Below the pieces are notes generated by a model. The model was not told the DNA's origin. It worked only from the letters and a program-made list of their open reading frames with translations, and made no database searches. A program made the position numbers and the translations under genes. A stretch of DNA of 64,000 bases, taken from the NCBI GenBank assembly GCA_003194525.1, contig NBIV01000016.1, forward strand, positions 460,091 to 524,090. Reading direction: 5' to 3'. This document shows positions 1-64,000 of this stretch, piece by piece. Each line of letters opens with the position of its first letter. Positions within the stretch are counted from its first letter, which is position 1. The DNA is from Gracilariopsis chorda. Taxonomy: Eukaryota; Rhodophyta; Florideophyceae; Gracilariales; Gracilariaceae.

Positions 1-884
1 AGACTTAATATGCACCAATTTGTAGCTTCTGTAACTATAGGCGAGGTCGGAAGTCCGAATCGGTTGGATGAACCGAACGAGTCTCTTAAGTAGACTTCGC
101 TCAGCTCGTGATATCTGCGAGTACGCTTACGCTCACCATCACACTTAAAAAAAAATTGCATCTCTTCCTAATGCGGACTGTAACACTATCCTCTTTCCCA
201 AGAAACTGCTATGCTTCAATTCGAGTAACAACCGAGACTGTTGTCGGCTCATGTATGGTAACCGAAGCTGAAGCGGCGAAATTTCATTTGTCGATGGGCT
301 TGATCTTTTAATTGAAACAGTACATGGCTCATTCTGCTCTCCACGTCACAACAAACGTAACTATGTGAAGGTACTGTCGTACCTGATATTCAAATTATGC
401 TTGGGGGTTCACTCACTGGAACACGGCGTTCTCGGCAAGCGTGGGAAGCACGTGTGTAGATGTTTTGCTGCACAAGGTCTTGCATGTTGCTCGTTGTGGT
501 GTCTAACCTTGTAGCCTAACCTATTGCCGATCAATATCTTACCCGCGGGTAGAATACAATACGTATGAATAGGTTACAGTAGATAGGTTAAAATCGCCTG
601 CCTTCTGTGTTGTTCCGGGACGCGCTGGGCTACTGTCCAACATACCGTTAGTACAGTAAAGATATGTATGAAAATAGATTTTTCTTTCTTATTCAAGTTT
701 GCTGGGTACCAAAGGTACAGATACATGACAAAGAGTTTTCTCAAGATCACCGCTGTTGGTATCGACTTGGTACCGCTGATGCTTGTATCGTGCGACGGCA
801 CCGCGATGCGCATTTCTTCCTGGAGTTAGAATTAACGTGTGTATTGCAATCTTCTTAGGGTTTCGTTTCAACTTTGCGTCTCAG
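1..884. other. no gene recognised
   Basis: Only short overlapping ORFs on both strands and no family resemblance. The last part is presumably promoter and 5' UTR of the RWD-domain gene that follows. Confidence 0.5.
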
Positions 885-1556
885 ATGGATCCAACAGAAG
901 AACAAGTTGCCGAGCTTGAGGCACTGGAAGCAATTTTTGCAACAGACTTCAGAATAGTGCAAGAACAAAGTTCAAAGGAGGATGCTCGCTTCGAGATTGA
1001 TCTTGTGGATGATGTGACTGAGTCAGTCAGGTTCCGACTTATCGTCACACACACAAAAAACTATCCACAGGAGCCTCCAGGTCTTGTTGTGCATACGCTT
1101 GAAGGCATGTCAACATCTCGTCGGAAGGAGTTGCAATCACATCTTGAGTATGTAGCCAAAGGCCATGCCGAAGATCATATGCCCTCCGCATTTTCTTTGT
1201 GCGAAGCTGCAAAAGAATGGGTCACAGCCCATGTTGTAGGGCATACTGAAGACGAAGACAACGGGCATGAAAGTGATTCAAAGTTTGAAACTCTTGATGC
1301 CACTCAAGAGGACAAAGTGGAATTTATCTCGAGCAAAGCTATGGGAACCCCAGTCACCGTTGAAAGCTTCATGGCTTGGCGTGAGAAGTTCTTGGAAGAG
1401 TTGGAAAAGGTCAAGTCAGTGCGACAGATTCAGAAGGAAACTAACACTAAATTGACTGGACGTGAATTCTTCGAGTCAAAGACACTCGTTGTCACTGCAG
1501 AAAGCGAAAGTTTCTGGGAAAACGAAGCAAGTCTCTATGACGAAGCAGACATTTAA
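885..1556 (+). CDS. RWDD1: RWD-domain protein, RWDD1/Gir2 type
   Basis: 223 residues. The N-terminal ~110 residues form an RWD domain, starting with an acidic helix that contains ELEALEAIFATDF and including the family turn YPQEPPGL. After an acidic linker, the C-terminal third has the region typical of RWDD1/Gir2 (GTPVTVESFMAWREKF, then LTGREFFE), which in that family binds the DRG2-type GTPase; Gir2 also contacts the Gcn1 translation-stress factor. The role here is inferred from the family: a cytosolic partner of a ribosome-associated GTPase. The open frame continues upstream to a TTG at 783, but the first in-frame ATG at 885 opens directly into the RWD domain, so I use it. No intron seen. 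Length matches the family (about 215-265 aa). Confidence 0.85.
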   Translation: MDPTEEQVAELEALEAIFATDFRIVQEQSSKEDARFEIDLVDDVTESVRFRLIVTHTKNYPQEPPGLVVHTLEGMSTSRRKELQSHLEYVAKGHAEDHMPSAFSLCEAAKEWVTAHVVGHTEDEDNGHESDSKFETLDATQEDKVEFISSKAMGTPVTVESFMAWREKFLEELEKVKSVRQIQKETNTKLTGREFFESKTLVVTAESESFWENEASLYDEADI

Positions 1557-2763
1557 ATGATACAAATTTCCCGTTTACATCGCTAAGCGTAAGCAACCAA
1601 AATGGGCTCCTCTGAGAAGGGTGCTTTTGTCCTTTGTTTCTTGGACTGATATAGCCCAGAGTTAAGTCCGTCGCAACTGCAGTTAGTACATTTTACTATG
1701 ATTCAAGGCAGGATCAATGTTCTGGATGTCTCAGAAAAATGAACAGAGAAGGGGTAGTGGGGTTTCTCCTTTGCAGATATGACAACTGGATCTCGCGCAT
1801 ACCAAGACAGGGATACACTGGTACCAACGGTACCCCTTTTAGCATTTTTAAGCCGAGCTTTTATTCATGCGTTCAAGGATATCCCAGCGGGAAGAAGTGG
1901 AGTCTAAAGCATCACTTGCCAAAGCACGAAGAGAAGATTGATCTGGTCCTAACGCCGTGCAAGACTTGCTCAAGAGAACGCTACAGCGTTATCTACTGCT
2001 TATCTAAACTGGATGAATGCGATTTATCACTCTGTATGCTTGTAGGCTATCTCGTATATACTTGTAGACGCATGAAGTCATGGTCCGTTCTTGTGGCAGT
2101 CCTTTGTACGCTGGAAGAAATCTTCACTCCTCTGGGAGTCCGGGAACGATTTTTGCCGCATTTCGTGTTACGTACGGTTCAAGGGTTCTGGGAGCCGCCA
2201 TACTGGTCAACAAATAAGTAGGTACATGTTGACGTGTGCGCTGAAATTGGGTTTGTCAACCAATGAAGTCTGTTTGCGACCTATTCGCACAGTCATAGCA
2301 ATGGTCTGCGGTATGAGAAGTGTCATTGCTCATTTCGAACTTCGACGCTGAAGTATGGCTTGGAATTGTGCTACCGAAAGAGACGACATTGGCAACCGCC
2401 ACCCCCCCTGCTGACGCTCATCAGAGGAAGGCAAATTGGTGTCGGTTCATCACTTCCGAACTGGGAGTTAGTTCGCGTTGTCAGTAGGAATTCCAACTAG
2501 AGTTGAAGAATGTGGGGACAAAAATGCATCTTGTGAAAGGTAAGGTGAACCTTTTGCCCTTATAGGAGAATCCTTTTTGTACAAAGGTAGAGAGTTACCC
2601 AGGGTAGTCATGTATTCCTGTATACATAAACAGATATATACTCGTCCAGGGCACTGGCACTTGTCAGTGGGGATTTACACAGGCGACAGAGATTGGCAAA
2701 GTTCGGAGACACCATGAGCTCTAGTCTTCTTGTACCCAAAGGTATCTGGGCGCGTGTATTCCT
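1557..2763. other. intergenic, no gene recognised
   Basis: Short ORFs only; the longest (1739-2221) has no recognisable domain. It contains the palindromic motif GGTACCAACGGTACC at 1820-1834, which recurs near 11270. Confidence 0.5.
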
Positions 2764-3399
2764 CTTCTTCTTCTTTTTTATGGGCACACATTACCTGATT
2801 ACGGCATTGTGGTAGAATCTAACTCTACAGGGGAGCTTTTCTTCGTCTAGCATGCTAAACTCTATGTACGTAAAGCTCCTCGGAAAGAAAGATTTTCTCT
2901 GTCCCGTAGTACCAATCTCTGTTCATGTCCCCGGAATGTAGCCGATGACTGCTGCTTGCTCTCACCTTGCAGCAGCCGTGTTGCGCTCACTAGCTACTAT
3001 CTCGGAACATGGAAAGATTAGTACCAAGCTTCTACGGGAAGACCCGAGATCGGATCCATTTCGTTCTGACGCGACTCGCCTTTTCCATTCTTTTCTCTGC
3101 TATTCCTTCCCTTTCCACCAGAGGACGTCAGCTAAGGGGCACACCACGACAAGGCGGATTCCAATGTGCCTCGTTTTCGTCGTCTAGAAGCACTAACGAC
3201 GTTCTACTCACCCTTTCCTCTTTACCCTTGGCGATTTCGGGTAGTTGAACCGACCTAACACACGTGCTTTTCTTCAATCCTGGCGCAAGTTCCGTAAAAA
3301 CCCTGTAAAACCATTCAGATCCTTGTACGGGCGGGCCTGTTTTCTTCCATTATCCACGCGATGCTGAGATGCTGCGTGAGGTAAGACTGCCGCCTCAGT

Positions 3400-3660
3400 T
3401 TCCGTAGGAAACTCCTGACCCTTCCGGGAAAACTCAGGGAAAGGCTGGCAAGATCTTCCGGGAAGCGCGTGCGTCGTGCCTACCGTTTCGCACAGCTTAG
3501 CGGGGGCCTTTTCTGGACAGTGCCACCCAGGTCGCTTGGGGCCGTCGGTCTGCCGACTGCCTGGTCGCTTTTAGAGACATCCCAGGTCGACGAAGGCGAC
3601 CAGTCCGCCGATCGCCTGGGCGAGTTTAATGACATCCCGGGTCCGTGTATTCCTCAATAG
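3400..3660. repeat. dispersed repeat, copy also near window end
   Basis: The stretch around 3520-3650 contains back-to-back related blocks reading GGTCGCTTGG..., GACATCCC and GGGCGAGTTTAA. A diverged copy with the same order occurs at 63740-63810, and flanking blocks at 3140-3160 match 63430-63460 (shared ACACCACGACAAGGCG). This marks a repeat family with at least two members in the window. Confidence 0.6.
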
Positions 3661-3785
3661 GACAATACTGTGAGGATTCTTAACCAAAGAAACGCGCGTT
3701 TCTTAAGATATGCAGCAACTTCAGTGCCAATCAGAAGGTCGCCTCTTCTTTCTGGTGGTCGCAGAACCAAGATTATCTATCTATC

Positions 3786-3893
3786 AAGAACAGCAACACA
3801 ACTGTTATTGACTTAAATATATCTTGCCAAGATGATCTTAAACATATCTTGGCAAGATATATTTAAGTCAATAACAGTTGTGTTGCTGTTCTT
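3786..3893. repeat. perfect 47-bp hairpin in the foldback spacer
   Basis: 3786-3832 and 3847-3893 are exact reverse complements, 47 bases each, with a 14-base loop. The stem is AT-rich. As RNA or extruded DNA this would be a very stable hairpin. Confidence 0.9.
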
Positions 3894-4557
3894 GTGGAAA
3901 GCAAATACTTTCGTATGCTAATTTCGGATACACGGCAGAACGTTCTACGTCAAAAAAGCTCTTCTTCTCTATGTAGGCCAACAGTGGCAGTGAATAGGGC
4001 TATGATCCCAATTCGATGATAGCGCGCTTCTTCTTCGAAGAGCACCGTCGACCGCGTCAGAACGAAATGGATCCCTACCCGAAATCGCCAAGGGTAAAGA
4101 GGAAAGGGTGGGTAGAACGTCGTTAGTGCTTCTAGACGACGAAAACGAGGCACATTGGAATCCGCCTTGTCGTGGTGTGCCCCTTAGCTGACGTCCTCTG
4201 GTGGAAAGGGAAGGAATAGCAGAGAAAAGAATGGAAAAGGCGAGTCGCGTCAGAACGAAATGGATCCGATCTCGGGTCTTCCCGTAGAAGCTTGGTACTA
4301 ATCTTTCCATGTTCCGAGATAGTAGCTAGTGAGCGCAACACGGCTGCTGCAAGGTGAGAGCAAGCAGCAGTCATCGGCTACATTCCGGGGACATGAACAG
4401 AGATTGGTACTACGGGACAGAGAAAATCTTTCTTTCCGAGGAGCTTTACGTACATAGAGTTTAGCATGCTAGACGAAGAAAAGCTCCCCTGTAGAGTTAG
4501 ATTCTACCACAATGCCGTAATCAGGTAATGTGTGCCCATAAAAAAGAAGAAGAAGAA

Positions 4558-4860
4558 GAAGAAATGGATCCGATCTCGGGTCTTCCCGGACAAGCTTGGT
4601 GCTGATCTTTCAATATTCCGAGACAGTAGCTAGTGAGCGCAACACGGCTGTTGCAAGGTGAGAGCGAGCAGCAGTCATCGGCTACATTCCGGGGACATGA
4701 ATAGAGATTGATACTACGGGACAGAGGAAATCTTTCTTCTCCGAGGAGCTTTACGTAATACATAGAGTTTAGCGCGCTATACGAAGCAAAGCTCCGTTGT
4801 AGTGTTAGATTCTACCACAATGCCGTAATCAGGTAATGTGTGCCCATAAAGAAGAAGAAG
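4558..4860. repeat. tandem diverged copy of the foldback right arm
   Basis: This block repeats about 300 bp of the adjacent right arm (4258-4557) in the same orientation, with many substitutions. Both begin at ATGGATCCGATCTCGGG and end in the block TGTGCCCATAAA plus a GAA run. It ends at GCACCGTCGAC, a motif also seen at 4041-4051. Confidence 0.8.
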
Positions 4861-5047
4861 CACCGTCGACGGGGTATACTAGCATCTGTTCTGGGGGTTC
4901 AGGATATCAAGCAGACCAGTTTTCACCAGGTTGGGCAGTCTTTCTAAAACCAAAGAAACAGAGATGGTGACCGGGCCTACTATGAAGACTGACTACCGCC
5001 ATACAGGTGTATTCGAACCATAATCTCAACACGATTCAACGTGAACA

Positions 5048-8000
5048 TCAAGCGCCAATTTTCCCAAACGCTCCCCCTCCAGGAGTTTGCACCTGAACAA
5101 CATCACCACTCACAACCTCAACGGAATTCTTGCCCCCAAGATTCAGCACAGAGCCGTTCGCCTTAATTAGTAGATTCTTTCCAGGTTCTGCATCACCACC
5201 GCCCTCACAACCCCAAGGACTGTACGTTCTCCGCTCAGATAGAATCGAAACAATCATAGCTTTTGTGAATTCTAGAGACCGGATCAATCCATTTCCACCA
5301 TTATGTCTTCCAGTTCCTTGTGAGTTCTTTCTCAACGAAAACTCCCGTACGATTACGGGATAACGACGTTCGATTATCTCTGGATCCGTAATACGAGTAT
5401 TTGTCATATGAGACTGCACACCTGAAGCCCCATCCCATCCTGGACCTGCTCCGGCCCCACCACCAATAGTTTCATAATATCCCATTGTTTCATCCCCGAA
5501 TGTTAGATTGTTCATGCACCCTTGTGATGCAGCGCATGCACCGAAGGCTCCGAAGATAACATCAGTAACTCTTTGGGAGGTCAGCACGTTTCCGCCTACA
5601 ACGGCAGCCCCGTCGCTAGGTGAAAGAATTGAGTTCTTAGGAACAATGATTTTGATTGGATTCAAACATCCCTGATTCAACGGAATGTCTTCATCAACAA
5701 GACATCGGAGTGCATATATTACAGCTGAAGTAGTTATTGCGAGGGGTGCGTTCGTATTAGCTGTGCTTTCAGGACCTGTGCCTGAGAAATCAAACAAAGC
5801 CGTTCCAAGCTTAGGGTTGATGCGAATCGTCAACTTTATCTCCGTACCATCATCCATATGATCAGAGAACTGCAGCTCCGGATGCTCTCCTAATCCCTTC
5901 CTAAGTGAAACTTTCTTAAGCAAACACCTAACTGCTCGTTCAGCTGTCACTTGTATGTGATGCATGTATAACTGAACAGAATGCAACCCTTCTGCTTCAA
6001 TGAGCTCTCGAACCAAGACAATTCCCTTCTTGTTTGCTGCTATTTGTGCTCGGATGTCTGAAATTACGTCTTGTATACACCGACATCCGGCTTCTCGAAG
6101 AAGTCCCGTTATTTCATCTTCCTGGAACAAGCCAGATTTGACAATACGCATTGATCGAACAGCGAGACCTTCATCTGATAACTTCTTGCTAAATGGAGGC
6201 ATAGATCCCGGAGTTTTTCCTCCAATATCTGCATGATGGCCCCTAGACGCGACATAAAAAACTACTTCTTTGTTATTGAAAACCGGAGTGATGATAGTAA
6301 TATCTGGCAAGTGAGATCCGCCAGCCTGTGGGTGATTGCTCAAAACAACTTCTCCCTCCACCCACGATTGTCGCAAAGAACGAATTTGGTATCGCACAGT
6401 ATCCTGCATGGATCCAAGATGCACAGGAACGTGAGGTGCATTTGCCACAAGGCCCCCTGTTTCATCAAACAGGGCACATGAGAAGTCCAGTCGCTCCTTT
6501 ATGTTAGTTGATATCGATGTCCGCTGCAATGTGCGACCCATCTGTTCTGCAATGCTCATAAAACGATGAGAGTATATTGATAGTTTCACAGGATCAACTT
6601 GATCAATATCAACATTAGAGCGGGTAAAAGTTTTCGATGACCCGACTACAGGCTGAATAGTTATGATTACATTACTATCACAAGCCACGCGGGCGATTGA
6701 TCCTGGGTCAATGACAATGGTATTTCCAGCGGCCATATCGATGATCAGACATGGACCAGGAAGTACGGCCTTTCCTTTTGGCAAGTCCTCCATTCGCCAG
6801 ACCTCACTGGATACCCATCCACCAGCATCAGAGTAGAAGCATCTTGTTGTCATAACGGGTACTGCTCCTTCAACCGTTTTCTTGTAACTCTGTGTTTCAG
6901 TGTTCAGTTTCAAACGTGGTACAGAAATCGAAGTTGCACCATTCGTGTTGTGTGCTTCATTCAGATTCCCAAGACCACGCACTCGTACGTTATCAATCAC
7001 CAACGGGCGTTCTGGAATACTAAACCCATGTTCTAAGTGGTATTTCTCTTCGAACAGATTATCAAATTCTACGCGCTCTGGACAATGCTCATACTCTTCT
7101 GGACATTGAACCATAATCCCAAAATCGGTCCCTGCATAGCGAAGATCTATGTATAGTTCAAACCGCATGGTCTCTTCCTTGAACCCTCGTTTGCGCAGAA
7201 CCTCTTGTGCTTTTGATCGAAGACTCTTCAACATAATGAAAGCTTTTTTTCTCGCGCCTTCATTGATGTACATCACGTCAGCGGGCTCTTGGACCTCAAC
7301 AACACTATCCGCAAGTGCGGTACCGTATGCAGATAGTACTCCCGAATACTTGTGTACGTAAACGGTTTCGATACCCAGTGAACGAGCAATAGCACATGCA
7401 TGCTGTCCCCCAGCGCCTCCAAAGCAAGCAAGAGAGTGATATCGGGTATCAAATCCTTTCGCTTCAGTTAACTGTCGAATCGGTCGACACATGGTCTCGT
7501 TCGCTACTTTGATAAATCCTTCCGCTACTTGTTCTGGAACCATCTCGCCTTCGTTCATAGCCCGAAGACTATCATTGATGACCTCAGTCAACTCAGCGAA
7601 CGCCTTCCGTGTGGCGGTTATATCAAGGGGTTGGTCTGCGTCTTCACCGAAGATATGGGGAAACAGGGAAGGTTCAATTCTTCCCAGCAAAAGATTGGCA
7701 TCTGTGATAGTCAAGTATCCTCCTTTTCTGTAACATACGGGTCCAGGATGAGCACCTGCAGATTCAGGACCGACATAGAACATACCATTTCTAAAAAAGA
7801 GCCGTGAGCCGCCTCCTGCAGCTACCGTGTTTATGTCAAGCTGAGGAGCTTGGATGGTCACACCAGCCGTTTCAGTCTCAAAAACATGATCGAAGTGTCC
7901 TGAATACCGTGAAACATCAGTAGATGTTCCTCCCATATCAAATCCAATGACCGGTTGCACGTCCGTCGAAGAACCGTTTTCGGGAAAGTTTCTTTCATAA

Positions 8001-8935
8001 CCGTAGAATGACTTTGCATACCCAACAACCCCTCCCGCAGGACCAGACAGAATGGCCAAGTACCCACTGAAAGAATCGATATCACAAAGACCACCATCGC
8101 TTTGCATGAACTGTACTTCAACATGCTTTAAACAATCTCGAAAGCCAGACCTGAACTTCTCTATGTATTGTTTGATCTTTGGCGTGAGATAGGCATCTAC
8201 TGTTGCAGTGAAAGCGCGAGGTACAATTTTAACCATGGGGGTTAGTTCAGAGGACAGTGAGATGTGCTTGAAGCCATTTTCAATTGCTATCTGGCGAATG
8301 CGAGTCTCATGATCCTTGAGTATGTATGAATGCATTAGGGCGATCGCAATGGATTGTACGCTCTTCGCCTTCAGGCACTCAAGTTGTGCACAGAGATACT
8401 CTTCGTCGAGTGCTTGGCGTATTTTGACAGGGGCCTGAGCTTCCCCTAGACCACGTTGATAAGCGTTGTCTTGTTTGTCAAGGATGACGCGTTCTCGAGC
8501 TTCTATCGAAAGTTGGGTTAACGGTGGCTTCTTTTGAACCTTAAGGTCGAATATATTTGGACGCGCTTGATTGCCAATCTGCAATATATCTCCCAGCCCC
8601 TCCGTAACAACCAGTGCGCAAGGTTCTCCTTTGCGCTCCAGTAGAGCGTTTGTGGCAATGGTAGTGCCCATACGGATCGATTGTACATACGTTGTTTCAA
8701 GAGGCTGGCCTCGTGGTTGTTCCGTTCCGGTTGCAAGATGCAAGATGCGACGGATTGCCTCTGTGGGTGCGTCGTCATAATTATGAGGGTCCTCAGAAAG
8801 CAGTTTTAGCACGTGCCTCTGAGTGTAAATAGACTTGGTACCATCCGTGCCCTGATAATCGACTTCAGCGTATACGTCTGTGAACGTGCCCCCGCGATCG
8901 ATTGCGATGCGGACTCTTGGATAAGCCGATGTCAT
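5048..8935 (-). CDS. OXP1: 5-oxoprolinase (ATP-hydrolysing)
   Basis: 1295 residues, the usual length for eukaryotic 5-oxoprolinase, which opens 5-oxo-L-proline to glutamate with ATP in glutathione turnover, in the cytosol. The N-terminal half is hydantoinase A-like: the ATP-fold start [14 protein letters not shown] lies around residues 10-23, with [14 protein letters not shown] and [14 protein letters not shown] farther on. The C-terminal half is hydantoinase B-like ([54 protein letters not shown]). The ORF extends 51 codons upstream, but the ATG at 8935 sits just before the conserved start, so I use it. It is a single exon. The fused A+B form is the eukaryotic/bacterial single-chain enzyme, and nothing indicates recent transfer. 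Confidence 0.93.
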
Positions 8936-11073
8936 ATGTTTATCGAAGAAAAAGCTTGTCTGTGAGTGAAAGAAATTGCTGTCTTGGGGTCTTAATGCAA
9001 TAATCACTACCAAAACCCTGTGACTATACAATGCACGTCCAGTGGTAAAGTACCAAAAGGCACGCAGAGGCCAAGGGTTTAGCAACACTACCTTTTATCC
9101 TTAGCAATTCTCCCTAACCTTTCGGACGGAGACTGTGCAGCTCTCTGGAGAAAACATTGTTGGCTGCCAGCCTCCGATGGCCTTGGTAGATAGCTACTGC
9201 ATGGCTTCCACATGAGAAATCACCTTGCGGAGATTGCGATGAGTAGATTCCTGAGGCAACCCTCTCCTCCTCCTATAGGCGTGTGTCCACCCCGATGACG
9301 TGTAAAGGATGTTACGGTGTCTTGTATTTTTTGAAGCGCGATATCTTCTCCAGTTACGTTGCTGCCATGATTTGTGGGATACTCATCAGTAGTACTTTTC
9401 TCGAGGAGACCCTTATCTCCGTGAGGAGAACGATGTGAGATGTAAACAGATCTAGTGCCAGCTTTCTGTGATAGTCGCATTGGGGTTTCAGTTTGCTCAG
9501 CTGGAAGTTCTTGAGCGCTGGGATAGGACTCTCTTGAACCACTCCGGTCTCATTTGAGGACGTCACTCCGACTGATTATCTCGGAGCTGTGTTAGTGCTG
9601 TGCATCTAAGTAAATGTATCTTTGGTACCACAGGAAGAACTATTAGGCTGCCAGGAGAGCAACAGGGTTGTAATCTCCAATCGGGGTTCGCAGGGTGATA
9701 CATAACGATCTTATCTGATCATGTATCTCTCGAACTTGGTGGCTTTATTGTGTACTCTTTGGGCTCCAGAGACCTTTTTGCGATGCAAGAAAAAGAACTG
9801 TCTTCTAAGAAGAAGCCTTTTTCTAAGAAGACCAAGGCCGTATTTGTGACCGCCGCTTTTGAGAGATTCCTACTACTTACCTTATTTGGGCACCAAGTCA
9901 GTCTGATTAGTCACATTATACTCATTGCCGCAGTAAGTTTGCGTATCACGCAGAAAGGTAGAGCTGAGATTGATTTGCACAGTAAGCCCGAAAAAGTAAA
10001 GGGTTACTTCATTCGAGACGATGTGTAAAGTACAATGTGAGCAAGCCCTTACTAAGGGCTTGTTGACAAAAGCGCCATTGTAGTCGGATGTAGAATCCTG
10101 TACATGTTTTTGAGCAGATGTACTGATATGGCTAACCCTGAACGAACGCTCGAACTGCCTCGATCGGTGAAAAGGTGCCAGAGAGCAAAGAATGACATGT
10201 GTTACTTTCTAGGGAGACCTAAAACTCCAAAACGTCGGACTTCTGATGCGACTTTTGCAGGATACAATATCATAGCGTGCCCTTGGCATCAGTTAATCAC
10301 AAATACGGGCCTGAAGAAAAGCCAAAGCATTGCTTGGCGTCTTACGATATCTGCAGTCACTCTTCTCGTAAAAGGACGGAATTCTACTCTACGAGATGAC
10401 TGGATGACTACGTGTACATTCAAAAGACTTTGTCAAAAAGTTATGAAACGAATAGCTTCAGATGTAGGTCTAGCTCTGCACAGATACGAGCGCCGTATCG
10501 TGTCGAAAACCCCAGAGATGAAAACGAGTTGAAGAAAGCGTTGTACAACGAACTGTCGCTCACAGTAGACGCGCTTCTCTTCTGATTCAGCCTGACTTTG
10601 CCCTCTTGGGATGATCGTCGCCATCTCAAGCCTCACGAAGTTAAGTATGGCGCATTACGTGTGTTGGCTGGTTCGTTTTCACGTTCGTACGGTACAGGTA
10701 TCTTTTGCGCAAGGTAGGATAGCAGAAGGAGAAATTAACGCAAACGGTGCTTCAAACTGATCGGGCACTGCGCTGTTTGTCCATGGCAGCTCAGTCGGTG
10801 CCGGACTACGTGTTTCTAATCTTGTTTGCAAAATCGAAGTAGACTCTCCGAATCCTAAAGAACGTGACATGATCCAACTCCCACTTTGATGAGTTCATGA
10901 TTTGACAATGACGAAGGCTGGACAGTTACGACGCTGCGACGGTACCGGCGGTAAATGCAAGCAAGAGCAGTCGTCGTTGAGGCGAGAGCATTCGCTAAAG
11001 CGGAGTTCCAAGCGTCAAAGTCGACAGTGTTGAAAGCCGGATGCAGCTGCTGAAGGCCGGCGGCAAGCTTTGC

Positions 11074-11145
11074 CTGGTCGCACGACCACCTTGAATTTCA
11101 AGGCTTGAAACCACCTTGAAAGTTTCAAGGTGGTCGTGCGACCAG
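11074..11145. repeat. 22-bp-arm hairpin
   Basis: 11074-11095 and 11124-11145 are exact reverse complements (CTGGTCGCACGACCACC plus TTGAA), with a 28-base loop that contains further TTGAA/TTCAAGG half-repeats. The stem sequence is itself partly palindromic (TGGTCGCACGACCA). Confidence 0.85.
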
Positions 11146-11238
11146 ATTGTTTCAAGTTGAAACGTGTCACTCGCTGCCCAGCCTCTCTGTAACCAATTGC
11201 GGATAAATCTTGTTCCTCGAAACCCATTATCATAAGAT

Positions 11239-11284
11239 ACCGTTGGTACGACGGCACAATGGTACAAAGGTACCAACGGTACCC
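11239..11284. repeat. GGTACC-type inverted repeat
   Basis: ACCGTTGGTAC at 11240-11250 is mirrored by GTACCAACGGT at 11270-11280, about 20 bases apart. The second copy is part of GGTACCAACGGTACC, also found at 1820-1834. Confidence 0.7.
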
Positions 11285-11653
11285 AGGGGGTCGTTGTCAG
11301 GGGATGCCACGACCGCGAAGTTCGCACTCACGACCGCGACGATTGAGCGGGAAAGGTTGAATCCCAATTGGCTGCTTTGGATTCTACCGTTACAGAAATT
11401 TGAAATTTCGCTTTGAATAAAGACAGTTCAAGCCATTTACGTACCATTTCTGTGCATACCCCAAATTGTTCAAACGCCGATCACCGCTGGTGTTGAAGCC
11501 AAAAACTTCGTTCTCGTCGCTCTTGAAAGCGGACAACCTCAAGGATGATGCGGCATTAGGTCATTCCTGTATTTAGCGCGTTCAGCTTCTGACTTAACCC
11601 AATCGACAAAAAACTACCTCTATGTGACGACATCGGAACATTCATCCTCAGGA

Positions 11654-13441
11654 ATGCCGCCAGCCTCAAATACACGACCGAGTGCGAACTCGGAACAAGC
11701 ATGGCTTGAGAACATACGATGCCCCATGTACTATGACTTCGAGGCAGCTGTTGCATACCCATGTACTGCTGGTCAACACAATCCTCCTTTACGGGAATCC
11801 GTTTACGACAGCGATGACGAGACAAGAGATTTCTTTCTCTCCCTTGAAGAGAACCCGTCACTCCATCCTACTCTACACCGAAGGTCACTTTCACCGGAAC
11901 GTAATACACTTCGATCCATAGGAAGACCAGTATACCGCCATCGCCCAAATACGACTTTTGAGGAATACCTCGCGGAATTCCGAAGCAAGGCACTCCAAGA
12001 TGATCAAGTAGCACCCAGCACAGCGCTCACTTCTGAACACTCTTCTCCCTTGGCCACTGACCTGAAGACTCAGGAATGCGCCTTAAAATCAGACCGTACC
12101 CCATCACCGCCCCATCTTCAGACAGCGGGCACATCTGTTCTGCATGCCCCAAAACAAAACGCAAACGACAAAGTAATGCCGCAGCGTCGTCCGCGTCGCC
12201 CGCAAACCTCCTCCGGATCGGGCAGGACAGAATGCATATCAAGCCAAAAGAAGTTGATACAACAAGGGCACCGAAATCCTGCTCGGCGGCGACAAAGGGT
12301 TTCTCCTCCCGTACCCCCCTCTAAAGCGACATCAACGCACCGTGTCGTTAATTCCGCAAAAGCCGATGCTACAACGGACAGGAACAGTAATGAATCTGAT
12401 GGCCTTGGACACCGCAGAGCTGACGATCTGAGTTCTAATGAGAACAGAATGAGCTACTGGAAATTGAGTTCGTTAAGCCGTTCAGACGCAGCTGATTCTC
12501 CAGTTGCTCATGAACATCACTTGGCGGAAAGTGATTCATTCACTGTCGATCTGGACATCGTGAAAATAATGGAAGAGCACAATGAGAGACTGCGCAAGAG
12601 CAAGAGCGAAAGGGCAGGAAGTACCATTTCAGCGCGAGATCAGAGCGATGGGACGGTAAGAGGTGGGGAATCATTCGAAACTGACATTTTCACTGATGAT
12701 AGTGCCAACGAAGCTATCAAACCAACCCAGTTCGGTAACCAATCCGCAGGACATAATCGGGTCGGACAGCTTGGACTTTGTAATTCAGAACTCAATAGAG
12801 AATATCGGAATAGCGTGGGGATCTCAAAGCCAATAGAAAGCAACGGTGCTTCTCTCTCGGACTTGCTTGAGAAAGAGAATGAAAAAGTTCTGAAGGAAAG
12901 AAAAAAGAAACTACTGGAAAGGCGACGAGCCCTTCAACAAAATCGGAGAAATGCGCTGAGAAATATGGGACAAGTGAGTGTTACCGAGAACCGGCGTATT
13001 AATCCTATCAGTGCACGTGTTGAGTTCACCACAGTAGAAGCAAAAACACCACTGACAGAGGTTGAGAGTTCCAAAAGCGCAGAAACGAATACAAGCACAG
13101 TGCGTGGGTTGCGAGCGGCATCAAATCACGGCGAAAATCGGGAAAGGGGATTGAAAGGCTATCTTTGTCGAGGAGGTAAACCAACCACGACATCAACTCT
13201 TGCTTCAAGACAAAACCGAGCCAACCCGACGACTTCAAACAAATCACATGGCCCCAGGGTGCTCACGGAAAGGACTGTCAGGCAACCTAGACAACTATCA
13301 GCCCAAAGTGGGAAACATCCCACTGCAACCATGTCGCCTGCTTCTAACAAAGATGAACAAGATGATTTGGCTCTTCTCCTTTCCGAACATAATAGTAAGA
13401 TCCGAAAAAGCAGAAGACTCGCAGCCACAATAAACGACTGA
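11654..13441 (+). CDS. hypothetical protein with repeated EHN coiled motifs
   Basis: 595 residues from the first ATG (the frame is open from a GTG at 11624). No domain recognised. It is Ser/Arg/Asn-rich and probably mostly disordered. Three similar helical segments stand out: IMEEHNERLRKSK (about nt 12568-12606), LLEKENEKVLKERKKKL followed by ERRRAL (about 12865-12930) and LALLLSEHNSKIRKSRR (about 13368-13418, at the C-terminus). A basic C-terminal half contains several Arg/Gly and Thr/Ser-rich stretches. The motif resembles short helical modules of cytoskeletal or centrosomal proteins, but I cannot assign a family. The gene converges on the OTU gene with a 106-base gap. Confidence 0.6.
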   Translation: MPPASNTRPSANSEQAWLENIRCPMYYDFEAAVAYPCTAGQHNPPLRESVYDSDDETRDFFLSLEENPSLHPTLHRRSLSPERNTLRSIGRPVYRHRPNTTFEEYLAEFRSKALQDDQVAPSTALTSEHSSPLATDLKTQECALKSDRTPSPPHLQTAGTSVLHAPKQNANDKVMPQRRPRRPQTSSGSGRTECISSQKKLIQQGHRNPARRRQRVSPPVPPSKATSTHRVVNSAKADATTDRNSNESDGLGHRRADDLSSNENRMSYWKLSSLSRSDAADSPVAHEHHLAESDSFTVDLDIVKIMEEHNERLRKSKSERAGSTISARDQSDGTVRGGESFETDIFTDDSANEAIKPTQFGNQSAGHNRVGQLGLCNSELNREYRNSVGISKPIESNGASLSDLLEKENEKVLKERKKKLLERRRALQQNRRNALRNMGQVSVTENRRINPISARVEFTTVEAKTPLTEVESSKSAETNTSTVRGLRAASNHGENRERGLKGYLCRGGKPTTTSTLASRQNRANPTTSNKSHGPRVLTERTVRQPRQLSAQSGKHPTATMSPASNKDEQDDLALLLSEHNSKIRKSRRLAATIND

Positions 13442-13547
13442 TGCCCTTAGAATGAAAAGAGCCAAATCTAGGCCTCGTGTGGCGAACATCCTGCAAGCTA
13501 CATAACCGTACGTCTTAAGACCGTGATCAGGAGTGAAGCGGAAGCTC

Positions 13548-14447
13548 TCAGTTAGTTGACTTTGGCACGACACTATTATAGTGCTCTCCCAAACCGTAGT
13601 ATTTCTGATGGAAGGAAACCCTGAAGATCTCACTACTGCGATCTGGGTCTCCCATCTTTACTAAGGGCATGTCCGCAGCGTATACTTCAATTGTTGCGCC
13701 CAGAAGTTCCGCAATTGCTTTAAGCTCCACTTGTCCACCCCACACAGCTTCAGAACGCAGTTGCTCGCAATACGCGACAAACTTGCCTTCATCTCCATCA
13801 ATACTGTCGATAAACGGAATATATTCTTCTTTACGCTGCATCATGTGAGCAGCTGTCGCGGCTCTCAAATCTTCCACGGTTGCCGATACGTTGGACTTCA
13901 TGCCAGTCCGTGTCATTTGATGAGCGATGGAACTGTACAAACAATGGCCGTCTGCAGGGACCGGATGAATGCGTAAATTCTGAGGTGTCAGTTGCATGTC
14001 TATGGCCTTCATCTCCATTTGTTTGGGGGTTGGTCCCATTTTCGCTTTTTCGTTTGCGATGCGGCGTTGCTCCTCAGCTTCTTTCTCAGCCTTCTTTCTC
14101 CTGCGCCTTGCCGCCTTCGATTCGGCTCGCGGCTCTTCTTTTTTCATAAGCTCACCGACAAGTGGTGCCTCGTTTAGCAGAGCTAGAGAAGATAGAGTTT
14201 CTCCCGTCTCATCGGTAGTAGAGATCCCGAGTTCTTCCAGTTCTTTTGTAAGTCGGGCAAGCAGAATTTGCTCTTGTGAATGGATTTCTTCCAGCGCCCT
14301 TGCTCGTTCGACTCGATGCTTCTTTGGAATTGAAGAAAGAAGACGTTCAGACTTCTTCTTAAACTCCGCTATATCTTCCGCTTGCCTTTCTTTTACCTTC
14401 TCGGGCGTTACAGAAGGTAAGCCAATGATATCTTCTTCTGTTTCCAT
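13548..14447 (-). CDS. OTUD6B: OTU-domain deubiquitinase, OTUD6B type
   Basis: 299 residues, the size of OTUD6A/B. The N-terminal ~150 residues are a charged coiled coil (KKHRVERARALEEI, then AARRRRKKAEKEAEEQRR), as in OTUD6. The C-terminal OTU cysteine-protease domain begins at LRIHPVPADGHCLYSSI: Asp166 and the catalytic Cys169. It continues with LRAATAAHMMQRKEEYIPF and VWGGQVELKAIAELLG, and ends with GEHYNSVVP, where His289 is the catalytic histidine. It should cleave ubiquitin chains, and OTUD6B is linked to translation and proteasome control in other eukaryotes (family knowledge). ATG at 14447; single exon. Divergent from CSN6 across a 780-base spacer. Confidence 0.92.
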   Translation of the reverse strand: METEEDIIGLPSVTPEKVKERQAEDIAEFKKKSERLLSSIPKKHRVERARALEEIHSQEQILLARLTKELEELGISTTDETGETLSSLALLNEAPLVGELMKKEEPRAESKAARRRRKKAEKEAEEQRRIANEKAKMGPTPKQMEMKAIDMQLTPQNLRIHPVPADGHCLYSSIAHQMTRTGMKSNVSATVEDLRAATAAHMMQRKEEYIPFIDSIDGDEGKFVAYCEQLRSEAVWGGQVELKAIAELLGATIEVYAADMPLVKMGDPDRSSEIFRVSFHQKYYGLGEHYNSVVPKSTN

Positions 14448-15228
14448 ATTGGAAGCGCTTTTGATTTCCGCGAACTGATCTTTAATGTTTCACCTTGGAT
14501 TGCGTAGAGATACTTCCTTGCTCTGGAGAAAGAATACCGAAACAGCTTGAAAGAGTTGACGCCGTCAACGAGTGGTGTACGTTTTCTGGATCTACTCTTG
14601 GTATTGTACTCCGGCTTTGTGAAACTGACGACATGCAGTAACTGGACTATTTCCCATGAAAGTAGTGTTGTACCGGTTCATAGAAAGGTTGAAGGGCCAC
14701 CTTAGATGAATTCTTAGTAGCCTGGAGCCTTAAAGAAAGTTGCAACGAGGCAGGTAAGCGTACCTCAAGAGTGTCTTTGGGGTGCCTCAGGATATAAGGC
14801 TACAGAGTGTGTAGTACAGACCTGCTTTCCTATTTTCTTTTTGATTTAAAGAATCGGTGTGTTAGCTGTCTTTTCTGGCACGGATGACTGTGCGTCTGCT
14901 CGAAATTTGATTTTTAGGTTCCGCGACTGCGTGTGCTTGGTGCGAGACGAAGCATGGTTCTTTATGTCTTATATCCCAGCTTTCCTCCTCGCCCTACAAG
15001 GCAACGTTTTGTTTTAAATGAGTTGCAGAGGCAACTCCAAACACCGCTGGTGAGAGCGAAGACTCCTTTTTCCCGAACCTTTTGGCCAAGGTGTGATATT
15101 GTTCAACATAACCCAACAGTGTACAACTGTCGCAGAACTGGGGCAATCACAAGATCAGCAGTCCTTCAGCAATCCCTTTAAGTCTGAGTTATTGAACGCC
15201 TCATGTGCAACAAGAAACACTGAGAACC
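14448..15228. promoter_or_regulatory. divergent promoter region OTUD6B / CSN6
   Basis: 781 bases between two head-to-head genes with no credible ORF. Promoter location is inferred from the arrangement; no clear TATA box or known motif was identified. Confidence 0.4.
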
Positions 15229-16338
15229 ATGACGGGCAAGCTACATTCGGCACCGCAATGTGAAATTGATCCTCTACGGGATGGCGCCAACGATGAAGGA
15301 GCCCCAATCATTCTACATCCGCTGGTGGTACTTAACGTATCTGATCACTACACTCGGTTTGCAGCCATACGATTGTTTCCCAGGATTTCATCGAGAAGAA
15401 GCTCCACAGATGTTGAAAAAGGAATAATTCCGTTCGCTGAGGACGGAAAAGAGACTCGGGTGCTCGGTATTTTGCTTGGAACTCAAAGAGGCAGAATGGT
15501 GGAGGTATGCCACTCCTTTGAGCTTCCAGCACGAGTAACACACGAAGGTCGCACAGAGATTGAAGAAGCATTCATGGTAAGACGGATTGAACAATATCAA
15601 CAAATATTTGCCAAGTATATTGTAGTAGGCTGGTACTTCATTGGCGACAAGATCACCCCTGAGGACAAGCGGTTACACGCTGAAGTGTTTACCAGGCTTA
15701 ACGAAGCGCCTCTTCTCCTTGTCATGAACCCTACGTCGAAGCTATCTGGTTCTCAGGTGAAACTACGCGCAAAGGGTGGAGCAGGGCCCATCGTAGAGCC
15801 AATGAAGGCTCCCAGTCAATCTGCTGGACTACTGACTACCTACCAAATGGAATTGAAAGTGATGGCAGACAAACCCACAATGACGCTCGCCCCTGTACCC
15901 CACCGTTACGCTTCGGAAGACTCTGAAAGGATAGCTGTTGACCACGTCATGAGACATGCTGTCCCTGGGGGGGGCGATGGAGCCTCAAGTACAACTCTTC
16001 ATCTCAATAATCTCAAGCGCTCGATCAACATGCTTGAAAGTCGAATCAAGGTGATCGTTGCGTTCCTAGAAGCGACGGCACGAGGAGAAATAGAGCTGAA
16101 TCATTCCTTATTACGTCAAATTGGTGGGGTGTGCGCGCGACTACCTGCACTCGACTGCGCTGAGTTCTCGGCAGCTTTTGCAGAAGAAAAGCACGACTCC
16201 ATGGTCGTAGCGTACCTCAGTGGCGTTACTAAGTCCATATGTTCCTTGAACGAAGTGGTTGATATGTTCAATCGATTTAGCGACAGGGCCACTCCTGTGG
16301 GTGGTAGTAGAAGACGAGGACCGTTTCCACGACAATGA
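15229..16338 (+). CDS. CSN6: COP9 signalosome subunit 6
   Basis: 369 residues. The MPN domain (residues about 20-155) shows IILHPLVVLNVSDHYTRF, VLGILLGTQRGRMVEV and VGWYFIGDKITPED. The JAMM zinc motif (HxH and S/D) is absent at GWYFIG, as expected for CSN6, the non-catalytic MPN partner of CSN5. The C-terminal helical part (NLKRSINMLESRIKVIVAFLEA) corresponds to the helices that join the CSN helical bundle. The complex removes NEDD8 from cullins in nucleus and cytosol; APC2, a cullin relative, is encoded elsewhere in this window. The frame opens at a GTG (15205), but the first ATG is 15229. Single exon. Confidence 0.9.
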   Translation: MTGKLHSAPQCEIDPLRDGANDEGAPIILHPLVVLNVSDHYTRFAAIRLFPRISSRRSSTDVEKGIIPFAEDGKETRVLGILLGTQRGRMVEVCHSFELPARVTHEGRTEIEEAFMVRRIEQYQQIFAKYIVVGWYFIGDKITPEDKRLHAEVFTRLNEAPLLLVMNPTSKLSGSQVKLRAKGGAGPIVEPMKAPSQSAGLLTTYQMELKVMADKPTMTLAPVPHRYASEDSERIAVDHVMRHAVPGGGDGASSTTLHLNNLKRSINMLESRIKVIVAFLEATARGEIELNHSLLRQIGGVCARLPALDCAEFSAAFAEEKHDSMVVAYLSGVTKSICSLNEVVDMFNRFSDRATPVGGSRRRGPFPRQ

Positions 16339-16686
16339 TTTACTGTGCCATAACCCGCTTTAGATCATAGTCCTTTTCCCAGTAAACCCCCAGTACTCGG
16401 TTATGGGATGAAGCTTACGATAGACATGGTTTGATACCACAGCTCAATGAACGCAAAGAAGGAAAGAGAAGGGATTACACCTTGGAGAGAGGCACACTCA
16501 TTCAAAGCTTTTACTCATTGTAAGACGTTGAACTGAACGGAATGCGAGACAGCACTAAAACGCAATCTCAATGCGGCAAACCAGGTTTTTTCTTTCTTTT
16601 GATATGCCCATCGCCTATTCCTAATGAAGGGCTGCTTCTTCAACTTGTCTTCCTGTGGCGTTAGCTTTGATATTGCCTGGTGTTCC
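16339..16686. other. convergent intergenic, no gene seen
   Basis: 348 bases between the 3' ends of CSN6 (+) and the Myb gene (-). Holds the two 3' UTRs at most; no feature recognised. Confidence 0.5.
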
Positions 16687-18495
16687 TTAGCTGTCCTGAA
16701 TTGATTCATGTTCATCGTTGTCCTTGTCTTCGCGGATAGCTCTTCTTCGCCCACTTCCACCTCTCTTCATTGGGTACTTTTCTGGATCTAAATTCAACGT
16801 CCGAGCACGATCCTTCAAGCTCATTGGCATTCTTGTGTAATCACATTCGGCGTAGTACTCATTCACAATATTGGTCCAAGCACCCCAGCCGTATTTCTTT
16901 ATACCTTCAACCAACCACTGGTCTTCGTGTTGCTGAAAACGGCCTCGTTTTATTACCTGGCCAAATTCGTTCTTGACTTCTTCTCGCCGGCGCTTGGTAG
17001 GCGTTGTGTTCAGGGATTTTGAGTGCGGAGTCTTGTACTTCATTTGCGTTCCATCCGACTCCGGAATAGGGCTAGCCTCTCGTGGAGGAGGAGCTGGACC
17101 ACGTGTGGGAGCAGAGCGCCGTCGCTTCGCTTTTTTCGCGTCTTTAAGGGATGACTGTAGAGGATCAGCGGGTCCAGTTCGTTTCAAACTTGCGGACGCT
17201 TCGTGTAGCTCCTGTATACAGTGTTCGTTCTCTTCTAGGTTAGCATGATCTAATTGATCGCTCAATGTGACGCTCTCTTCAGTAGTGCCATGCCGTGCTT
17301 GTCCTCGAACACGTTTCTTTTTTGACTGTGGCAGTACGTGTTCGTCGTCACTTTCTGAATCGGCAACCTCGGCGGGGAAGTCTAGAGAGTCCATGGATTC
17401 GTATTCTTTTGAATTCAGATCATCCTCCGCACCGGCCCTTTTTTCTCGCCGTCTTTCATGACGCACACGCCCCACAGACTCCTCATCGAGATGTGCACGA
17501 GAGCCTCGTTCTGTATACATCGCCTTTTTGGTTTTTCTTTCTTTCTCAACTGAAGGTTCTTCAACCGCTTCCATGGCTTGACCGTCATGGTCATCACTGC
17601 TTTCGTGATGGATCCCTGGCTCTTCCTCCTCGGGGAGGACGACGTCAGGGTACGCGGGTTCTGCAGATGGCTCGCCGTCTTCACCGCCATTAAGTCCATC
17701 AGAATCTGCCCCGTTTCTCTCCGCATCCGAAAAGGCGGTGGGAACAAAAGAGTCGCGTCGTTTTGACTTCGTACTCCGGGGATGATGTTTCTTTTCTACG
17801 ACGATGTCACTGGGAATGCTTCCTGCAGCAAACTTTGAGTACTCCATTTCGAGCTCATGGGCCTTTCTTTTGAGCAGGCGTGCTATTTCCCGAAGCGGGT
17901 TTTTCTTTTCGTATTCATGAAGAAACAGCAATGCCGTTCCTTTCTCAGAATCTCTGATAGCTTTGGCAGCTTTTCGAATCGTAGAGATTCCCTTATCACG
18001 CGCCCGCTTGAGTTGTACATTTCTAACCTTGGAATCTGAGAAGACATCGCAAATGAAATGAAATGTGCGGTTGAACTCGCGCGAGTTATATCGCATCGAT
18101 GATAGAATCACTTCATGAAGCGAAAATATGATGGTGACTCTCATGAGCGCCAGAACAGTTGACTCAGCCAAGGTCATACCAGAGTCCATGATAAATGAAA
18201 CCAACCACAATATTTGGTCATTGTTCTCAGCATCGTCGTGCAGCTTGCCCTCACTTAATATGTTGGCTAGTGAAATGATGTTTTTCGCTGCAGTTCTTAT
18301 TGACACTTGCCTTCGTACACGCTTAAGCAAAGCATCGTTCAAGTAGTGACCAAACTCGTCCATCACAATGGAACGCAGAGACTTTGACCACACAACACGT
18401 TCAAAGTCTCCGTGATGCACCATTATTCCTGACGGTTTGATATGACCCTGAGTCTGGGTGTAAATCAACTCGGAGGAGCTCTCCTTCCGGGTCAT
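16687..18495 (-). CDS. TRF-like protein with C-terminal telobox Myb domain
   Basis: 602 residues. A single Myb/SANT repeat lies at the C-terminus (about 519-575): GRFQQHEDQWLVEGIKKYG, WGAWTNIVNEYY, then SLKDRARTLNLD, which fits the telobox recognition helix (consensus LKDKWR) of telomere-repeat factors TRF1/TRF2/Taz1. Residues ~25-240 are a mostly helical domain (VVWSKSLRSIVMDEFGHYLN through the basic KAHELEMEYSKF), in the position of the TRFH dimerisation domain. The middle (~245-510) is acidic, Ser-rich and probably disordered. This order (helical N-domain, linker, terminal telobox Myb) is that of shelterin TRF proteins, so a telomeric duplex-DNA binder is the best inference. A plain transcription factor is possible. 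ATG at 18495; single exon. Confidence 0.7.
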   Translation of the reverse strand: MTRKESSSELIYTQTQGHIKPSGIMVHHGDFERVVWSKSLRSIVMDEFGHYLNDALLKRVRRQVSIRTAAKNIISLANILSEGKLHDDAENNDQILWLVSFIMDSGMTLAESTVLALMRVTIIFSLHEVILSSMRYNSREFNRTFHFICDVFSDSKVRNVQLKRARDKGISTIRKAAKAIRDSEKGTALLFLHEYEKKNPLREIARLLKRKAHELEMEYSKFAAGSIPSDIVVEKKHHPRSTKSKRRDSFVPTAFSDAERNGADSDGLNGGEDGEPSAEPAYPDVVLPEEEEPGIHHESSDDHDGQAMEAVEEPSVEKERKTKKAMYTERGSRAHLDEESVGRVRHERRREKRAGAEDDLNSKEYESMDSLDFPAEVADSESDDEHVLPQSKKKRVRGQARHGTTEESVTLSDQLDHANLEENEHCIQELHEASASLKRTGPADPLQSSLKDAKKAKRRRSAPTRGPAPPPREASPIPESDGTQMKYKTPHSKSLNTTPTKRRREEVKNEFGQVIKRGRFQQHEDQWLVEGIKKYGWGAWTNIVNEYYAECDYTRMPMSLKDRARTLNLDPEKYPMKRGGSGRRRAIREDKDNDEHESIQDS

Positions 18496-19927
18496 GGGGG
18501 ACCAATATGCTGGTAGATCAAGAAAGATATCGTCAGCAAGGGAGGTTGAACTAAAATGAATCCTGTGTATCGAGATGGGTTATGAAAGCGTCATCGCCCA
18601 TGAGGGTAGGGGAAGAGACTCACCGAGTAACAAACAGGGTCTTTGAGGCAACGGAAAGGTGCCAGGGGTATCAGTGGTTATACGCAAGGATGGAGGGTCA
18701 AGTTCGACTTCGTGATTGGGGACCGGACAGAAAGCGCGCCAAACGTAGAGTTTTGGTTTGTGTGCGAAATAAAAACACGTATTCTGGCGCTTCTGGCGGT
18801 CACACAAGATAGTCCACGTGCGAAGGCTGAGATTTCATAATTTCTTCTTTGAACAGGATTGGGCCCCGTACTGGTAAAACGATTAAAATTCCACTATGAA
18901 CAGCCAAAATGTGGGTGCACAACTTTGTCGAAGTGAAATGGCGCTTTGGCATTTAGAGGTGGCGCTACTGAACCAGCTGAGAGCAGATGGCAGGAACGCG
19001 TCACTGCACAAACCGCGCACAGTTTGAACCGTTCGGGCTTTCTGTGGACCGTTCCAACGTGGACCGTCACGCCGCTTTTGCGGATATGCAGTATTGCCAG
19101 CTGATGGCGAGTGCACTTCTTTCTGCAGTCTGGTCTGTATGCGGCGAAAGTCGGGTTACAGGAAGCGGATGAACATACCTTCTTGAGACGTGCACTTGGA
19201 CTGCTATCTATTGCAGTCACCTTCGCTGCACCCTTGGCAACCAGCTTGTTCCAAAGCTCATCCGAACATCGTCCGAGCAGAGCAGCGAGCTGGAACTGGA
19301 TGATTTGCCTGTTCCAGACCCAAGCGTCGAGCTAATGCTTTCAACCATAAATAAACAAAATCACATGCGAAGGAGATATAACCTCAACGTCTTGAGCCTG
19401 GAACACACAATTGTTGAACCGCCTTGTGGCCCACACACTTGCGTGCCATGCAAGCAACAAGCAAAGGTTCAACACGAGACTGAAAAGGATTATCCTTTCT
19501 CCGGCCCTCAACCAATTGATTTGCCAGGCAAGCCATCCGTAAGAACAATCCCACAGCCGACCTATGACGCAAATGCAAACCAGTTTGCACTTACGCGCTG
19601 ATGTTAACCCTTGTCCACCCCCCTTTTTCGAGCTGACTCTAGTCTTATCCCGGTTTCAAGATAACATGTAGGACTTCATCAAAACAAAGGGTGGGGTTGA
19701 TGGCCACTACATGTAGCATTCACGAAGAAGATGCTCACAGCGCGACCACCAGCATGTCCCATCAAAATCATGGGTTTAATGAGTAACTAATAAAGCATCA
19801 TCTTCGTACAAACCTGGAACAACACCAAATAAATCAATACACGAATGGTTTATGCAACGTATCCACAATATCGGTACCATCCTCAACGAATTCCCCAATC
19901 TAGCATCCCAGAACCCGTTCAAGAGAC
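18496..19927. other. intergenic, no gene recognised
   Basis: 1.4 kb with short ORFs on both strands and no domain signal. The left end is upstream of the Myb gene and the right end is the 3' side of the translocase gene. Confidence 0.5.
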
Positions 19928-21877
19928 TTATTCGGCCACAGCCGCCTTGGTATCGGAAGTCACCTTCTCGGCCACAGTAGCGGTCTCCTTCATCATGAAG
20001 TCACTGAACTGCTTATCCAATGATTTCGCCGCCGCGAGCCACATACCAATGATGGCGAACAGAATAACTGCAAGGTAGGGAGTAGACGCGGCCAAGGAAC
20101 CCATAGAGAAGATGAGAATCTGCTGGATGAAACTTCCACCAGACTTACCGAGCGGGTTTCCGATAACGTCGACGGCAGCCTTACCCTTCGACTTCTGTTC
20201 CACATCAAGCGGAATGTATGCCATTTCCTTGCAAGGGTCGAACAGAGAGTACTTGGAACTCTTCGACAGAATATTCTGGGCCGCACCAATCATTACAGCC
20301 GCAATGAGCGGAGTAGTACCAATCGCAGCGATGAACGGAGAGACTGTGTCAGCGAAGAGAATCAAGGAGAAGAACATGATACCGGTCACACCAAGAACCA
20401 GTGGGGTGACAACGGCAGCAGCACCCCATCCGAACTTGCGGAAAATGAAGCGACCGACAAGCATCATAATAAAGGTCACAATACCGGTGCAAGTAGAGAA
20501 ATTACCCATGAACGTAGAGTACGCATTAGGATCCGGGTAGGCAGCTCTCAGGCGAGACTTCCAAGTAACCTCGACAATGTTGATACTCATACCGTAGGCA
20601 ATGACAAGAGTAGCCAAGTCACGAATGTACTTGGATTGACCGAGGTACTTGGCAGATTCGACAAGACCAAGTTTGGTCTTCTGCTTGGAGGACTTTGCCT
20701 TTCTGGGAGAGAAGAGTTTCGGGTCGGTCAAAACCTTGCGCTGCATGTAGTAGTAGCAGCCGATAATAACAAGACCACCCACGCCTATCATGGACATGAG
20801 GTACTTCAGAGAGAGAGCCCATCCATCAACACCTGGTGGTAGCTTGGCACGGATGTCAGACACAAAGCGCACATACTGTCCACTGAAAATAAGGGCGACG
20901 TTGGCCATGAGGCCGAAAAGCGGATAGTACTTCTTCGCCTCATCAACAGTAGTAACTTCATTGGCGAAACCCCAGAAGAGCAGAGAAACGACAACAGAGC
21001 CCCACAACTCAGCCAGAGTGTAGAAGACCGCAAAAGTCCAGTTCTTCAAGATGGCGATCGGAGCGACAAAGCCTGGCGGGAGCTTGGCAGCAAGCGAAGC
21101 AGCGAATTGAACCGGATGCAACATGTGAAGGTTGGGGTACACAAAGAAGCCGAACGCAAGGAAGAACAGGACAAAGGGTATAATGCACACGTAGAAGAGC
21201 TGCTCCCTAGACAACTTGTTGGACAGGTTGGAGTACCAGACGGTGAAGAGAATGGCACCCGGAAGATTACAGTAGGTCTTCAAGAATGGAATAATCTCGG
21301 CACCAGCAGCAGTAACGACAAGCACGTCCTTGGTATCTCGCAAAATGGTGTAGTTGAAGAGAATGACGAAGAACATAAGTCCGAGCGGGAAGAGCTTCTT
21401 CCTCTCATTCTCCGGGGGAATAAGGCCTCGCAAACGATCGCCAAAAGACTTGGGGGCGGCTGAACCATTGCCGGCGGTGGCGTCGGACATGGCCATGGGC
21501 GAACCCATGAGCTGGTTGAGGTCCTTGTTTTCATCGCGCTTCCTCCTGGAGAAGATGAGACCGGCAACGGTGGCAAGGACGACGGTGAATGTGGAGGTGA
21601 TACGCGGGTCGAAGGCACCCATGCCATTGGCGGCGGCCGGCATGACATTGGCGACGGAGGCCTCTTGAACGCGGTTCACATTTGTGGCGCGGGTGACGTC
21701 GGCAGCGGGCAGAGCGACCTTGGTGAGCTTGGCGGCGTTGGCTGGGCCATTTTCAGCAAGGTTCATGCGAAGGGCGACATTGGGAGTGGGTCGGGCGCTA
21801 ACGGCACGCGCTCCGAAAAAGGATCTAGAGGCGGTTAGCGTGGTGGCCGGCGCAAAGGCCGGAGATACGAAGGACAT
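19928..21877 (-). CDS. NTT: plastid ATP/ADP translocase (NTT/TLC family)
   Basis: 649 residues from the ATG at 21877. The frame runs on upstream only through a Pro-rich artefact encoded by the G-tract and opens at a TTG. The first ~120 residues form a Ser/Ala-rich plastid transit peptide beginning FVSPAFAP; a phenylalanine near the N-terminus is typical of red-lineage plastid targeting. The mature part starts at ERKKLFPLGLMFFVILFNYTILRDTKDVLVV, the signature of the TLC family, with about 11-12 membrane helices and the conserved FDPCKEMAYIPLD late in the protein. It exchanges ATP for ADP across the inner plastid envelope (family knowledge). Highly expressed-looking codon use (strong C-ending bias) compared with its neighbours. 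Confidence 0.94.
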   Translation of the reverse strand: MSFVSPAFAPATTLTASRSFFGARAVSARPTPNVALRMNLAENGPANAAKLTKVALPAADVTRATNVNRVQEASVANVMPAAANGMGAFDPRITSTFTVVLATVAGLIFSRRKRDENKDLNQLMGSPMAMSDATAGNGSAAPKSFGDRLRGLIPPENERKKLFPLGLMFFVILFNYTILRDTKDVLVVTAAGAEIIPFLKTYCNLPGAILFTVWYSNLSNKLSREQLFYVCIIPFVLFFLAFGFFVYPNLHMLHPVQFAASLAAKLPPGFVAPIAILKNWTFAVFYTLAELWGSVVVSLLFWGFANEVTTVDEAKKYYPLFGLMANVALIFSGQYVRFVSDIRAKLPPGVDGWALSLKYLMSMIGVGGLVIIGCYYYMQRKVLTDPKLFSPRKAKSSKQKTKLGLVESAKYLGQSKYIRDLATLVIAYGMSINIVEVTWKSRLRAAYPDPNAYSTFMGNFSTCTGIVTFIMMLVGRFIFRKFGWGAAAVVTPLVLGVTGIMFFSLILFADTVSPFIAAIGTTPLIAAVMIGAAQNILSKSSKYSLFDPCKEMAYIPLDVEQKSKGKAAVDVIGNPLGKSGGSFIQQILIFSMGSLAASTPYLAVILFAIIGMWLAAAKSLDKQFSDFMMKETATVAEKVTSDTKAAVAE

Positions 21878-22090
21878 TGGGGGGGAGGGGGGGGCAGGCA
21901 GAGGGGGGGGGGGGGGGGGGGGAGGAGGGGAGGGAGGAGCAAGGTGAGAATTAGATGGGGGCAGGGGTGTAACGGAAGAGGAGGAGTATGGCGGATCGCG
22001 GCGGCGGCGGAAGCGAGGTCTAAAATGGTGGCCCGAGGAGGGGGGAGAGAGGGCGCGCAAGGCGGAAAGTTGCGAAATGGGGGGGGGGGG
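21878..22090. repeat. G-tracts upstream of NTT start
   Basis: Runs of 20 G at 21903-21922 and 12 G at 22079-22090, plus several G4-G8 runs. On the coding strand these are C-tracts in the NTT 5' leader or promoter. They are likely to form G-quadruplexes on the + strand and are prone to sequencing length error. Confidence 0.8.
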
Positions 22091-22625
22091 TGCTGGGAGG
22101 TGCCGGAATTGTGGTAGTGGTTGTGATTTCGCGCGGATTGCGAGCAGCTCGCGGGGGCATGCGACCAGCTTGTACGTGTGGTGGGCGTGACGAGCTGGTG
22201 CTTACAGCGCATTTCAGCGCGGTGGTCCGAAATATGCGCGGCGCGTGGGTGGCGGGGAATCGGTGGCGGAGGGGTGGCTCTGCGCGATGTGCGCTGCGAT
22301 GTGGCACATGAGATGTGCGCCGTCCAGGCGCGCTGTAAGCGCGGGGAGGGCGCGCGGCACGTGTGTTGGAACGGGTTGCTGGCGCTGGTTGGCTGTCGTG
22401 GGCGGTGGACCGCCATGGCGCCCAATGGCGGCACTCTTTGCGAACGCAGTGTGTGCGCTCCCACCAAGTGGGCGCGCACCTGCGCCGCGCGCAAGCGTGA
22501 TCTGATCGCGCGCGCGCCAAATCCAATGTGTGCTCGTTGTGGCCTCCGGGCGCGCGTCTGGGACACCCTCATCGCGTGCGCGTGCCGTCCCGTTACGGCA
22601 GCCGCCAGAGTGCCCGTTCGCATCT
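22091..22625. other. very GC-rich block upstream of NTT
   Basis: About 535 bases with very high G+C and many GCGCGC tracts, sharply different from both sides. Long ORFs on both strands (22178-22627 + and 21835-22623 -) follow from the lack of AT-rich stops and have no protein-like features. Probably a CpG-island-like promoter of NTT (inference). Confidence 0.5.
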
Positions 22626-22987
22626 AACGGTACACGTCATCCACATTCATCGCCCGCCATTTCCTGCCGCACAACTTCGCCCGGCCCACACTTGTCCCCT
22701 CGAACACTTCCAGTATCCTACGAACGGCCCCCAAGTAACACTCCATCCCCAGTCACGCTCATCTCCAAGTGTCTACCAACCGTAACTTCACCCAGCGTGC
22801 AACGCTAATTCTTCGTTTGGCCAGTCGACATTGTCCACTCGACAACGTCCTTGCCGCCCCCCTCTCATCCACGTAAAGCAACAATACACACACCCCTTTG
22901 GAGCTTCTACGTAAACATTTACTTCGGTTTTGCTTCAGACAACAATAAACCCACTAAGTACCAGATTCACTATGACACAACTCGCGT
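22626..22987. other. intergenic, no gene seen
   Basis: C-rich 362 bases between the NTT promoter block and the 3' end of the glutamyl endopeptidase gene. Presumably the 3' UTR of the latter. Confidence 0.5.
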
Positions 22988-25900
22988 TCACAGAACCCCT
23001 ACTCGCCCCTTCACGTCACCGCCGTCCTCCCCGCCCTTGCAATACCTGTCCAACCATGTCGTCATTTCCGCCAGCACGTGCATCACAGACTCCCTCGCCC
23101 TGTACCCGTGGCCCTCGTGCGGCAGCGCCACATACCGGCACACCTTCCCATGTCCCTTGAGCGCCTGGTAAAGCCGCTCACTCTGCATCGGGAACGTCCC
23201 CGGGTTGTTGTCCGCCTCCCCATGAACCAGCAGCAGAGGCTTTTCCACGCAGTTGGCGTACATGTACGGCGACATCTTCTCGTATACTTCCCGTGCCTGC
23301 CAAAGCGTTCGCTCCTCGCTTTGGAATCCGAACGGAGTCAGAGTCCGATTGTACGCCCCAGACCTTGCAATACCGCAGCAAAACAGTTCAGGCGCGTGCG
23401 CTAGTAGATTCACAGTCATGAAAGCTCCATAAGAATGACCCCCAATTGCTATCTTCCCTCTTTCTCCGATTCCTTTCCTTACCAAAAAGTCCACAGCCGC
23501 TTCTGCGCTGCTCACCAACTGCTCCATGTACGTGTCGTTCGCTTCAGCATCACCCTCCCCAATGATCGGCATTTCCGGTCCGTCCAAAATTGCATATCCC
23601 CTTGTCAGCCAGTACAAAGGCGTTCTCGCCAATCGTACAAACCGAAACGGTGAACCTCTCGTTTGTCCAGCAAACTCAGCAGATTTGTACTCCCTTGGAT
23701 ATGCCCACATAAACACAGGCAGCGGTCCGTCACGTTCCTGATCGTAGCCGGGCGGCAGGTACAACGAACCGTTCAATCGAACCCCATCAGCTCGCTTGTA
23801 CTGCACAATCTCTCGTTTCACATCAATAAGGTCAGGTGCAGGGTGAGCGAATTTCGTCACTGCACGCATCTGTTTGCTTGCGTTCGTTGTGTCGATTTCA
23901 TGTGCAGCCTCATCATTCTCTTCGGCCAGCTTAGTGAACACTTCCTTCACAGCTCCACTTATGTTCTTAAGAAAGAAGTTTGGGTTTTCTGTCTGGGTCT
24001 CCTGACGGATTAGAACTTCCAATGGCGCGCCGGTTTTTTCGTCCTCTTTCAGGACCGTCGCAATCGACTCAAACTTGGGCGGTGTACTTTGCCAAACCTT
24101 CGTTTGCTTTCCGGATACAGTGTCAAACAAGCTCAAAAACGGCTTATTACCTTCACTAGAGGCACCGGCACCCTGCATCATTAGAAACGGCTTCCCAATT
24201 GCTTCGTCGTCTCCACTCTCGAAATGACCACTTGGGTGGATGAGTCGTAGCACACTCTTTCCCCATTCATTCTTTGTTGTACAAACGCTGCCAGGGTCGT
24301 TGTACACATCCTCCCAGTTCTTGATATCCACTATGAGCCGTTTTGGAGCCTCCCACTGAGTTAGATCACATGCCCGTGCACAGCATGGTGCCGACAAGTC
24401 ATGATCATCCAAAAAGATCTCTCCATGCCCGTTACCCCCAGTGCCATTCTGCACGGACCCGTTTCCGATGGTACCGTTTTGTGCAACCTTTCCAGACATG
24501 CCTTGCATGCCCTGGCTTGGCATAACAGTTTCTCCATCTTCGTTTCCAGGCAGCCCATTCCCACTTGCCCCATTCCCAATTGCGTTGTTACTAGAGCTGC
24601 TCTGTTGAATCGAGCCGTCCTTCTTCGGTGAACCCGGGGAACCATTTTGCTCGTATTGTTCTGAGCTGCAAAAGTCCTCCCCAGAAATCTGAGTAGCAGA
24701 CGCAGAGCCCGGGGCCATGAGATAGGATCGTACCGAGCGTGTTTTATACCGCCTTTCTGAAAGGAGGGCCACTGAGTCTGAGCCCCAGATGATACCACCA
24801 TATCTCCACGGGAGTGAGGCAAGTCGCCTCGGTCGACCTGTGAAAGGAGCAGGGAGAGTGAAAACACAGTCCCTTATGTCTGCCTTTCGATTAGGGTCGC
24901 CCCCGTCTTGAGCTTCGGCCCAATACAACATCGCCCGAGCATCAGCACGCCAGCTGATGGATCTTGGTCCTTCACCCACCCCGTCAAAGGCGATTGGAAT
25001 CTTCTCTTGAGACGGAATTTCCGCCACTACGCATGCCACTTCACCAGTCTTAGCATCCCATACTTCCACCTTCCGCGGGAATCTTCCGGCGGGCATCATA
25101 TAATGGTACGGTGGGACCATGGAGTCCACAAGCAGATAATCACCATCTGGTGATGGAGACGCATGTTTAAAGGCCCCAGGCTCGCCCAGCGGAACCACTT
25201 CGCACGCTTCCACATCTACAAGGCCCAACTGACATGTAGTGTAGTGCTTAAAGAGCGCAACGTCATGTTTGGACTTGAGAAGATCCTGATACGTACGGGA
25301 CGGTGCCGGAGAAGAACTCAAGTTTTCCTGTATCATGGGACCTCTGGGCACCCTTGATTTTCGGGGAGGTAGTCGGTCTTCAATTACAAACTTTGCGATA
25401 ATATTCTTTGAGTCCGGAGTCCATGTATATGGTTCACTGCAAACTGCGTTAAGACGCATGCCTGGTAATACTGGAACAGCATGTCTTGTATTGACATCTA
25501 CCACCCACAACTCTAAGCCAAAGAGAGGGTCGTACACACAGAAAGCAAACCGCTTGCCGTCCGGAGCCCAGCGCACATACCCAATCTCTGTATGCGGAGA
25601 GTCGTTAGGGGCAGGGGGTAGACCTGTTATGGACAAACGCCTTCGTTCAGAATCATCTATCCGTTGCATTTCCATACCAATGAAGTAGTCTGCTCTTGAA
25701 GGCGCATAGGTGTTCGCATTGATTCTATATCCTGCCAACCGTAGCTCTTCAGCTGCCACCTCAGCTATGGGAGGCATATTGGGTCTTTGAAGCATGACAA
25801 TCCATTCTTTGGAAGACGGTTGGAGAGAAACGTACGGGTCCCCAGAGGCATCAACTAAGCGGGCAATTTCAGGCGGGGGTAGCTGATATGTCTCGTCGCA

Positions 25901-26152
25901 ATCGTCTTCGTACCATACCTCTTCATCCTTTGTCGGCGGAGCGATTCGAGGCGGGAGTGGTTGCTTTTGTGTGGTTTTGCTTGGAGCTCTCGCGGGCTGT
26001 TGCAGGACTGCTCTTGTCTTTTGATAGCGGTTAAAGACCGAAGGCCTCGGCGGACGTTGGGCATGTTGGTGTATGGAAATGAAAGAAGATCGACGCAGCG
26101 TGTAAGACACAGCCGCTGGCACAAAAGCCACCGCTCTTTTTCGTGGACTCAT
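22988..26152 (-). CDS. CGEP: prolyl-oligopeptidase-family glutamyl endopeptidase, plastid type
   Basis: 1054 residues. An N-terminal basic, Ser/Arg-rich stretch (first ~65 residues) looks like an organelle transit peptide. A long beta-propeller region follows, opening with the family pattern PPPEIARLVDASGDPYVSLQ and containing IGYVRWAPDGKRFAFCVYD. The C-terminal alpha/beta-hydrolase has the catalytic triad: Ser907 in GGHSYGAF, Asp981 in VHGEADNNPGTFPMQSER and His1015 in LPHEGHGY. This is the S9D family of the chloroplast glutamyl endopeptidase of plants, which cleaves after Glu in stromal peptide turnover. A Gly/Asn-rich insert (about residues 500-585) is not part of the usual core. ATG at 26152; single exon; same strand as NTT downstream. 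Confidence 0.92.
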   Translation of the reverse strand: MSPRKRAVAFVPAAVSYTLRRSSFISIHQHAQRPPRPSVFNRYQKTRAVLQQPARAPSKTTQKQPLPPRIAPPTKDEEVWYEDDCDETYQLPPPEIARLVDASGDPYVSLQPSSKEWIVMLQRPNMPPIAEVAAEELRLAGYRINANTYAPSRADYFIGMEMQRIDDSERRRLSITGLPPAPNDSPHTEIGYVRWAPDGKRFAFCVYDPLFGLELWVVDVNTRHAVPVLPGMRLNAVCSEPYTWTPDSKNIIAKFVIEDRLPPRKSRVPRGPMIQENLSSSPAPSRTYQDLLKSKHDVALFKHYTTCQLGLVDVEACEVVPLGEPGAFKHASPSPDGDYLLVDSMVPPYHYMMPAGRFPRKVEVWDAKTGEVACVVAEIPSQEKIPIAFDGVGEGPRSISWRADARAMLYWAEAQDGGDPNRKADIRDCVFTLPAPFTGRPRRLASLPWRYGGIIWGSDSVALLSERRYKTRSVRSYLMAPGSASATQISGEDFCSSEQYEQNGSPGSPKKDGSIQQSSSSNNAIGNGASGNGLPGNEDGETVMPSQGMQGMSGKVAQNGTIGNGSVQNGTGGNGHGEIFLDDHDLSAPCCARACDLTQWEAPKRLIVDIKNWEDVYNDPGSVCTTKNEWGKSVLRLIHPSGHFESGDDEAIGKPFLMMQGAGASSEGNKPFLSLFDTVSGKQTKVWQSTPPKFESIATVLKEDEKTGAPLEVLIRQETQTENPNFFLKNISGAVKEVFTKLAEENDEAAHEIDTTNASKQMRAVTKFAHPAPDLIDVKREIVQYKRADGVRLNGSLYLPPGYDQERDGPLPVFMWAYPREYKSAEFAGQTRGSPFRFVRLARTPLYWLTRGYAILDGPEMPIIGEGDAEANDTYMEQLVSSAEAAVDFLVRKGIGERGKIAIGGHSYGAFMTVNLLAHAPELFCCGIARSGAYNRTLTPFGFQSEERTLWQAREVYEKMSPYMYANCVEKPLLLVHGEADNNPGTFPMQSERLYQALKGHGKVCRYVALPHEGHGYRARESVMHVLAEMTTWLDRYCKGGEDGGDVKGRVGVL

Positions 26153-27620
26153 GTCTGAATGCAGCTAGCGGTTGGAGTAAAGTCGTAAGCAGACGCCAGC
26201 CGGCGCTGTTTTCCTAGGCTTGGATTGCAAACCTGCTTCCTCAAGTGACGGCTGTTGAAAGCTGCAGCAAAGGGAACGCGGATGGGCGGAAAGGTGACGT
26301 GGAGGAGAATGGGGCAATAAATTGAGATGAATAGATTTGAAGCGCATGTGCAGCAGAACCTGCGGTCGGCGACGGTCCGCGGACGGATAGCCAACTATTC
26401 TGGACGGGATTACCACTCATCTTAAAGGACCTGTCCTGTTGTGGCACGCGCCGTGTCGTTGTGTCTGCGCTGTCCAGCGGTGTTCGCATGCGCAGCAACT
26501 AGGCAAAATTGGGTGGTCATGCCCCTGTAAGGTAACCTTGCTACCCTTCCAATCTAGTTCAATCTCCCTAACTTTTCGTCCTCATTTGCACACACTTCCA
26601 AGGGTAGAGCATATACCGTAAGTGGGAAGGTATCCGGTAGAAGAAACACCAGCAGGTATAGCAGTGTTGTCGACTCAATGACGTGGCACAATACGAAAAT
26701 CGAAAAAGCTTTCGCACGTGGAGTTGTACTTGATGTGCACAGCCGAGTATAAGTATGAACGGGGAAGTGACTACGGTAGGCAAAGAAAACAGCGAAGCAA
26801 TTGTGATGATCATAATAATGATGATGTTGATTAGCATTAAAGACGGTTGATATATGACAATGTTGCGGGTTGGAAGACGTGAGAAGAGATGGGAACTTTC
26901 TTCGACTTCGGCATATATATAATATAAGACTCAAGCTTAACCCAGGCGCTAAGGGTTATCCCTATACCATCCGGAATGCAAATCGTAAAATTTGTCATAC
27001 AGTATTGACCATAGAATAGTTCTTGACGAGTTGCTGCTGCTCAACAAAATTTCATCTACGCAGTTCATTCAATGTATTCAACTACAGTTGAATGCATTGT
27101 ATAGACTACACCGGTGTCTTATAGACATATCGCGTACTGTATGATACTGCAGATAAAATTGCGAATCCGTGATGGACTGGTCGGAGCATCCGAAGGATGC
27201 TTCCTCCATATACAAATTATGACATACGAACATTGTTCCCAAAAGTATTCGCCTCATTCTTCCTTATCCTTACAACCCTTTACCCCTGGGTACAATAATA
27301 ACCCTTAACAAATTACTCCGATCTCAAGCCAAGATTTGGGGTTGCTTCTCGGAAAGCCCCAGCCTTTTCTAGTCAACAGAGGCGCGAATACCTTGGGTCA
27401 TCATTAATTTGAAAGTAGCAACATGTTTGGCAGATTCGGTAGCAAAGCCGTTTCGCTTCGTCTGAGCCACTTCGGCGCGGAGACAAAAACATGCAGGTAG
27501 TGCGCGCGGAATAGTTTATCCATAAAATGTTTCTGGCATTTGCTTGTGAAAAGGCTGGCCGTTTTGGTAATTCTGTATGTGAGGGAGTCTGCAGCTAAGC
27601 CAGTACTCAAGATATCTTTG
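26153..27620. other. intergenic, no gene recognised
   Basis: 1.5 kb. The left part is the endopeptidase promoter. Contains AAGGGTTA near 26950 and CCCTTTACCCC/AACCCTTAAC at 27280-27310, variants of a motif seen upstream of other genes. Short ORFs have no domain. Confidence 0.45.
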
Positions 27621-28835
27621 TTATTCTGCGCCGATGTCCACAAGTTCTTTGGCGTTTCTTGAGGAGTGATCCATATCTGACATAGGATCTTGTTCCTCAG
27701 CAGACGTAGGCGGATTGGCCTTAATTCCTAGCGGTACCATCATACCTAGGGTATGAGGGTGGAACTCTAGTTCTGAGGGTGGCGGCTCTGGTTTATCTCC
27801 TGGCTTGTATACAGAAGCAACCTGTTTGAAATCTGAAACCATGTGTACGCACATCTCCAGTTTGTCGTTTTGCATGGCTACTGAAGTTCTTTCCATTTCT
27901 TCCGTCGTGACCGGAGTATTTCTTTGTGGGTCGATTTGTTCAGTGTGAAGGACTGAAAGCCATTCGAGATCTAGGTCGATTCGCTTTCCGCCTGAGTCAA
28001 TACTTGGTTCAGTCCCAAAAGCACTTGATTGATGAGGTTGCACAGGGATATCAAGAAGCTGAACGAAGTCCCTTCGAGGTACAATTTTATCTAATGCAAG
28101 GAATTTAGTGCGTTTGCCGAGTAGATGTTCTACAATGGCAGCGAACTTCACATGCATATGTGCCGCAAACCAGAAGGATGGTTGTAAAGTACTGAGCAAT
28201 TCAGCCGTTCCAGGATTTCCAAGCGTATTGTTTGCTATCTCGCTTCTAAGAAACGGTTTTGCTGATAAAAGGCGGGGTAAATCTCCATGGCGCCATATCC
28301 CTCTGGGCCAGTCATGTGAAACGACAATATCCACGGGTCGACGAAGTCTTAACAACCTTTTAACGTCTTCTTTGCGAGTGTGATAAACTGACTTGATCTC
28401 ATTTTTGGGGTAGGGGGGGCGTTCAAAACGGGGCTTCTCGTAGTCCTTCTCTGTATAAACGCCACTGATACCCGCAATTCGCAAACCGCCAAAGTTAACG
28501 ACACCAGCGTTTCCCAGGAAGTACATGTTTGGTGCCACAAGACCTCCCAACGGCAACTGTTGTAGGTGGTACGATGCTTCATGATTCCCCCCTACGAAAA
28601 TGGTAGGGACGTGAGCAAATGCAGATCCATTGTAGTACTTCCAGAATGAACCCATACCGCGGTATTTAGGAGGGCACGCCATACAAGCGAGATCAGACTG
28701 GTTGCGTACAGCCTGAAAGTCTCCTGGACATATCACGAGATCTACTTTCGTAGATTGGCGTCTTTCCAGTTCTCTAATCGCCGCGTACAAACTGTCCACC
28801 TCTCCATGAACACAACCAACTACAGCAACTCTCAT
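27621..28835 (-). CDS. DBR1: RNA lariat debranching enzyme
   Basis: 404 residues from MRVAVVGCVHGEVDSLY, the usual Dbr1 start. The metallophosphatase motifs are all present: GCVHG (7-11, Cys8 and His10), CPGDFQAVRNQSD, FVGGNHEASYHLQ, SHDWPRGIW and FAAHMHVKF. It hydrolyses the 2'-5' bond of excised intron lariats in the nucleus, which fits the GT-AG introns in neighbouring genes. The C-terminal domain is short and Asp/Glu-rich. The frame stays open upstream, with another ATG at 28985 that would add 50 residues rich in Ser/Arg and lacking acidic residues, resembling a transit peptide. I prefer the conserved start but cannot exclude the longer form. Confidence 0.93.
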   Translation of the reverse strand: MRVAVVGCVHGEVDSLYAAIRELERRQSTKVDLVICPGDFQAVRNQSDLACMACPPKYRGMGSFWKYYNGSAFAHVPTIFVGGNHEASYHLQQLPLGGLVAPNMYFLGNAGVVNFGGLRIAGISGVYTEKDYEKPRFERPPYPKNEIKSVYHTRKEDVKRLLRLRRPVDIVVSHDWPRGIWRHGDLPRLLSAKPFLRSEIANNTLGNPGTAELLSTLQPSFWFAAHMHVKFAAIVEHLLGKRTKFLALDKIVPRRDFVQLLDIPVQPHQSSAFGTEPSIDSGGKRIDLDLEWLSVLHTEQIDPQRNTPVTTEEMERTSVAMQNDKLEMCVHMVSDFKQVASVYKPGDKPEPPPSELEFHPHTLGMMVPLGIKANPPTSAEEQDPMSDMDHSSRNAKELVDIGAE

Positions 28836-29210
28836 TTTAGAGCGAACTTGTGGAATTCTGTGGTTTCGAGTTCGAGGTTGCGAAAGAGAAGCGAATGAAA
28901 TTGACGATCTTGATCGGCTATAACCAAGTCTGCCTGGAGTGCTCACCGGCGCCCACAAAGGAAAAGTCCAACGGACATGACTCATATAGAACTCAATAGC
29001 ACCAGAGGATCGATTCGAGACCACCTCGGTAGTTTTCAAGACCTTTTTACAAGACTGTTACGGACCAGAAACAACCGTCCTTCGTGTTGCCGCATATAGA
29101 AGAAGATTACAAATCGTGCATCTCCGAAGCACTGTTACACTAGGTGCTTTCTCTGGCGCCAGTCCTATATTTTGAAGCGCACTGTAACAGGTAACGTTGG
29201 TAAAGGGTTA

Positions 29211-29947
29211 GAGCATCTCCACCCCGTGCACGGTAACACGCTAAATCGGCAAACATGTGGCATCACGTGTATGCCATTCATTGGATGACGCTAAATCGAC
29301 AAATTTCCATAGCTCCATAGTATTCGGCATCTCCAGCGGGTCACTGGTTGACGAATTGTCTCGTGATGCCCACCGCCTTCTGATCGGACCACCAGATGGA
29401 CGTCACCACGGACGAGGTTGGAGGCCTGCCGTATGGAACAACCGCCGAATCCCTTACCACCATGATCATGGCAATACTTGGCATCAGAGAGCATATTCGG
29501 AAACGCCGCTCTCAAAAACGCACGCACGGTGGATCCCTCCCTGGAAGAGCCCCAAATCGAAACATTGGACGCGAACAAGCGGCCGATTATATACATCAGG
29601 CATACTTTCTCAATGCTACAGAACTGAACCCTATCACGGGAGATGAGCTGGTTGAGGTACTGGTATGTTGAAAGATGTTGTGACGAAGGTCGTGGACTTT
29701 GCATGCGCATCACAAAGACATCAGTGCTTGTATTCGATTGGTCAGTTCTGTTTAGCGACGCCTGCAAAACGCTCGCCAAAATTTTGCCTATAGCGAGATT
29801 TTTAGCGTTCCGGAAGTGTATGTCGTTGTCGTTACGGTTGGCGATGCACGGCTGGAGAAGGAAATTTTTATGAAAGCGCTATAGCGCCCGCTATTAATTT
29901 AAATTTCCACCGTTTTGGCGTTTTAACGCTTGCCGGTGGAGATGCTC
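29211..29947. mobile_element. deleted PIF/Harbinger element with TTA target duplication
   Basis: Terminal inverted repeats GAGCATCTCCACC at 29211-29223 and its reverse complement at 29935-29947, flanked on both sides by TTA (29208-29210 and 29948-29950). A 3-bp TTA/TAA duplication and this kind of terminus are typical of PIF/Harbinger transposons. At 737 bp it is too short for an autonomous copy. It keeps a fragment of the transposase N-terminal region (29396-29671), so it is an internally deleted derivative, not a sequence-unrelated MITE. Confidence 0.85.
29396..29671 (+). pseudogene. Harbinger transposase N-terminal fragment
   Basis: About 90 codons. The segment RRSQKRTHGGSLPGRAPNRN followed by IGREQAADYIHQAYFLNA resembles the basic 'GGS.PGRAPN..R' motif and the following 'DYF' helix that precede the DDE nuclease of PIF/Harbinger (ALP1-like) transposases. 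The catalytic domain is absent. It lies wholly within the TIR-bounded element and is non-functional as a transposase. Confidence 0.6.
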
Positions 29948-30293
29948 TTAGCAGTCCGTCAATGTGCAGTATTTGGATGACCTATCAACCTATCAAACAG
30001 AAGGGTTAGATGGCTACCGATGGACACTTTGGTATTCTTGGTAACCCTCCGGCTTCCGATGCCCCTAAATTAATGCTCAGTACAGGTTTTTGACTATCTT
30101 CACTGCCGAGTTGCACAGTAACCCGTAACCCTTCTCTTTGGTATTCCGTGCGGAGTTCTGCTCTGTACGCACGGAAGTCATCTGGGTCAGCAGTATTTTT
30201 GAACTTGGACACGACATTCGTCCTTGTGGCACCAATGATTTGATCACTGTGAGAATAGGGACCCACGGATATACTTGGGTCTTCATGTGAGAG

Positions 30294-31764
30294 ATGCCGA
30301 AGCGTTCCAACTCTGCCTCAAGGAGGTCTTTGACACAGAAGGGAACATATCGTTATGTATCGTCAGTGCTTGAAGACAACTCGAATGAACCTCAGTCCAC
30401 CTATGGGGTGCAATTTGTATGGAAACCGTCGTACTATCATATGCAAGGAGGTGGTGCTCTGTGGCAAGATGGGGGACCACCTCGGAGTCGCCACCGCGGT
30501 CTACGCGGCTTGGCCGAAGTAGCACTAGAAGAAGATCTAGATGAAGACGAAGTCACAGATTTGTTAGAGCCAGAGATTCAACCAGCTGATACTGATAAGC
30601 AGTGGAGGAATCTGTTCGTCACCTGCAATGGTAACACTGTTCGAATATACGAGGCTAAACATAAAGAAAGTCCATCTCTTTTGCAATTTTACGAGGACTC
30701 CGACACAACGGAGCAATTCTATTGCGTCGCTTGGACATTTAATGTTACTGGAAACCATGAATACTGGGTTTGCGCCGCCGGTCGAAAGGGGATCATTCGA
30801 GTGATTGATGTACAAAACTTTCGTCTTCGAAGTTCTCTTACTGGTCACGGAGACGCTGTAAATGACCTTAAAGTACATCCCAGAGACCCGGCTCTTGTAA
30901 TTAGCGCTTCAAAAGACGAGTCATTGCGATTATGGAATCTTAGAACGGGGGCAACATGCGCAATTTTTTGCGGCCTTAGAGGCCATCGAGGAGAGGTCGT
31001 GCATGTGGACTTCAGTCAGGATGGCAGCAGATTCGCTAGCTGCGGAATAGACAACAGTGTCCGTATATGGGACTTTTACGATAACGAGGATGTGGTTAAG
31101 GGTATCAAAGAGTCTCATAAAGTTGCTGATCTTGGGGTTGAAGATCCGCATGTCTATATCGATGAAACCGGGACACGAAGAAAAACGAAAGTACCCATCT
31201 GCCAGTTCCCGTTCTTCGTCACCAGAAAAGTCCACAGGCATTATGTGGATTGTGTCATGTGGGTGGGGGAGCTTCTTCTTAGCAAATCAGTTCATAATCG
31301 AATGATCTTATGGGAACCAGAACAGGACAGAGAATCACTTGCGTCTCCGGCGACCGAGTACACGCTACTCGAGGAATACGTGCTTGATGTCTGCAATGTT
31401 TGGTTCATACGGTTTGCTATGGACCGCCACCGACGACTTGTAGCGTGCGGTAATGACAAGGTACGGGAAACCCTTCTTTGGTCCTATGAAAGACAATTTG
31501 ACTAACAGCGACAATGGCCACTCTGTAATTTGTACTCTCCTTCCCCTTCTTCGTAACGTTTCGGCTTAATGTTTAATACAGGGCATGGTCAGTGTGTTTG
31601 ATTTACGATTGACCCCTTCGAAACCTCTGTGCGTAATCAATCCGAAGGACAAGTATCGGTACAGTGCGCAATTTGTGCGACAATGTGCTTTCTCTGAGGA
31701 CGGATCTATTCTTTTGGCTGTTGATGACACATCATCTGTGGTGCAATATGAACGACTGGACTGA
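30294..31764 (+). CDS. EED: Polycomb PRC2 subunit EED/ESC (WD40), two exons
   Basis: 449 residues from two exons, 30294-31460 and 31582-31764, joined in phase 0. The 121-base intron has donor GTACGG and acceptor AATACAG. Reading through the intron gives a premature stop at 31505; splicing restores the last WD40 blade (SVFDLRLTPSKP then QCAFSEDGSILLAV and QYERLD). The WD repeats start with VQFVWKPSYY and include HGDAVNDLKVHPRDPAL, SASKDESLRLWNLRTG, FASCGIDNSVRIWDF and HRHYVDCVMWVGELLLSKS, which match the EED/ESC/FIE family. EED binds trimethylated H3K27 and stimulates the E(z) methyltransferase in PRC2 (family knowledge). ATG at 30294. The Harbinger remnant ends about 345 bases upstream. Confidence 0.92.
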
Positions 31765-31966
31765 CTTTGAAGCGCTTGATACCCAATAGAAGAGCATTCG
31801 AGGCGATAGCGGCATAAAAGTCAAGGAAGAAGAGCATTAGTTGGGCAGCCTCCACAGCTTTCTCTTCAAGGTGGAGCATTAACGTAGATAAGCAGTTTCA
31901 TGCGAATGGTTTACTGTTAAGCGGTCGAAGCACACAAGGAAAACCGTCAAAGAGAGCTCTTTAAAG

Positions 31967-32638
31967 TCATTCTGATGCAGCATCACTTCCTTCCTCTTCG
32001 TCCGCAATTGCCAATTTGATAGCCTTGGCGACCTTCGTAGGGACTGCCTTAACAGAGCTTCCAAGTTTGGTAGGTACTATTTTGAGACTGACAGCGATCT
32101 TTCGGATAAGCTCTTGCTTCGAAGGCAGGGCTGCTATTGCTTGAATGCCAGCAGCGTCGCATCGCTCACCTTCGAATCCACCACCCTTTATGCCTTCTCG
32201 TTTCGCAGTTTTGGCGAATTTGGTATAAACGTCGACAGACTGTTTGATATCTTCTTGCACAAAGAACCATAGATTTGACTGTTGCAAGAAGTCGCCCATA
32301 GCCTCCCATTTAGATTCTGCGATTGCACGACGCATGAGACTATTCTTAATTGAAACCGCGCTGGTACCTTCAGGAAGTTGTTGTCTCAGCTGGTAAACAT
32401 TGGCAACGGTGAGACCATCTAAAGGAACTGCAAACACCATTTCTGATACTGCTAAGCGCTCTTTCACGGATTCAACAATCGCAGACTTCTTCGCGATGAC
32501 AGCCTCCGAAATCATGTGAATTGTAGCCCTTCTGGAGGTACCGGAGCGAGAGAAAGCAACTCGAGAGGTCACGACTGATCCTCCATTGAAGCCAGAGATT
32601 GCGACAGAAATCGGTGCTGCAAACGCAAAATTCTCCAT
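31967..32638 (-). CDS. PRPL10: plastid 50S ribosomal protein L10 (uL10)
   Basis: 223 residues. The first ~45 residues (MENFAFAAPISVAISGF...) form a transit peptide with an early Phe, then comes a bacterial-type L10: VESVKERLAVSEMVFAVPLDG, GTSAVSIKNSLMRRAIAES, LWFFVQEDIKQSVDVYTKF and a C-terminal helix that anchors the L7/L12 stalk (LPSKQELIRKIAVSL). The final ~35 residues are a short basic then acidic extension. Nuclear-encoded, expected in the plastid ribosome stalk. ATG at 32638; single exon. Divergent from RPP38 with a 484-base spacer. Confidence 0.9.
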   Translation of the reverse strand: MENFAFAAPISVAISGFNGGSVVTSRVAFSRSGTSRRATIHMISEAVIAKKSAIVESVKERLAVSEMVFAVPLDGLTVANVYQLRQQLPEGTSAVSIKNSLMRRAIAESKWEAMGDFLQQSNLWFFVQEDIKQSVDVYTKFAKTAKREGIKGGGFEGERCDAAGIQAIAALPSKQELIRKIAVSLKIVPTKLGSSVKAVPTKVAKAIKLAIADEEEGSDAASE

Positions 32639-33122
32639 TTGAGAAGGTGATGTGAGTGACTCGCGAAGTGGAGTGCGAGAATGCGAGGAAGGTGCAGGGA
32701 CTTGGAGTTGGCTGGGAAGTGGAGTGAGCTGCCTTGCGAACGAACGTGGAAAATCTATAGGCTTGGGGGTCTTGGCTCTGTGTCTGATGAATAGGTAATC
32801 ATTGATTACTAATCAAGGATTGCAGAACGACCTCGCAGAAATTTAATGAGATTTGTAAGATAATCTCCCGATGACACGACGATCCATTTCACTGTCGACC
32901 AAAAAGAAATGGAAATGGATTAATTTGCCCTTGTGATCTACAGAATTCTTCTTCTGCAGAGAAGGGTTACCAAAGTGCCAAGCCGGCGGTCGGACATAGG
33001 GCTAACAACCAATTTGTCTACATGTAGAAGCGCTCTCGTGACGTAAGAGTGGACTCTTGCGGAAGAAGCATGCAAGTTTTCCAATAATCGTGATTTGCGT
33101 CGCAAAAGAATGCTTCACCATT
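32639..33122. promoter_or_regulatory. divergent promoter region L10 / RPP38
   Basis: 484 bases between head-to-head genes; contains GAAGGGTTACC at 32961-32971, a member of the AAGGGTTA motif group seen upstream of several genes here. Promoter role is inferred from position. Confidence 0.45.
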
Positions 33123-33803
33123 ATGAGTGAAAAGAAGAGACGAACTTCAGCTTCAGCTTCAGTGGCCAAATCGCAGAAGAAGAAGGTCTGGGGTTCGAAG
33201 CAAGTCCTGGCTTCCCCGTTCGCTTCAACCTTTCCTTCTGCCAAACCCGGCACAAAAGAGGCAGTGCTTCAGATAATTGTCCAGCTGTTCCCAACCCCTT
33301 TCATCACGCGAAAAACACGGCCTAGCAAAGCATCTCAAGATAGTGACAGGGCCCGGAAAGACGATCAACATGATACAAGGAATAGCAAACCCCCGCGGAT
33401 GCTGTGTGGTATCAATGAAGTCACGCGTGCATTGGAAAAGAATAGGGTAGAGGTGGTCATTGTCTCACGGGATGTAACCCCTGCTTTTCTTGTAACCCAC
33501 ATACCAATTCTATGTTTCCTTACTTCTGCGAAATTGGTTGTTTTGCCTGGTGATGGTACAGAACTTGGTCATCTTCTCGGTACTAAGAGACTGTTGGCAT
33601 TCGGTCTCCTCAGAAAGACGTCGGACCATTCCAAAGATACTGAATTAGCTGACTTGCTAATTGAAAGGCTTGTACCACATTCCACTCCCCTAGAATACCC
33701 ATGGCTGGCTGCAATTAAGGGAAAGAAGGTTCCAACCCTACCAGATCCAGTCATGATACCTCATAAAACGAAGAAAGAAATCCTGGCCCCGCTTCAGCCG
33801 TAG
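33123..33803 (+). CDS. RPP38: RNase P/MRP protein subunit RPP38 (L7Ae-like)
   Basis: 226 residues. After a basic, Ser/Lys-rich N-terminus comes an L7Ae/L30e-type domain: MLCGINEVTRALEKNRVEVV, VSRDVTPAFLVTHIPILCFL, and VVLPGDGTELGHLLGTKRLLAFGL. The GINEVTRALE and DVTP...HIP pattern is that of Rpp38/Pop3. It would bind kink-turn RNA in nuclear RNase P and RNase MRP, for tRNA and rRNA processing. The frame opens at a non-ATG codon at 33057; ATG at 33123 is used. Single exon. An L7Ae-like snoRNP protein is the alternative, but the long N-terminus and motif order fit Rpp38. Confidence 0.85.
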   Translation: MSEKKRRTSASASVAKSQKKKVWGSKQVLASPFASTFPSAKPGTKEAVLQIIVQLFPTPFITRKTRPSKASQDSDRARKDDQHDTRNSKPPRMLCGINEVTRALEKNRVEVVIVSRDVTPAFLVTHIPILCFLTSAKLVVLPGDGTELGHLLGTKRLLAFGLLRKTSDHSKDTELADLLIERLVPHSTPLEYPWLAAIKGKKVPTLPDPVMIPHKTKKEILAPLQP

Positions 33804-34439
33804 CGGCACCATAATGCAGTTGCTATCCACTTTGGGTACTACAAGTCTTAATCATGTAACACGTTTTGCCGATTACTCTAATAGCCTTTTATTCTCGAAA
33901 CTAGTCTGCACAGCTACAAAGCAGTGCATCCAATGCAAGAAAAGCTAGAAGGCTCCCTCCAAGAACAAAATGCCAGCTCTTGGATGTCTTGTCCTTTCCC
34001 CTATTCATCACAGGCTTCAAACGGATATCCTCGTCGTGACGAATACTGCAAAGATGCGCTTCACACCGAAGATGACATTTGTGCAGAACAGCACCGAACC
34101 GATTTCCGGACACACCGTGAGCTCAACAGAAGGAGCCGCATATGTTCCCTGTCAAGTTGGTGTTCGAAAAAGAGAGAGACAAACGACTCCACTAAAGAAT
34201 ACTGGATAAATCGTAGCACCAGCAGTACGAATCGTGTAGGCATGTATTTCTCCATAAGGAAGGAAATTTCTGCGTACCCCAAGAAATATCGACAATCTTC
34301 AGCATTATAAACAACTGTTCCTTCTTAATCGTATATTGGACTGGCGTTACCTGATGGATGGTAAACGAGCTTCTCGTCTCGAGGATCCACATGTTTCCGA
34401 CAAAAGGAACATAGAGCAAAACGAATGGCTTCTGCAAAC
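33804..34439 (-). other. possible spliced or broken small membrane-protein gene
   Basis: Three overlapping minus-strand ORFs (34192-34437, 34061-34282, 33901-34113) each contain protein-like pieces in different frames. The last ends in a hydrophobic tail (FVLGGSLLAFLALDALLCS) after a Lys-rich stretch, as in a single-pass or tail-anchored protein. They could be exons of one gene or fragments of a decayed one; I could not build a consistent splice model. It lies 3' of APC2 on the same strand. Confidence 0.25.
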
Positions 34440-36734
34440 TTAGCGTTTCTTTACCTTGTACATCCCGGCACTTAGTTCTATCTTCTCTTCTTCAATCAGT
34501 TGCGATAAAAAGGCGGCAAGCTGAGCTTCCGTTCTGTCATATGCTGGGGTCTGCACGAACCGCTGAAGCATGTTGTGAATTTGTTCCAAAGGAAGTTGTT
34601 TTAAATTCTGCAGCATGGCCATGACATAAGTCTCATAGACGGCCATCTGAGCATCTTCCGGTTGTTCATCCCCAACGTCGCGGTCGTTGGCTGGAACGTT
34701 TTCTTCATCAATGCCCCCAGAGGCTGATTCTATTTCCCCGGCGTGCTCGACTGTCTCATAGGTAGAGTTGTTTGAATCTGCAGCTCTTATGACACCCAGA
34801 TTCGCCAGGCCTTGTATCTTACGTCGAAAAACTGCGTCGTCCTTGATACCAAGATGATTCTGAAGCTCTTGCAATGTTTGTTTCTTTTTCACTGCAAAAT
34901 GTGATAGAATAGTGGCCTGGATTGGAGTTACGCTCACGTCTACTTCACGACCATCTTCGAATTCAAGATGCACTGCCACTGTGCCCACACCATGTTGCCA
35001 TCGTAGCTTCCTTGGATGCTTGTGTTTCTGAAAGGAGGAAGTATATAGACTCATTTGCGTCTCCAGCTGTGTGGTTGCCTTAAACTCTGATTCCTCCTGT
35101 AACTTTGGCCAGAACTCCTTGGATAAAACAACAGCTTCAAAATTTTGAAGTGGAGAAGCTGGATTCTGAGATTGGGCCGTCTCCAAGACCAACTTGGAGT
35201 CCTTAATGTCATTCAGCATTATCAAACACTCATGCATGGCTTCCTTCCCAAATCTGTCAGTGAGTAACTCTAAGGTCTTGTATTCACGGTCAAGATCCAA
35301 CCCGAAAGAGTTAATGAGTTTGTCGGCGAGTAACCCCTTGTATTCATTGACGATTTGCTCACTGGTTCCATAGATGGTGACTAAAGTCGCGATTGCATCT
35401 TTGCCGGGTTTCCATTTCCCACCCTTTCGCGGGGCGTCAATGGGTTCTGGTTCCCAGTTGTCGTAATCTTCAACATCGATTCTCATGCTAGTGTTGTAAT
35501 AACCATCTATCGACTGACAATCTTCGTCTTCCTCATCGTATATTTTGCTTTCCAAACTTTTGCCCCCAGACATGTGCACGTCCCCTTCTGCATCGCGAGC
35601 ACGCTTTCGGCGTCCCCTTTGAAGTTCTTCGTAAAGCTCTCCGTCACCAGTCATTCCACTAACGATGCAGCGAACGGTGTCTGTCCTTCTCCTAAGATAT
35701 TCTCTAACTGGACCGCTAACATTCTCAAGCATGACTCCGCTCGGGTCCAGAAAGCGAAGCATTTTGATGACACTCACGTAGCGCTGTAGTATTTCGGACG
35801 TTATGGTACCGGCATTTAGCATGGTCTGTGTGAATTGCTCTCGCATAGCGCTTGTGACTTCAGGTTTTTGGTCTGTAGACATAATGCAGTCTTTCAAATC
35901 TTCGAGAGCGGGCAAGCTCTTCGGGAAAGTTTGAATTAATATCATCAACTGCCCTTTCCGAATGTTACCAACGCTCTCGTGCAGTCTAAAGAAAAGCCGT
36001 TTTCTCCAATGCTGAAGATGAAGGCCGTCCTTGTCTTTCTGCTTTGTTGTAGCATCAGTACTATGCGTGTTGTCATAGTCGTTTGTAGCGGAGGGGAGGA
36101 TAAGTGCCATCCAGTCTTGCAAGAAGTTTTGCATCCACTGAACAAGCCCCGGCAGAGCCCGACCCTCATAATTATTTCTTGTTCTCTGTTGAACCAGACT
36201 GTCCATTGTGTCAAAAGCTACTGAGCCAATAGCGTCTTCTAGGACTTCGGAAAATCCTAAGTCAACAAGCTGATTACAGACACGCCGAGCGCGTTCTCTT
36301 CCAGTTAAAGTCTGTGAGTATTCACTCAGCAGTCTTTCGAGAATCCTTGCAACACTGTCACCTAAGTGTGATGGTACCAGTTCGATAAGCATAGCCATGC
36401 TGCGTAAAATGAACTTTCTAGTGCATCCAACACATTCCTTGATCTTTTCAAGCTCAGCAACTGTGTTGCGCCCGTTCACAAAATACCGGTGAGCTTCAGA
36501 CAACGTATGCAAAACATGGTTATCTGTCTGATTACCAGTACACATTAGCTTCAAAAGAGGGACTACCTTCTCAACAACTACACGTTCTTGTGAGCGAATA
36601 ATCCAGAGACAGAATGCCCGGGAATGTCCTGAACGATGCAGCTTTTGTAGTTGTCCTTTGACGACCATCGAATTGTTTTCTGGTCCGTAGGTTTCGCTCA
36701 AGCAGAATTTCCATGCTGATGTAATATCGTCCAT
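34440..36734 (-). CDS. APC2: anaphase-promoting complex subunit 2 (cullin-like)
   Basis: 764 residues (other APC2 proteins are about 700-860). The cullin-repeat N-terminal half is followed by the APC2 signature MLRFLDPSGVMLENVSGPVR / EYLRRRTDTVRCIVSGMTGD, then the cullin homology domain (LLADKLINSF, REYKTLELLTDRFGKEAMHE, CLIMLNDIKDSKLV, LRWQHGVGTVAVHLEF) and a C-terminal winged helix (LIEEEKIELSAGMYKVKKR). With APC11 it forms the catalytic core of the APC/C ubiquitin ligase that drives mitotic exit (family knowledge). An acidic insert around residues 390-430 is variable in the family. ATG at 36734, single exon, divergent from NDUFB7. Confidence 0.94.
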   Translation of the reverse strand: MDDITSAWKFCLSETYGPENNSMVVKGQLQKLHRSGHSRAFCLWIIRSQERVVVEKVVPLLKLMCTGNQTDNHVLHTLSEAHRYFVNGRNTVAELEKIKECVGCTRKFILRSMAMLIELVPSHLGDSVARILERLLSEYSQTLTGRERARRVCNQLVDLGFSEVLEDAIGSVAFDTMDSLVQQRTRNNYEGRALPGLVQWMQNFLQDWMALILPSATNDYDNTHSTDATTKQKDKDGLHLQHWRKRLFFRLHESVGNIRKGQLMILIQTFPKSLPALEDLKDCIMSTDQKPEVTSAMREQFTQTMLNAGTITSEILQRYVSVIKMLRFLDPSGVMLENVSGPVREYLRRRTDTVRCIVSGMTGDGELYEELQRGRRKRARDAEGDVHMSGGKSLESKIYDEEDEDCQSIDGYYNTSMRIDVEDYDNWEPEPIDAPRKGGKWKPGKDAIATLVTIYGTSEQIVNEYKGLLADKLINSFGLDLDREYKTLELLTDRFGKEAMHECLIMLNDIKDSKLVLETAQSQNPASPLQNFEAVVLSKEFWPKLQEESEFKATTQLETQMSLYTSSFQKHKHPRKLRWQHGVGTVAVHLEFEDGREVDVSVTPIQATILSHFAVKKKQTLQELQNHLGIKDDAVFRRKIQGLANLGVIRAADSNNSTYETVEHAGEIESASGGIDEENVPANDRDVGDEQPEDAQMAVYETYVMAMLQNLKQLPLEQIHNMLQRFVQTPAYDRTEAQLAAFLSQLIEEEKIELSAGMYKVKKR

Positions 36735-37498
36735 TTTCTAGAGGGATTTGAATGTGATCGTTACTGGAAGACGGAAACAAATCGGCATATCACATTTGCA
36801 ATATGTGTTCTGCCATGCCGCAGAGCCCGAGGTATTCTTAGAAGTGGACAGCGATGCAGTGCTTGATGTCTGCGTTTTGTAAAGTTGTTCTGTTATGAGT
36901 GAATCTGAGCCTCTTGTCTGAACATGCACGGCTTCAGCAGAATGTTTGAATAAGTAAAGACCAGGCTTGTCTTTTGCCACGCTTGGAACAGAGCCGTCTG
37001 CCAGTAGAAGTCTAACCCTCACCCTTGATATCAAAGCTAGCTAGGAATCCCACCTTTGGTAGGTAACGTTGTATCTAAGGGGTTAGACTGCTCGCAATCG
37101 ATGATTGCTAACTGTTAGCGTTCGTACAGTTTACCTTCGTACTTTTGGGTTATGGCGAACGAAAAGAGCTAAGGGTTAAAGGGTTAGCAACGCGAGCGGT
37201 GGCAGTCTAGTGTTCGAAATTTAAAAATGAACGGAATCTAGCTCAAAATACCTCTATCTGTAACTGGAATACCTGTACATTTACCCTTGTACAGTAGAAG
37301 CGCTCCATCACACACACAGAACCCTTCGTTTGCTTTTGCTTCGGATTACTGCAGCAAATCTTACGGGTTCGGATAGACTTCCCACGAGACCTATTCTCTT
37401 TTCTACGAACGTTGGCTTTCTGAACTATCTTCAAAGGTTATCGTTACCTCTACTTCTCCGATCTTTCAAGGGTATTAAGTCCGAGAAATTCTAGAAAA
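36735..37498. promoter_or_regulatory. divergent promoter region APC2 / NDUFB7
   Basis: 764 bases. Contains a doubled motif AAGGGTTAAAGGGTTA at 37171-37186 and GGGTTA at 37147-37152, plus GGTAACG and GGGGTTAG near 37062-37085. Short ORFs here lack an ATG or a domain. Promoter role inferred. Confidence 0.5.
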
Positions 37499-38056
37499 AT
37501 GGGTGGCGGTTCTAAAGGTATGTAGAACCAGACGTCATCCCGTCCAGAAGGCTTATCTCGTGTTTCCAATTGCTGACGATCTGGACTTCTTTGGGAGCGT
37601 TAGTAGCCGAACCCAAGATGCAATGCACCGATGAAGAAATGGCACAGAATCGTACGTGAGAGTCTTACGCGCCTTGCAAGCAAAATTCCTCGAGATGACT
37701 AAGGAGAAATCTGACATATATTGCGTTGTTGCAGGCATACCCCTCGATTACAGGGATTTTTGTGCCCACAAGCTTATACCGTTGAATAACTGCCGTCGCA
37801 AGAATCTTTATCTACCATTCCGATGCGAAGATGAGCGTCATGATTACGAGAAGTGCCAGTATGACCAGTAGGTTTGAATCACGTCTTCTGCAGTGTTTTT
37901 GGCATCCTAGCTTGTATAACTTTGCTAACCTAACGACTATGTTTTCGTTGCGCGTAAAGGTATATGCGCAGAGTTAACGAAATGAAAGCTATTCTGAAAG
38001 AAGAACGAAAGATGGCACGAAAGGCACGTGAGGAAGCTGAAGCACTTCAAGGATAG
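37499..38056 (+). CDS. NDUFB7: mitochondrial complex I subunit NDUFB7, four exons
   Basis: 98 residues from exons 37499-37517, 37604-37651, 37735-37867 and 37960-38056, with introns of 86, 83 and 92 bases. Donors are GTATGT, GTACGT and GTAGGT; acceptors TTAG, GCAG and AAAG. The twin CX9C (CHCH) motif is exact: Cys32-x9-Cys42 in CAHKLIPLNNC and Cys53-x9-Cys63 in CEDERHDYEKC, preceded by IPLDYRDF as in plant NDUFB7. A charged C-terminal helix follows (EMKAILKEERKMARKAREEA). Starting MGGGS, it has an N-terminal Gly suited to myristoylation, known for NDUFB7. It sits on the intermembrane-space side of complex I and is oxidised by the Mia40 pathway (family knowledge). Exon 2 can start at 37604 or 37607. 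Confidence 0.88.
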
Positions 38057-39310
38057 TTTATGCGTTTCGTAATAAGGTACGACAGTACACTCGATGCAAC
38101 AAGCACGTAACGAAGCTGAAGTACTTTACGGATAACAACTACCGTTCGCAGCAACATACAACTGCACGCGTGCTCTTCTTTAACCGTTAGACGTGATCAA
38201 CTTGCCCAGGCGTGGCCGCAGCAAGACCTGCTCGCGAGGCAAGGATTAGCTACATTCAGTAAACGCAAGACTGTCCATTGTTCTGCGATGGTCCTCTGGT
38301 TCTTCTGAAGTTCACTTCCGGCAATCGAACCATGTGCATGCACCATACAGCTGACTCGGGGGTCATGCATTATCATGCATATTTCTGAGAAGTACCTCCA
38401 ATCTTATGACAAGTATTCCGAGTTTTGGTAGAGTTCTGAAGGTCATGTCCGTATGACTTTTAAAAATGTACGAACAGAGGGGGGGAACAAGCAAATAGCT
38501 CTCGTTCAAGATGTAGCTCTCCTTCATCTTGAAGTTCTTTGATGGCTGTCGTTTCAGCACATAGGACAGTGAATGACATCAGTGAAATCACTGACCCGCA
38601 GTATCGTGGTCATGCTCCTGGCATCGAAAGTGGATGAATTCTTCACACATACATCAGAAACCCTGACGAGTCGCCGTAGGTTCCGGATGGTGGAAGTTTC
38701 TTTTTTTGGTTCCTCCTATACCACGCAAATGGTTCCATTCATCAGTAATACAAAATTCCCAGCATATGAGATATGGATCGCAACGCTTTCTGCGCCCTCT
38801 TCCAGTTACGAGCGCTGTTTCATAGAGCTATCCGTCGCGCATCCGGTTGATTCCGAACGGAGGGGTGATGAAGTAGACGTCTACCATAGCTCGGTACCCA
38901 CTTCCAAGAGACGCTAAAACGAGCTGAGATCCTCCTTCCTTCCTTTTAGATTTCGTGCATTTATCGCTGGTATAAACGGAAGGTTGTCGTCTACTGAGCA
39001 AATACGAAGTAGATAACTCGACATGACTACGAGCCTCATGTTAATCTGATGTAGAACCAAAATTGACATATGTTAGAGAGCCGGTACTTTGCACGGGCTG
39101 TATTGATGCAATAATTTCGAAATCAGTCACTTATACTGTAGACCTTTTATTAACTGCTTTAAACCATAAAGGATTCAGCCCGACCGCAGCCAAGTCCACG
39201 TTCATGCTCCGGGACTATCGGTGATTCCGCGACACAATTTCCCATTGCAAGATCTTGCTGTTACCGATCGGTACACTGCGAGGACAGAAGCAATAGATTC
39301 AACGTAGGGA
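38057..39310. other. intergenic, one unrecognised ORF
   Basis: 1.25 kb. An ATG-started ORF at 38573-38917 (114 aa, with VVMLLASKVDEFF and a Ser/Arg-rich end) has no recognisable domain, and I do not call it a gene. The end is the promoter and 5' UTR of the PDH-E2 gene. Confidence 0.4.
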
Positions 39311-40863
39311 ATGATGTTATTTTCGACGGTGCGAACTGCTCTACAAAGGAGCACGCTGTCAGGTGCAAACCGATGGAAGATCTTCCGAGCACTTTCATCT
39401 CTTCCAGATCATAAGGTCATTCGAATGCCAGCCTTGTCACCGACCATGGAAGTGGGAACTATTCAAGAATGGAAGAAGAAAGTTGGTGATGAAATCGAGG
39501 GCGGTGAGGTCATAGCAGAGATTGAAACGGATAAGGCGACTAGATCGTACGAGTACAACGATGATGGGTATCTTGCAAAGGTAAGTTCCAATCCAAGAAT
39601 CATGGTGCTTCACCCTCGTCATTGTAAATAGTTCCGCACAAGGCAGCTACCAAAGCTGATGCAATAACGTCGCTTATGAAATCAGAGTGCGCACATACAT
39701 CTGCTAACAGCTGTGGTAACATGCTTCCATTACGGTGAATGAAGGTATTTTTTGAGGATGGCGCTGCAGATGTTCCGGTTGGAACCCCAGTCGCTGTTGT
39801 TGTCGAAGAAGAAGAGGACATTGCAGCTTTCAAAGACTACGTGCCCGATGAAGGGACCGTTGAAGACACCACAGAACCTCAGCCATCTGAGCCAACACCC
39901 GAACCCGTACCCCCAATCCCAATGCCGTCCACACCTCAAACACCGCAGCCTGCTGCAACACCTGTAGCCGCAGCGCATACGACAACATCCAGAGTTTTGG
40001 CCTCGCCCTTAGCCCGAGTATCTGCGGCAAACGCAAGCTTACCCCTTAAATCCATTACTGGAACTGGACCAGGTGGCCGCGTTATTGCAGCAGATGTGGA
40101 GGATGCACTTGTTCACGGAGTTCCAGAGCCAGCCCCCGCTATGCCCGCCCAAGTACCAGGCATGCCGTTGTATACTGATGTTGAAGTTACAAAGTTCAAG
40201 CGGGTGACTGCAGAAAGATTGCTGCAATCTAAGCAAACTGTGCCACACTACTACTTAACGGTTCAATGCGAGGTTGATAACATGCTGGAACTGCGCTCTA
40301 CTATTAATTCAAAAGCTAGAGATGGTGAGTATAAGATCAGTGTGAACGATTTTGTCATCAAAGCTGCAGCTGCAGCTCTTCGCAAAGTGCCGGAGGTAAA
40401 CGCGCAATGGATGGGAGATAAGATTCGTATGTATCATGCTGCAGACATATCGATTGCTGTCCAGACTGAACAAGGACTGATCACCCCGATTGTCAAGGAT
40501 GCGGATCGCAAAGGCCTAAAGGAAATATCAAGTGATGTGAAAGAGCTTGCGACAAAAGCTAGAGATAATGCATTGGCCCCAGAGGAATTTATGGGCGGTA
40601 CTTTCACAATCAGTAATCTGGGTATGTTCGGGGTAAGCAACTTCTCTGCAATAGTCAACCCGCCACAAGCCGCTATACTGGCTGTAGGGAACTCAGAGCA
40701 AAGGGTTGTTCCAGATGAATCTGCGCCAAGTGGTTTTGGAACGAAGACATTTATGAACGTTACGCTCAGCTGCGATCACCGCGTCGTTGACGGTGCTGTG
40801 GGGGCGCAATGGCTGAGTCAATTCAAGTCATGTTTGGAGGATCCAGTGAACATCATAATGTAG
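39311..40863 (+). CDS. DLAT: dihydrolipoamide acetyltransferase, PDH E2, two exons
   Basis: 462 residues from exons 39311-39580 and 39745-40863, phase 0, with a 164-base intron (donor GTAAGT, acceptor GAAG). A basic N-terminus of ~30 residues is a mitochondrial presequence. The lipoyl domain spans about 34-110 with the lipoylated Lys75 in EIETDKAT; the intron falls inside it, after GYLAK. An acidic, Pro-rich linker leads to the E3-binding domain ([31 protein letters not shown]) and the catalytic domain, which ends in DHRVVDG (His435, Asp439). It transfers acetyl groups to CoA in the mitochondrial pyruvate dehydrogenase complex. There is a single lipoyl domain. The ATG at 39739 lies in the intron and is not the start. 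Confidence 0.93.
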
Positions 40864-41272
40864 GCGAGGAATGGACGGTTGGTCTTCAATTTTGCAAGAG
40901 CTCTAGCTAGCTATAGCATTCGGTTTTTTTTTTGACGCAGCTGAGCGCATTCCGGTAACCCTTTACTTTCAAAATATATGCACGAACAGTGATAAGGAAA
41001 GGAGACAACCTCCGTGCGCACGCCACAGGAGTCACGTGGACAGTAAAGGGTTGCTACACATCATACCCTTCGAAGTGTATACTTGCAATATTTCGCCGTA
41101 CCGACGTATCTCACGCCCATATCAATACCAGCGCTATCCCTACATCCCCTCACCCCAATCGGCACTGTTTCAACTCAGATCCACAGACTCATAGAATACT
41201 TGCACTTCGTTCAGTGTGCTCATCTATCATCGCCTTTGTGACACGACCTGTCTTCAAGACTTTAAATTGCTC
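40864..41272. promoter_or_regulatory. spacer with AAGGGTTA-type motifs
   Basis: 409 bases. Holds GGTAACCCTTTACT at 40954-40967 and AGTAAAGGGTTGC at 41042-41054, in opposite orientation about 75 bases apart, upstream of the next small gene. Also a T-run at 40925-40933. Confidence 0.4.
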
Positions 41273-41662
41273 ATGGCCCACACAGGTCAGCGCTCCGTTT
41301 TGGAAGCCTTTGTTAAACAGTATCCCCTAGTTCGTCATAAGAATAATGTCATGCTTTCCAGGCATATCATACCGAGACGGGGCGCGGTTTTGCATGCCAG
41401 CAGAAGTGGATCCCGCCGAGCTCTAATTCTATGCACAGCGTTGAACGAAAACGATTTCCAGCGGCGTCTGCAGAAGTGGAGCAATATGGAGCTCAAGTTT
41501 GTATCGAAGTTAGTGAACGTTGATGGTAAAGACTCTTATCAACTACTGAAACACATTGAAAAAGTACTGGAAGCGGAGGGAGAGCCAGTCAGATGGGCGA
41601 TTGTAGAATCCAATCAGAAGGAAAGAACATGCCGTGTGGATGCCGTAGTGACGACTTCGTGA
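41273..41662 (+). CDS. small hypothetical protein, probably plastid-targeted
   Basis: 129 residues from the first ATG; the frame is open from a GTG at 41216. The first ~50 residues are basic and Ser/Arg-rich and could be a transit peptide. The rest forms a compact domain: LNENDFQRRLQKWSNMELKF, then YQLLKHIEKVLEAEGEPVRW and AIVESNQKERTCRVDAVV. The ending 'GEPVRWAIVE... DAVV' looks like a conserved small domain, but I cannot name the family. It faces the next minus-strand gene tail to tail, 144 bases apart. Confidence 0.5.
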   Translation: MAHTGQRSVLEAFVKQYPLVRHKNNVMLSRHIIPRRGAVLHASRSGSRRALILCTALNENDFQRRLQKWSNMELKFVSKLVNVDGKDSYQLLKHIEKVLEAEGEPVRWAIVESNQKERTCRVDAVVTTS

Positions 41663-41806
41663 ATCACAACTTCATGATATACCATGTATTTGCTGCGACT
41701 GCTGATTCTTTTCTGTCTTACGCAATCAACAGGATTGAAACATTAAACACTTTACTATGTTGGGGCATATTCGACAAACATGATTTGCAACCTCGGTGGT
41801 CATAAG

Positions 41807-42673
41807 TTATGAGTAAGTCTCGTTCTCTTCCTCCCAACATGACTTCGTCTTCCTAAGCTCGGGTTTGATTTCCACCATACCGTAAACCACTCGGCCCACG
41901 CAAATTGCCTGACTCGGATCTGGCTCGGATTCAACCCAACCAACCTTGATTTGCCCCTGGACGTCCCATGCATAAAAACTCTTGTTGTTAAATGTTTCCC
42001 TTGTCACGTTTCGTTCCACAAGCAATGCAACGTTTTCATCTTCTGTTATCGGTAGCTCGACGGCTGAAATCTCACCTACGTCTGCGAGAATGACAATCGG
42101 ATCACGACAAGCGTGTAAAACATCAGAACCAGGTAATGCCATAATCTCACCGTCGAACCCTTCGGGTAGACTTGTGATTATCACGTTTCCCTTTTCTGGT
42201 CTCTTGTTTAGGAGCAGCGGCTTCTTTGCTTTAAACTCGTTCGTAGTAAGCCCAGGTACGGTGCCAGCAATAGACAGGATACGTGGCGCGTATTCTTGCG
42301 AATCGATGTTCATTAAGCTAAGGAAACGACTTTGCTCATCATGCTTTCTCACAAGAAATTTATCCACCCTTGCATCAGATTTTGGTGCCACTGCTGGTCT
42401 GGAACTGGAGGACAGCGGCGTCGGCATTCCGTCTGTAGGGGATTTGTCAGCTTTGGCTTGTGCTTCTGTTTCTTTATCTGCAGCTAGTTTTTCTCGTAAT
42501 TCACGAAGCTCTTCTAATTGACGTTGTAGGCGCTTTATCTCATTCGAACGACGGACATGCTTAGGAGCAACCATTTTTGGTGCCATTGATCGATGAGTTG
42601 CAACACGAACAGTCGCCTCGGCGTGAAATGCGGGAATGAAAGATGAAGACGGAGAGAAAGCAAGAGAATCCAT
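41807..42673 (-). CDS. hypothetical protein, probably plastid-targeted
   Basis: 288 residues. The start MDSLAFSPSSSFIPAFHAEA is a red-type transit peptide with early Phe. A coiled coil follows (KRLQRQLEELRELREKLAAD, about 45-75), then a Ser/Pro-rich linker, then a ~150-residue beta-rich domain: RFLSLMNIDSQEYAPRILSI, LPEGFDGEIMALPGSDVLHA, DPIVILADVGEISAVELPIT, FYAWDVQGQIKVGWVESE. No family recognised. The context gives no hint beyond the targeting signal. ATG at 42673; single exon. Confidence 0.65.
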   Translation of the reverse strand: MDSLAFSPSSSFIPAFHAEATVRVATHRSMAPKMVAPKHVRRSNEIKRLQRQLEELRELREKLAADKETEAQAKADKSPTDGMPTPLSSSSRPAVAPKSDARVDKFLVRKHDEQSRFLSLMNIDSQEYAPRILSIAGTVPGLTTNEFKAKKPLLLNKRPEKGNVIITSLPEGFDGEIMALPGSDVLHACRDPIVILADVGEISAVELPITEDENVALLVERNVTRETFNNKSFYAWDVQGQIKVGWVESEPDPSQAICVGRVVYGMVEIKPELRKTKSCWEEENETYS

Positions 42674-44103
42674 CGTTTTAGCAGATGTTTGAGTGCAGTT
42701 GAGACAGTCACGGTAGCTTGGTGCACGAAATGCTTAAGAGAACTCTTATATTCTTCTCTGAGTCCTCACGTTTCAACTCGCGAAGACTCCAGTCTGTCTA
42801 TCCTTGGTACTACCATTCACCTCCCCTGTTTGCACTTCGCCTGGAGCGTCCGGAGATTGTCAATTGTTGGTCTGAAAACTTCGAAGAATTCCCACTGATT
42901 AATAGGGATAAAAGGTTACCGGTGCGGGGTTACCGCTACCCTTCGCACTCCTTCCATACAGTAGCCTTCAACATGATTGTGACCCCTACCGCAGGCAAAT
43001 GAACTCAGAGCGTGATTGGAAAAAGCGAACCGGAGATGCAGTGATTCATTCGGGATACTTCGGTCGCCATTTTGCCGCTGGCGACAGAAGTCGTAAACAT
43101 CCTTCGCAGACACAGACGGTCAAACGGCGTCCTCCTATCTATCGCAGTTGAATATTGCTTTCTGATTCTTAGTCTATAGACCTTCATCTTCAAAACGTGG
43201 CATGGGAAGTACTTGAAGCGGGTGTATAGATAGATTGGTAAATTTTCTTGATGGGAAGATGTGAACAGCAACCCTTTATTAATCACCCTGACGATCAGCA
43301 AAATAGACATGCTTAGCCAATAGCCGACTGCAGACGAACCGCAGAAGAGATTAGTGTTCTCCCAACTATGTATGCTACCGTCGGGATAACACGCAGTGTT
43401 GATAGGAGTTTCACTGGAATACGAAGTTTCCCATAACGTGCGTCTTCTGCCGTACAGCTTTGGTCAATGGCCAATTTTATCAGAATCGGAGCATATCTCT
43501 TTAAAGGGTCGTGCTTTTTGGGTTTTAAGTGTGCTCCCGAGATTCATATCTTCACTTTGGACACGTTTGGGTATTGATGAGATGATTCTACCTTATTTCT
43601 TTATTCAAGCAACGGAAAGAACATGAGCAACTGCAAAAAAGGTTTATGGTTCGATAGCATTCTCCCACTCTTTCGAAACAGCTTAGAACAAAGTTCTGTC
43701 AATCACTAACTTCAATTTTTCTATTTGATGGGCCTGAATCGGCAACAAGTAGAAATAGGTCACCTGAGTGCCGTCGGTGTAGAGATTTTTTAGTTTGTTC
43801 TATTGCGTGGCAGCACCTCCAAGCGAGTTTCGTACACAAGTTTGAATGGAACCGTTTTTGATTCCCATACCAATCAGGAATACGCTTTCAAAAGGTTGTC
43901 AATTAGACCTGCATATATGCACGACTTCAAAAGCCGCGACGAGGTGAAACACCTTCTGCTTTCTAGCATAGGAGACTCCCATAAGAATCTTAATTATATG
44001 CTGTTACTTCTTGTACACTCATCGGGGCCCTTACGACTCTATCCGTATTTCTTTATTTGTCCAGAAACCCTACACACTTCACCGTCTGTGTCGTACTCAC
44101 AAT
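42674..44103. other. intergenic, no gene recognised
   Basis: 1.4 kb upstream of two divergent genes. Contains AAAAGGTTACCGGTGCGGGG and a second TTACC at 42907-42934, and CAACCCTTTATTA near 43269. Short ORFs only. Confidence 0.45.
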
Positions 44104-46756
44104 ATGGATTCAAGTTCAGACAATAGTCAACGCAAAGGAAACGACTATACACTACGACTTCTCGCAGCTATAGACGCCAAGCTCCAGTCTTATAGCCCAA
44201 AATATACGTTTGTTTTGAGCTATTGCCTAACGAATGTCGTCCTTTTCTTCTTCGCCGCTGTGAAAGAGTTCAAAAAATGGGAAGAGCCCCTTATTGCATG
44301 GTCCATTGCTATAGCGAGAGGGTTTGGATTCATTCTCAATCTCAATATTGCTTTCTTAGTTCTCCTGGCTTGCCGTAAGACTTTTACAACGCTACGAACG
44401 ACAGCGATAGGCACGTTACTTCCACTAGATCGTGTGATGCCCGATTTGCACAGCGTGGTGGGCATATCTTCGTTTATATTTGCGGCTCTCCATGGTGTAT
44501 TTCACACAGTCGCTGGGATTAGTGGGGACTTTTGGCAACCAGGTTTCGGGAAATGGACTTATTGCTTTATTACCGGGACTGTGCTTTTGTCTTTGTTCTT
44601 TGTTATCGCAGCAACCGCAGTTAAGCCTATGAGAAGAGCTCATTACGAGAGCTTTAAGAATGTTCATCTCTTCGGAGCTGTCATTTTTATCCCTTTACTT
44701 ATCCTTCATGGTTTTTATGATGAGATACTCTACTCGTATCGATGGGTTCTTGCGCCAACCTTGATCTATTGTATAGACAAATTCATAACGATCGTGATTC
44801 AAAACAAAGCATCTTGCTATGTCCGCGTCGGGTCGGAGTGTCGTCATTATCCGCATGGGGGAGAACTAGGTAAGATCATATTACTGACTTGTATTGTCAA
44901 ACCACGTGAGTGCATGTACACGAAGCTGACGTCCTCTCTCTGAACCAGTCCGTTTGTCGTTTCCAAAGCCTTTCAGATATCGTGCTGGGCAATACGCTGA
45001 ACTATGCATACCGCTGATTAGCCGCACGCAATGGCATCGTAAGTCATTCATATCTAATTAAGCCCCAAGGTTACCTATGGCACTTCATTATCTAACCTCA
45101 CGTTATCCGCACTGGTAATGCCTGCGTTCTGTTTAGCGTTCACCATGGCCTCAGCACCACACGAGGCTAATATCCTGTTCTTTGTCAAGAATGTCGGTGA
45201 TTGGACTGGAGCGCTTTATAAATTGTGCAAAGCAGGATTACATCCAAAAACCCGTGAACCCGTCGTCTCCTTCGAAGTAAAGGTAAGAGGGCCGTTTGGT
45301 GCTCCCGCTCAGCATTTTGGTCAATATGAGAAAGTCTTACTTATTTCAGGAGGTGTAGGAGCCATTCCTTTTTGCAGGTATGACAGCATATTTCGTCAAT
45401 CCATGAACTCTGACACTTGACTAACAACCATTCTGCACAAACGACTCCGGCGATTTCTGCATTTTCAGCGTCACGAAGGAAATCAATGGGGCCATTTCTA
45501 GGAATACAGTACGAAAGCACTTCGATGATAATATGATCGACATGAGCTCTGGGCATACAAGGCGAGAAAATCAATGCGTGTATGGAGCAGAAGATGAGAA
45601 CGAGACTGAAGCACCAAACATTTTTGATGCCGGTGGAACGGTCTTCTTTGATGGTTTAAAGCGCCCTCGTAAACATGGGCGCCCTTATCTTGCAGATATC
45701 AAGAAGACTCCTCATATTATACGATCAAGGGACCACGAGGATATTTCTGTCATTCCAACTCAGACGTGGAGTCAATTTCTTTACACGCTTGCGACTACGT
45801 CAATGTACAATACGACAATGTTATGGATTCTACTTATTCGTCTATCAGTTAACCTTCTTGCTTTCGTTTATGGACTAGTTGACCTTGGACAAAAAGGAAC
45901 AGACATTTTTCAATCTCTCCCGTTTACAGCAGTGGACGTAGTTCTGTCTGGCATCTTTTTGGTAATGCTCTTGATCGCTATGATTTCGGAGGTTATATCG
46001 GAAAAGAGGACAATCATAGAAGAATGGCTTGTTTTGCTCCCTGTGGCTAGCGCTCCGTTCGTGGTTGGTTGTCTAGCTTTATCCGGACAAGGAATGAGGA
46101 ACATGTACTTTGCATCTTACATGTTTTTTATTGGATGGCCTCTCCTCATTATAACCTTCTTGTTTCACTACTTCCGAATCGTTGGTCGCACAGCCTTGCT
46201 CTCCGATACCGTTCGGAAATCTTACTTCACCATCAAATCTGTAGATTTTATATGGACCACTCAGACGGGAGAGGATGACATGTGGCTAATCGAAGAGCTA
46301 TCGAAGTCGATCGGTAACTCCGGTTTTGTTCGTTTGCATCGATTTATCACTCAAGAAAGGAACGTTGAAGGAACTGCGGAAATTCTAAGATCCCTTTCTG
46401 GAGATTCAAATGACTCAGATCAAGAAGCTTTACTGCTTCGAGACAATTATGGACATCCAAACTGGCAGCAAATTTTCAAAAGTGTTACTTCCAAAATGAA
46501 GAATGGTACAACAGCTGGAATATTCTTTTGTGGGCCACCAAAAATGGCCGTTGAGGTGAAAAAGGCTGCCACAATGGCGATGTTTGACTCTAGATATAGG
46601 AGCCTCGCCGCTGCTCAGAATCACGCTGGAGCAGGTCAACTTCAGTCACTTTTGTTTTCGCAAGCTAGTGGTCCATCAATTCCTGATTCTTTAACGCGGT
46701 CATTTAATGTGCGCTTCGTTTTTCGTGAGGAAAATTTTCATTTGTCCGATAGTTGA
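44104..46756 (+). CDS. RBOH: NADPH oxidase/ferric reductase, red-algal RBOH type, four exons
   Basis: 806 residues from exons 44104-44905, 44949-45038, 45137-45377 and 45469-46756; introns of 43, 98 and 91 bases (donors GTGAGT, GTAAGT, GTATGA; YAG acceptors). The membrane part has two His-x13-His pairs for two haems: His116/His130 and His188/His202. Splicing of exons 2 and 3 rebuilds the FAD motif YRAGQYAEL ... WHPFTMASAPHE. The NADPH motif GGVGAIPF follows. About 80 residues later come roughly four extra membrane helices (from MLWILLIRLSVNLLAFVYGL to FFIGWPLLIITFLFHYF), then the last NADPH segment with FFCGPPKMAVEV. No EF-hand is present. It should pass electrons from cytosolic NADPH across the membrane to oxygen or Fe(III). 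The inserted helices match the described red-algal subtype. Confidence 0.88.
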
Positions 46757-48385
46757 ATTGGGATGTTCTTCGGAAACGATGGCAGCGTTATGTTCTGCTC
46801 ATAACATATCCTTGTGGATAGCTTCAAGTGAGGGTTTTGCAAATAGTTAGGAGTTAAGTTGGCTTATTGAGCTTAGACAATTTTAGTGACAGTGAGAGGC
46901 AACAGTGAAGTGCCGTGAGAGCAGTAAGCCGAAACATAGATAGAATGAGATAATAGTGTTTGTTCGGACTCCAGCGTTCAACTTGTTTACTGATATTAAC
47001 ATATTCTGTCGTGATTCTATGTGTTTGTGTGTTTACGGGCTCGTGCCTCTAATTCCAAGGCAACGGTATTCACTTTCTACAAGTAGAAAGCTAATTGTCT
47101 ATTCGACGGCTAAATTCCCATAATAGACCCAATCGCGTCTCCATTTGGCTTCCTCATCCAGCGTAACTTAGCGTTTTATAGCCTTTTCGGAAGGTCGGCA
47201 CACCTCGGCGGGCGGAACTGCACGTGATTCTATGCTACTGATATCGAGATTGCTGCTGAGAAGATATGAAAAGGATCGATGTCATAGTTGTCGTCTCAGC
47301 TCGTCTAGATTTGCGGCGCGAAGTTGCTTTTGCTATACCTTTCGTACTGAAGTAACAGGGTTAAAAAGGTTACCTTGTGGAGCATTCACAGGTAGTAGAG
47401 AACTACTGCGATATATGTTTTAGGGATGCGGGATAGCCATCAAACCATTTTATCCCTATAGTTACGTATCTTGGTGGCGATATGCTACTGGGGTTCCTAA
47501 CTCAAGAATCTTATTTCTAAGAAGCGTATCAACTTTGTTGGTCAATCTTCCATTCGACGGTCTTGAGTTTTTTTCTAGTTGTTCTTCGCTTGGAAAGCGT
47601 TTTTTTTTGGCACGACATATCTACCCTGGGGTAGTTGATCTTATCCCTCTTGGGTATTGTACCCCTTGCATTGCGTTGTATGATATGGGCTCATTGCGAC
47701 ATGAAGCATTTGTCCGGAGACACTTTCACTTCGCATAAAACAAAGAAACAGGAACGTGGAAACATACCGAGACGCTGCCCTGTAATATATCCTGGCACTC
47801 TTTGTTTCTCTAACCTTTCAGGCGTACGTATGCAGAAGTGCAAATCCCTTGGTGGAGAGCGAGAACGAAAATCTCTACTAGTCTACTGTGGCTACAGTGA
47901 TAGCACGATAAGGCATCAGACGCAATGGCCACTACGCTGCAAATCAAACCTTTCATGCTGCAAGAGAATAATGAGATATGGCGCGCCCATGAATGCTTTG
48001 TATTTCCGAATTTCGCCGAGCTTGAGCACTCGGCGACAAGTCATGACCATACAGAAGACAGAAAACGCCGTGCTGCTGTTGTAACCTTTAAACAGCAGCC
48101 ATGCAAGTTCCGCCAATCACAAAAAGGCATCAGTCACATATACCAGGTTCGTAAAAGGGTAAAGGATTAGGATTGCTATTGTTACTGGTGTAGTGTACCA
48201 AGGATATTGGGATAGCGATCACACCGGCGTAATTTGGGAAATGGTTTAATTTGGGACGGCATGACTCTGAAACACAGAATCTCGAATCTCAAAAATTCCA
48301 TTCGCCTCTCTTCCAACCTCAGCAGGCCTTCGCCAGAGCCTGACCACCCTCCTGCCCCTCATACATTCCAAGTTCGACGACCAAT
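46757..48385. other. intergenic, no gene recognised
   Basis: 1.6 kb. GGGTTAAAAAGGTTACC occurs at 47358-47374. Near the right end TAATTTGGGA is directly repeated (about 48230 and 48248), possibly the terminal sequence of the broken transposon that follows. Short ORFs without domains, including 47925-48170. Confidence 0.45.
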
Positions 48386-49375
48386 ATGCCGCTGTCCATG
48401 AGACGCCAAACAGTCCGACTCAAAACCCAGACAAAACGTAGAGTGACAGAAAAAGCAAACCGTGAACAAGCAGTAGAGCTTCTCAAACAAGTTACAAAAG
48501 CGCGTGCGGTAGCATCAGCATGTAGTCTTTCCCGTTCCACTGCATACCGCCTGTATGCAGCCTTTAAAAACAAACGTACCACAAAACTGAACAGACTTCT
48601 TTATCCCGTAGTACAATTCCCAGGAAGACCAACCATACTCACAAAAACCGAAGAAGATGCGATTGCGGAACGCACGTTGTTTACGGCGAGCCGCGGATTT
48701 GCGTTGGATGCTAACAACATGAGAACACTGATAGGACCAGTTGCTTCTGATGGAAGTGTTGGATATAAACGTGGCGTTCCTTCCGAAGATGCATTGAGGT
48801 CTTTCCGAGCAAGACATCGAGAGCTGACATTTCGGTTGGCTGAGTACATGTGCCACAAACACTTTGAAGGAGAAAGTGTTGAACATGTCAAGGCCTTAAT
48901 TGTAGCGCTTTCCGAGTTGCAGAAGGAAGAACCAGACCTATTTGACGACCCAGATAGGATATGGAATTTAGATGAGGCCGCAGTTAGTTCGCAGCATGGT
49001 AAAAGAGTTAAAGTATTCTCATCGTCAACAACCCACCACTCCGGACGCCGTCAACATCTAAAGACAATGGGAAGCACGTTACTGCAGTGATCATTGCTTC
49101 GGTTTCCGGAAAAATAGCAACTCCATTCCTCATAGTCGCCGGGAAAAAAAGCACGCCAAACTGAATGAATGCTATGCAACAGAAAGTGCTGCGATTGCTT
49201 CCGGCGAAATATGAGTGGCTTGGTTACAATAACTGGGTTCCGAAAGGAACAAAGATAAGATGTACAACAAAAGGTTCAATGGATGCTAAGACAATGAAGC
49301 ATTTGGTGAAACACTTTGCGGAGTTTGTGCGCCAATTTTTTCCAGAATCGAAATCTGTTTTTGTCCTTCTAGATG
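48386..49375 (+). pseudogene. broken pogo/jerky (Tc1-mariner superfamily) transposase
   Basis: The first 234 codons (48386-49090) give an N-terminal helix-turn-helix (AVELLKQVTKARAVASACSL then SRSTAYRLYAAF), a CENP-B/jerky-like middle, and the first DDE aspartate in RIWNLDEAAVSS. The frame then breaks near 49065: the continuation KHVTAVIIASVSGKIATPFL and IVAGKK lies in another frame, followed by a stop. A third segment from 49165 (VLRLLPAKYEWLGYNNWVPK ... SVFVLLD) runs to the expected second catalytic Asp, where it is cut off by the retrotransposon. The C-terminal half is not visible on the far side. It is inactive: frameshift, stop and truncation. Confidence 0.75.
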
Positions 49376-49403
49376 TGTGGTGCAACGCCCCAAAGGTGAG
49401 AAA
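49376..49403. repeat. 28-base partial copy of the LTR start
   Basis: TGTGGTGCAACGCCCCAAAG plus 8 bases lies directly before the full left LTR and matches the LTR's first 28 bases with a few changes. It is either a remnant of an earlier integration at the same site or a by-product of this one. Confidence 0.65.
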
Positions 49404-50210
49404 TGTGGTGCAATGCCCCAAAGGGGAAAAACACCGAAAGACGTCCGGGATCTTCCTCTCACGAGGTGAACCCAGTTGGGTAGAGCCCTCCCAGAGGTGT
49501 CACGGCGAAGCCGGTTTGTAAGACCAGGGACACCTGTCGCGACTCGCGCAGGGAGGTGAAGGCGAAGAATCGGTATCCGCGTGAGCGGGGTGTGATCCTC
49601 AGTAGAGGTATGTTTCCACGTAAGTGGGGGTGTGTGAGCGGATGCGCACACGAGGGCCGCGGATAGCGGGAGGTGCTACCCTAAAAAGGGGAAAGAGGAA
49701 GGACGAGTGGGTCGCGAGAGCGACGAGTAGATACGGCAATGCCGGTGGACAGGACTCCCTATACAGGGCGAAACACCAATATGATTGGAACAATTAGTAC
49801 TCCCAATGATGGGTCTTCTTTAGATGTGCAAGGGGGGTGAACTTCCGTACACTACGGTGCTTCCCTCCAAGGAGGAGTTGAGAACACGCGGAGGCGGTAA
49901 AGCTCAGAGCCAATTCCCCAGGTTGGGGTCCCTTGTTGGGGAAGGTTTACTGGTGCGACGGCAGTGCGCCGTCGCACTAAGTACTAGCTTCCCAGAAATG
50001 GGTGTGAAAATAATAAATAAAATTAACTAAAATACTCCACATTCCGTGGCAACATCCACTACTGTGGCCAACCGCCAATTGCCCCAAAACCGTGTCCCAC
50101 GTGTCCATACCCACCATTGTGGGGCGTAGTTCATATACACACTACACAACCGATAATATCGGGAAAGCGTTCAAGTACCCAGAATCCCTCCCTGAGGGCG
50201 TTGCACTTCA
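49404..50210 (-). repeat. left LTR (3' LTR of the element)
   Basis: 807 bases, TG...CA ended; the termini pair as TGTGGTGCAA / TTGCACTTCA. AT-rich AATAATAAATAAAATTAAC near 50009-50028 may serve as TATA box or poly(A) signal. It contains at least 20 short hairpins of the form CCNN...NNGG. Confidence 0.95.
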
Positions 50211-50225
50211 TATCCCCCCCCTAAG
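50211..50225 (-). promoter_or_regulatory. polypurine tract
   Basis: Directly inside the 3' LTR. Read on the minus strand it is CTTAGGGGGGGGATA, mainly purine (eight G), as expected for second-strand priming. Confidence 0.75.
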
Positions 50226-50266
50226 ACGGGAAAACGACCGCGGACGCGGAGGATTCCCAGACGAAA

Positions 50267-50973
50267 ATGGGTGATAAAAGCGCGTGCGCCGTCTCCGGTT
50301 CTCTGGTAAATCCCTCTGCACCAGAGTCAATACCTCCTGCTACTGCAGCTGTCATTTCCTCGCCTCGCCTTCGCGCTTCCTCGTCACCGAGCGTACTCCG
50401 ACAAACAACATCCACCACCACAGCCAACCTCCGAGGTCTCTCTGGCGATATACCACCGGTTTCCGGTCGGTTCCCCTGCCTCAGGGCGATCAACCTCCGG
50501 TACAACCGGGAAATACGGCTGCTGAAGCCGACCATCCCTTCGCATTACCACCTTCGGTGGGATCCTCCGAGGAGGCGCGCGAGCTTCGCGATACGCCCCG
50601 GCATGTGCCGGAAGACCACCCGGTGGGGTACGTCGTTTCAGACGACTACTACCGCGCATACGGCGGGGATGACCCAATGGTCGATAACGAACCGGAAGAA
50701 CCCGGGGAGATGGACGTAGAGGAAAACGGCGCTAGCGCGGAAGCTTTCCCAGAGGGGGCATCTCCGGCCGAGCCGGCTGCTGACCCTTCGGTGGCAAGTG
50801 CCGGACCTTCTATCCCCAGCGGGGTGACGGCGAATGAAAACGAAATCATCGCACGTTTCCTCCGGGGTGCCGGTCTTAGCGCTGCCGAGGTATCGGGGGA
50901 TGTCACCACCATGGCGGACGCGTTGGCCTACCGCCTCGCTGGGGGTTACGCCCCGGACGATGGGGGTGAGTGA
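50267..50973 (+). CDS. opposite-strand ORF of the retrotransposon (frameshifted)
   Basis: Lies between the 3' LTR and the end of pol, reading against gag-pol. It starts MGDKSACAVSGSLV (ATG at 50267, 57 bases from the LTR) and is Ser/Thr/Pro-rich. That frame is lost around 50450-50500, and the frame that is open from 50284 carries an acidic, protein-like C-terminus (EDHPVGYVVSDDYYRAYG, DNEPEEPGEMDVEENGA, ENEIIARFLRGAGLSAAEVS) to the stop at 50971-50973. A likely poly(A) signal AATAAA follows at 51061. The two halves would need one frameshift or a small intron. No known domain. It could be a chance ORF, but the compositional coherence and poly(A) signal argue for an accessory gene. Confidence 0.45.
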
Positions 50974-51164
50974 AACCTCTGGTCCAGTTTCCTGGTTCTT
51001 CTTTCCCTGGCTATGCCAGTTAGTGTAGTGTAGTATTGTGGGGAGCTAGCTGCTCCCTTGAATAAACTTTCCCGTTTAGAACGGTGCTTCTCGGTTGAGA
51101 TCCCCGTCTTCGACGGACTTTGCCTTGTTATCCTTTCCTTTCGCTCTCCGCTCGCGCGGCAACG

Positions 51165-54100
51165 TTACCCAACTTGGGCATTTACCAGCGTGGCTGGAGC
51201 TGCAGTTCCCGTTTGACGGTGGTATCGCAGGACCTGCGACCGTGGGAGGTGTTCCATTGGCTCCCACGTATCCCCACTGGGGTCGTACCCGTACCAGCGG
51301 ACGCGGTATTGTAGAATACCATCCTGGTCCCAGGTGTGTCCGACAAGTCGGTCTACTACGAACTCTCGTTCGTAGACCTGCCGGCCGTGCCGGGTGGTGG
51401 TTGTAATCCCTGGCGAGGGTTGCCCGCGGTGCGGTATAATGTCCCTTAGCAGGGTGTTCGGCGATAACTCTGACGTTGCCGTGCGCTGTCCTAGTGGCCG
51501 CTGCTCATGCGGGAAAATATCCCTCAAGAGGGTGTGTGGTGCCACGGTTTTCACCGGCAAGTCGTCCCCCAGAGGGGTGTCGTTGTTTCCGTCTTCACGG
51601 TAGGCCGGGCGAACCGCCAGTCGGCGGGGGACTTGGGTTCCGCCTTCGCGGTTGAGCGCACGAACCGCGAGTTTGCGGGAAGATGACCGCTCCTGCGGGA
51701 TCGGCATTTCCACAATCCCCTGGGGGGTCCCGTGCGACACGGTGATTGGGTGGCAAACCGCCTCCCTGCCAGGCGCACGAGCGCTCTGCACCATACGTTC
51801 CGGCGATGCCGTGGTGTCCCCGGCTACTGACGGGTTGCCTGGGGCTAACTCCGGTACACCGGTATTTTGGTCAAAATTCCCCTCTGGGGGGTTCCGGGCA
51901 GGTGCCGATGACACCCTTTTCAGGGGAATTGCCGCTAAGTGCGGTGCACCGTCTCCATGAGGAGGAGCAGCGTCCGGTACGACCGGTTTCGAGCGTGCGA
52001 TGGCGCGCGTTTTTCCCGAGTTCCTCGGTTCTTCGCCGCAGCGTTGCGGTAGTTGGCGCAAATTATTCCCCGGAACGGGGGCTTCGATTCCGTCTGCGAC
52101 GGGGAGCGTTTCCGAGCGCTGCGCGCCAGGGCCTGAAGCTTCGGATGCGGCTTGGCTACCCTTTTCCCCGATAGGGGTGTGGGTATTTCCCAGCGGCGCT
52201 GGTGTATCTGGGCGCCTCTTCTCCGCGGGGCGCGGGTCTGAGCGACCTGATTGAACCGCTTCCGCGGGGACTTCCGCCAATGGCGGCTTTGAGGCATCTC
52301 CCTGCTCAGGGGATTGAGGGCGATTGTCGCCGTACTCCCGTATCGGGGATCCTTCCCTGACAGGGGTGTGCGGTAGCTGCGTTTCAGCTTCCCGTGTAAC
52401 ACGGTGTATTTGCCGCCTTTGCGGGACCTGCGCGTCTGGTTCCTGTTGCACAGCGCTGCCCGAGGACGGGGGATTAGTGTCGCGTGAGATACTCCGTGCT
52501 CCACGGTCAGTTGTCCGTATGGTACGGCGTGTTTCCCGTTGCGACGGCGATCTCATTCCTCGAAAACGAGTGTTCTCCTCCCCCTCCTGAGACGGAGCGG
52601 CGGGATAAGGGATAACATGCCCCGCCTGGCGGGTGTAGATTCGCGCCATAGGGGCGGGCACAGAGAGGCCCGAATTACCCGGCTGAGCCGGTGAGTCCGA
52701 CAGGGTCGGTAGGTCTGAGAGTCCCCGGGAGGGGTGTGGTAGCACGGTAGGCCGTCTCACCACCGATGTATCGGATGCAGAGCCATATTCCAGCGTAGGG
52801 TCCAGCGTAGCTGGTGCAGCCTCAGTCGAGGGTGACGGAGCTAGCACGATGCGATCGCGAGATAACCGCTCATGCGCGTCACCCATTTCCACAACCACTG
52901 TGTCCGTCGTGACGGAGATAACCTTGAAAGGACCATCCGCCACAGGCGAGAGCTTATGGTGCTTCTCCCTTTCAGGGTTGTAGTACTCCTTGCGGACGAA
53001 TACGAAGTCCCCGGAGTTGATCTGTTCCGGTTTGCCTCCTCGCAAGCGAGCATCGAAATTCCGTTTGTAGACGGCTTGGGCGTGGTCCATCGCCTTCCGC
53101 GCTGCGGGTACCAGCTTGGTCAGCCATGCTTTCCACTTCTGGCGGTAATCCTTCACAGAAGGGAACGCGTCCAACGTAGGTTGGGATTCCAACGCCATTG
53201 GCGGGGGTGTCCGTGAAAGGACCAACTCGAAAGGGGATATTCCGGTAGTCCGGTGTACCTGCGTATTGTACGCAAAGGTCACGGCATCCGTGTAGATATC
53301 CCAAGTCTTGGGGTGGTCAGCCGTGTAAGCACGGAGAGCTGCGAGCATTGTCCGGTTGAAACGCTCGACCTGCCCATTAGACTGGGGATGATACGTGGTC
53401 GTGAAGAGATTCTTCACGTCCAGTATCCGACAGACGTCCTGGAAAAATCGCGATGCGAACTGTTTCCCGTTGTCGGAAAGTAGCTCCAAAGGAGGTCCGT
53501 AGGCAAACACCCAATGCCGCACAAAGGCGTGAGCGACCGTGTAGGCGGTAATCCTCTTTAGAGGGACTGTCCGAACTAATTTCGAGAACCTGTCCGTAAT
53601 AACGAGTAGGAACTTGTTGCCTCTCCTGGTAGAGAGCAATGGTCCGAGAATGTCAATTGCGACAAACTCGAGCGGCGCCCTGGCGGGGAATAGCTTCATC
53701 CGTTTGGAGTGCTTCCGGAGTTTGACCCGGTTCTTCGCGCATTGCGTGCAGAACCGCACCGTAGCGTAGCAATCAACCGCCATGGCGGGCCAGTAGAAAT
53801 CCCTGCGAAGGGTTAGATAAAGCTTCCTCCCACCGGAGTGTCCCCCGAGTTTCGGGTAATGCGAAAGGTGCAATATCCGCTTCTGTAGCGTGTGCGGTAC
53901 CACAACTTGTGGGGTAGCCTCGACGGTCCTCACGAGGTAACCAATGTCGTTCACCCCGAAGGGGAGGTTCTCTCCGCCGTTGAGGCGTGCACGTATCCTT
54001 GTACAGAAGGGGTCCCCGAATTGTTCTCGGATCATTTCCTCGGTCTCAACCGGTACATAATTTCCCGGTATGGGTTTCTCAGAATCATCTCGCGATGCGA

Positions 54101-55828
54101 GTAGGTAGTCGAAGTCAGCATCTTCGTCCCAGTTTTCTGGCTCAGCCTCGATGGCACATTCCGGATCATCCGGGTCCATTGCCATGAAACATGGGACTTC
54201 ATCATCCTCCGTTGGGAGTGCCTCCCCACTTGTGGGTAAACGCGACAGAGCGTCGGCTTGGGTGTTCTGCGCGCCCTTTTTATAAATGACTTGGAAGTCA
54301 TATTCCGCGAGGCGGAGTCTCCAGCGCATGAGGCGTCCCGACGGGTCGGAGATATTCATTAACCACCTCAGTGAGGAATGATCCGTGTACACGGTGAAAT
54401 GGACTCCCATAAGGTAGGGGCGCAGAGTGGTCATCGCCCATACGACGGCGAGGCACTCTTTCTCCGATACGGAGTAGTTCCGCTCATGGACATTGAGCGA
54501 GCGCGACCAATAACCAATTGGGTGTCGTTCCCCCTCGGGGGTGGTTTGAAAAAGAGCACACCCGACTTGGTAGTCGCTCGAGTCCGTATCTACGGAGTAT
54601 GGCAACCCAAGTTTTGGGAGATGTAGGATTGGTGCTGATGTGACAGCCTCCTTCAAGGAGTTAAAGGCTTCCGATTGCTCGGGCGTAAATGTTCCCAGTT
54701 TTGGGGGGTTCCCCTTTCGCAACAACGCGTTCAGGGGCGCTGCAGTATCCGAAAAGTTCGGGATAAACCGTCGATAGACGTTGACCAGCCCCAGAAAGGA
54801 GCGCAGTTCCGTTTGAGTACGGGGTTCTTTCGCCTCAACGAGGGATTTGACTCGAGCTTTCTCGATCGCTAACCGTCCAGGACGGATAATGTGACCCAGA
54901 TACTTCACAGTATCTGTGAAAAACTCGCATTTCCTCAACTTGAGGGTAATTCCCGCATCGCGGAGTACGGTCAGCACGTCTCGGACGTGAGTGAGATGGT
55001 CGTCCAACGAGTTGGAGAAGATGATAATATCATCAAGGTAGACCAGACAACTCCGCCACTTAAAGCGGTTGAGTAGGATATCTACTGCACGCTGAAAGGT
55101 GGCGGGGGCGTTGGTTAACCCAAATGGCATCCGCTTGAAGCGGTACGTTCCTGCATGGCAGGTGAATGCGGTTTTGTCGCGATCCTCCTGTCTGACAGGT
55201 ACTTGCCAATACCCCAATTGGCATCAAGGGCCGTGAACACGGTGGCGTCTCCAAGGGAGTCAATGCACTCGTCCATACGAGGGATGGGGTACGTGTCCCT
55301 AACAGTCACGGCATTGAGCCGGCGGTAGTCGACACAGAACCTCCAGGTTCCGTCGGCCTTTAAAGCCAGTACAACTGGGGATGCCCAGGGCGATTGAGCG
55401 GGCTCAATCACACCTGCGCGGAGCATCTTGTCCACCTGGGACTGCTCCTCTTCCCGAGCTTTCGGACCTGCCCTGTAAGGGGGTTGTGCAACCGGTCGCG
55501 CACCGGGGATTAAATCGATCCGGTGTTCCGTTGCATCAATCTCGCCAAGCGAGCCATCCCACATTGTGGTGAATTCCCGTAACATAGTACGGAGTTTGTC
55601 GCGGTGCGACTCTGGCACGTGGCTGAAGTCCAGCGCTTCAAGTGCTTTTTCCGGATCAAATCCGGTCATTGCTCGATGGAGCATTGTCCTGTGGAACAGG
55701 TGTGGTTCGCAATTCCGAGTTACTCGGTATGTTCGACGCTGAAGTAGCGGTTTCCTCCCCCTCCTTAGACTTGACGTCTTCGGACGGCGGGGTGAACTCC
55801 TCAGAAGAGGTGGTAACTCCGAGTACAT
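51165..55828 (-). CDS. pol: pol: RT, RNase H, integrase, chromodomain (frame broken)
   Basis: The N-terminal part of RT is in 55115-55828 (VDKMLRAGVIEPAQSPWASP, FCVDYRRLNAVTVRDTYPIP, VFTALDANWG). The frame then shifts by one base near 55205-55215 to the long ORF ending at 51165, which continues YWQVPVRQ, FGLTNAPATFQ and the catalytic YLDD. RNase H follows (VDTDSSDYQVG, SEKECLAVVWA, YTDHSSLRWL), then integrase with a zinc-binding His2Cys2 region (HLSHYPKLGGHSGG ... CTQCAKNR) and the DDE core (VAIDILGPL, LLSDNGKQF, GQVERFNRTM), a GPF segment, about 480 low-complexity residues, and a C-terminal chromodomain (VVDRLVGHTWDQDGI, YRVRWYGYDPSGDTWEP). The shift inside RT inactivates this copy unless it is a sequencing error. 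Confidence 0.92.
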
Positions 55829-56756
55829 CGGCGGCTGTCATCTTCGTTGGCAGCATTCCCATAGGATGGGGGGTTACACTCCCAATTACTTGGTGTTTGA
55901 CCAGATACTGGGGGTGTTTGCCAAGGTTGGCAACCAATATCCGGAAAGGAACATCCGGGGAAATGGAGACAATTCCATTAGCCAGCGCCAGCTGGGATTT
56001 CTCGTACAACGAGGCGAGGGGTTGTATAACCCGAAGACCGTGTTGACGGGAATTTACCTGTACCCAGACTTGGGACTCAGCCGGTATAGAAACCGAGGCA
56101 GCGACGCGGAGCTTGGTGGACTCGCGGGACGCGGGCGGTGGTTCCTGCGCAGCAGGGAGCGGAACTTGTTTCCGAGAGGACCGCTTTAGCGGGCGGCGAA
56201 CAATCGGAACCGACGATCCGTCGTCAAGTTCTACACGCCTGAGGCGGGGCCTGATTGCGTCGACAAATCTGTCGCAGTAATCACATCCCAGTATGACTGG
56301 TGCTGCCAGTGAACGGCAAACGATGAAGTCCAACTTCACCACAGATGTACCAAGTCTCACGACGAGGTCCACTGTGCCCACCGTTTGTAACGGATTGTTG
56401 TTCGCATCCGAAATGTCGGGGACGGCGTCAGAGCGGATACGCGACCGCACAAGCGGGGGTAACAATGATTCCACAACGAAGTTGGGGCCTGCACCTGTAT
56501 CCAGGACGGTGAGAAACCTCACCATAAACTGGGGATCAAGGCCAAGGTCGGCATAGACCTTATAGTTGCGCTTGGCCATGACCAAGACTCTACCGGGAAT
56601 CCGGGGATTTTTACTCCGTATCCACGGGCGACGCAACACACCGAGGTGCGCAGAGTCCGCGTCAGCGGTGTCTTTCCTCGAGAGGATTTTCACCGGGGAG
56701 CGAGGCGAGGACGCCTCGGGCGCCAACAGCCTCGTTTTTGAGGACGCCTCTCCCAA
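55656..56756 (-). CDS. pro: retrotransposon aspartic protease region
   Basis: 366 codons in the -1 frame relative to gag. The catalytic motif is VLDTGAGPNFVV (Asp86), followed by SRIRSDAVPDISDANNNPLQ, VILGCDYCDRFVD (the conserved hydrophobic-Leu-Gly strand) and a basic Pro-rich tail. It cleaves the Gag-Pol polyprotein (family knowledge). Its reading frame is open across the gag stop, so it is likely made by frameshifting. It overlaps the RT frame by about 170 bases and needs another frame change to enter RT. Confidence 0.8.
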   Translation of the reverse strand: MGEASSKTRLLAPEASSPRSPVKILSRKDTADADSAHLGVLRRPWIRSKNPRIPGRVLVMAKRNYKVYADLGLDPQFMVRFLTVLDTGAGPNFVVESLLPPLVRSRIRSDAVPDISDANNNPLQTVGTVDLVVRLGTSVVKLDFIVCRSLAAPVILGCDYCDRFVDAIRPRLRRVELDDGSSVPIVRRPLKRSSRKQVPLPAAQEPPPASRESTKLRVAASVSIPAESQVWVQVNSRQHGLRVIQPLASLYEKSQLALANGIVSISPDVPFRILVANLGKHPQYLVKHQVIGSVTPHPMGMLPTKMTAADVLGVTTSSEEFTPPSEDVKSKEGEETATSASNIPSNSELRTTPVPQDNAPSSNDRI

Positions 56757-56773
56757 AGGGGAGACTCCCTCAG

Positions 56774-56783
56774 TTAGTTTTCC
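56774..56783 (-). promoter_or_regulatory. candidate -1 frameshift site at the gag stop
   Basis: On the minus strand GGAAAAC (56783-56777) is followed at once by the gag stop TAA. Slipping one base back continues into the protease frame. A hairpin CTCCC-cttt-GGGAG follows about 10 bases downstream. Confidence 0.6.
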
Positions 56784-58948
56784 GCCTTCGGCGGTGGGTT
56801 GGTTTCCTCGACAACGAGTGCTTCATCCCGTTGACGGGGGTTTCTATCCGCATAAGCGGGGGTTGCAACGGATGGTTGCGTGATCTCCCGAATCGGGGTG
56901 TATGAAGCTTGCCGCGCACGCGGGGTCTGTGGTAGGGCGTGAGAAAAGTCCGTTTTAGCACGGAGGTAGGAAGCCGTCGGGACGGAACGTTTCTCCTCTG
57001 GAGTGAGGGCCTCATAATTTGCCACCACCTTGGCCATATCCTTCAGTGAACAAATACACTGAGGAGAGGTATGGCCATGGGCATAGCACAGGTGGCAAAT
57101 GAGAGCCAGCACCGCGACACGCGGAATATTATTCCGAGTATCGGAGAAGCGAACCGCAGGGCGGGTGTCAGTCCATCCAGGCCGTTGATAACGGGATTGA
57201 CCGTTTGAAAACGGGAGTCGTTGGGGTTGAACCCGACTGTTACCACCGTATAGAACGGGATCTTCTGTTCCCGTATCATGGGTCATCTCCGTCGTTGACG
57301 GTAACTCACTGGTGGGTATCGACACACCATCCCCCTGCGCTAAATGCACGGTATCAAATCCCTGTCCAGGGTTCCCATCCGCGGTGAGCGGGAGAGAGGA
57401 AGCTTCGCTTTCCAGCAACAACGCCTTGGCGGATTTAGACCGATTGTTCGGAGTTCTTGCACGAAGTGCATCCCCTTCCGCTCGAGCGTGTTGGACCAGC
57501 TCGAGGTAGGTGATCCTTCGCTTGTCCTCCCGATAACGGGTAACTAAACTCCGGATTGCCGGGTCAAGACCATCAATGAACATGGTACTGCGCTCCCCAG
57601 CGGGGTATACGTTACCACATCTGTGGAAAGCCTTGTTAAGGCGCACCGAGTAATCGGTCTCGGTCTCTCCAGCACGCTGGCGTGTATCTCGCAAAGCGAG
57701 GATAGCCTGCTGAATAGCGGTGTTGGTGGCGTAGGAGCGCAGAAGATACTGCACAGCCTCCGGCCAGCAAGTAACTCCTCCCTCGGAGGCGCGAGAAGAT
57801 CCTCGGACAGAGGTGTATTGGTCCTCGGCCACTCCCCGTAAGAAATACGGTAAAGCCAAATAGGCTTGTCCCTCATTCATACCGAGGATATCGGCCTCCG
57901 CTACAAAGCGGGATAGGAAATCTAGTACTAGGACTGGGTCCTCTCCAGTAAAATACTGGTTGCGGAGCGAGAGCTGCATTCGCTTAATGCATTCTCGCAC
58001 CTTTCCCGTACCACGGGGCGTACGTCCAAGTGACGAATCTTCAAGCCGGTAGTACCGGTATGATAAAAGCTTCCGATAATCCGGGTTTGTCGGTTTCAAT
58101 TCCCGGAGACCGGGGTGTCTTCTCCCCTTCTGGCGGGTTCGGACCACACCTTCAGTGGCCGATGACCGCTTCGAGCGGGAGGAGTAGCCTCGCTTCTCGT
58201 CCTCCGAGTCGGAGTCCGAGGAGCTCGAGCTAACCGAATGGTTTCGGGGTGAGTCCGACGATGTCGAAGAATCGGAGTCCGAATATTTTCGGTGATGTTT
58301 CCGTCGGTGACGGCGTTTCTTCTTCCCAGCAAGCTGGTCGTTGTGTGATGCCTCGTTTACCGGATCACCCGGGGATGGTTTGTCCATGAGGACGAACTGC
58401 TCCAGCGTCTCCAGGCGGGCACCAATCCGATCAAATCGGGCTTCAACTCCTTCGATGAAGGCGGCGGGTTGTCCCAAACTCTCCAACACGGAGTTGACGT
58501 CAGACCGTAAAATACGGAGCTCCTCGGCGACCTCCTTTACGGGGGTTGCCGAGACCACCTCTTGGAGGGATTTTAGTTCCCCTACAAGGGTGTCATGGGC
58601 GGTCCACAGAGCGCGGACCTGGGATTCCAGGGAAGTTCCCTGGGGGGTGTTATCACCCGTTCCACGGGGGCTTGAAGCCGCGACAGCGGGAGCAGGCCGG
58701 GGTGCCTGGGGCACTGCGGCAACAGCCGGAGTCGATGCTGCATTCCCCTGCGGGGGTGATAACGAGGGCAAAAGGAGGTTCCGGGGTTCCCGGTCGGGGG
58801 TATCATTCCGCGATGAAGCGGCGCCAGCACGGCTGGAACTTGTCCGTATAGGGATACGGGGTACGAACCGAACTTCGGAAGAGTCCGCGTTGTCGCGGGA
58901 GCGACTACGCGTAACCACTGGCTCCGCGTCGGAGGGATTTCTCGACAT
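56774..58948 (-). CDS. gag: retrotransposon Gag
   Basis: 724 residues, ATG at 58948, 106 bases inside the 5' LTR. The N-terminal ~300 residues are low-complexity: Pro/Ala-rich, a coiled segment (VRALWTAHDTLVGELKSLQE), then Arg/His/Ser-rich. The capsid-like core is recognisable by FLSRFVAEADILGMNEGQAY and LRDTRQRAGETETDYSVRLN. One CCHC zinc knuckle near the C-terminus, CHLCYAHGHTSPQC, fits CX2CX4HX4C. It packages the element RNA. The stop TAA follows GAAAAC directly, which forms a frameshift signal. Confidence 0.9.
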   Translation of the reverse strand: MSRNPSDAEPVVTRSRSRDNADSSEVRFVPRIPIRTSSSRAGAASSRNDTPDREPRNLLLPSLSPPQGNAASTPAVAAVPQAPRPAPAVAASSPRGTGDNTPQGTSLESQVRALWTAHDTLVGELKSLQEVVSATPVKEVAEELRILRSDVNSVLESLGQPAAFIEGVEARFDRIGARLETLEQFVLMDKPSPGDPVNEASHNDQLAGKKKRRHRRKHHRKYSDSDSSTSSDSPRNHSVSSSSSDSDSEDEKRGYSSRSKRSSATEGVVRTRQKGRRHPGLRELKPTNPDYRKLLSYRYYRLEDSSLGRTPRGTGKVRECIKRMQLSLRNQYFTGEDPVLVLDFLSRFVAEADILGMNEGQAYLALPYFLRGVAEDQYTSVRGSSRASEGGVTCWPEAVQYLLRSYATNTAIQQAILALRDTRQRAGETETDYSVRLNKAFHRCGNVYPAGERSTMFIDGLDPAIRSLVTRYREDKRRITYLELVQHARAEGDALRARTPNNRSKSAKALLLESEASSLPLTADGNPGQGFDTVHLAQGDGVSIPTSELPSTTEMTHDTGTEDPVLYGGNSRVQPQRLPFSNGQSRYQRPGWTDTRPAVRFSDTRNNIPRVAVLALICHLCYAHGHTSPQCICSLKDMAKVVANYEALTPEEKRSVPTASYLRAKTDFSHALPQTPRARQASYTPIREITQPSVATPAYADRNPRQRDEALVVEETNPPPKAEN

Positions 58949-59038
58949 GAGAAAATACCGTTACGACGGGAAACGATCACGGAACTTCCGGTGAATGAAA
59001 ACAAACCTCGTAAGAGGGAAAACAAAAACCGATTCTAA

Positions 59039-59051
59039 GGTCAGGAGACCA
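59039..59051 (-). promoter_or_regulatory. primer binding site
   Basis: Three bases inside the 5' LTR, the minus strand reads TGGTCTCCTGACC; the leading TGG pairs with tRNA CCA. It is not the initiator-Met primer sequence used by many Ty3 elements. Confidence 0.6.
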
Positions 59052-59054
59052 CTT

Positions 59055-59862
59055 TGTGGTGCAATGCCCCAAAGGGGAAAAACACCGAAAGACGTCCGGG
59101 ATCTTCCTCTCACGAGGTGAACCCAGTTGGGTAGAGCCCTCCCAGAGGTGTCACGGCGAAGCCGGTTTGTAAGACCAGGGACACCTGTCGCGACTCGCGC
59201 AGGGAGGTGAAGGCGAAGAATCGGTATCCGCGTGAGCGGGGCGTGATCCTCAGTAGAGGTATGTTTCCACGTAAGTGGGGGTGTGTGAGCGGATGCGCAC
59301 ACGAGGGCCGCGGATAGCGGGAGGTGCTACCCTAAAAAGGGGAAAGAGGGAGGACGAGTGGGTCGCGAGAGCGACGAGTAGATACGGCAATGCCGGTGGA
59401 CAGGACTCCCTATACAGGGCGAAACACCAATATGATTGGAACAATTAGTACTTCCCAATGATGGGTCTCCTTTAGATGTGCAAGGGGGGTGAACTTCCGT
59501 ACACTACGGTGCTTCCCTCCAAGGAGGAGTTGAGAACACGCGGAGGCGGTAAAGCTCAGAGCCAATTCCACAGGTTGGGGTCCCTTGTTGGGGAAGGTTT
59601 ACTGGTGCGACGGCAGTGCGCCGTCGCACTAAGTACTAGCTTCCCAGAAATGGGTGTGAAAATAATAAATAAAATTAACTAAAATACTCCACATTCCGTG
59701 GCAACATCCACTACTGTGGCCAACCGCCAATTGACCCAAAACCGTGTCCCACGTGTCCATACCCACCATTGTGGGGCGTAGTTCATATACACACTACACA
59801 ACCGATAATATCGGGAAAGCGTTCAAGTACCCAGAATCCCTCCCTGAGGGCGTTGCACTTCA
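59055..59862 (-). repeat. right LTR (5' LTR of the element)
   Basis: 808 bases, nearly identical to the left LTR; differences include one extra T near 59451 and a C-to-A change that breaks a CCCCA/TGGGG hairpin. Promoter for the minus-strand transcript. Confidence 0.95.
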
Positions 59863-61134
59863 AACTTCTAAGCATTTCAAATATGGTTCCGTGAAATAGC
59901 AAGACCAATATTTGCCTGAGGAATAAACTTAGAGAAGAGCTCAAGGCTCCAAAGATCCCGTCTGTTTGAGAACTCAATGCGAGTCATGAGGGTAAGAATT
60001 CCAAAGAATTTGAGCAGTTCTCCTCCTGAAGTCCTTCAAACTTCTTTGATTTCCAACCGAACATTCGTTCTGTTCATTATGAACTGCAAATGCTGCATAG
60101 GTTACATCCGAAGGAAGAACTCTAATTCACTCATTTTGGAAGAACGTGACGCGGTGAGATAAAATCTTCGGCTAAGCAACAACTGTTCACTGATGGCAAT
60201 TTTCATACAAACACTCAAGGGAATCAACGTCGTACAGGTCTTCCACACACGACCATGAATCAAAAATGATTCGACAGGTGCATTTTTGCTTAATAAACTT
60301 GTTCGCGGCTGCAACAATTGCATCTAAGATGGTGTGACTAGAGCATCTTCCTCTATGTTTTCCTTATTTATCGGTTCTACCTTGCTTAATACATTTTTCT
60401 ACAGAATTCACGGCTTCTTGAACACAAGTACGTAGTTTGACTCTCTGAATAGAGGTACCGTGACTTTATTTAGGTTCGTTAGACTCAATTAACAGTCAGA
60501 AAAGTGAGATTTTGATTGTTAATCTTTCGAATGTCAAACGTGAGAGCGGAACTTTGTACTGTTGTTCTTGTCCATAGAAATCCATATTAAGGTGTGCATT
60601 CAGCGTCATTTCGAAATAGACGAGCACGGCTGTTGACAGTTGTTCCAATAGTTTTTCGAAGATCTGTGGACGGAGCCATTGTTTAGGGGTTTTTTTAGGG
60701 GGTTTTGATATGCAGCAATAACGTGGTGCTGTACTTTTGATTGGTTAAAAGCAGTGGTTTATTGATTGTTAGCCTACCATAATGCGTTTTAGTTCATTTC
60801 GAGCACCATTGGCGTGCTTCAGAGTGGAGGCTAGAGGAAATAGGGAATTGACGTGAGGATTATGACTGGTGTTTTGTACATGACCGGTTTTATATTTCTG
60901 ACTCGGACTGTCTAACCTAACTAAGGCATTTGTGCGACAAAGACCTTCGCACCCTTAAAAATAGTGAAATGCACGATTTTCGTTTTTTGGGCGCAAACTG
61001 CGCCAGAACTCAAAATCGTGCTTCACGTTCATTTTTTGACCTTTTGGTACCCCAACTCTCTGCACCAATGATAATCAAAAGTTTTGGACAATCAAAACGT
61101 TTGATTCTCTGGTTTGTGACCGCTCAAGCTCTCG
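59863..61134. other. no gene recognised
   Basis: 1.3 kb of AT-richer sequence right of the retrotransposon. Short ORFs (59977-60162, 60102-60323) without domains. I could not find the missing half of the interrupted transposase here. Confidence 0.5.
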
Positions 61135-61380
61135 CCCTACCACTATTTCCTGCAGGCAAGATGCGGACGTCACAACTGCAAGAAAGAATAGTAAGGCCCC
61201 CTACCACTCTTTCCTGCAGGCAAGATGCAGACGTCGCAACTGCAGGAAAAATTGGTAGAGCCGAAGGCCCTTCTTATCCTTGTAGACGGCCCTACCACTC
61301 TTTCTTGCAGGCAACATGCAGACGTCACAACTGCAGGAAAGAGTGGTAGGGCCGAAGGCCCTTCTTACCCTTGTAACCCT
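61135..61380. repeat. three tandem hairpin repeats
   Basis: Units begin near 61135, 61198 and 61288. Each is an inverted repeat, with CCCTACCACTCTTTCCTGCAG pairing with its complement across a ~20-base loop containing GACGTC. In the third unit the arms (61288-61310 and 61331-61353) pair over 23 bases with one mismatch. Units 2 and 3 share a tail GAAGGCCCTTCTTA, itself partly palindromic. Confidence 0.8.
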
Positions 61381-61722
61381 TTAACCCTTTACTGTATTAC
61401 CCGTACAACACAGAACAGTGCATGTGGTGTAGGTATACACCCAATCAGAAAGCGGAAACAAGTTAGTTCAAAACCCGACTGGAGATGTCTGTAGTAGCGA
61501 CAATGGTATGCGAACGTGTTGGACAGATATCACGGATGTTGTCCCCGGCCTCCATCATCGAAGCTCAGCCCCATCACTATTTAACTGCGCTGCCCCAGTA
61601 CGAGTCGCACGAAGTGCGAAAGTCGCAACCTGTTTCAGTCCGGTTTGAAGAATCCATCCTTACTTCTTCGTCGTTCCTCAGAACATAGACTGCGACAATT
61701 TGCTTCATTCCTGCCTTCAAAC

Positions 61723-62145
61723 ATGGGTAGTTGTCTGGGCAAGTCAGCCGCTGCATATGCTTCACACAGCACCCGTCCGAAACCCAAACGCGAAATGGGA
61801 AAGATATTCTCAGGGCTGAGCGGCTTTCTTGGGGATGACCATGGTGGTGGCCACGGGGATGGCGGCGGGGATGGCGGTGGTGTGGTGGTGGGGATGGCGG
61901 TGGTGGTGGTGGTTGTGGTGGTGGTGGTGGTTGTGGTGGTGGTGGTTGTGGTGGTGGATGCGGTGGTGGATGTGGTGGTTAATATGCTTATCGCTGCTGT
62001 TGCATCAGATAAACATCCTCCATACGCAAAGCGGCAAATTAAAGTCGTGAGGGTTGCTTTAGCAAACAACCATCTATATTTGTCCAAGTGCATTCTTGAA
62101 ACGATTCTCTCGTGTCGGGACGGTTTGAAGCTCGTTTACTACTAA
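61723..62145 (+). CDS. possible N-myristoylated protein with GTG-repeat tract
   Basis: 140 codons. The start MGSCLGKSAAAYASHSTRPK is a textbook N-myristoylation/palmitoylation sequence (Gly2, Cys4), with a basic stretch after it. A Gly/Asp/His-rich run and a long poly-Val tract follow, encoded by GTG repeats (61850-61975), then a short helical C-terminus. The poly-Val may reflect repeat slippage out of a Gly frame. The frame opens farther upstream at a non-preferred start (61645). Without a known family I treat this as possible only. Confidence 0.35.
   Translation: MGSCLGKSAAAYASHSTRPKPKREMGKIFSGLSGFLGDDHGGGHGDGGGDGGGVVVGMAVVVVVVVVVVVVVVVVVVVDAVVDVVVNMLIAAVASDKHPPYAKRQIKVVRVALANNHLYLSKCILETILSCRDGLKLVYY
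61850..61980. repeat. GGT/GTG microsatellite
   Basis: Imperfect (GTG)n array with GGC, GGA and TTG interruptions, about 130 bases. Confidence 0.9.
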
Positions 62146-62862
62146 GACAGATGTGAATGACAATTTCATCTTTGCAAAAGCTACTCCTCTCCACAAGACT
62201 GTTGAGCTTGTTTATTCCGTATGGTTGCCGTCCCTTTTCTCTCCGCTCGTATGCCTTTCACCCTGCGATAGCGGCATTTTGTAAAACAAGAGGGCACAGG
62301 TATAAATGTCGTTTAGTTCCATCAGGAAAAACATCGCGAACTCATGTTTGAATTTCTACATCTTGTTGTTTGTTATTATTTGTATGCGGGTCGCTATCTT
62401 AATTCCAAAGAATGGTAGAGGTTGTTTTCAAAGAAGCCCTCTCTTTCCATATCGTTCAGAAAGGCTTCAAATCTTCCAGACTAGTCTTGCATCTGATCTC
62501 CAAAGTGCACAGGTTCCCTTCTGCATCCATGTGCGTTGACGAGGGCTGAGACAAGCCGGCATTCGCTGAAGCAATACATATTTAATTAAGTCCAAACGGT
62601 AATTGCTTTGCCATAAAGCCTTTCTCTCGCAAGGAAATTCAGCATCTGCTTGAGCCTTTACCAAACGATATCTGGGCTGAAGATATGGAATGAGAAGCAC
62701 GTCTATGCAGCATGTCCACATCAAGTTCTCGAATCCCAAGTACCCATAAATACTCTACCTGGTCTGAGGTCCTTTATGGTTTTTTTATTTGTTGTCGGCC
62801 TACAATGCCTAGCATCACCTTAGATATGCTGTTGTCTTCGCAGGAAAGCAAGAGTTCTGCGG
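62146..62862. other. no gene recognised
   Basis: About 700 bases, short ORFs only, no domain or repeat recognised. Confidence 0.5.
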
Positions 62863-62890
62863 CCTCTCTCTCTCTCTCTCTCCCTCTCTC
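62863..62890. repeat. CT dinucleotide tract
   Basis: CT repeats with one CCC interruption. Confidence 0.9.
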
Positions 62891-62903
62891 ATTTATGAAA
62901 AGG

Positions 62904-63129
62904 CGTACGTTGTTCCTCGTACGCGTGGTTTGCTAAAGACCCAACACCCTATAACTCGGCGTACGTTGTTTCCTCGTACGCGTGGTTTGCTAAAGACCCA
63001 ACAACCTATAACTCGGCGTACGTTGTTTCCTCGTACGCGTGGTTTGCTAAAGACCCAACAACCTATAACTCGGCGTACGTTGTTTCCTCGTACGCGTGGT
63101 TTGCTAAAGACCCAACAACCTATAACTCC
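62904..63129. repeat. 57-bp minisatellite, four copies
   Basis: Copies start at 62904 (56 bp), 62960, 63017 and 63074; the last loses identity after CTATAACTC. Each unit holds CGTACG twice, 15 bases apart. The unit is 19 codons, so an ORF runs through all copies. A decayed relative (CGTGGCGCGGGGGTTTCCTG, then CCCCAACAACCTA) follows at 63210-63300 with its own copy of the AATCAGTAGC flank. Confidence 0.9.
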
Positions 63130-63399
63130 TCTATACTGCAGCCCCTAACTACTAATCAGTAGCTGTACTTCTCTCTCTTTTTTACGAACACGCATTCATT
63201 AATTTCTCGTGGCGCGGGGGTTTCCTGAGAACCCCAACAACCTAGAATACTTACTGCTATACCGTAGCCACGAACTACAAATCAGTAGCCGTGCTACACT
63301 CACTGGGCTACATATGATACGAAGAAAGTATTAGGTCCCGTAGATGTCTTCAACCGCTGAAGCGTTTCGTTTCCGACGACTATCGCCTTATTCTCCGCA

Positions 63400-63850
63400 C
63401 CTCTTCATTCATCCTCTAGAGATCATCGTTTAAGGGACACACCACGACAAGGCGCTTCGCATGTACCACGTTGGCCGCCATAGAAACCACTGACGACGCC
63501 CTTACGACCTCACAATCATATCATCGGCGAGATCAGGTGAACCAGTCCTTAGCCCTTCACCGTCATCCAAACCCAGTGCAGTCCCTCCGAGAAAAACCGT
63601 GGAAAACCCCCGTCCAGTGGCTGCGTCGAAGCTCTTCCTCCAGAAGGAAAGATTCAGGGAAAACGGCGGTAGGGTCTTCCTCCGATAACCGGCTCGTGAC
63701 CTACTGCGTGCGTGCAGCTAGATGGGGGTTTTAGCGACGTTCCACCCAGGTCCGCGAGGGGGATCGGCAAGCCGACCGATCGCTTGGACGAGTTTAACGA
63801 CCTCCCGGGTCGAGGCCACTGTCCAATAATGTCTTTAACGTATTCTCTAC
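63400..63850. repeat. dispersed repeat related to 3.1-3.7 kb
   Basis: Shares ordered blocks with the foldback region: ACACCACGACAAGGCG (63437-63452 vs 3150-3165), TCAGGGAAAA-type (63654), then CGATCGC-TTGG-CGAGTTTAA and CTCCCGGGTC (63776-63812 vs 3610-3645). The repeat is old (many differences). Confidence 0.6.
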
Positions 63851-64000
63851 CGTCACGCAAATCGAAGGTGTATCAATTGGATCGGTCTTGGGAATTCTAA
63901 CATCGAAGCAGAGACTGGGTCGAATACTTTGTACGTCGAAGTCAACGCAAGGTTCTCCAGCTCGCAATATAGAACAAACCTAGATGCAAAATTCAATAGC

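Follow-up and report, generated by a model that had tools for sequence, protein, structure and literature searches.

Can a transposable element carry a second, structural code along its entire length while still encoding proteins, or can small perfect hairpins be left throughout it by the way in which it is copied? The question is raised by an LTR retrotransposon of the red alga Gracilariopsis chorda, found in a 64,000-nucleotide stretch of contig NBIV01000016.1 (hereafter the window), in which short inverted repeats follow one another from one LTR to the other.

Architecture of the element

The element (49404-59862) is a chromodomain Ty3/gypsy LTR retrotransposon coded on the minus strand (Table 1). 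Its two LTRs, both with TG...CA ends, differ in 6 of 808 aligned columns, and the 5' LTR has at least 42 genomic matches, of which 40 are 99-100% identical. The Pfam domains of the pol ORF are ordered RT, RNase H and then integrase, with the chromodomain C-terminal, while the gag-like ORF gives no Pfam match above the cut-off. No target-site duplication is common to the flanks (...AGAAA and AACTT...) of this one, possibly rearranged copy, and the filing under Ty3/gypsy is based on gene content. Its middle part is split into two overlapping ORFs, so that the reading frame of pol seems interrupted here; in other copies, open frames reach as many as 1885 codons. An additional gene lies antisense between pol and the 3' LTR. 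Its product reaches about 595-609 aa in other copies, matches no Pfam family above the cut-off and has 5 matches among the candidates scored, including G. chorda and Gracilaria domingensis.

Table 1. Features of the element, in window coordinates
Feature	Position	Strand	Remarks
3' LTR	49404..50210	-	807 bp; TG...CA ends; ~20 CC hairpins; 24.8 CC hairpins/kb
Array of CC...GG perfect micro-hairpins	49416..59850		224 non-overlapping hairpins; 26.8% of element covered
G-run adjoining 3' LTR, likely polypurine tract	50214..50221	-	By eye
Antisense gene, shortened	50284..50973	+	229 aa; middle part absent in this copy
pol ORF	51165..55217	-	RT (part), RNase H, H2C2, integrase core, chromodomain (Pfam)
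Example hairpin CCTCtttaGAGG	53553..53564		Within pol
Middle coding part	55115..56756	-	Two overlapping ORFs, 55115-55828 and 55656-56756
Example hairpin CCGCTtgaAGCGG	55131..55143		CCGTT...AACGG at same site in sister family C (compensatory)
gag-like ORF	56774..58948	-	724 aa; CCHC zinc-knuckle-like motif (by eye)
5' LTR	59055..59862	-	808 bp; 19 non-overlapping CC hairpins

Density and confinement of the hairpins

A CC hairpin is defined here as a perfect hairpin with CC first (CC...GG), a stem of at least 4 pairs and a loop of 3-6 nt. All 19 hairpins quoted in the first-pass annotation were located where it had placed them, and the density it had expected to exceed that of flanks and shuffles does so. 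The whole element has 22.2 CC hairpins/kb (24.8 in the left LTR, 21.8 internally), against 1.7/kb in its dinucleotide shuffles (1.7-1.9/kb over all parts shuffled, 20 shuffles each) and 0.0, 0.3, 0.3, 0.7 and 1.5/kb in the five other stretches of the window counted. LTRs, gag, pol, the 3' region and the antisense gene harbor them alike, and the 1 kb of DNA beyond each LTR contains no CC hairpin start. The pattern is, as proposed, a structural one restricted to the element and not a tandem repeat. The further claim that stems nearly always read CCNN..NNGG is right for the excess, which is 12-fold for CC, but only about half of all perfect hairpins are CC-first; the other 5' dinucleotides are partly inner frames of CC stems.

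The hairpins are equally independent of codon use. In codon-preserving shuffles (200 per element ORF, 50 per other window ORF), 12.3 CC hairpins were obtained for the pol ORF (max 22), 5.3 for the gag-like ORF (max 13) and 2.8 for the ORF at 55656-56756 (max 8), where 93, 53 and 21 are observed, respectively. Five other long ORFs of the window have 0-5 each. Hairpin starts fall in all three codon phases, so that the pattern is indeed accommodated within coding DNA, and the CC...GG spacing is itself enriched (216 vs 123.7 in codon shuffles). One of the five other window ORFs, 16687-18495, contains 35 hairpins of any kind, compared with 20.6±4.3 in codon-preserving shuffles.

The GC content of the element, 0.57, is above the 0.45-0.47 of most of the window, which might have favored an origin by chance, base composition or codon bias. 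However, a stretch of similar GC content (20.0-26.2 kb, GC 0.55) has just 1.5/kb vs 1.1 in shuffles, and neither dinucleotide nor codon-preserving shuffles reproduce the density; on these shuffles, such an origin is rejected as having practically no chance of being correct.

Anatomy and spacing

Most hairpins span 11-13 nt, with stem/loop sizes of 4/3, 4/4 or 5/3. Each unit opens with 5'-CC and closes with GG; between them lie 2-3 Watson-Crick pairs that vary freely and a loop of 3-4 nt, which is of a foldable size. For CC..GG spans of 13, 12 and 11 nt, complementarity extends to pairs 5, 4 and 4, respectively, and is then at background. No loop sequence dominates among 97 triloops and 90 tetraloops. 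The neighboring bases are strand-asymmetric in the LTR and in the coding parts, C or A preceding the hairpin and A following it on the sense strand; the flanks in family C are strand-asymmetric as well.

The spacing of about 20 bases given by the first-pass annotation holds as a tendency, the best period being 20.5 nt (z 4.4, reached by 0 of 300 simulations). It is not strict: gaps of 6-14 nt are frequent, gaps of 15-26 nt rarer and long gaps common. Of four other pieces, one (L074) has a significant spacing, with a best period of 24.0 nt, and three do not. Protein sites two helical turns apart, as had been suggested, agree with the 20.5-nt tendency, but folded stems would be needed, because the arms vary yet stay complementary and complementarity is at background where the 3-4 nt loop is left. 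A double-stranded palindrome bound by a dimeric protein was rejected as the sole cause, since the arms vary freely and complementarity ends before the centre.

Conservation between copies and families

The pattern was found in all 30 pol copies fetched, whereas, of 30 other gypsy loci fetched from the same genome, 28 show no CC hairpin excess; many of these 30 loci represent the same few families, and the 28 negatives have a GC content of at most 0.51. By eye, the raised count at locus L061 belongs to an adjoining LTR of the hairpin family. Sister family C exhibits a weaker version, with 406 hairpins vs 160 in shuffles and, in pol, 140 vs 59.8 in codon shuffles; its outer CC is less marked (8-13/kb), TC...GA is also present, and its hairpins were compared with those of A as raw counts. 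Protein relatives reach up to 64% identity, and further families can be found at other places in the G. chorda genome. Six stretches in an IMG/VR scan fit the pattern, none of them a relative, and full-text searches of open-licence papers listed no report of such an element.

Between an A copy (L009) and a B copy (L034), third codon positions diverge by 28.4% in gaps, 23.5% in loops, 17.9% in inner stems and 9.0% in the CC/GG clamps, and two further B copies give nearly the same values. Singletons among 23 A copies amount to 4.3-5.0% in every class, this uniformity ruling out mutational cold spots. Less favorably for selection, inner stems of the more distant copy L033 lag only slightly behind gaps at third positions (31.5% vs 35.3%), although clamps are slow there too (14.6%), in comparisons that take in a stretch past the point where its resemblance to the other copies ends. 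Under a null that ignores codon position, and with pieces that overlap slightly, 198 stems are identical between A and B vs 141 expected, 13 are lost vs 70 expected and 33 are broken on one side vs about 102 expected. The compensatory changes that had been anticipated in other copies exist in small number: 4 compensated stems vs 0.9 expected, as in CCAACctacGTTGG/CCAAGctacCTTGG and CCCTgaaAGGG/CCCGgaaCGGG. Non-pairing multi-base changes are also in excess (7 vs a null of 2.1), while hairpins are not swapped for different ones more often than the null predicts (7 vs 9.1). The hairpins are conserved between subfamilies, and it seems from these alignments that selection keeps them, which suggests a function.

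An explanation without function can also be put forward, in which the reverse transcriptase or a host polymerase often folds the new strand back at CC...GG and uses one arm as the template for the other; hairpins would then accumulate and be mended at each round. Template switching is described as making and mending perfect hairpins (PMC8794818) and has been put forward to explain the perfect palindromes in coding genes of nematomorph mitochondria, which likewise lack imperfect repeats (PMC6649704). Coordinated changes of both arms point in the same direction, e.g., at a site reading CCCT/AGGG in A and L033 and CCGC/GCGG in L034. However, if mending is assumed to carry a mutation over to the second arm about as frequently as it erases it, the drop in one-sided changes (33 vs about 102 expected) should be accompanied by about 34 two-sided Watson-Crick changes, and only 5 are seen (null 1.9). 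Copying also leaves unexplained the enrichment of the CC...GG spacing and the clamps being the slowest third-codon sites. By eye, no clear arm-copy event appears in the difference clusters of 23 of 24 near-identical copies (the other, L021, has many differences and looks recombinant), and the 28 gypsy loci devoid of the pattern likewise speak against a general copying process. Overall, this explanation is considered rather unlikely.

Pairing rules and the molecule involved

Stems are nearly all Watson-Crick, and G.U is near the mismatch level on both strands. Where an RNA-energy fit predicts 172 one-GU stems on the sense strand, 17 are observed; a DNA-energy fit over-predicts the G.T stems as well (124 vs 17). 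At equal RNA energy, Watson-Crick stems occur at 2.5-15 times expectation and one-GU stems at 0.4-1.2 times. When DNA energies are used instead, Watson-Crick stems are enriched 5-8 times without a trend below about -2 kcal/mol, where G.T stems are few, and in the energy bin from -3 to -2 they occur at 6.0 times expectation vs 0.27 times for G.T. Stem frequency is hardly tied to stability at all (fit b 0.02 for RNA and 0.16 for DNA). Were folding under selection, such a weak dependence would be surprising; it is more easily reconciled with a copying process. The copying mechanism raised by the first-pass annotation accords with exact pairing and independence of stability, but does not on its own account for stems that break being eliminated much more frequently than they are changed in both arms, nor for the slow CC/GG clamps.

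Folded as DNA, the element has z-scores of -2.3/-2.1 (sense/antisense) vs -1.7/-1.4 as RNA, the latter from 32 sampled segments of 150 nt (sense mean z -1.71). The mean pair probability of the stems is 0.64/0.62 as DNA vs 0.45/0.41 as RNA. Chance hairpins in host DNA also rise under DNA parameters, from 0.33 to 0.43, so the advantage of DNA is partly general. CCG exceeds CCC, against the RNA order, and CCA and CCT do likewise relative to expectation. The DNA and RNA energy scales are correlated (0.88), and the arms are well ordered by neither of them; the DNA energy order of the arms was set aside as too weak to support a DNA reading.

It can be hypothesized that the hairpins fold in the genomic RNA, as dispersed Gag-binding or packaging sites or as a genome-wide ordered structure. 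The negative RNA z-scores of both strands, the A-rich flanks specific to the sense strand and the CCHC motif of the gag-like protein are compatible with this role, and coat proteins are reported to contact dispersed stem-loops in several RNA viruses. The compaction or packaging role named in the first-pass annotation is nevertheless made less likely by the rarity of G.U pairs, seen on both strands, and the loops share no sequence. The stem pair probability, 0.45 on the sense strand as RNA vs 0.64 as DNA, also counts against it, though host hairpins shift likewise. Action at the RNA level is thus judged improbable.

Guides and targets of small RNAs are 21-25 nt long. With a stem every ~20 nt in both sense and antisense RNA, they would be mostly self-structured and the element shielded. 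G.U would be barred if both strands had to pair, the spacing tendency is near 20 nt, and the antisense gene would imply antisense transcription. Nonetheless, the RNA pair probabilities are modest, and the CC/GG clamp and the asymmetry of the flanks would be left unexplained, which makes such a shield quite improbable.

The reading preferred here, with a probability slightly below 0.4, is that the lineage retains its whole sequence as a series of C-clamped micro-hairpins and that these act at the DNA level, the single-stranded cDNA of reverse transcription being the most likely stage. The CC/GG base and its strand-specific neighbors would be read by a protein, e.g., the element's own nucleocapsid, and the benefit could be compaction or protection of the cDNA, or avoidance of re-annealing or host repair. 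More doubtful is the wider proposal that selection makes the whole of this selfish element fold as single-stranded DNA, giving the cDNA of at least two families of one seaweed, during reverse transcription, a protein-readable "hairpin coat" of C-clamped stems at intervals of roughly two helical turns. Over-prediction of G.T by the DNA-energy fit and the shift of host hairpins under DNA parameters weaken the DNA reading and raise the copying explanation.

If the DNA reading is true, a 10-kb coding element obeys two codes at once: besides encoding proteins in gag, pol and the antisense gene, its sequence satisfies a structural code in which bases pair by DNA and not RNA rules. This would also reveal a selective pressure on retrotransposon cDNA for which no report is known. 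If copying is the cause, a polymerase leaves perfect hairpins throughout an element genome. Either answer bears on the origin and persistence of short inverted repeats.

Comparison with known systems

The element resembles other Ty3/gypsy chromodomain elements in its LTRs, RT-RNase H-integrase order and chromodomain, and is set apart by hairpin saturation and by the antisense gene between pol and the 3' LTR. An extra ORF beside gag-pol is shared with LTR elements described in the Retand paper (PMC11963269), which names antisense ORFs, and in a review (PMC7264820); the G. chorda antisense protein differs in having no Pfam family above the cut-off and 5 matches among the candidates scored.

Ordered RNA structure pairs by RNA rules, G.U being allowed. 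In the GORS of persistent RNA viruses, structure likewise extends over the whole coding genome with negative folding z, and a folding energy below that of shuffles was also found along the G. chorda element. In contrast, its units are hairpins of 11-13 nt closed by a constant CC/GG clamp, in which G.U occurs at about the mismatch level instead of being tolerated. Dispersed packaging signals (MS2, STNV, parechovirus, HBV) also consist of many small stem-loops along a genome. The HBV stem-loops are reported to share the loop motif RGAG, whereas in the G. chorda element the loops have no common motif and it is the base of the stem that stays constant.

Template-switch hairpins have perfect Watson-Crick stems, as do those of the G. 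chorda element, and multi-base coordinated changes. An even spread of mutations to the other arm, inferred from that mechanism, was not seen, with 5 two-sided changes vs ~34 expected. Template-switch hairpins are shown in PMC8794818 for RNA genes and microRNA loci, while the G. chorda pattern is saturating and C-clamped. Lastly, the palindromes of nematomorph mitochondria are, according to PMC6649704, also perfect inverted repeats in coding genes with no excess of imperfect ones; they reach 284 bp, whereas the G. chorda units are short, clamped, spaced by ~20 nt and present in non-coding LTRs as well.

The Element and Its Copies

Judged by its genes, the element at 49404-59862 is an ordinary gypsy retrotransposon (see table). 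The insertion is young, since its LTRs differ at only 6 of 808 columns. In this copy, the reading frame of pol seems to be disrupted within the 55.1-56.8 kb part; in other copies it stays open for up to 1885 codons. No target-site duplication is seen at its flanks. Host DNA just left of the LTR (49376-49396) holds TGTGGTGCAACGCCCCAAAGG, a near-match to the LTR start TGTGGTGCAATGCCCCAAAGG, and 59030-59055, adjoining the 5' LTR, shows by eye a possible primer-binding site, itself a small hairpin (GGTCaggaGACC). The nearest named relatives of a 5-oxoprolinase also present in the window are from Agarophyton chilense and Gracilaria domingensis.

Features of the window copy, with places of the antisense gene in two other loci (L072, L074)
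Feature	Position	Strand	Remarks
5' LTR	59055-59862	minus-strand element	
3' LTR	49404-50210	minus-strand element	
gag-like ORF	56774-58948	minus-strand element	
pol	end at 51165	minus-strand element	RT, RNase H, integrase, chromodomain
Antisense gene, window copy	50284-50973	+	229 aa, middle lost
Antisense gene	L072:809-2596	-	
Antisense gene	L074:2211-3437	-	

The genome (91.3 Mb, 1081 contigs) contains at least 42 LTR and at least 68 pol matches. The copies split by protein identity to the window copy into subfamilies A (95-100%) and B (about 90-92%). Identity between A and B is 98.7% on the gag side (locus L071 versus window 56001-59900) but 89.6% in pol (locus L034 versus window 51771-56717), a contrast which suggests recombination between the subfamilies; the A copy L021 also looks recombinant.

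Density and Architecture of the Hairpins

The first-pass annotation had proposed that the element, and nothing around it, is saturated with micro-hairpins, and all 19 examples it quoted are present at the positions given. The pattern is real: perfect CC-first hairpins (CC...GG, stem of at least 4, loop of 3-6; hereafter CC hairpins) reach 22.2/kb in the element versus 1.7/kb in shuffles. Codon-preserving shuffles give 12.3 in pol and 5.3 in gag, against 93 and 53 observed. The confinement also stands, with zero CC hairpin starts in the 1 kb outside the LTR ends and 0.0, 0.3, 0.3, 0.7, and 1.5/kb in five other stretches of the window. Elsewhere in the genome, all 30 fetched pol copies of the element lie at 16.8-20.6 CC hairpins/kb, and 28 of 30 other gypsy loci, many of them copies of a few families and with GC of at most 0.51, at 0-0.6/kb; the two exceptions adjoin an LTR of the element's family (L061) or belong to a sister family (L067). 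A window ORF at 16687-18495 (-) has 35 hairpins of any kind versus 20.6±4.3 in codon shuffles, only two being CC hairpins.

On the sense strand, the unit reads C or A, CC, two to three free pairs, a 3-4-nt loop, the complement, GG, and then mostly A, with commonest spans of 11-13 nt. The 5' arm is C-first, with little or no excess of G-first arms, and no loop motif common to the hairpins was found. Complementarity inside units drops to background once a 3-4-nt loop is left, which fits the expectation for a folding strand. Gaps between adjacent units tend to 6-14 nt. The proposed spacing of about 20 bases holds as a tendency, with a best period of 20.5 nt (z 4.4, 0 of 300 simulations); of four further pieces, L074 lends support (24.0 nt) and three lend none.

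The Antisense Gene

LTR elements with extra ORFs have been described (PMC11963269, PMC7264820). Here, a gene common to several related families lies on the opposite strand between pol and the 3' LTR, encoding 595 aa in one copy of subfamily B and 408 aa in one of family C, a sister family with a weaker pattern. Its hairpins number 75 (B) and 45 (C) versus 33.5 and 19.1 in codon shuffles. In the protein, no Pfam family scores over the cut-off and no solved structural relative was found by sequence; a protein search returned five hits (G. chorda, Gracilaria domingensis, and three unnamed sequences). The G. chorda relative has 82 listed genome matches at about 50-100% identity, most without internal stops, and residues 1-491 of the 617 in the named protein, BWQ96_03215, have a match at 100% identity. 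Further places with this gene, on contigs C30, C2, C912, C556, C219, C231, C164, C532, C69, C42, C146, and C71 of the same genome (G000), are 61-100% identical to the named protein and probably represent other families.

Conservation Between Copies

Between A copy L009 and B copy L034, third-codon divergence is 28.4% in gaps (242/853), 23.5% in loops (20/85), 17.9% in inner stems (17/95), and 9.0% in the outer CC/GG clamps (9/100), with near-equal figures for L035 and L037. With the more distant L033, only the clamps (14.6%) stand out, because inner stems (31.5%) come near gaps (35.3%); loops are at 34.5%. Singletons in subfamily A, counted in 23 of 24 copies with L021 left out, amount to 4.3-5.0% in every site class. 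Taken with the uneven A/B divergence, this makes mutation look even across site classes and fixation uneven.

Over three slightly overlapping pieces, and relative to a null that ignores codon position, 198 of 224 stems are identical between A and B (null 141), 13 lost (70), 7 overlapped by another hairpin (9.1), and 2 deleted (2.8); one-sided breaks number 33 (about 102). Compensatory changes, recommended as a check by the first-pass annotation, are found in 4 stems (null 0.9). At a single site, the arms are CCCT/AGGG in A and L033 and CCGC/GCGG in L034. In raw counts, 8 of 45 A hairpins persist in family C (75% pol protein identity), half of these 8 through compensation; in the reverse direction, 10 of 20 C hairpins persist, 2 through compensation.

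Pairing Rules and Possible Mechanism

Tolerance of G.U pairs on one strand would be expected of stems kept for RNA stability. When only stems with intact CC/GG ends and one intact inner pair are counted, family A has 17 one-G.U stems and family C 18, against 172 and 122 predicted by an RNA-energy fit; in A, 26 stems carry A.C (G.U on the opposite strand) and 52 carry one of the eight other mismatch types. Compared at matched RNA energy, Watson-Crick stems reach 2.5-15 times expectation and one-G.U stems 0.4-1.2 times. The DNA energy scale gives a level Watson-Crick enrichment of 5-8 fold below about -2 kcal/mol, with G.T stems at 0.3-1.2 fold. Z-scores of the element are more negative when folded as DNA than as RNA, and the pair probability of its hairpins in the predicted structure is 0.64 versus 0.45, although chance hairpins in host DNA move likewise (0.43 versus 0.33). 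Against a pure DNA-stability reading, the DNA-energy fit over-predicts G.T too (124 versus 17), stem frequency is nearly independent of stability, Watson-Crick and G.T stems still differ within one DNA energy bin, and arms are poorly ordered by either energy scale. Exact complementarity itself may therefore be what counts.

For the pattern, conservation, and pairing rules observed, the favored reading is that the hairpins would act in single-stranded cDNA, their C clamp being read by a protein. Its chief competitor is fold-back copying by the polymerase, a process already known to generate perfect stems (PMC8794818) and also proposed for the perfect coding palindromes of nematomorph mitochondria (PMC6649704). 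While such copying accounts well for strict pairing, it leaves clamp conservation unexplained and, if it spread mutations as often as it removed them, about 34 two-sided changes would be expected versus 5. Both processes may be at work, with copying as source and selection as keeper.

Comparison With Known Systems

Searches of open-licence full texts turned up no LTR element described as saturated with micro-hairpins. The hairpin coat of this element differs from ordered RNA structure, from packaging signals, and from pure template-switch palindromes, each comparison failing in at least one of the tests made.
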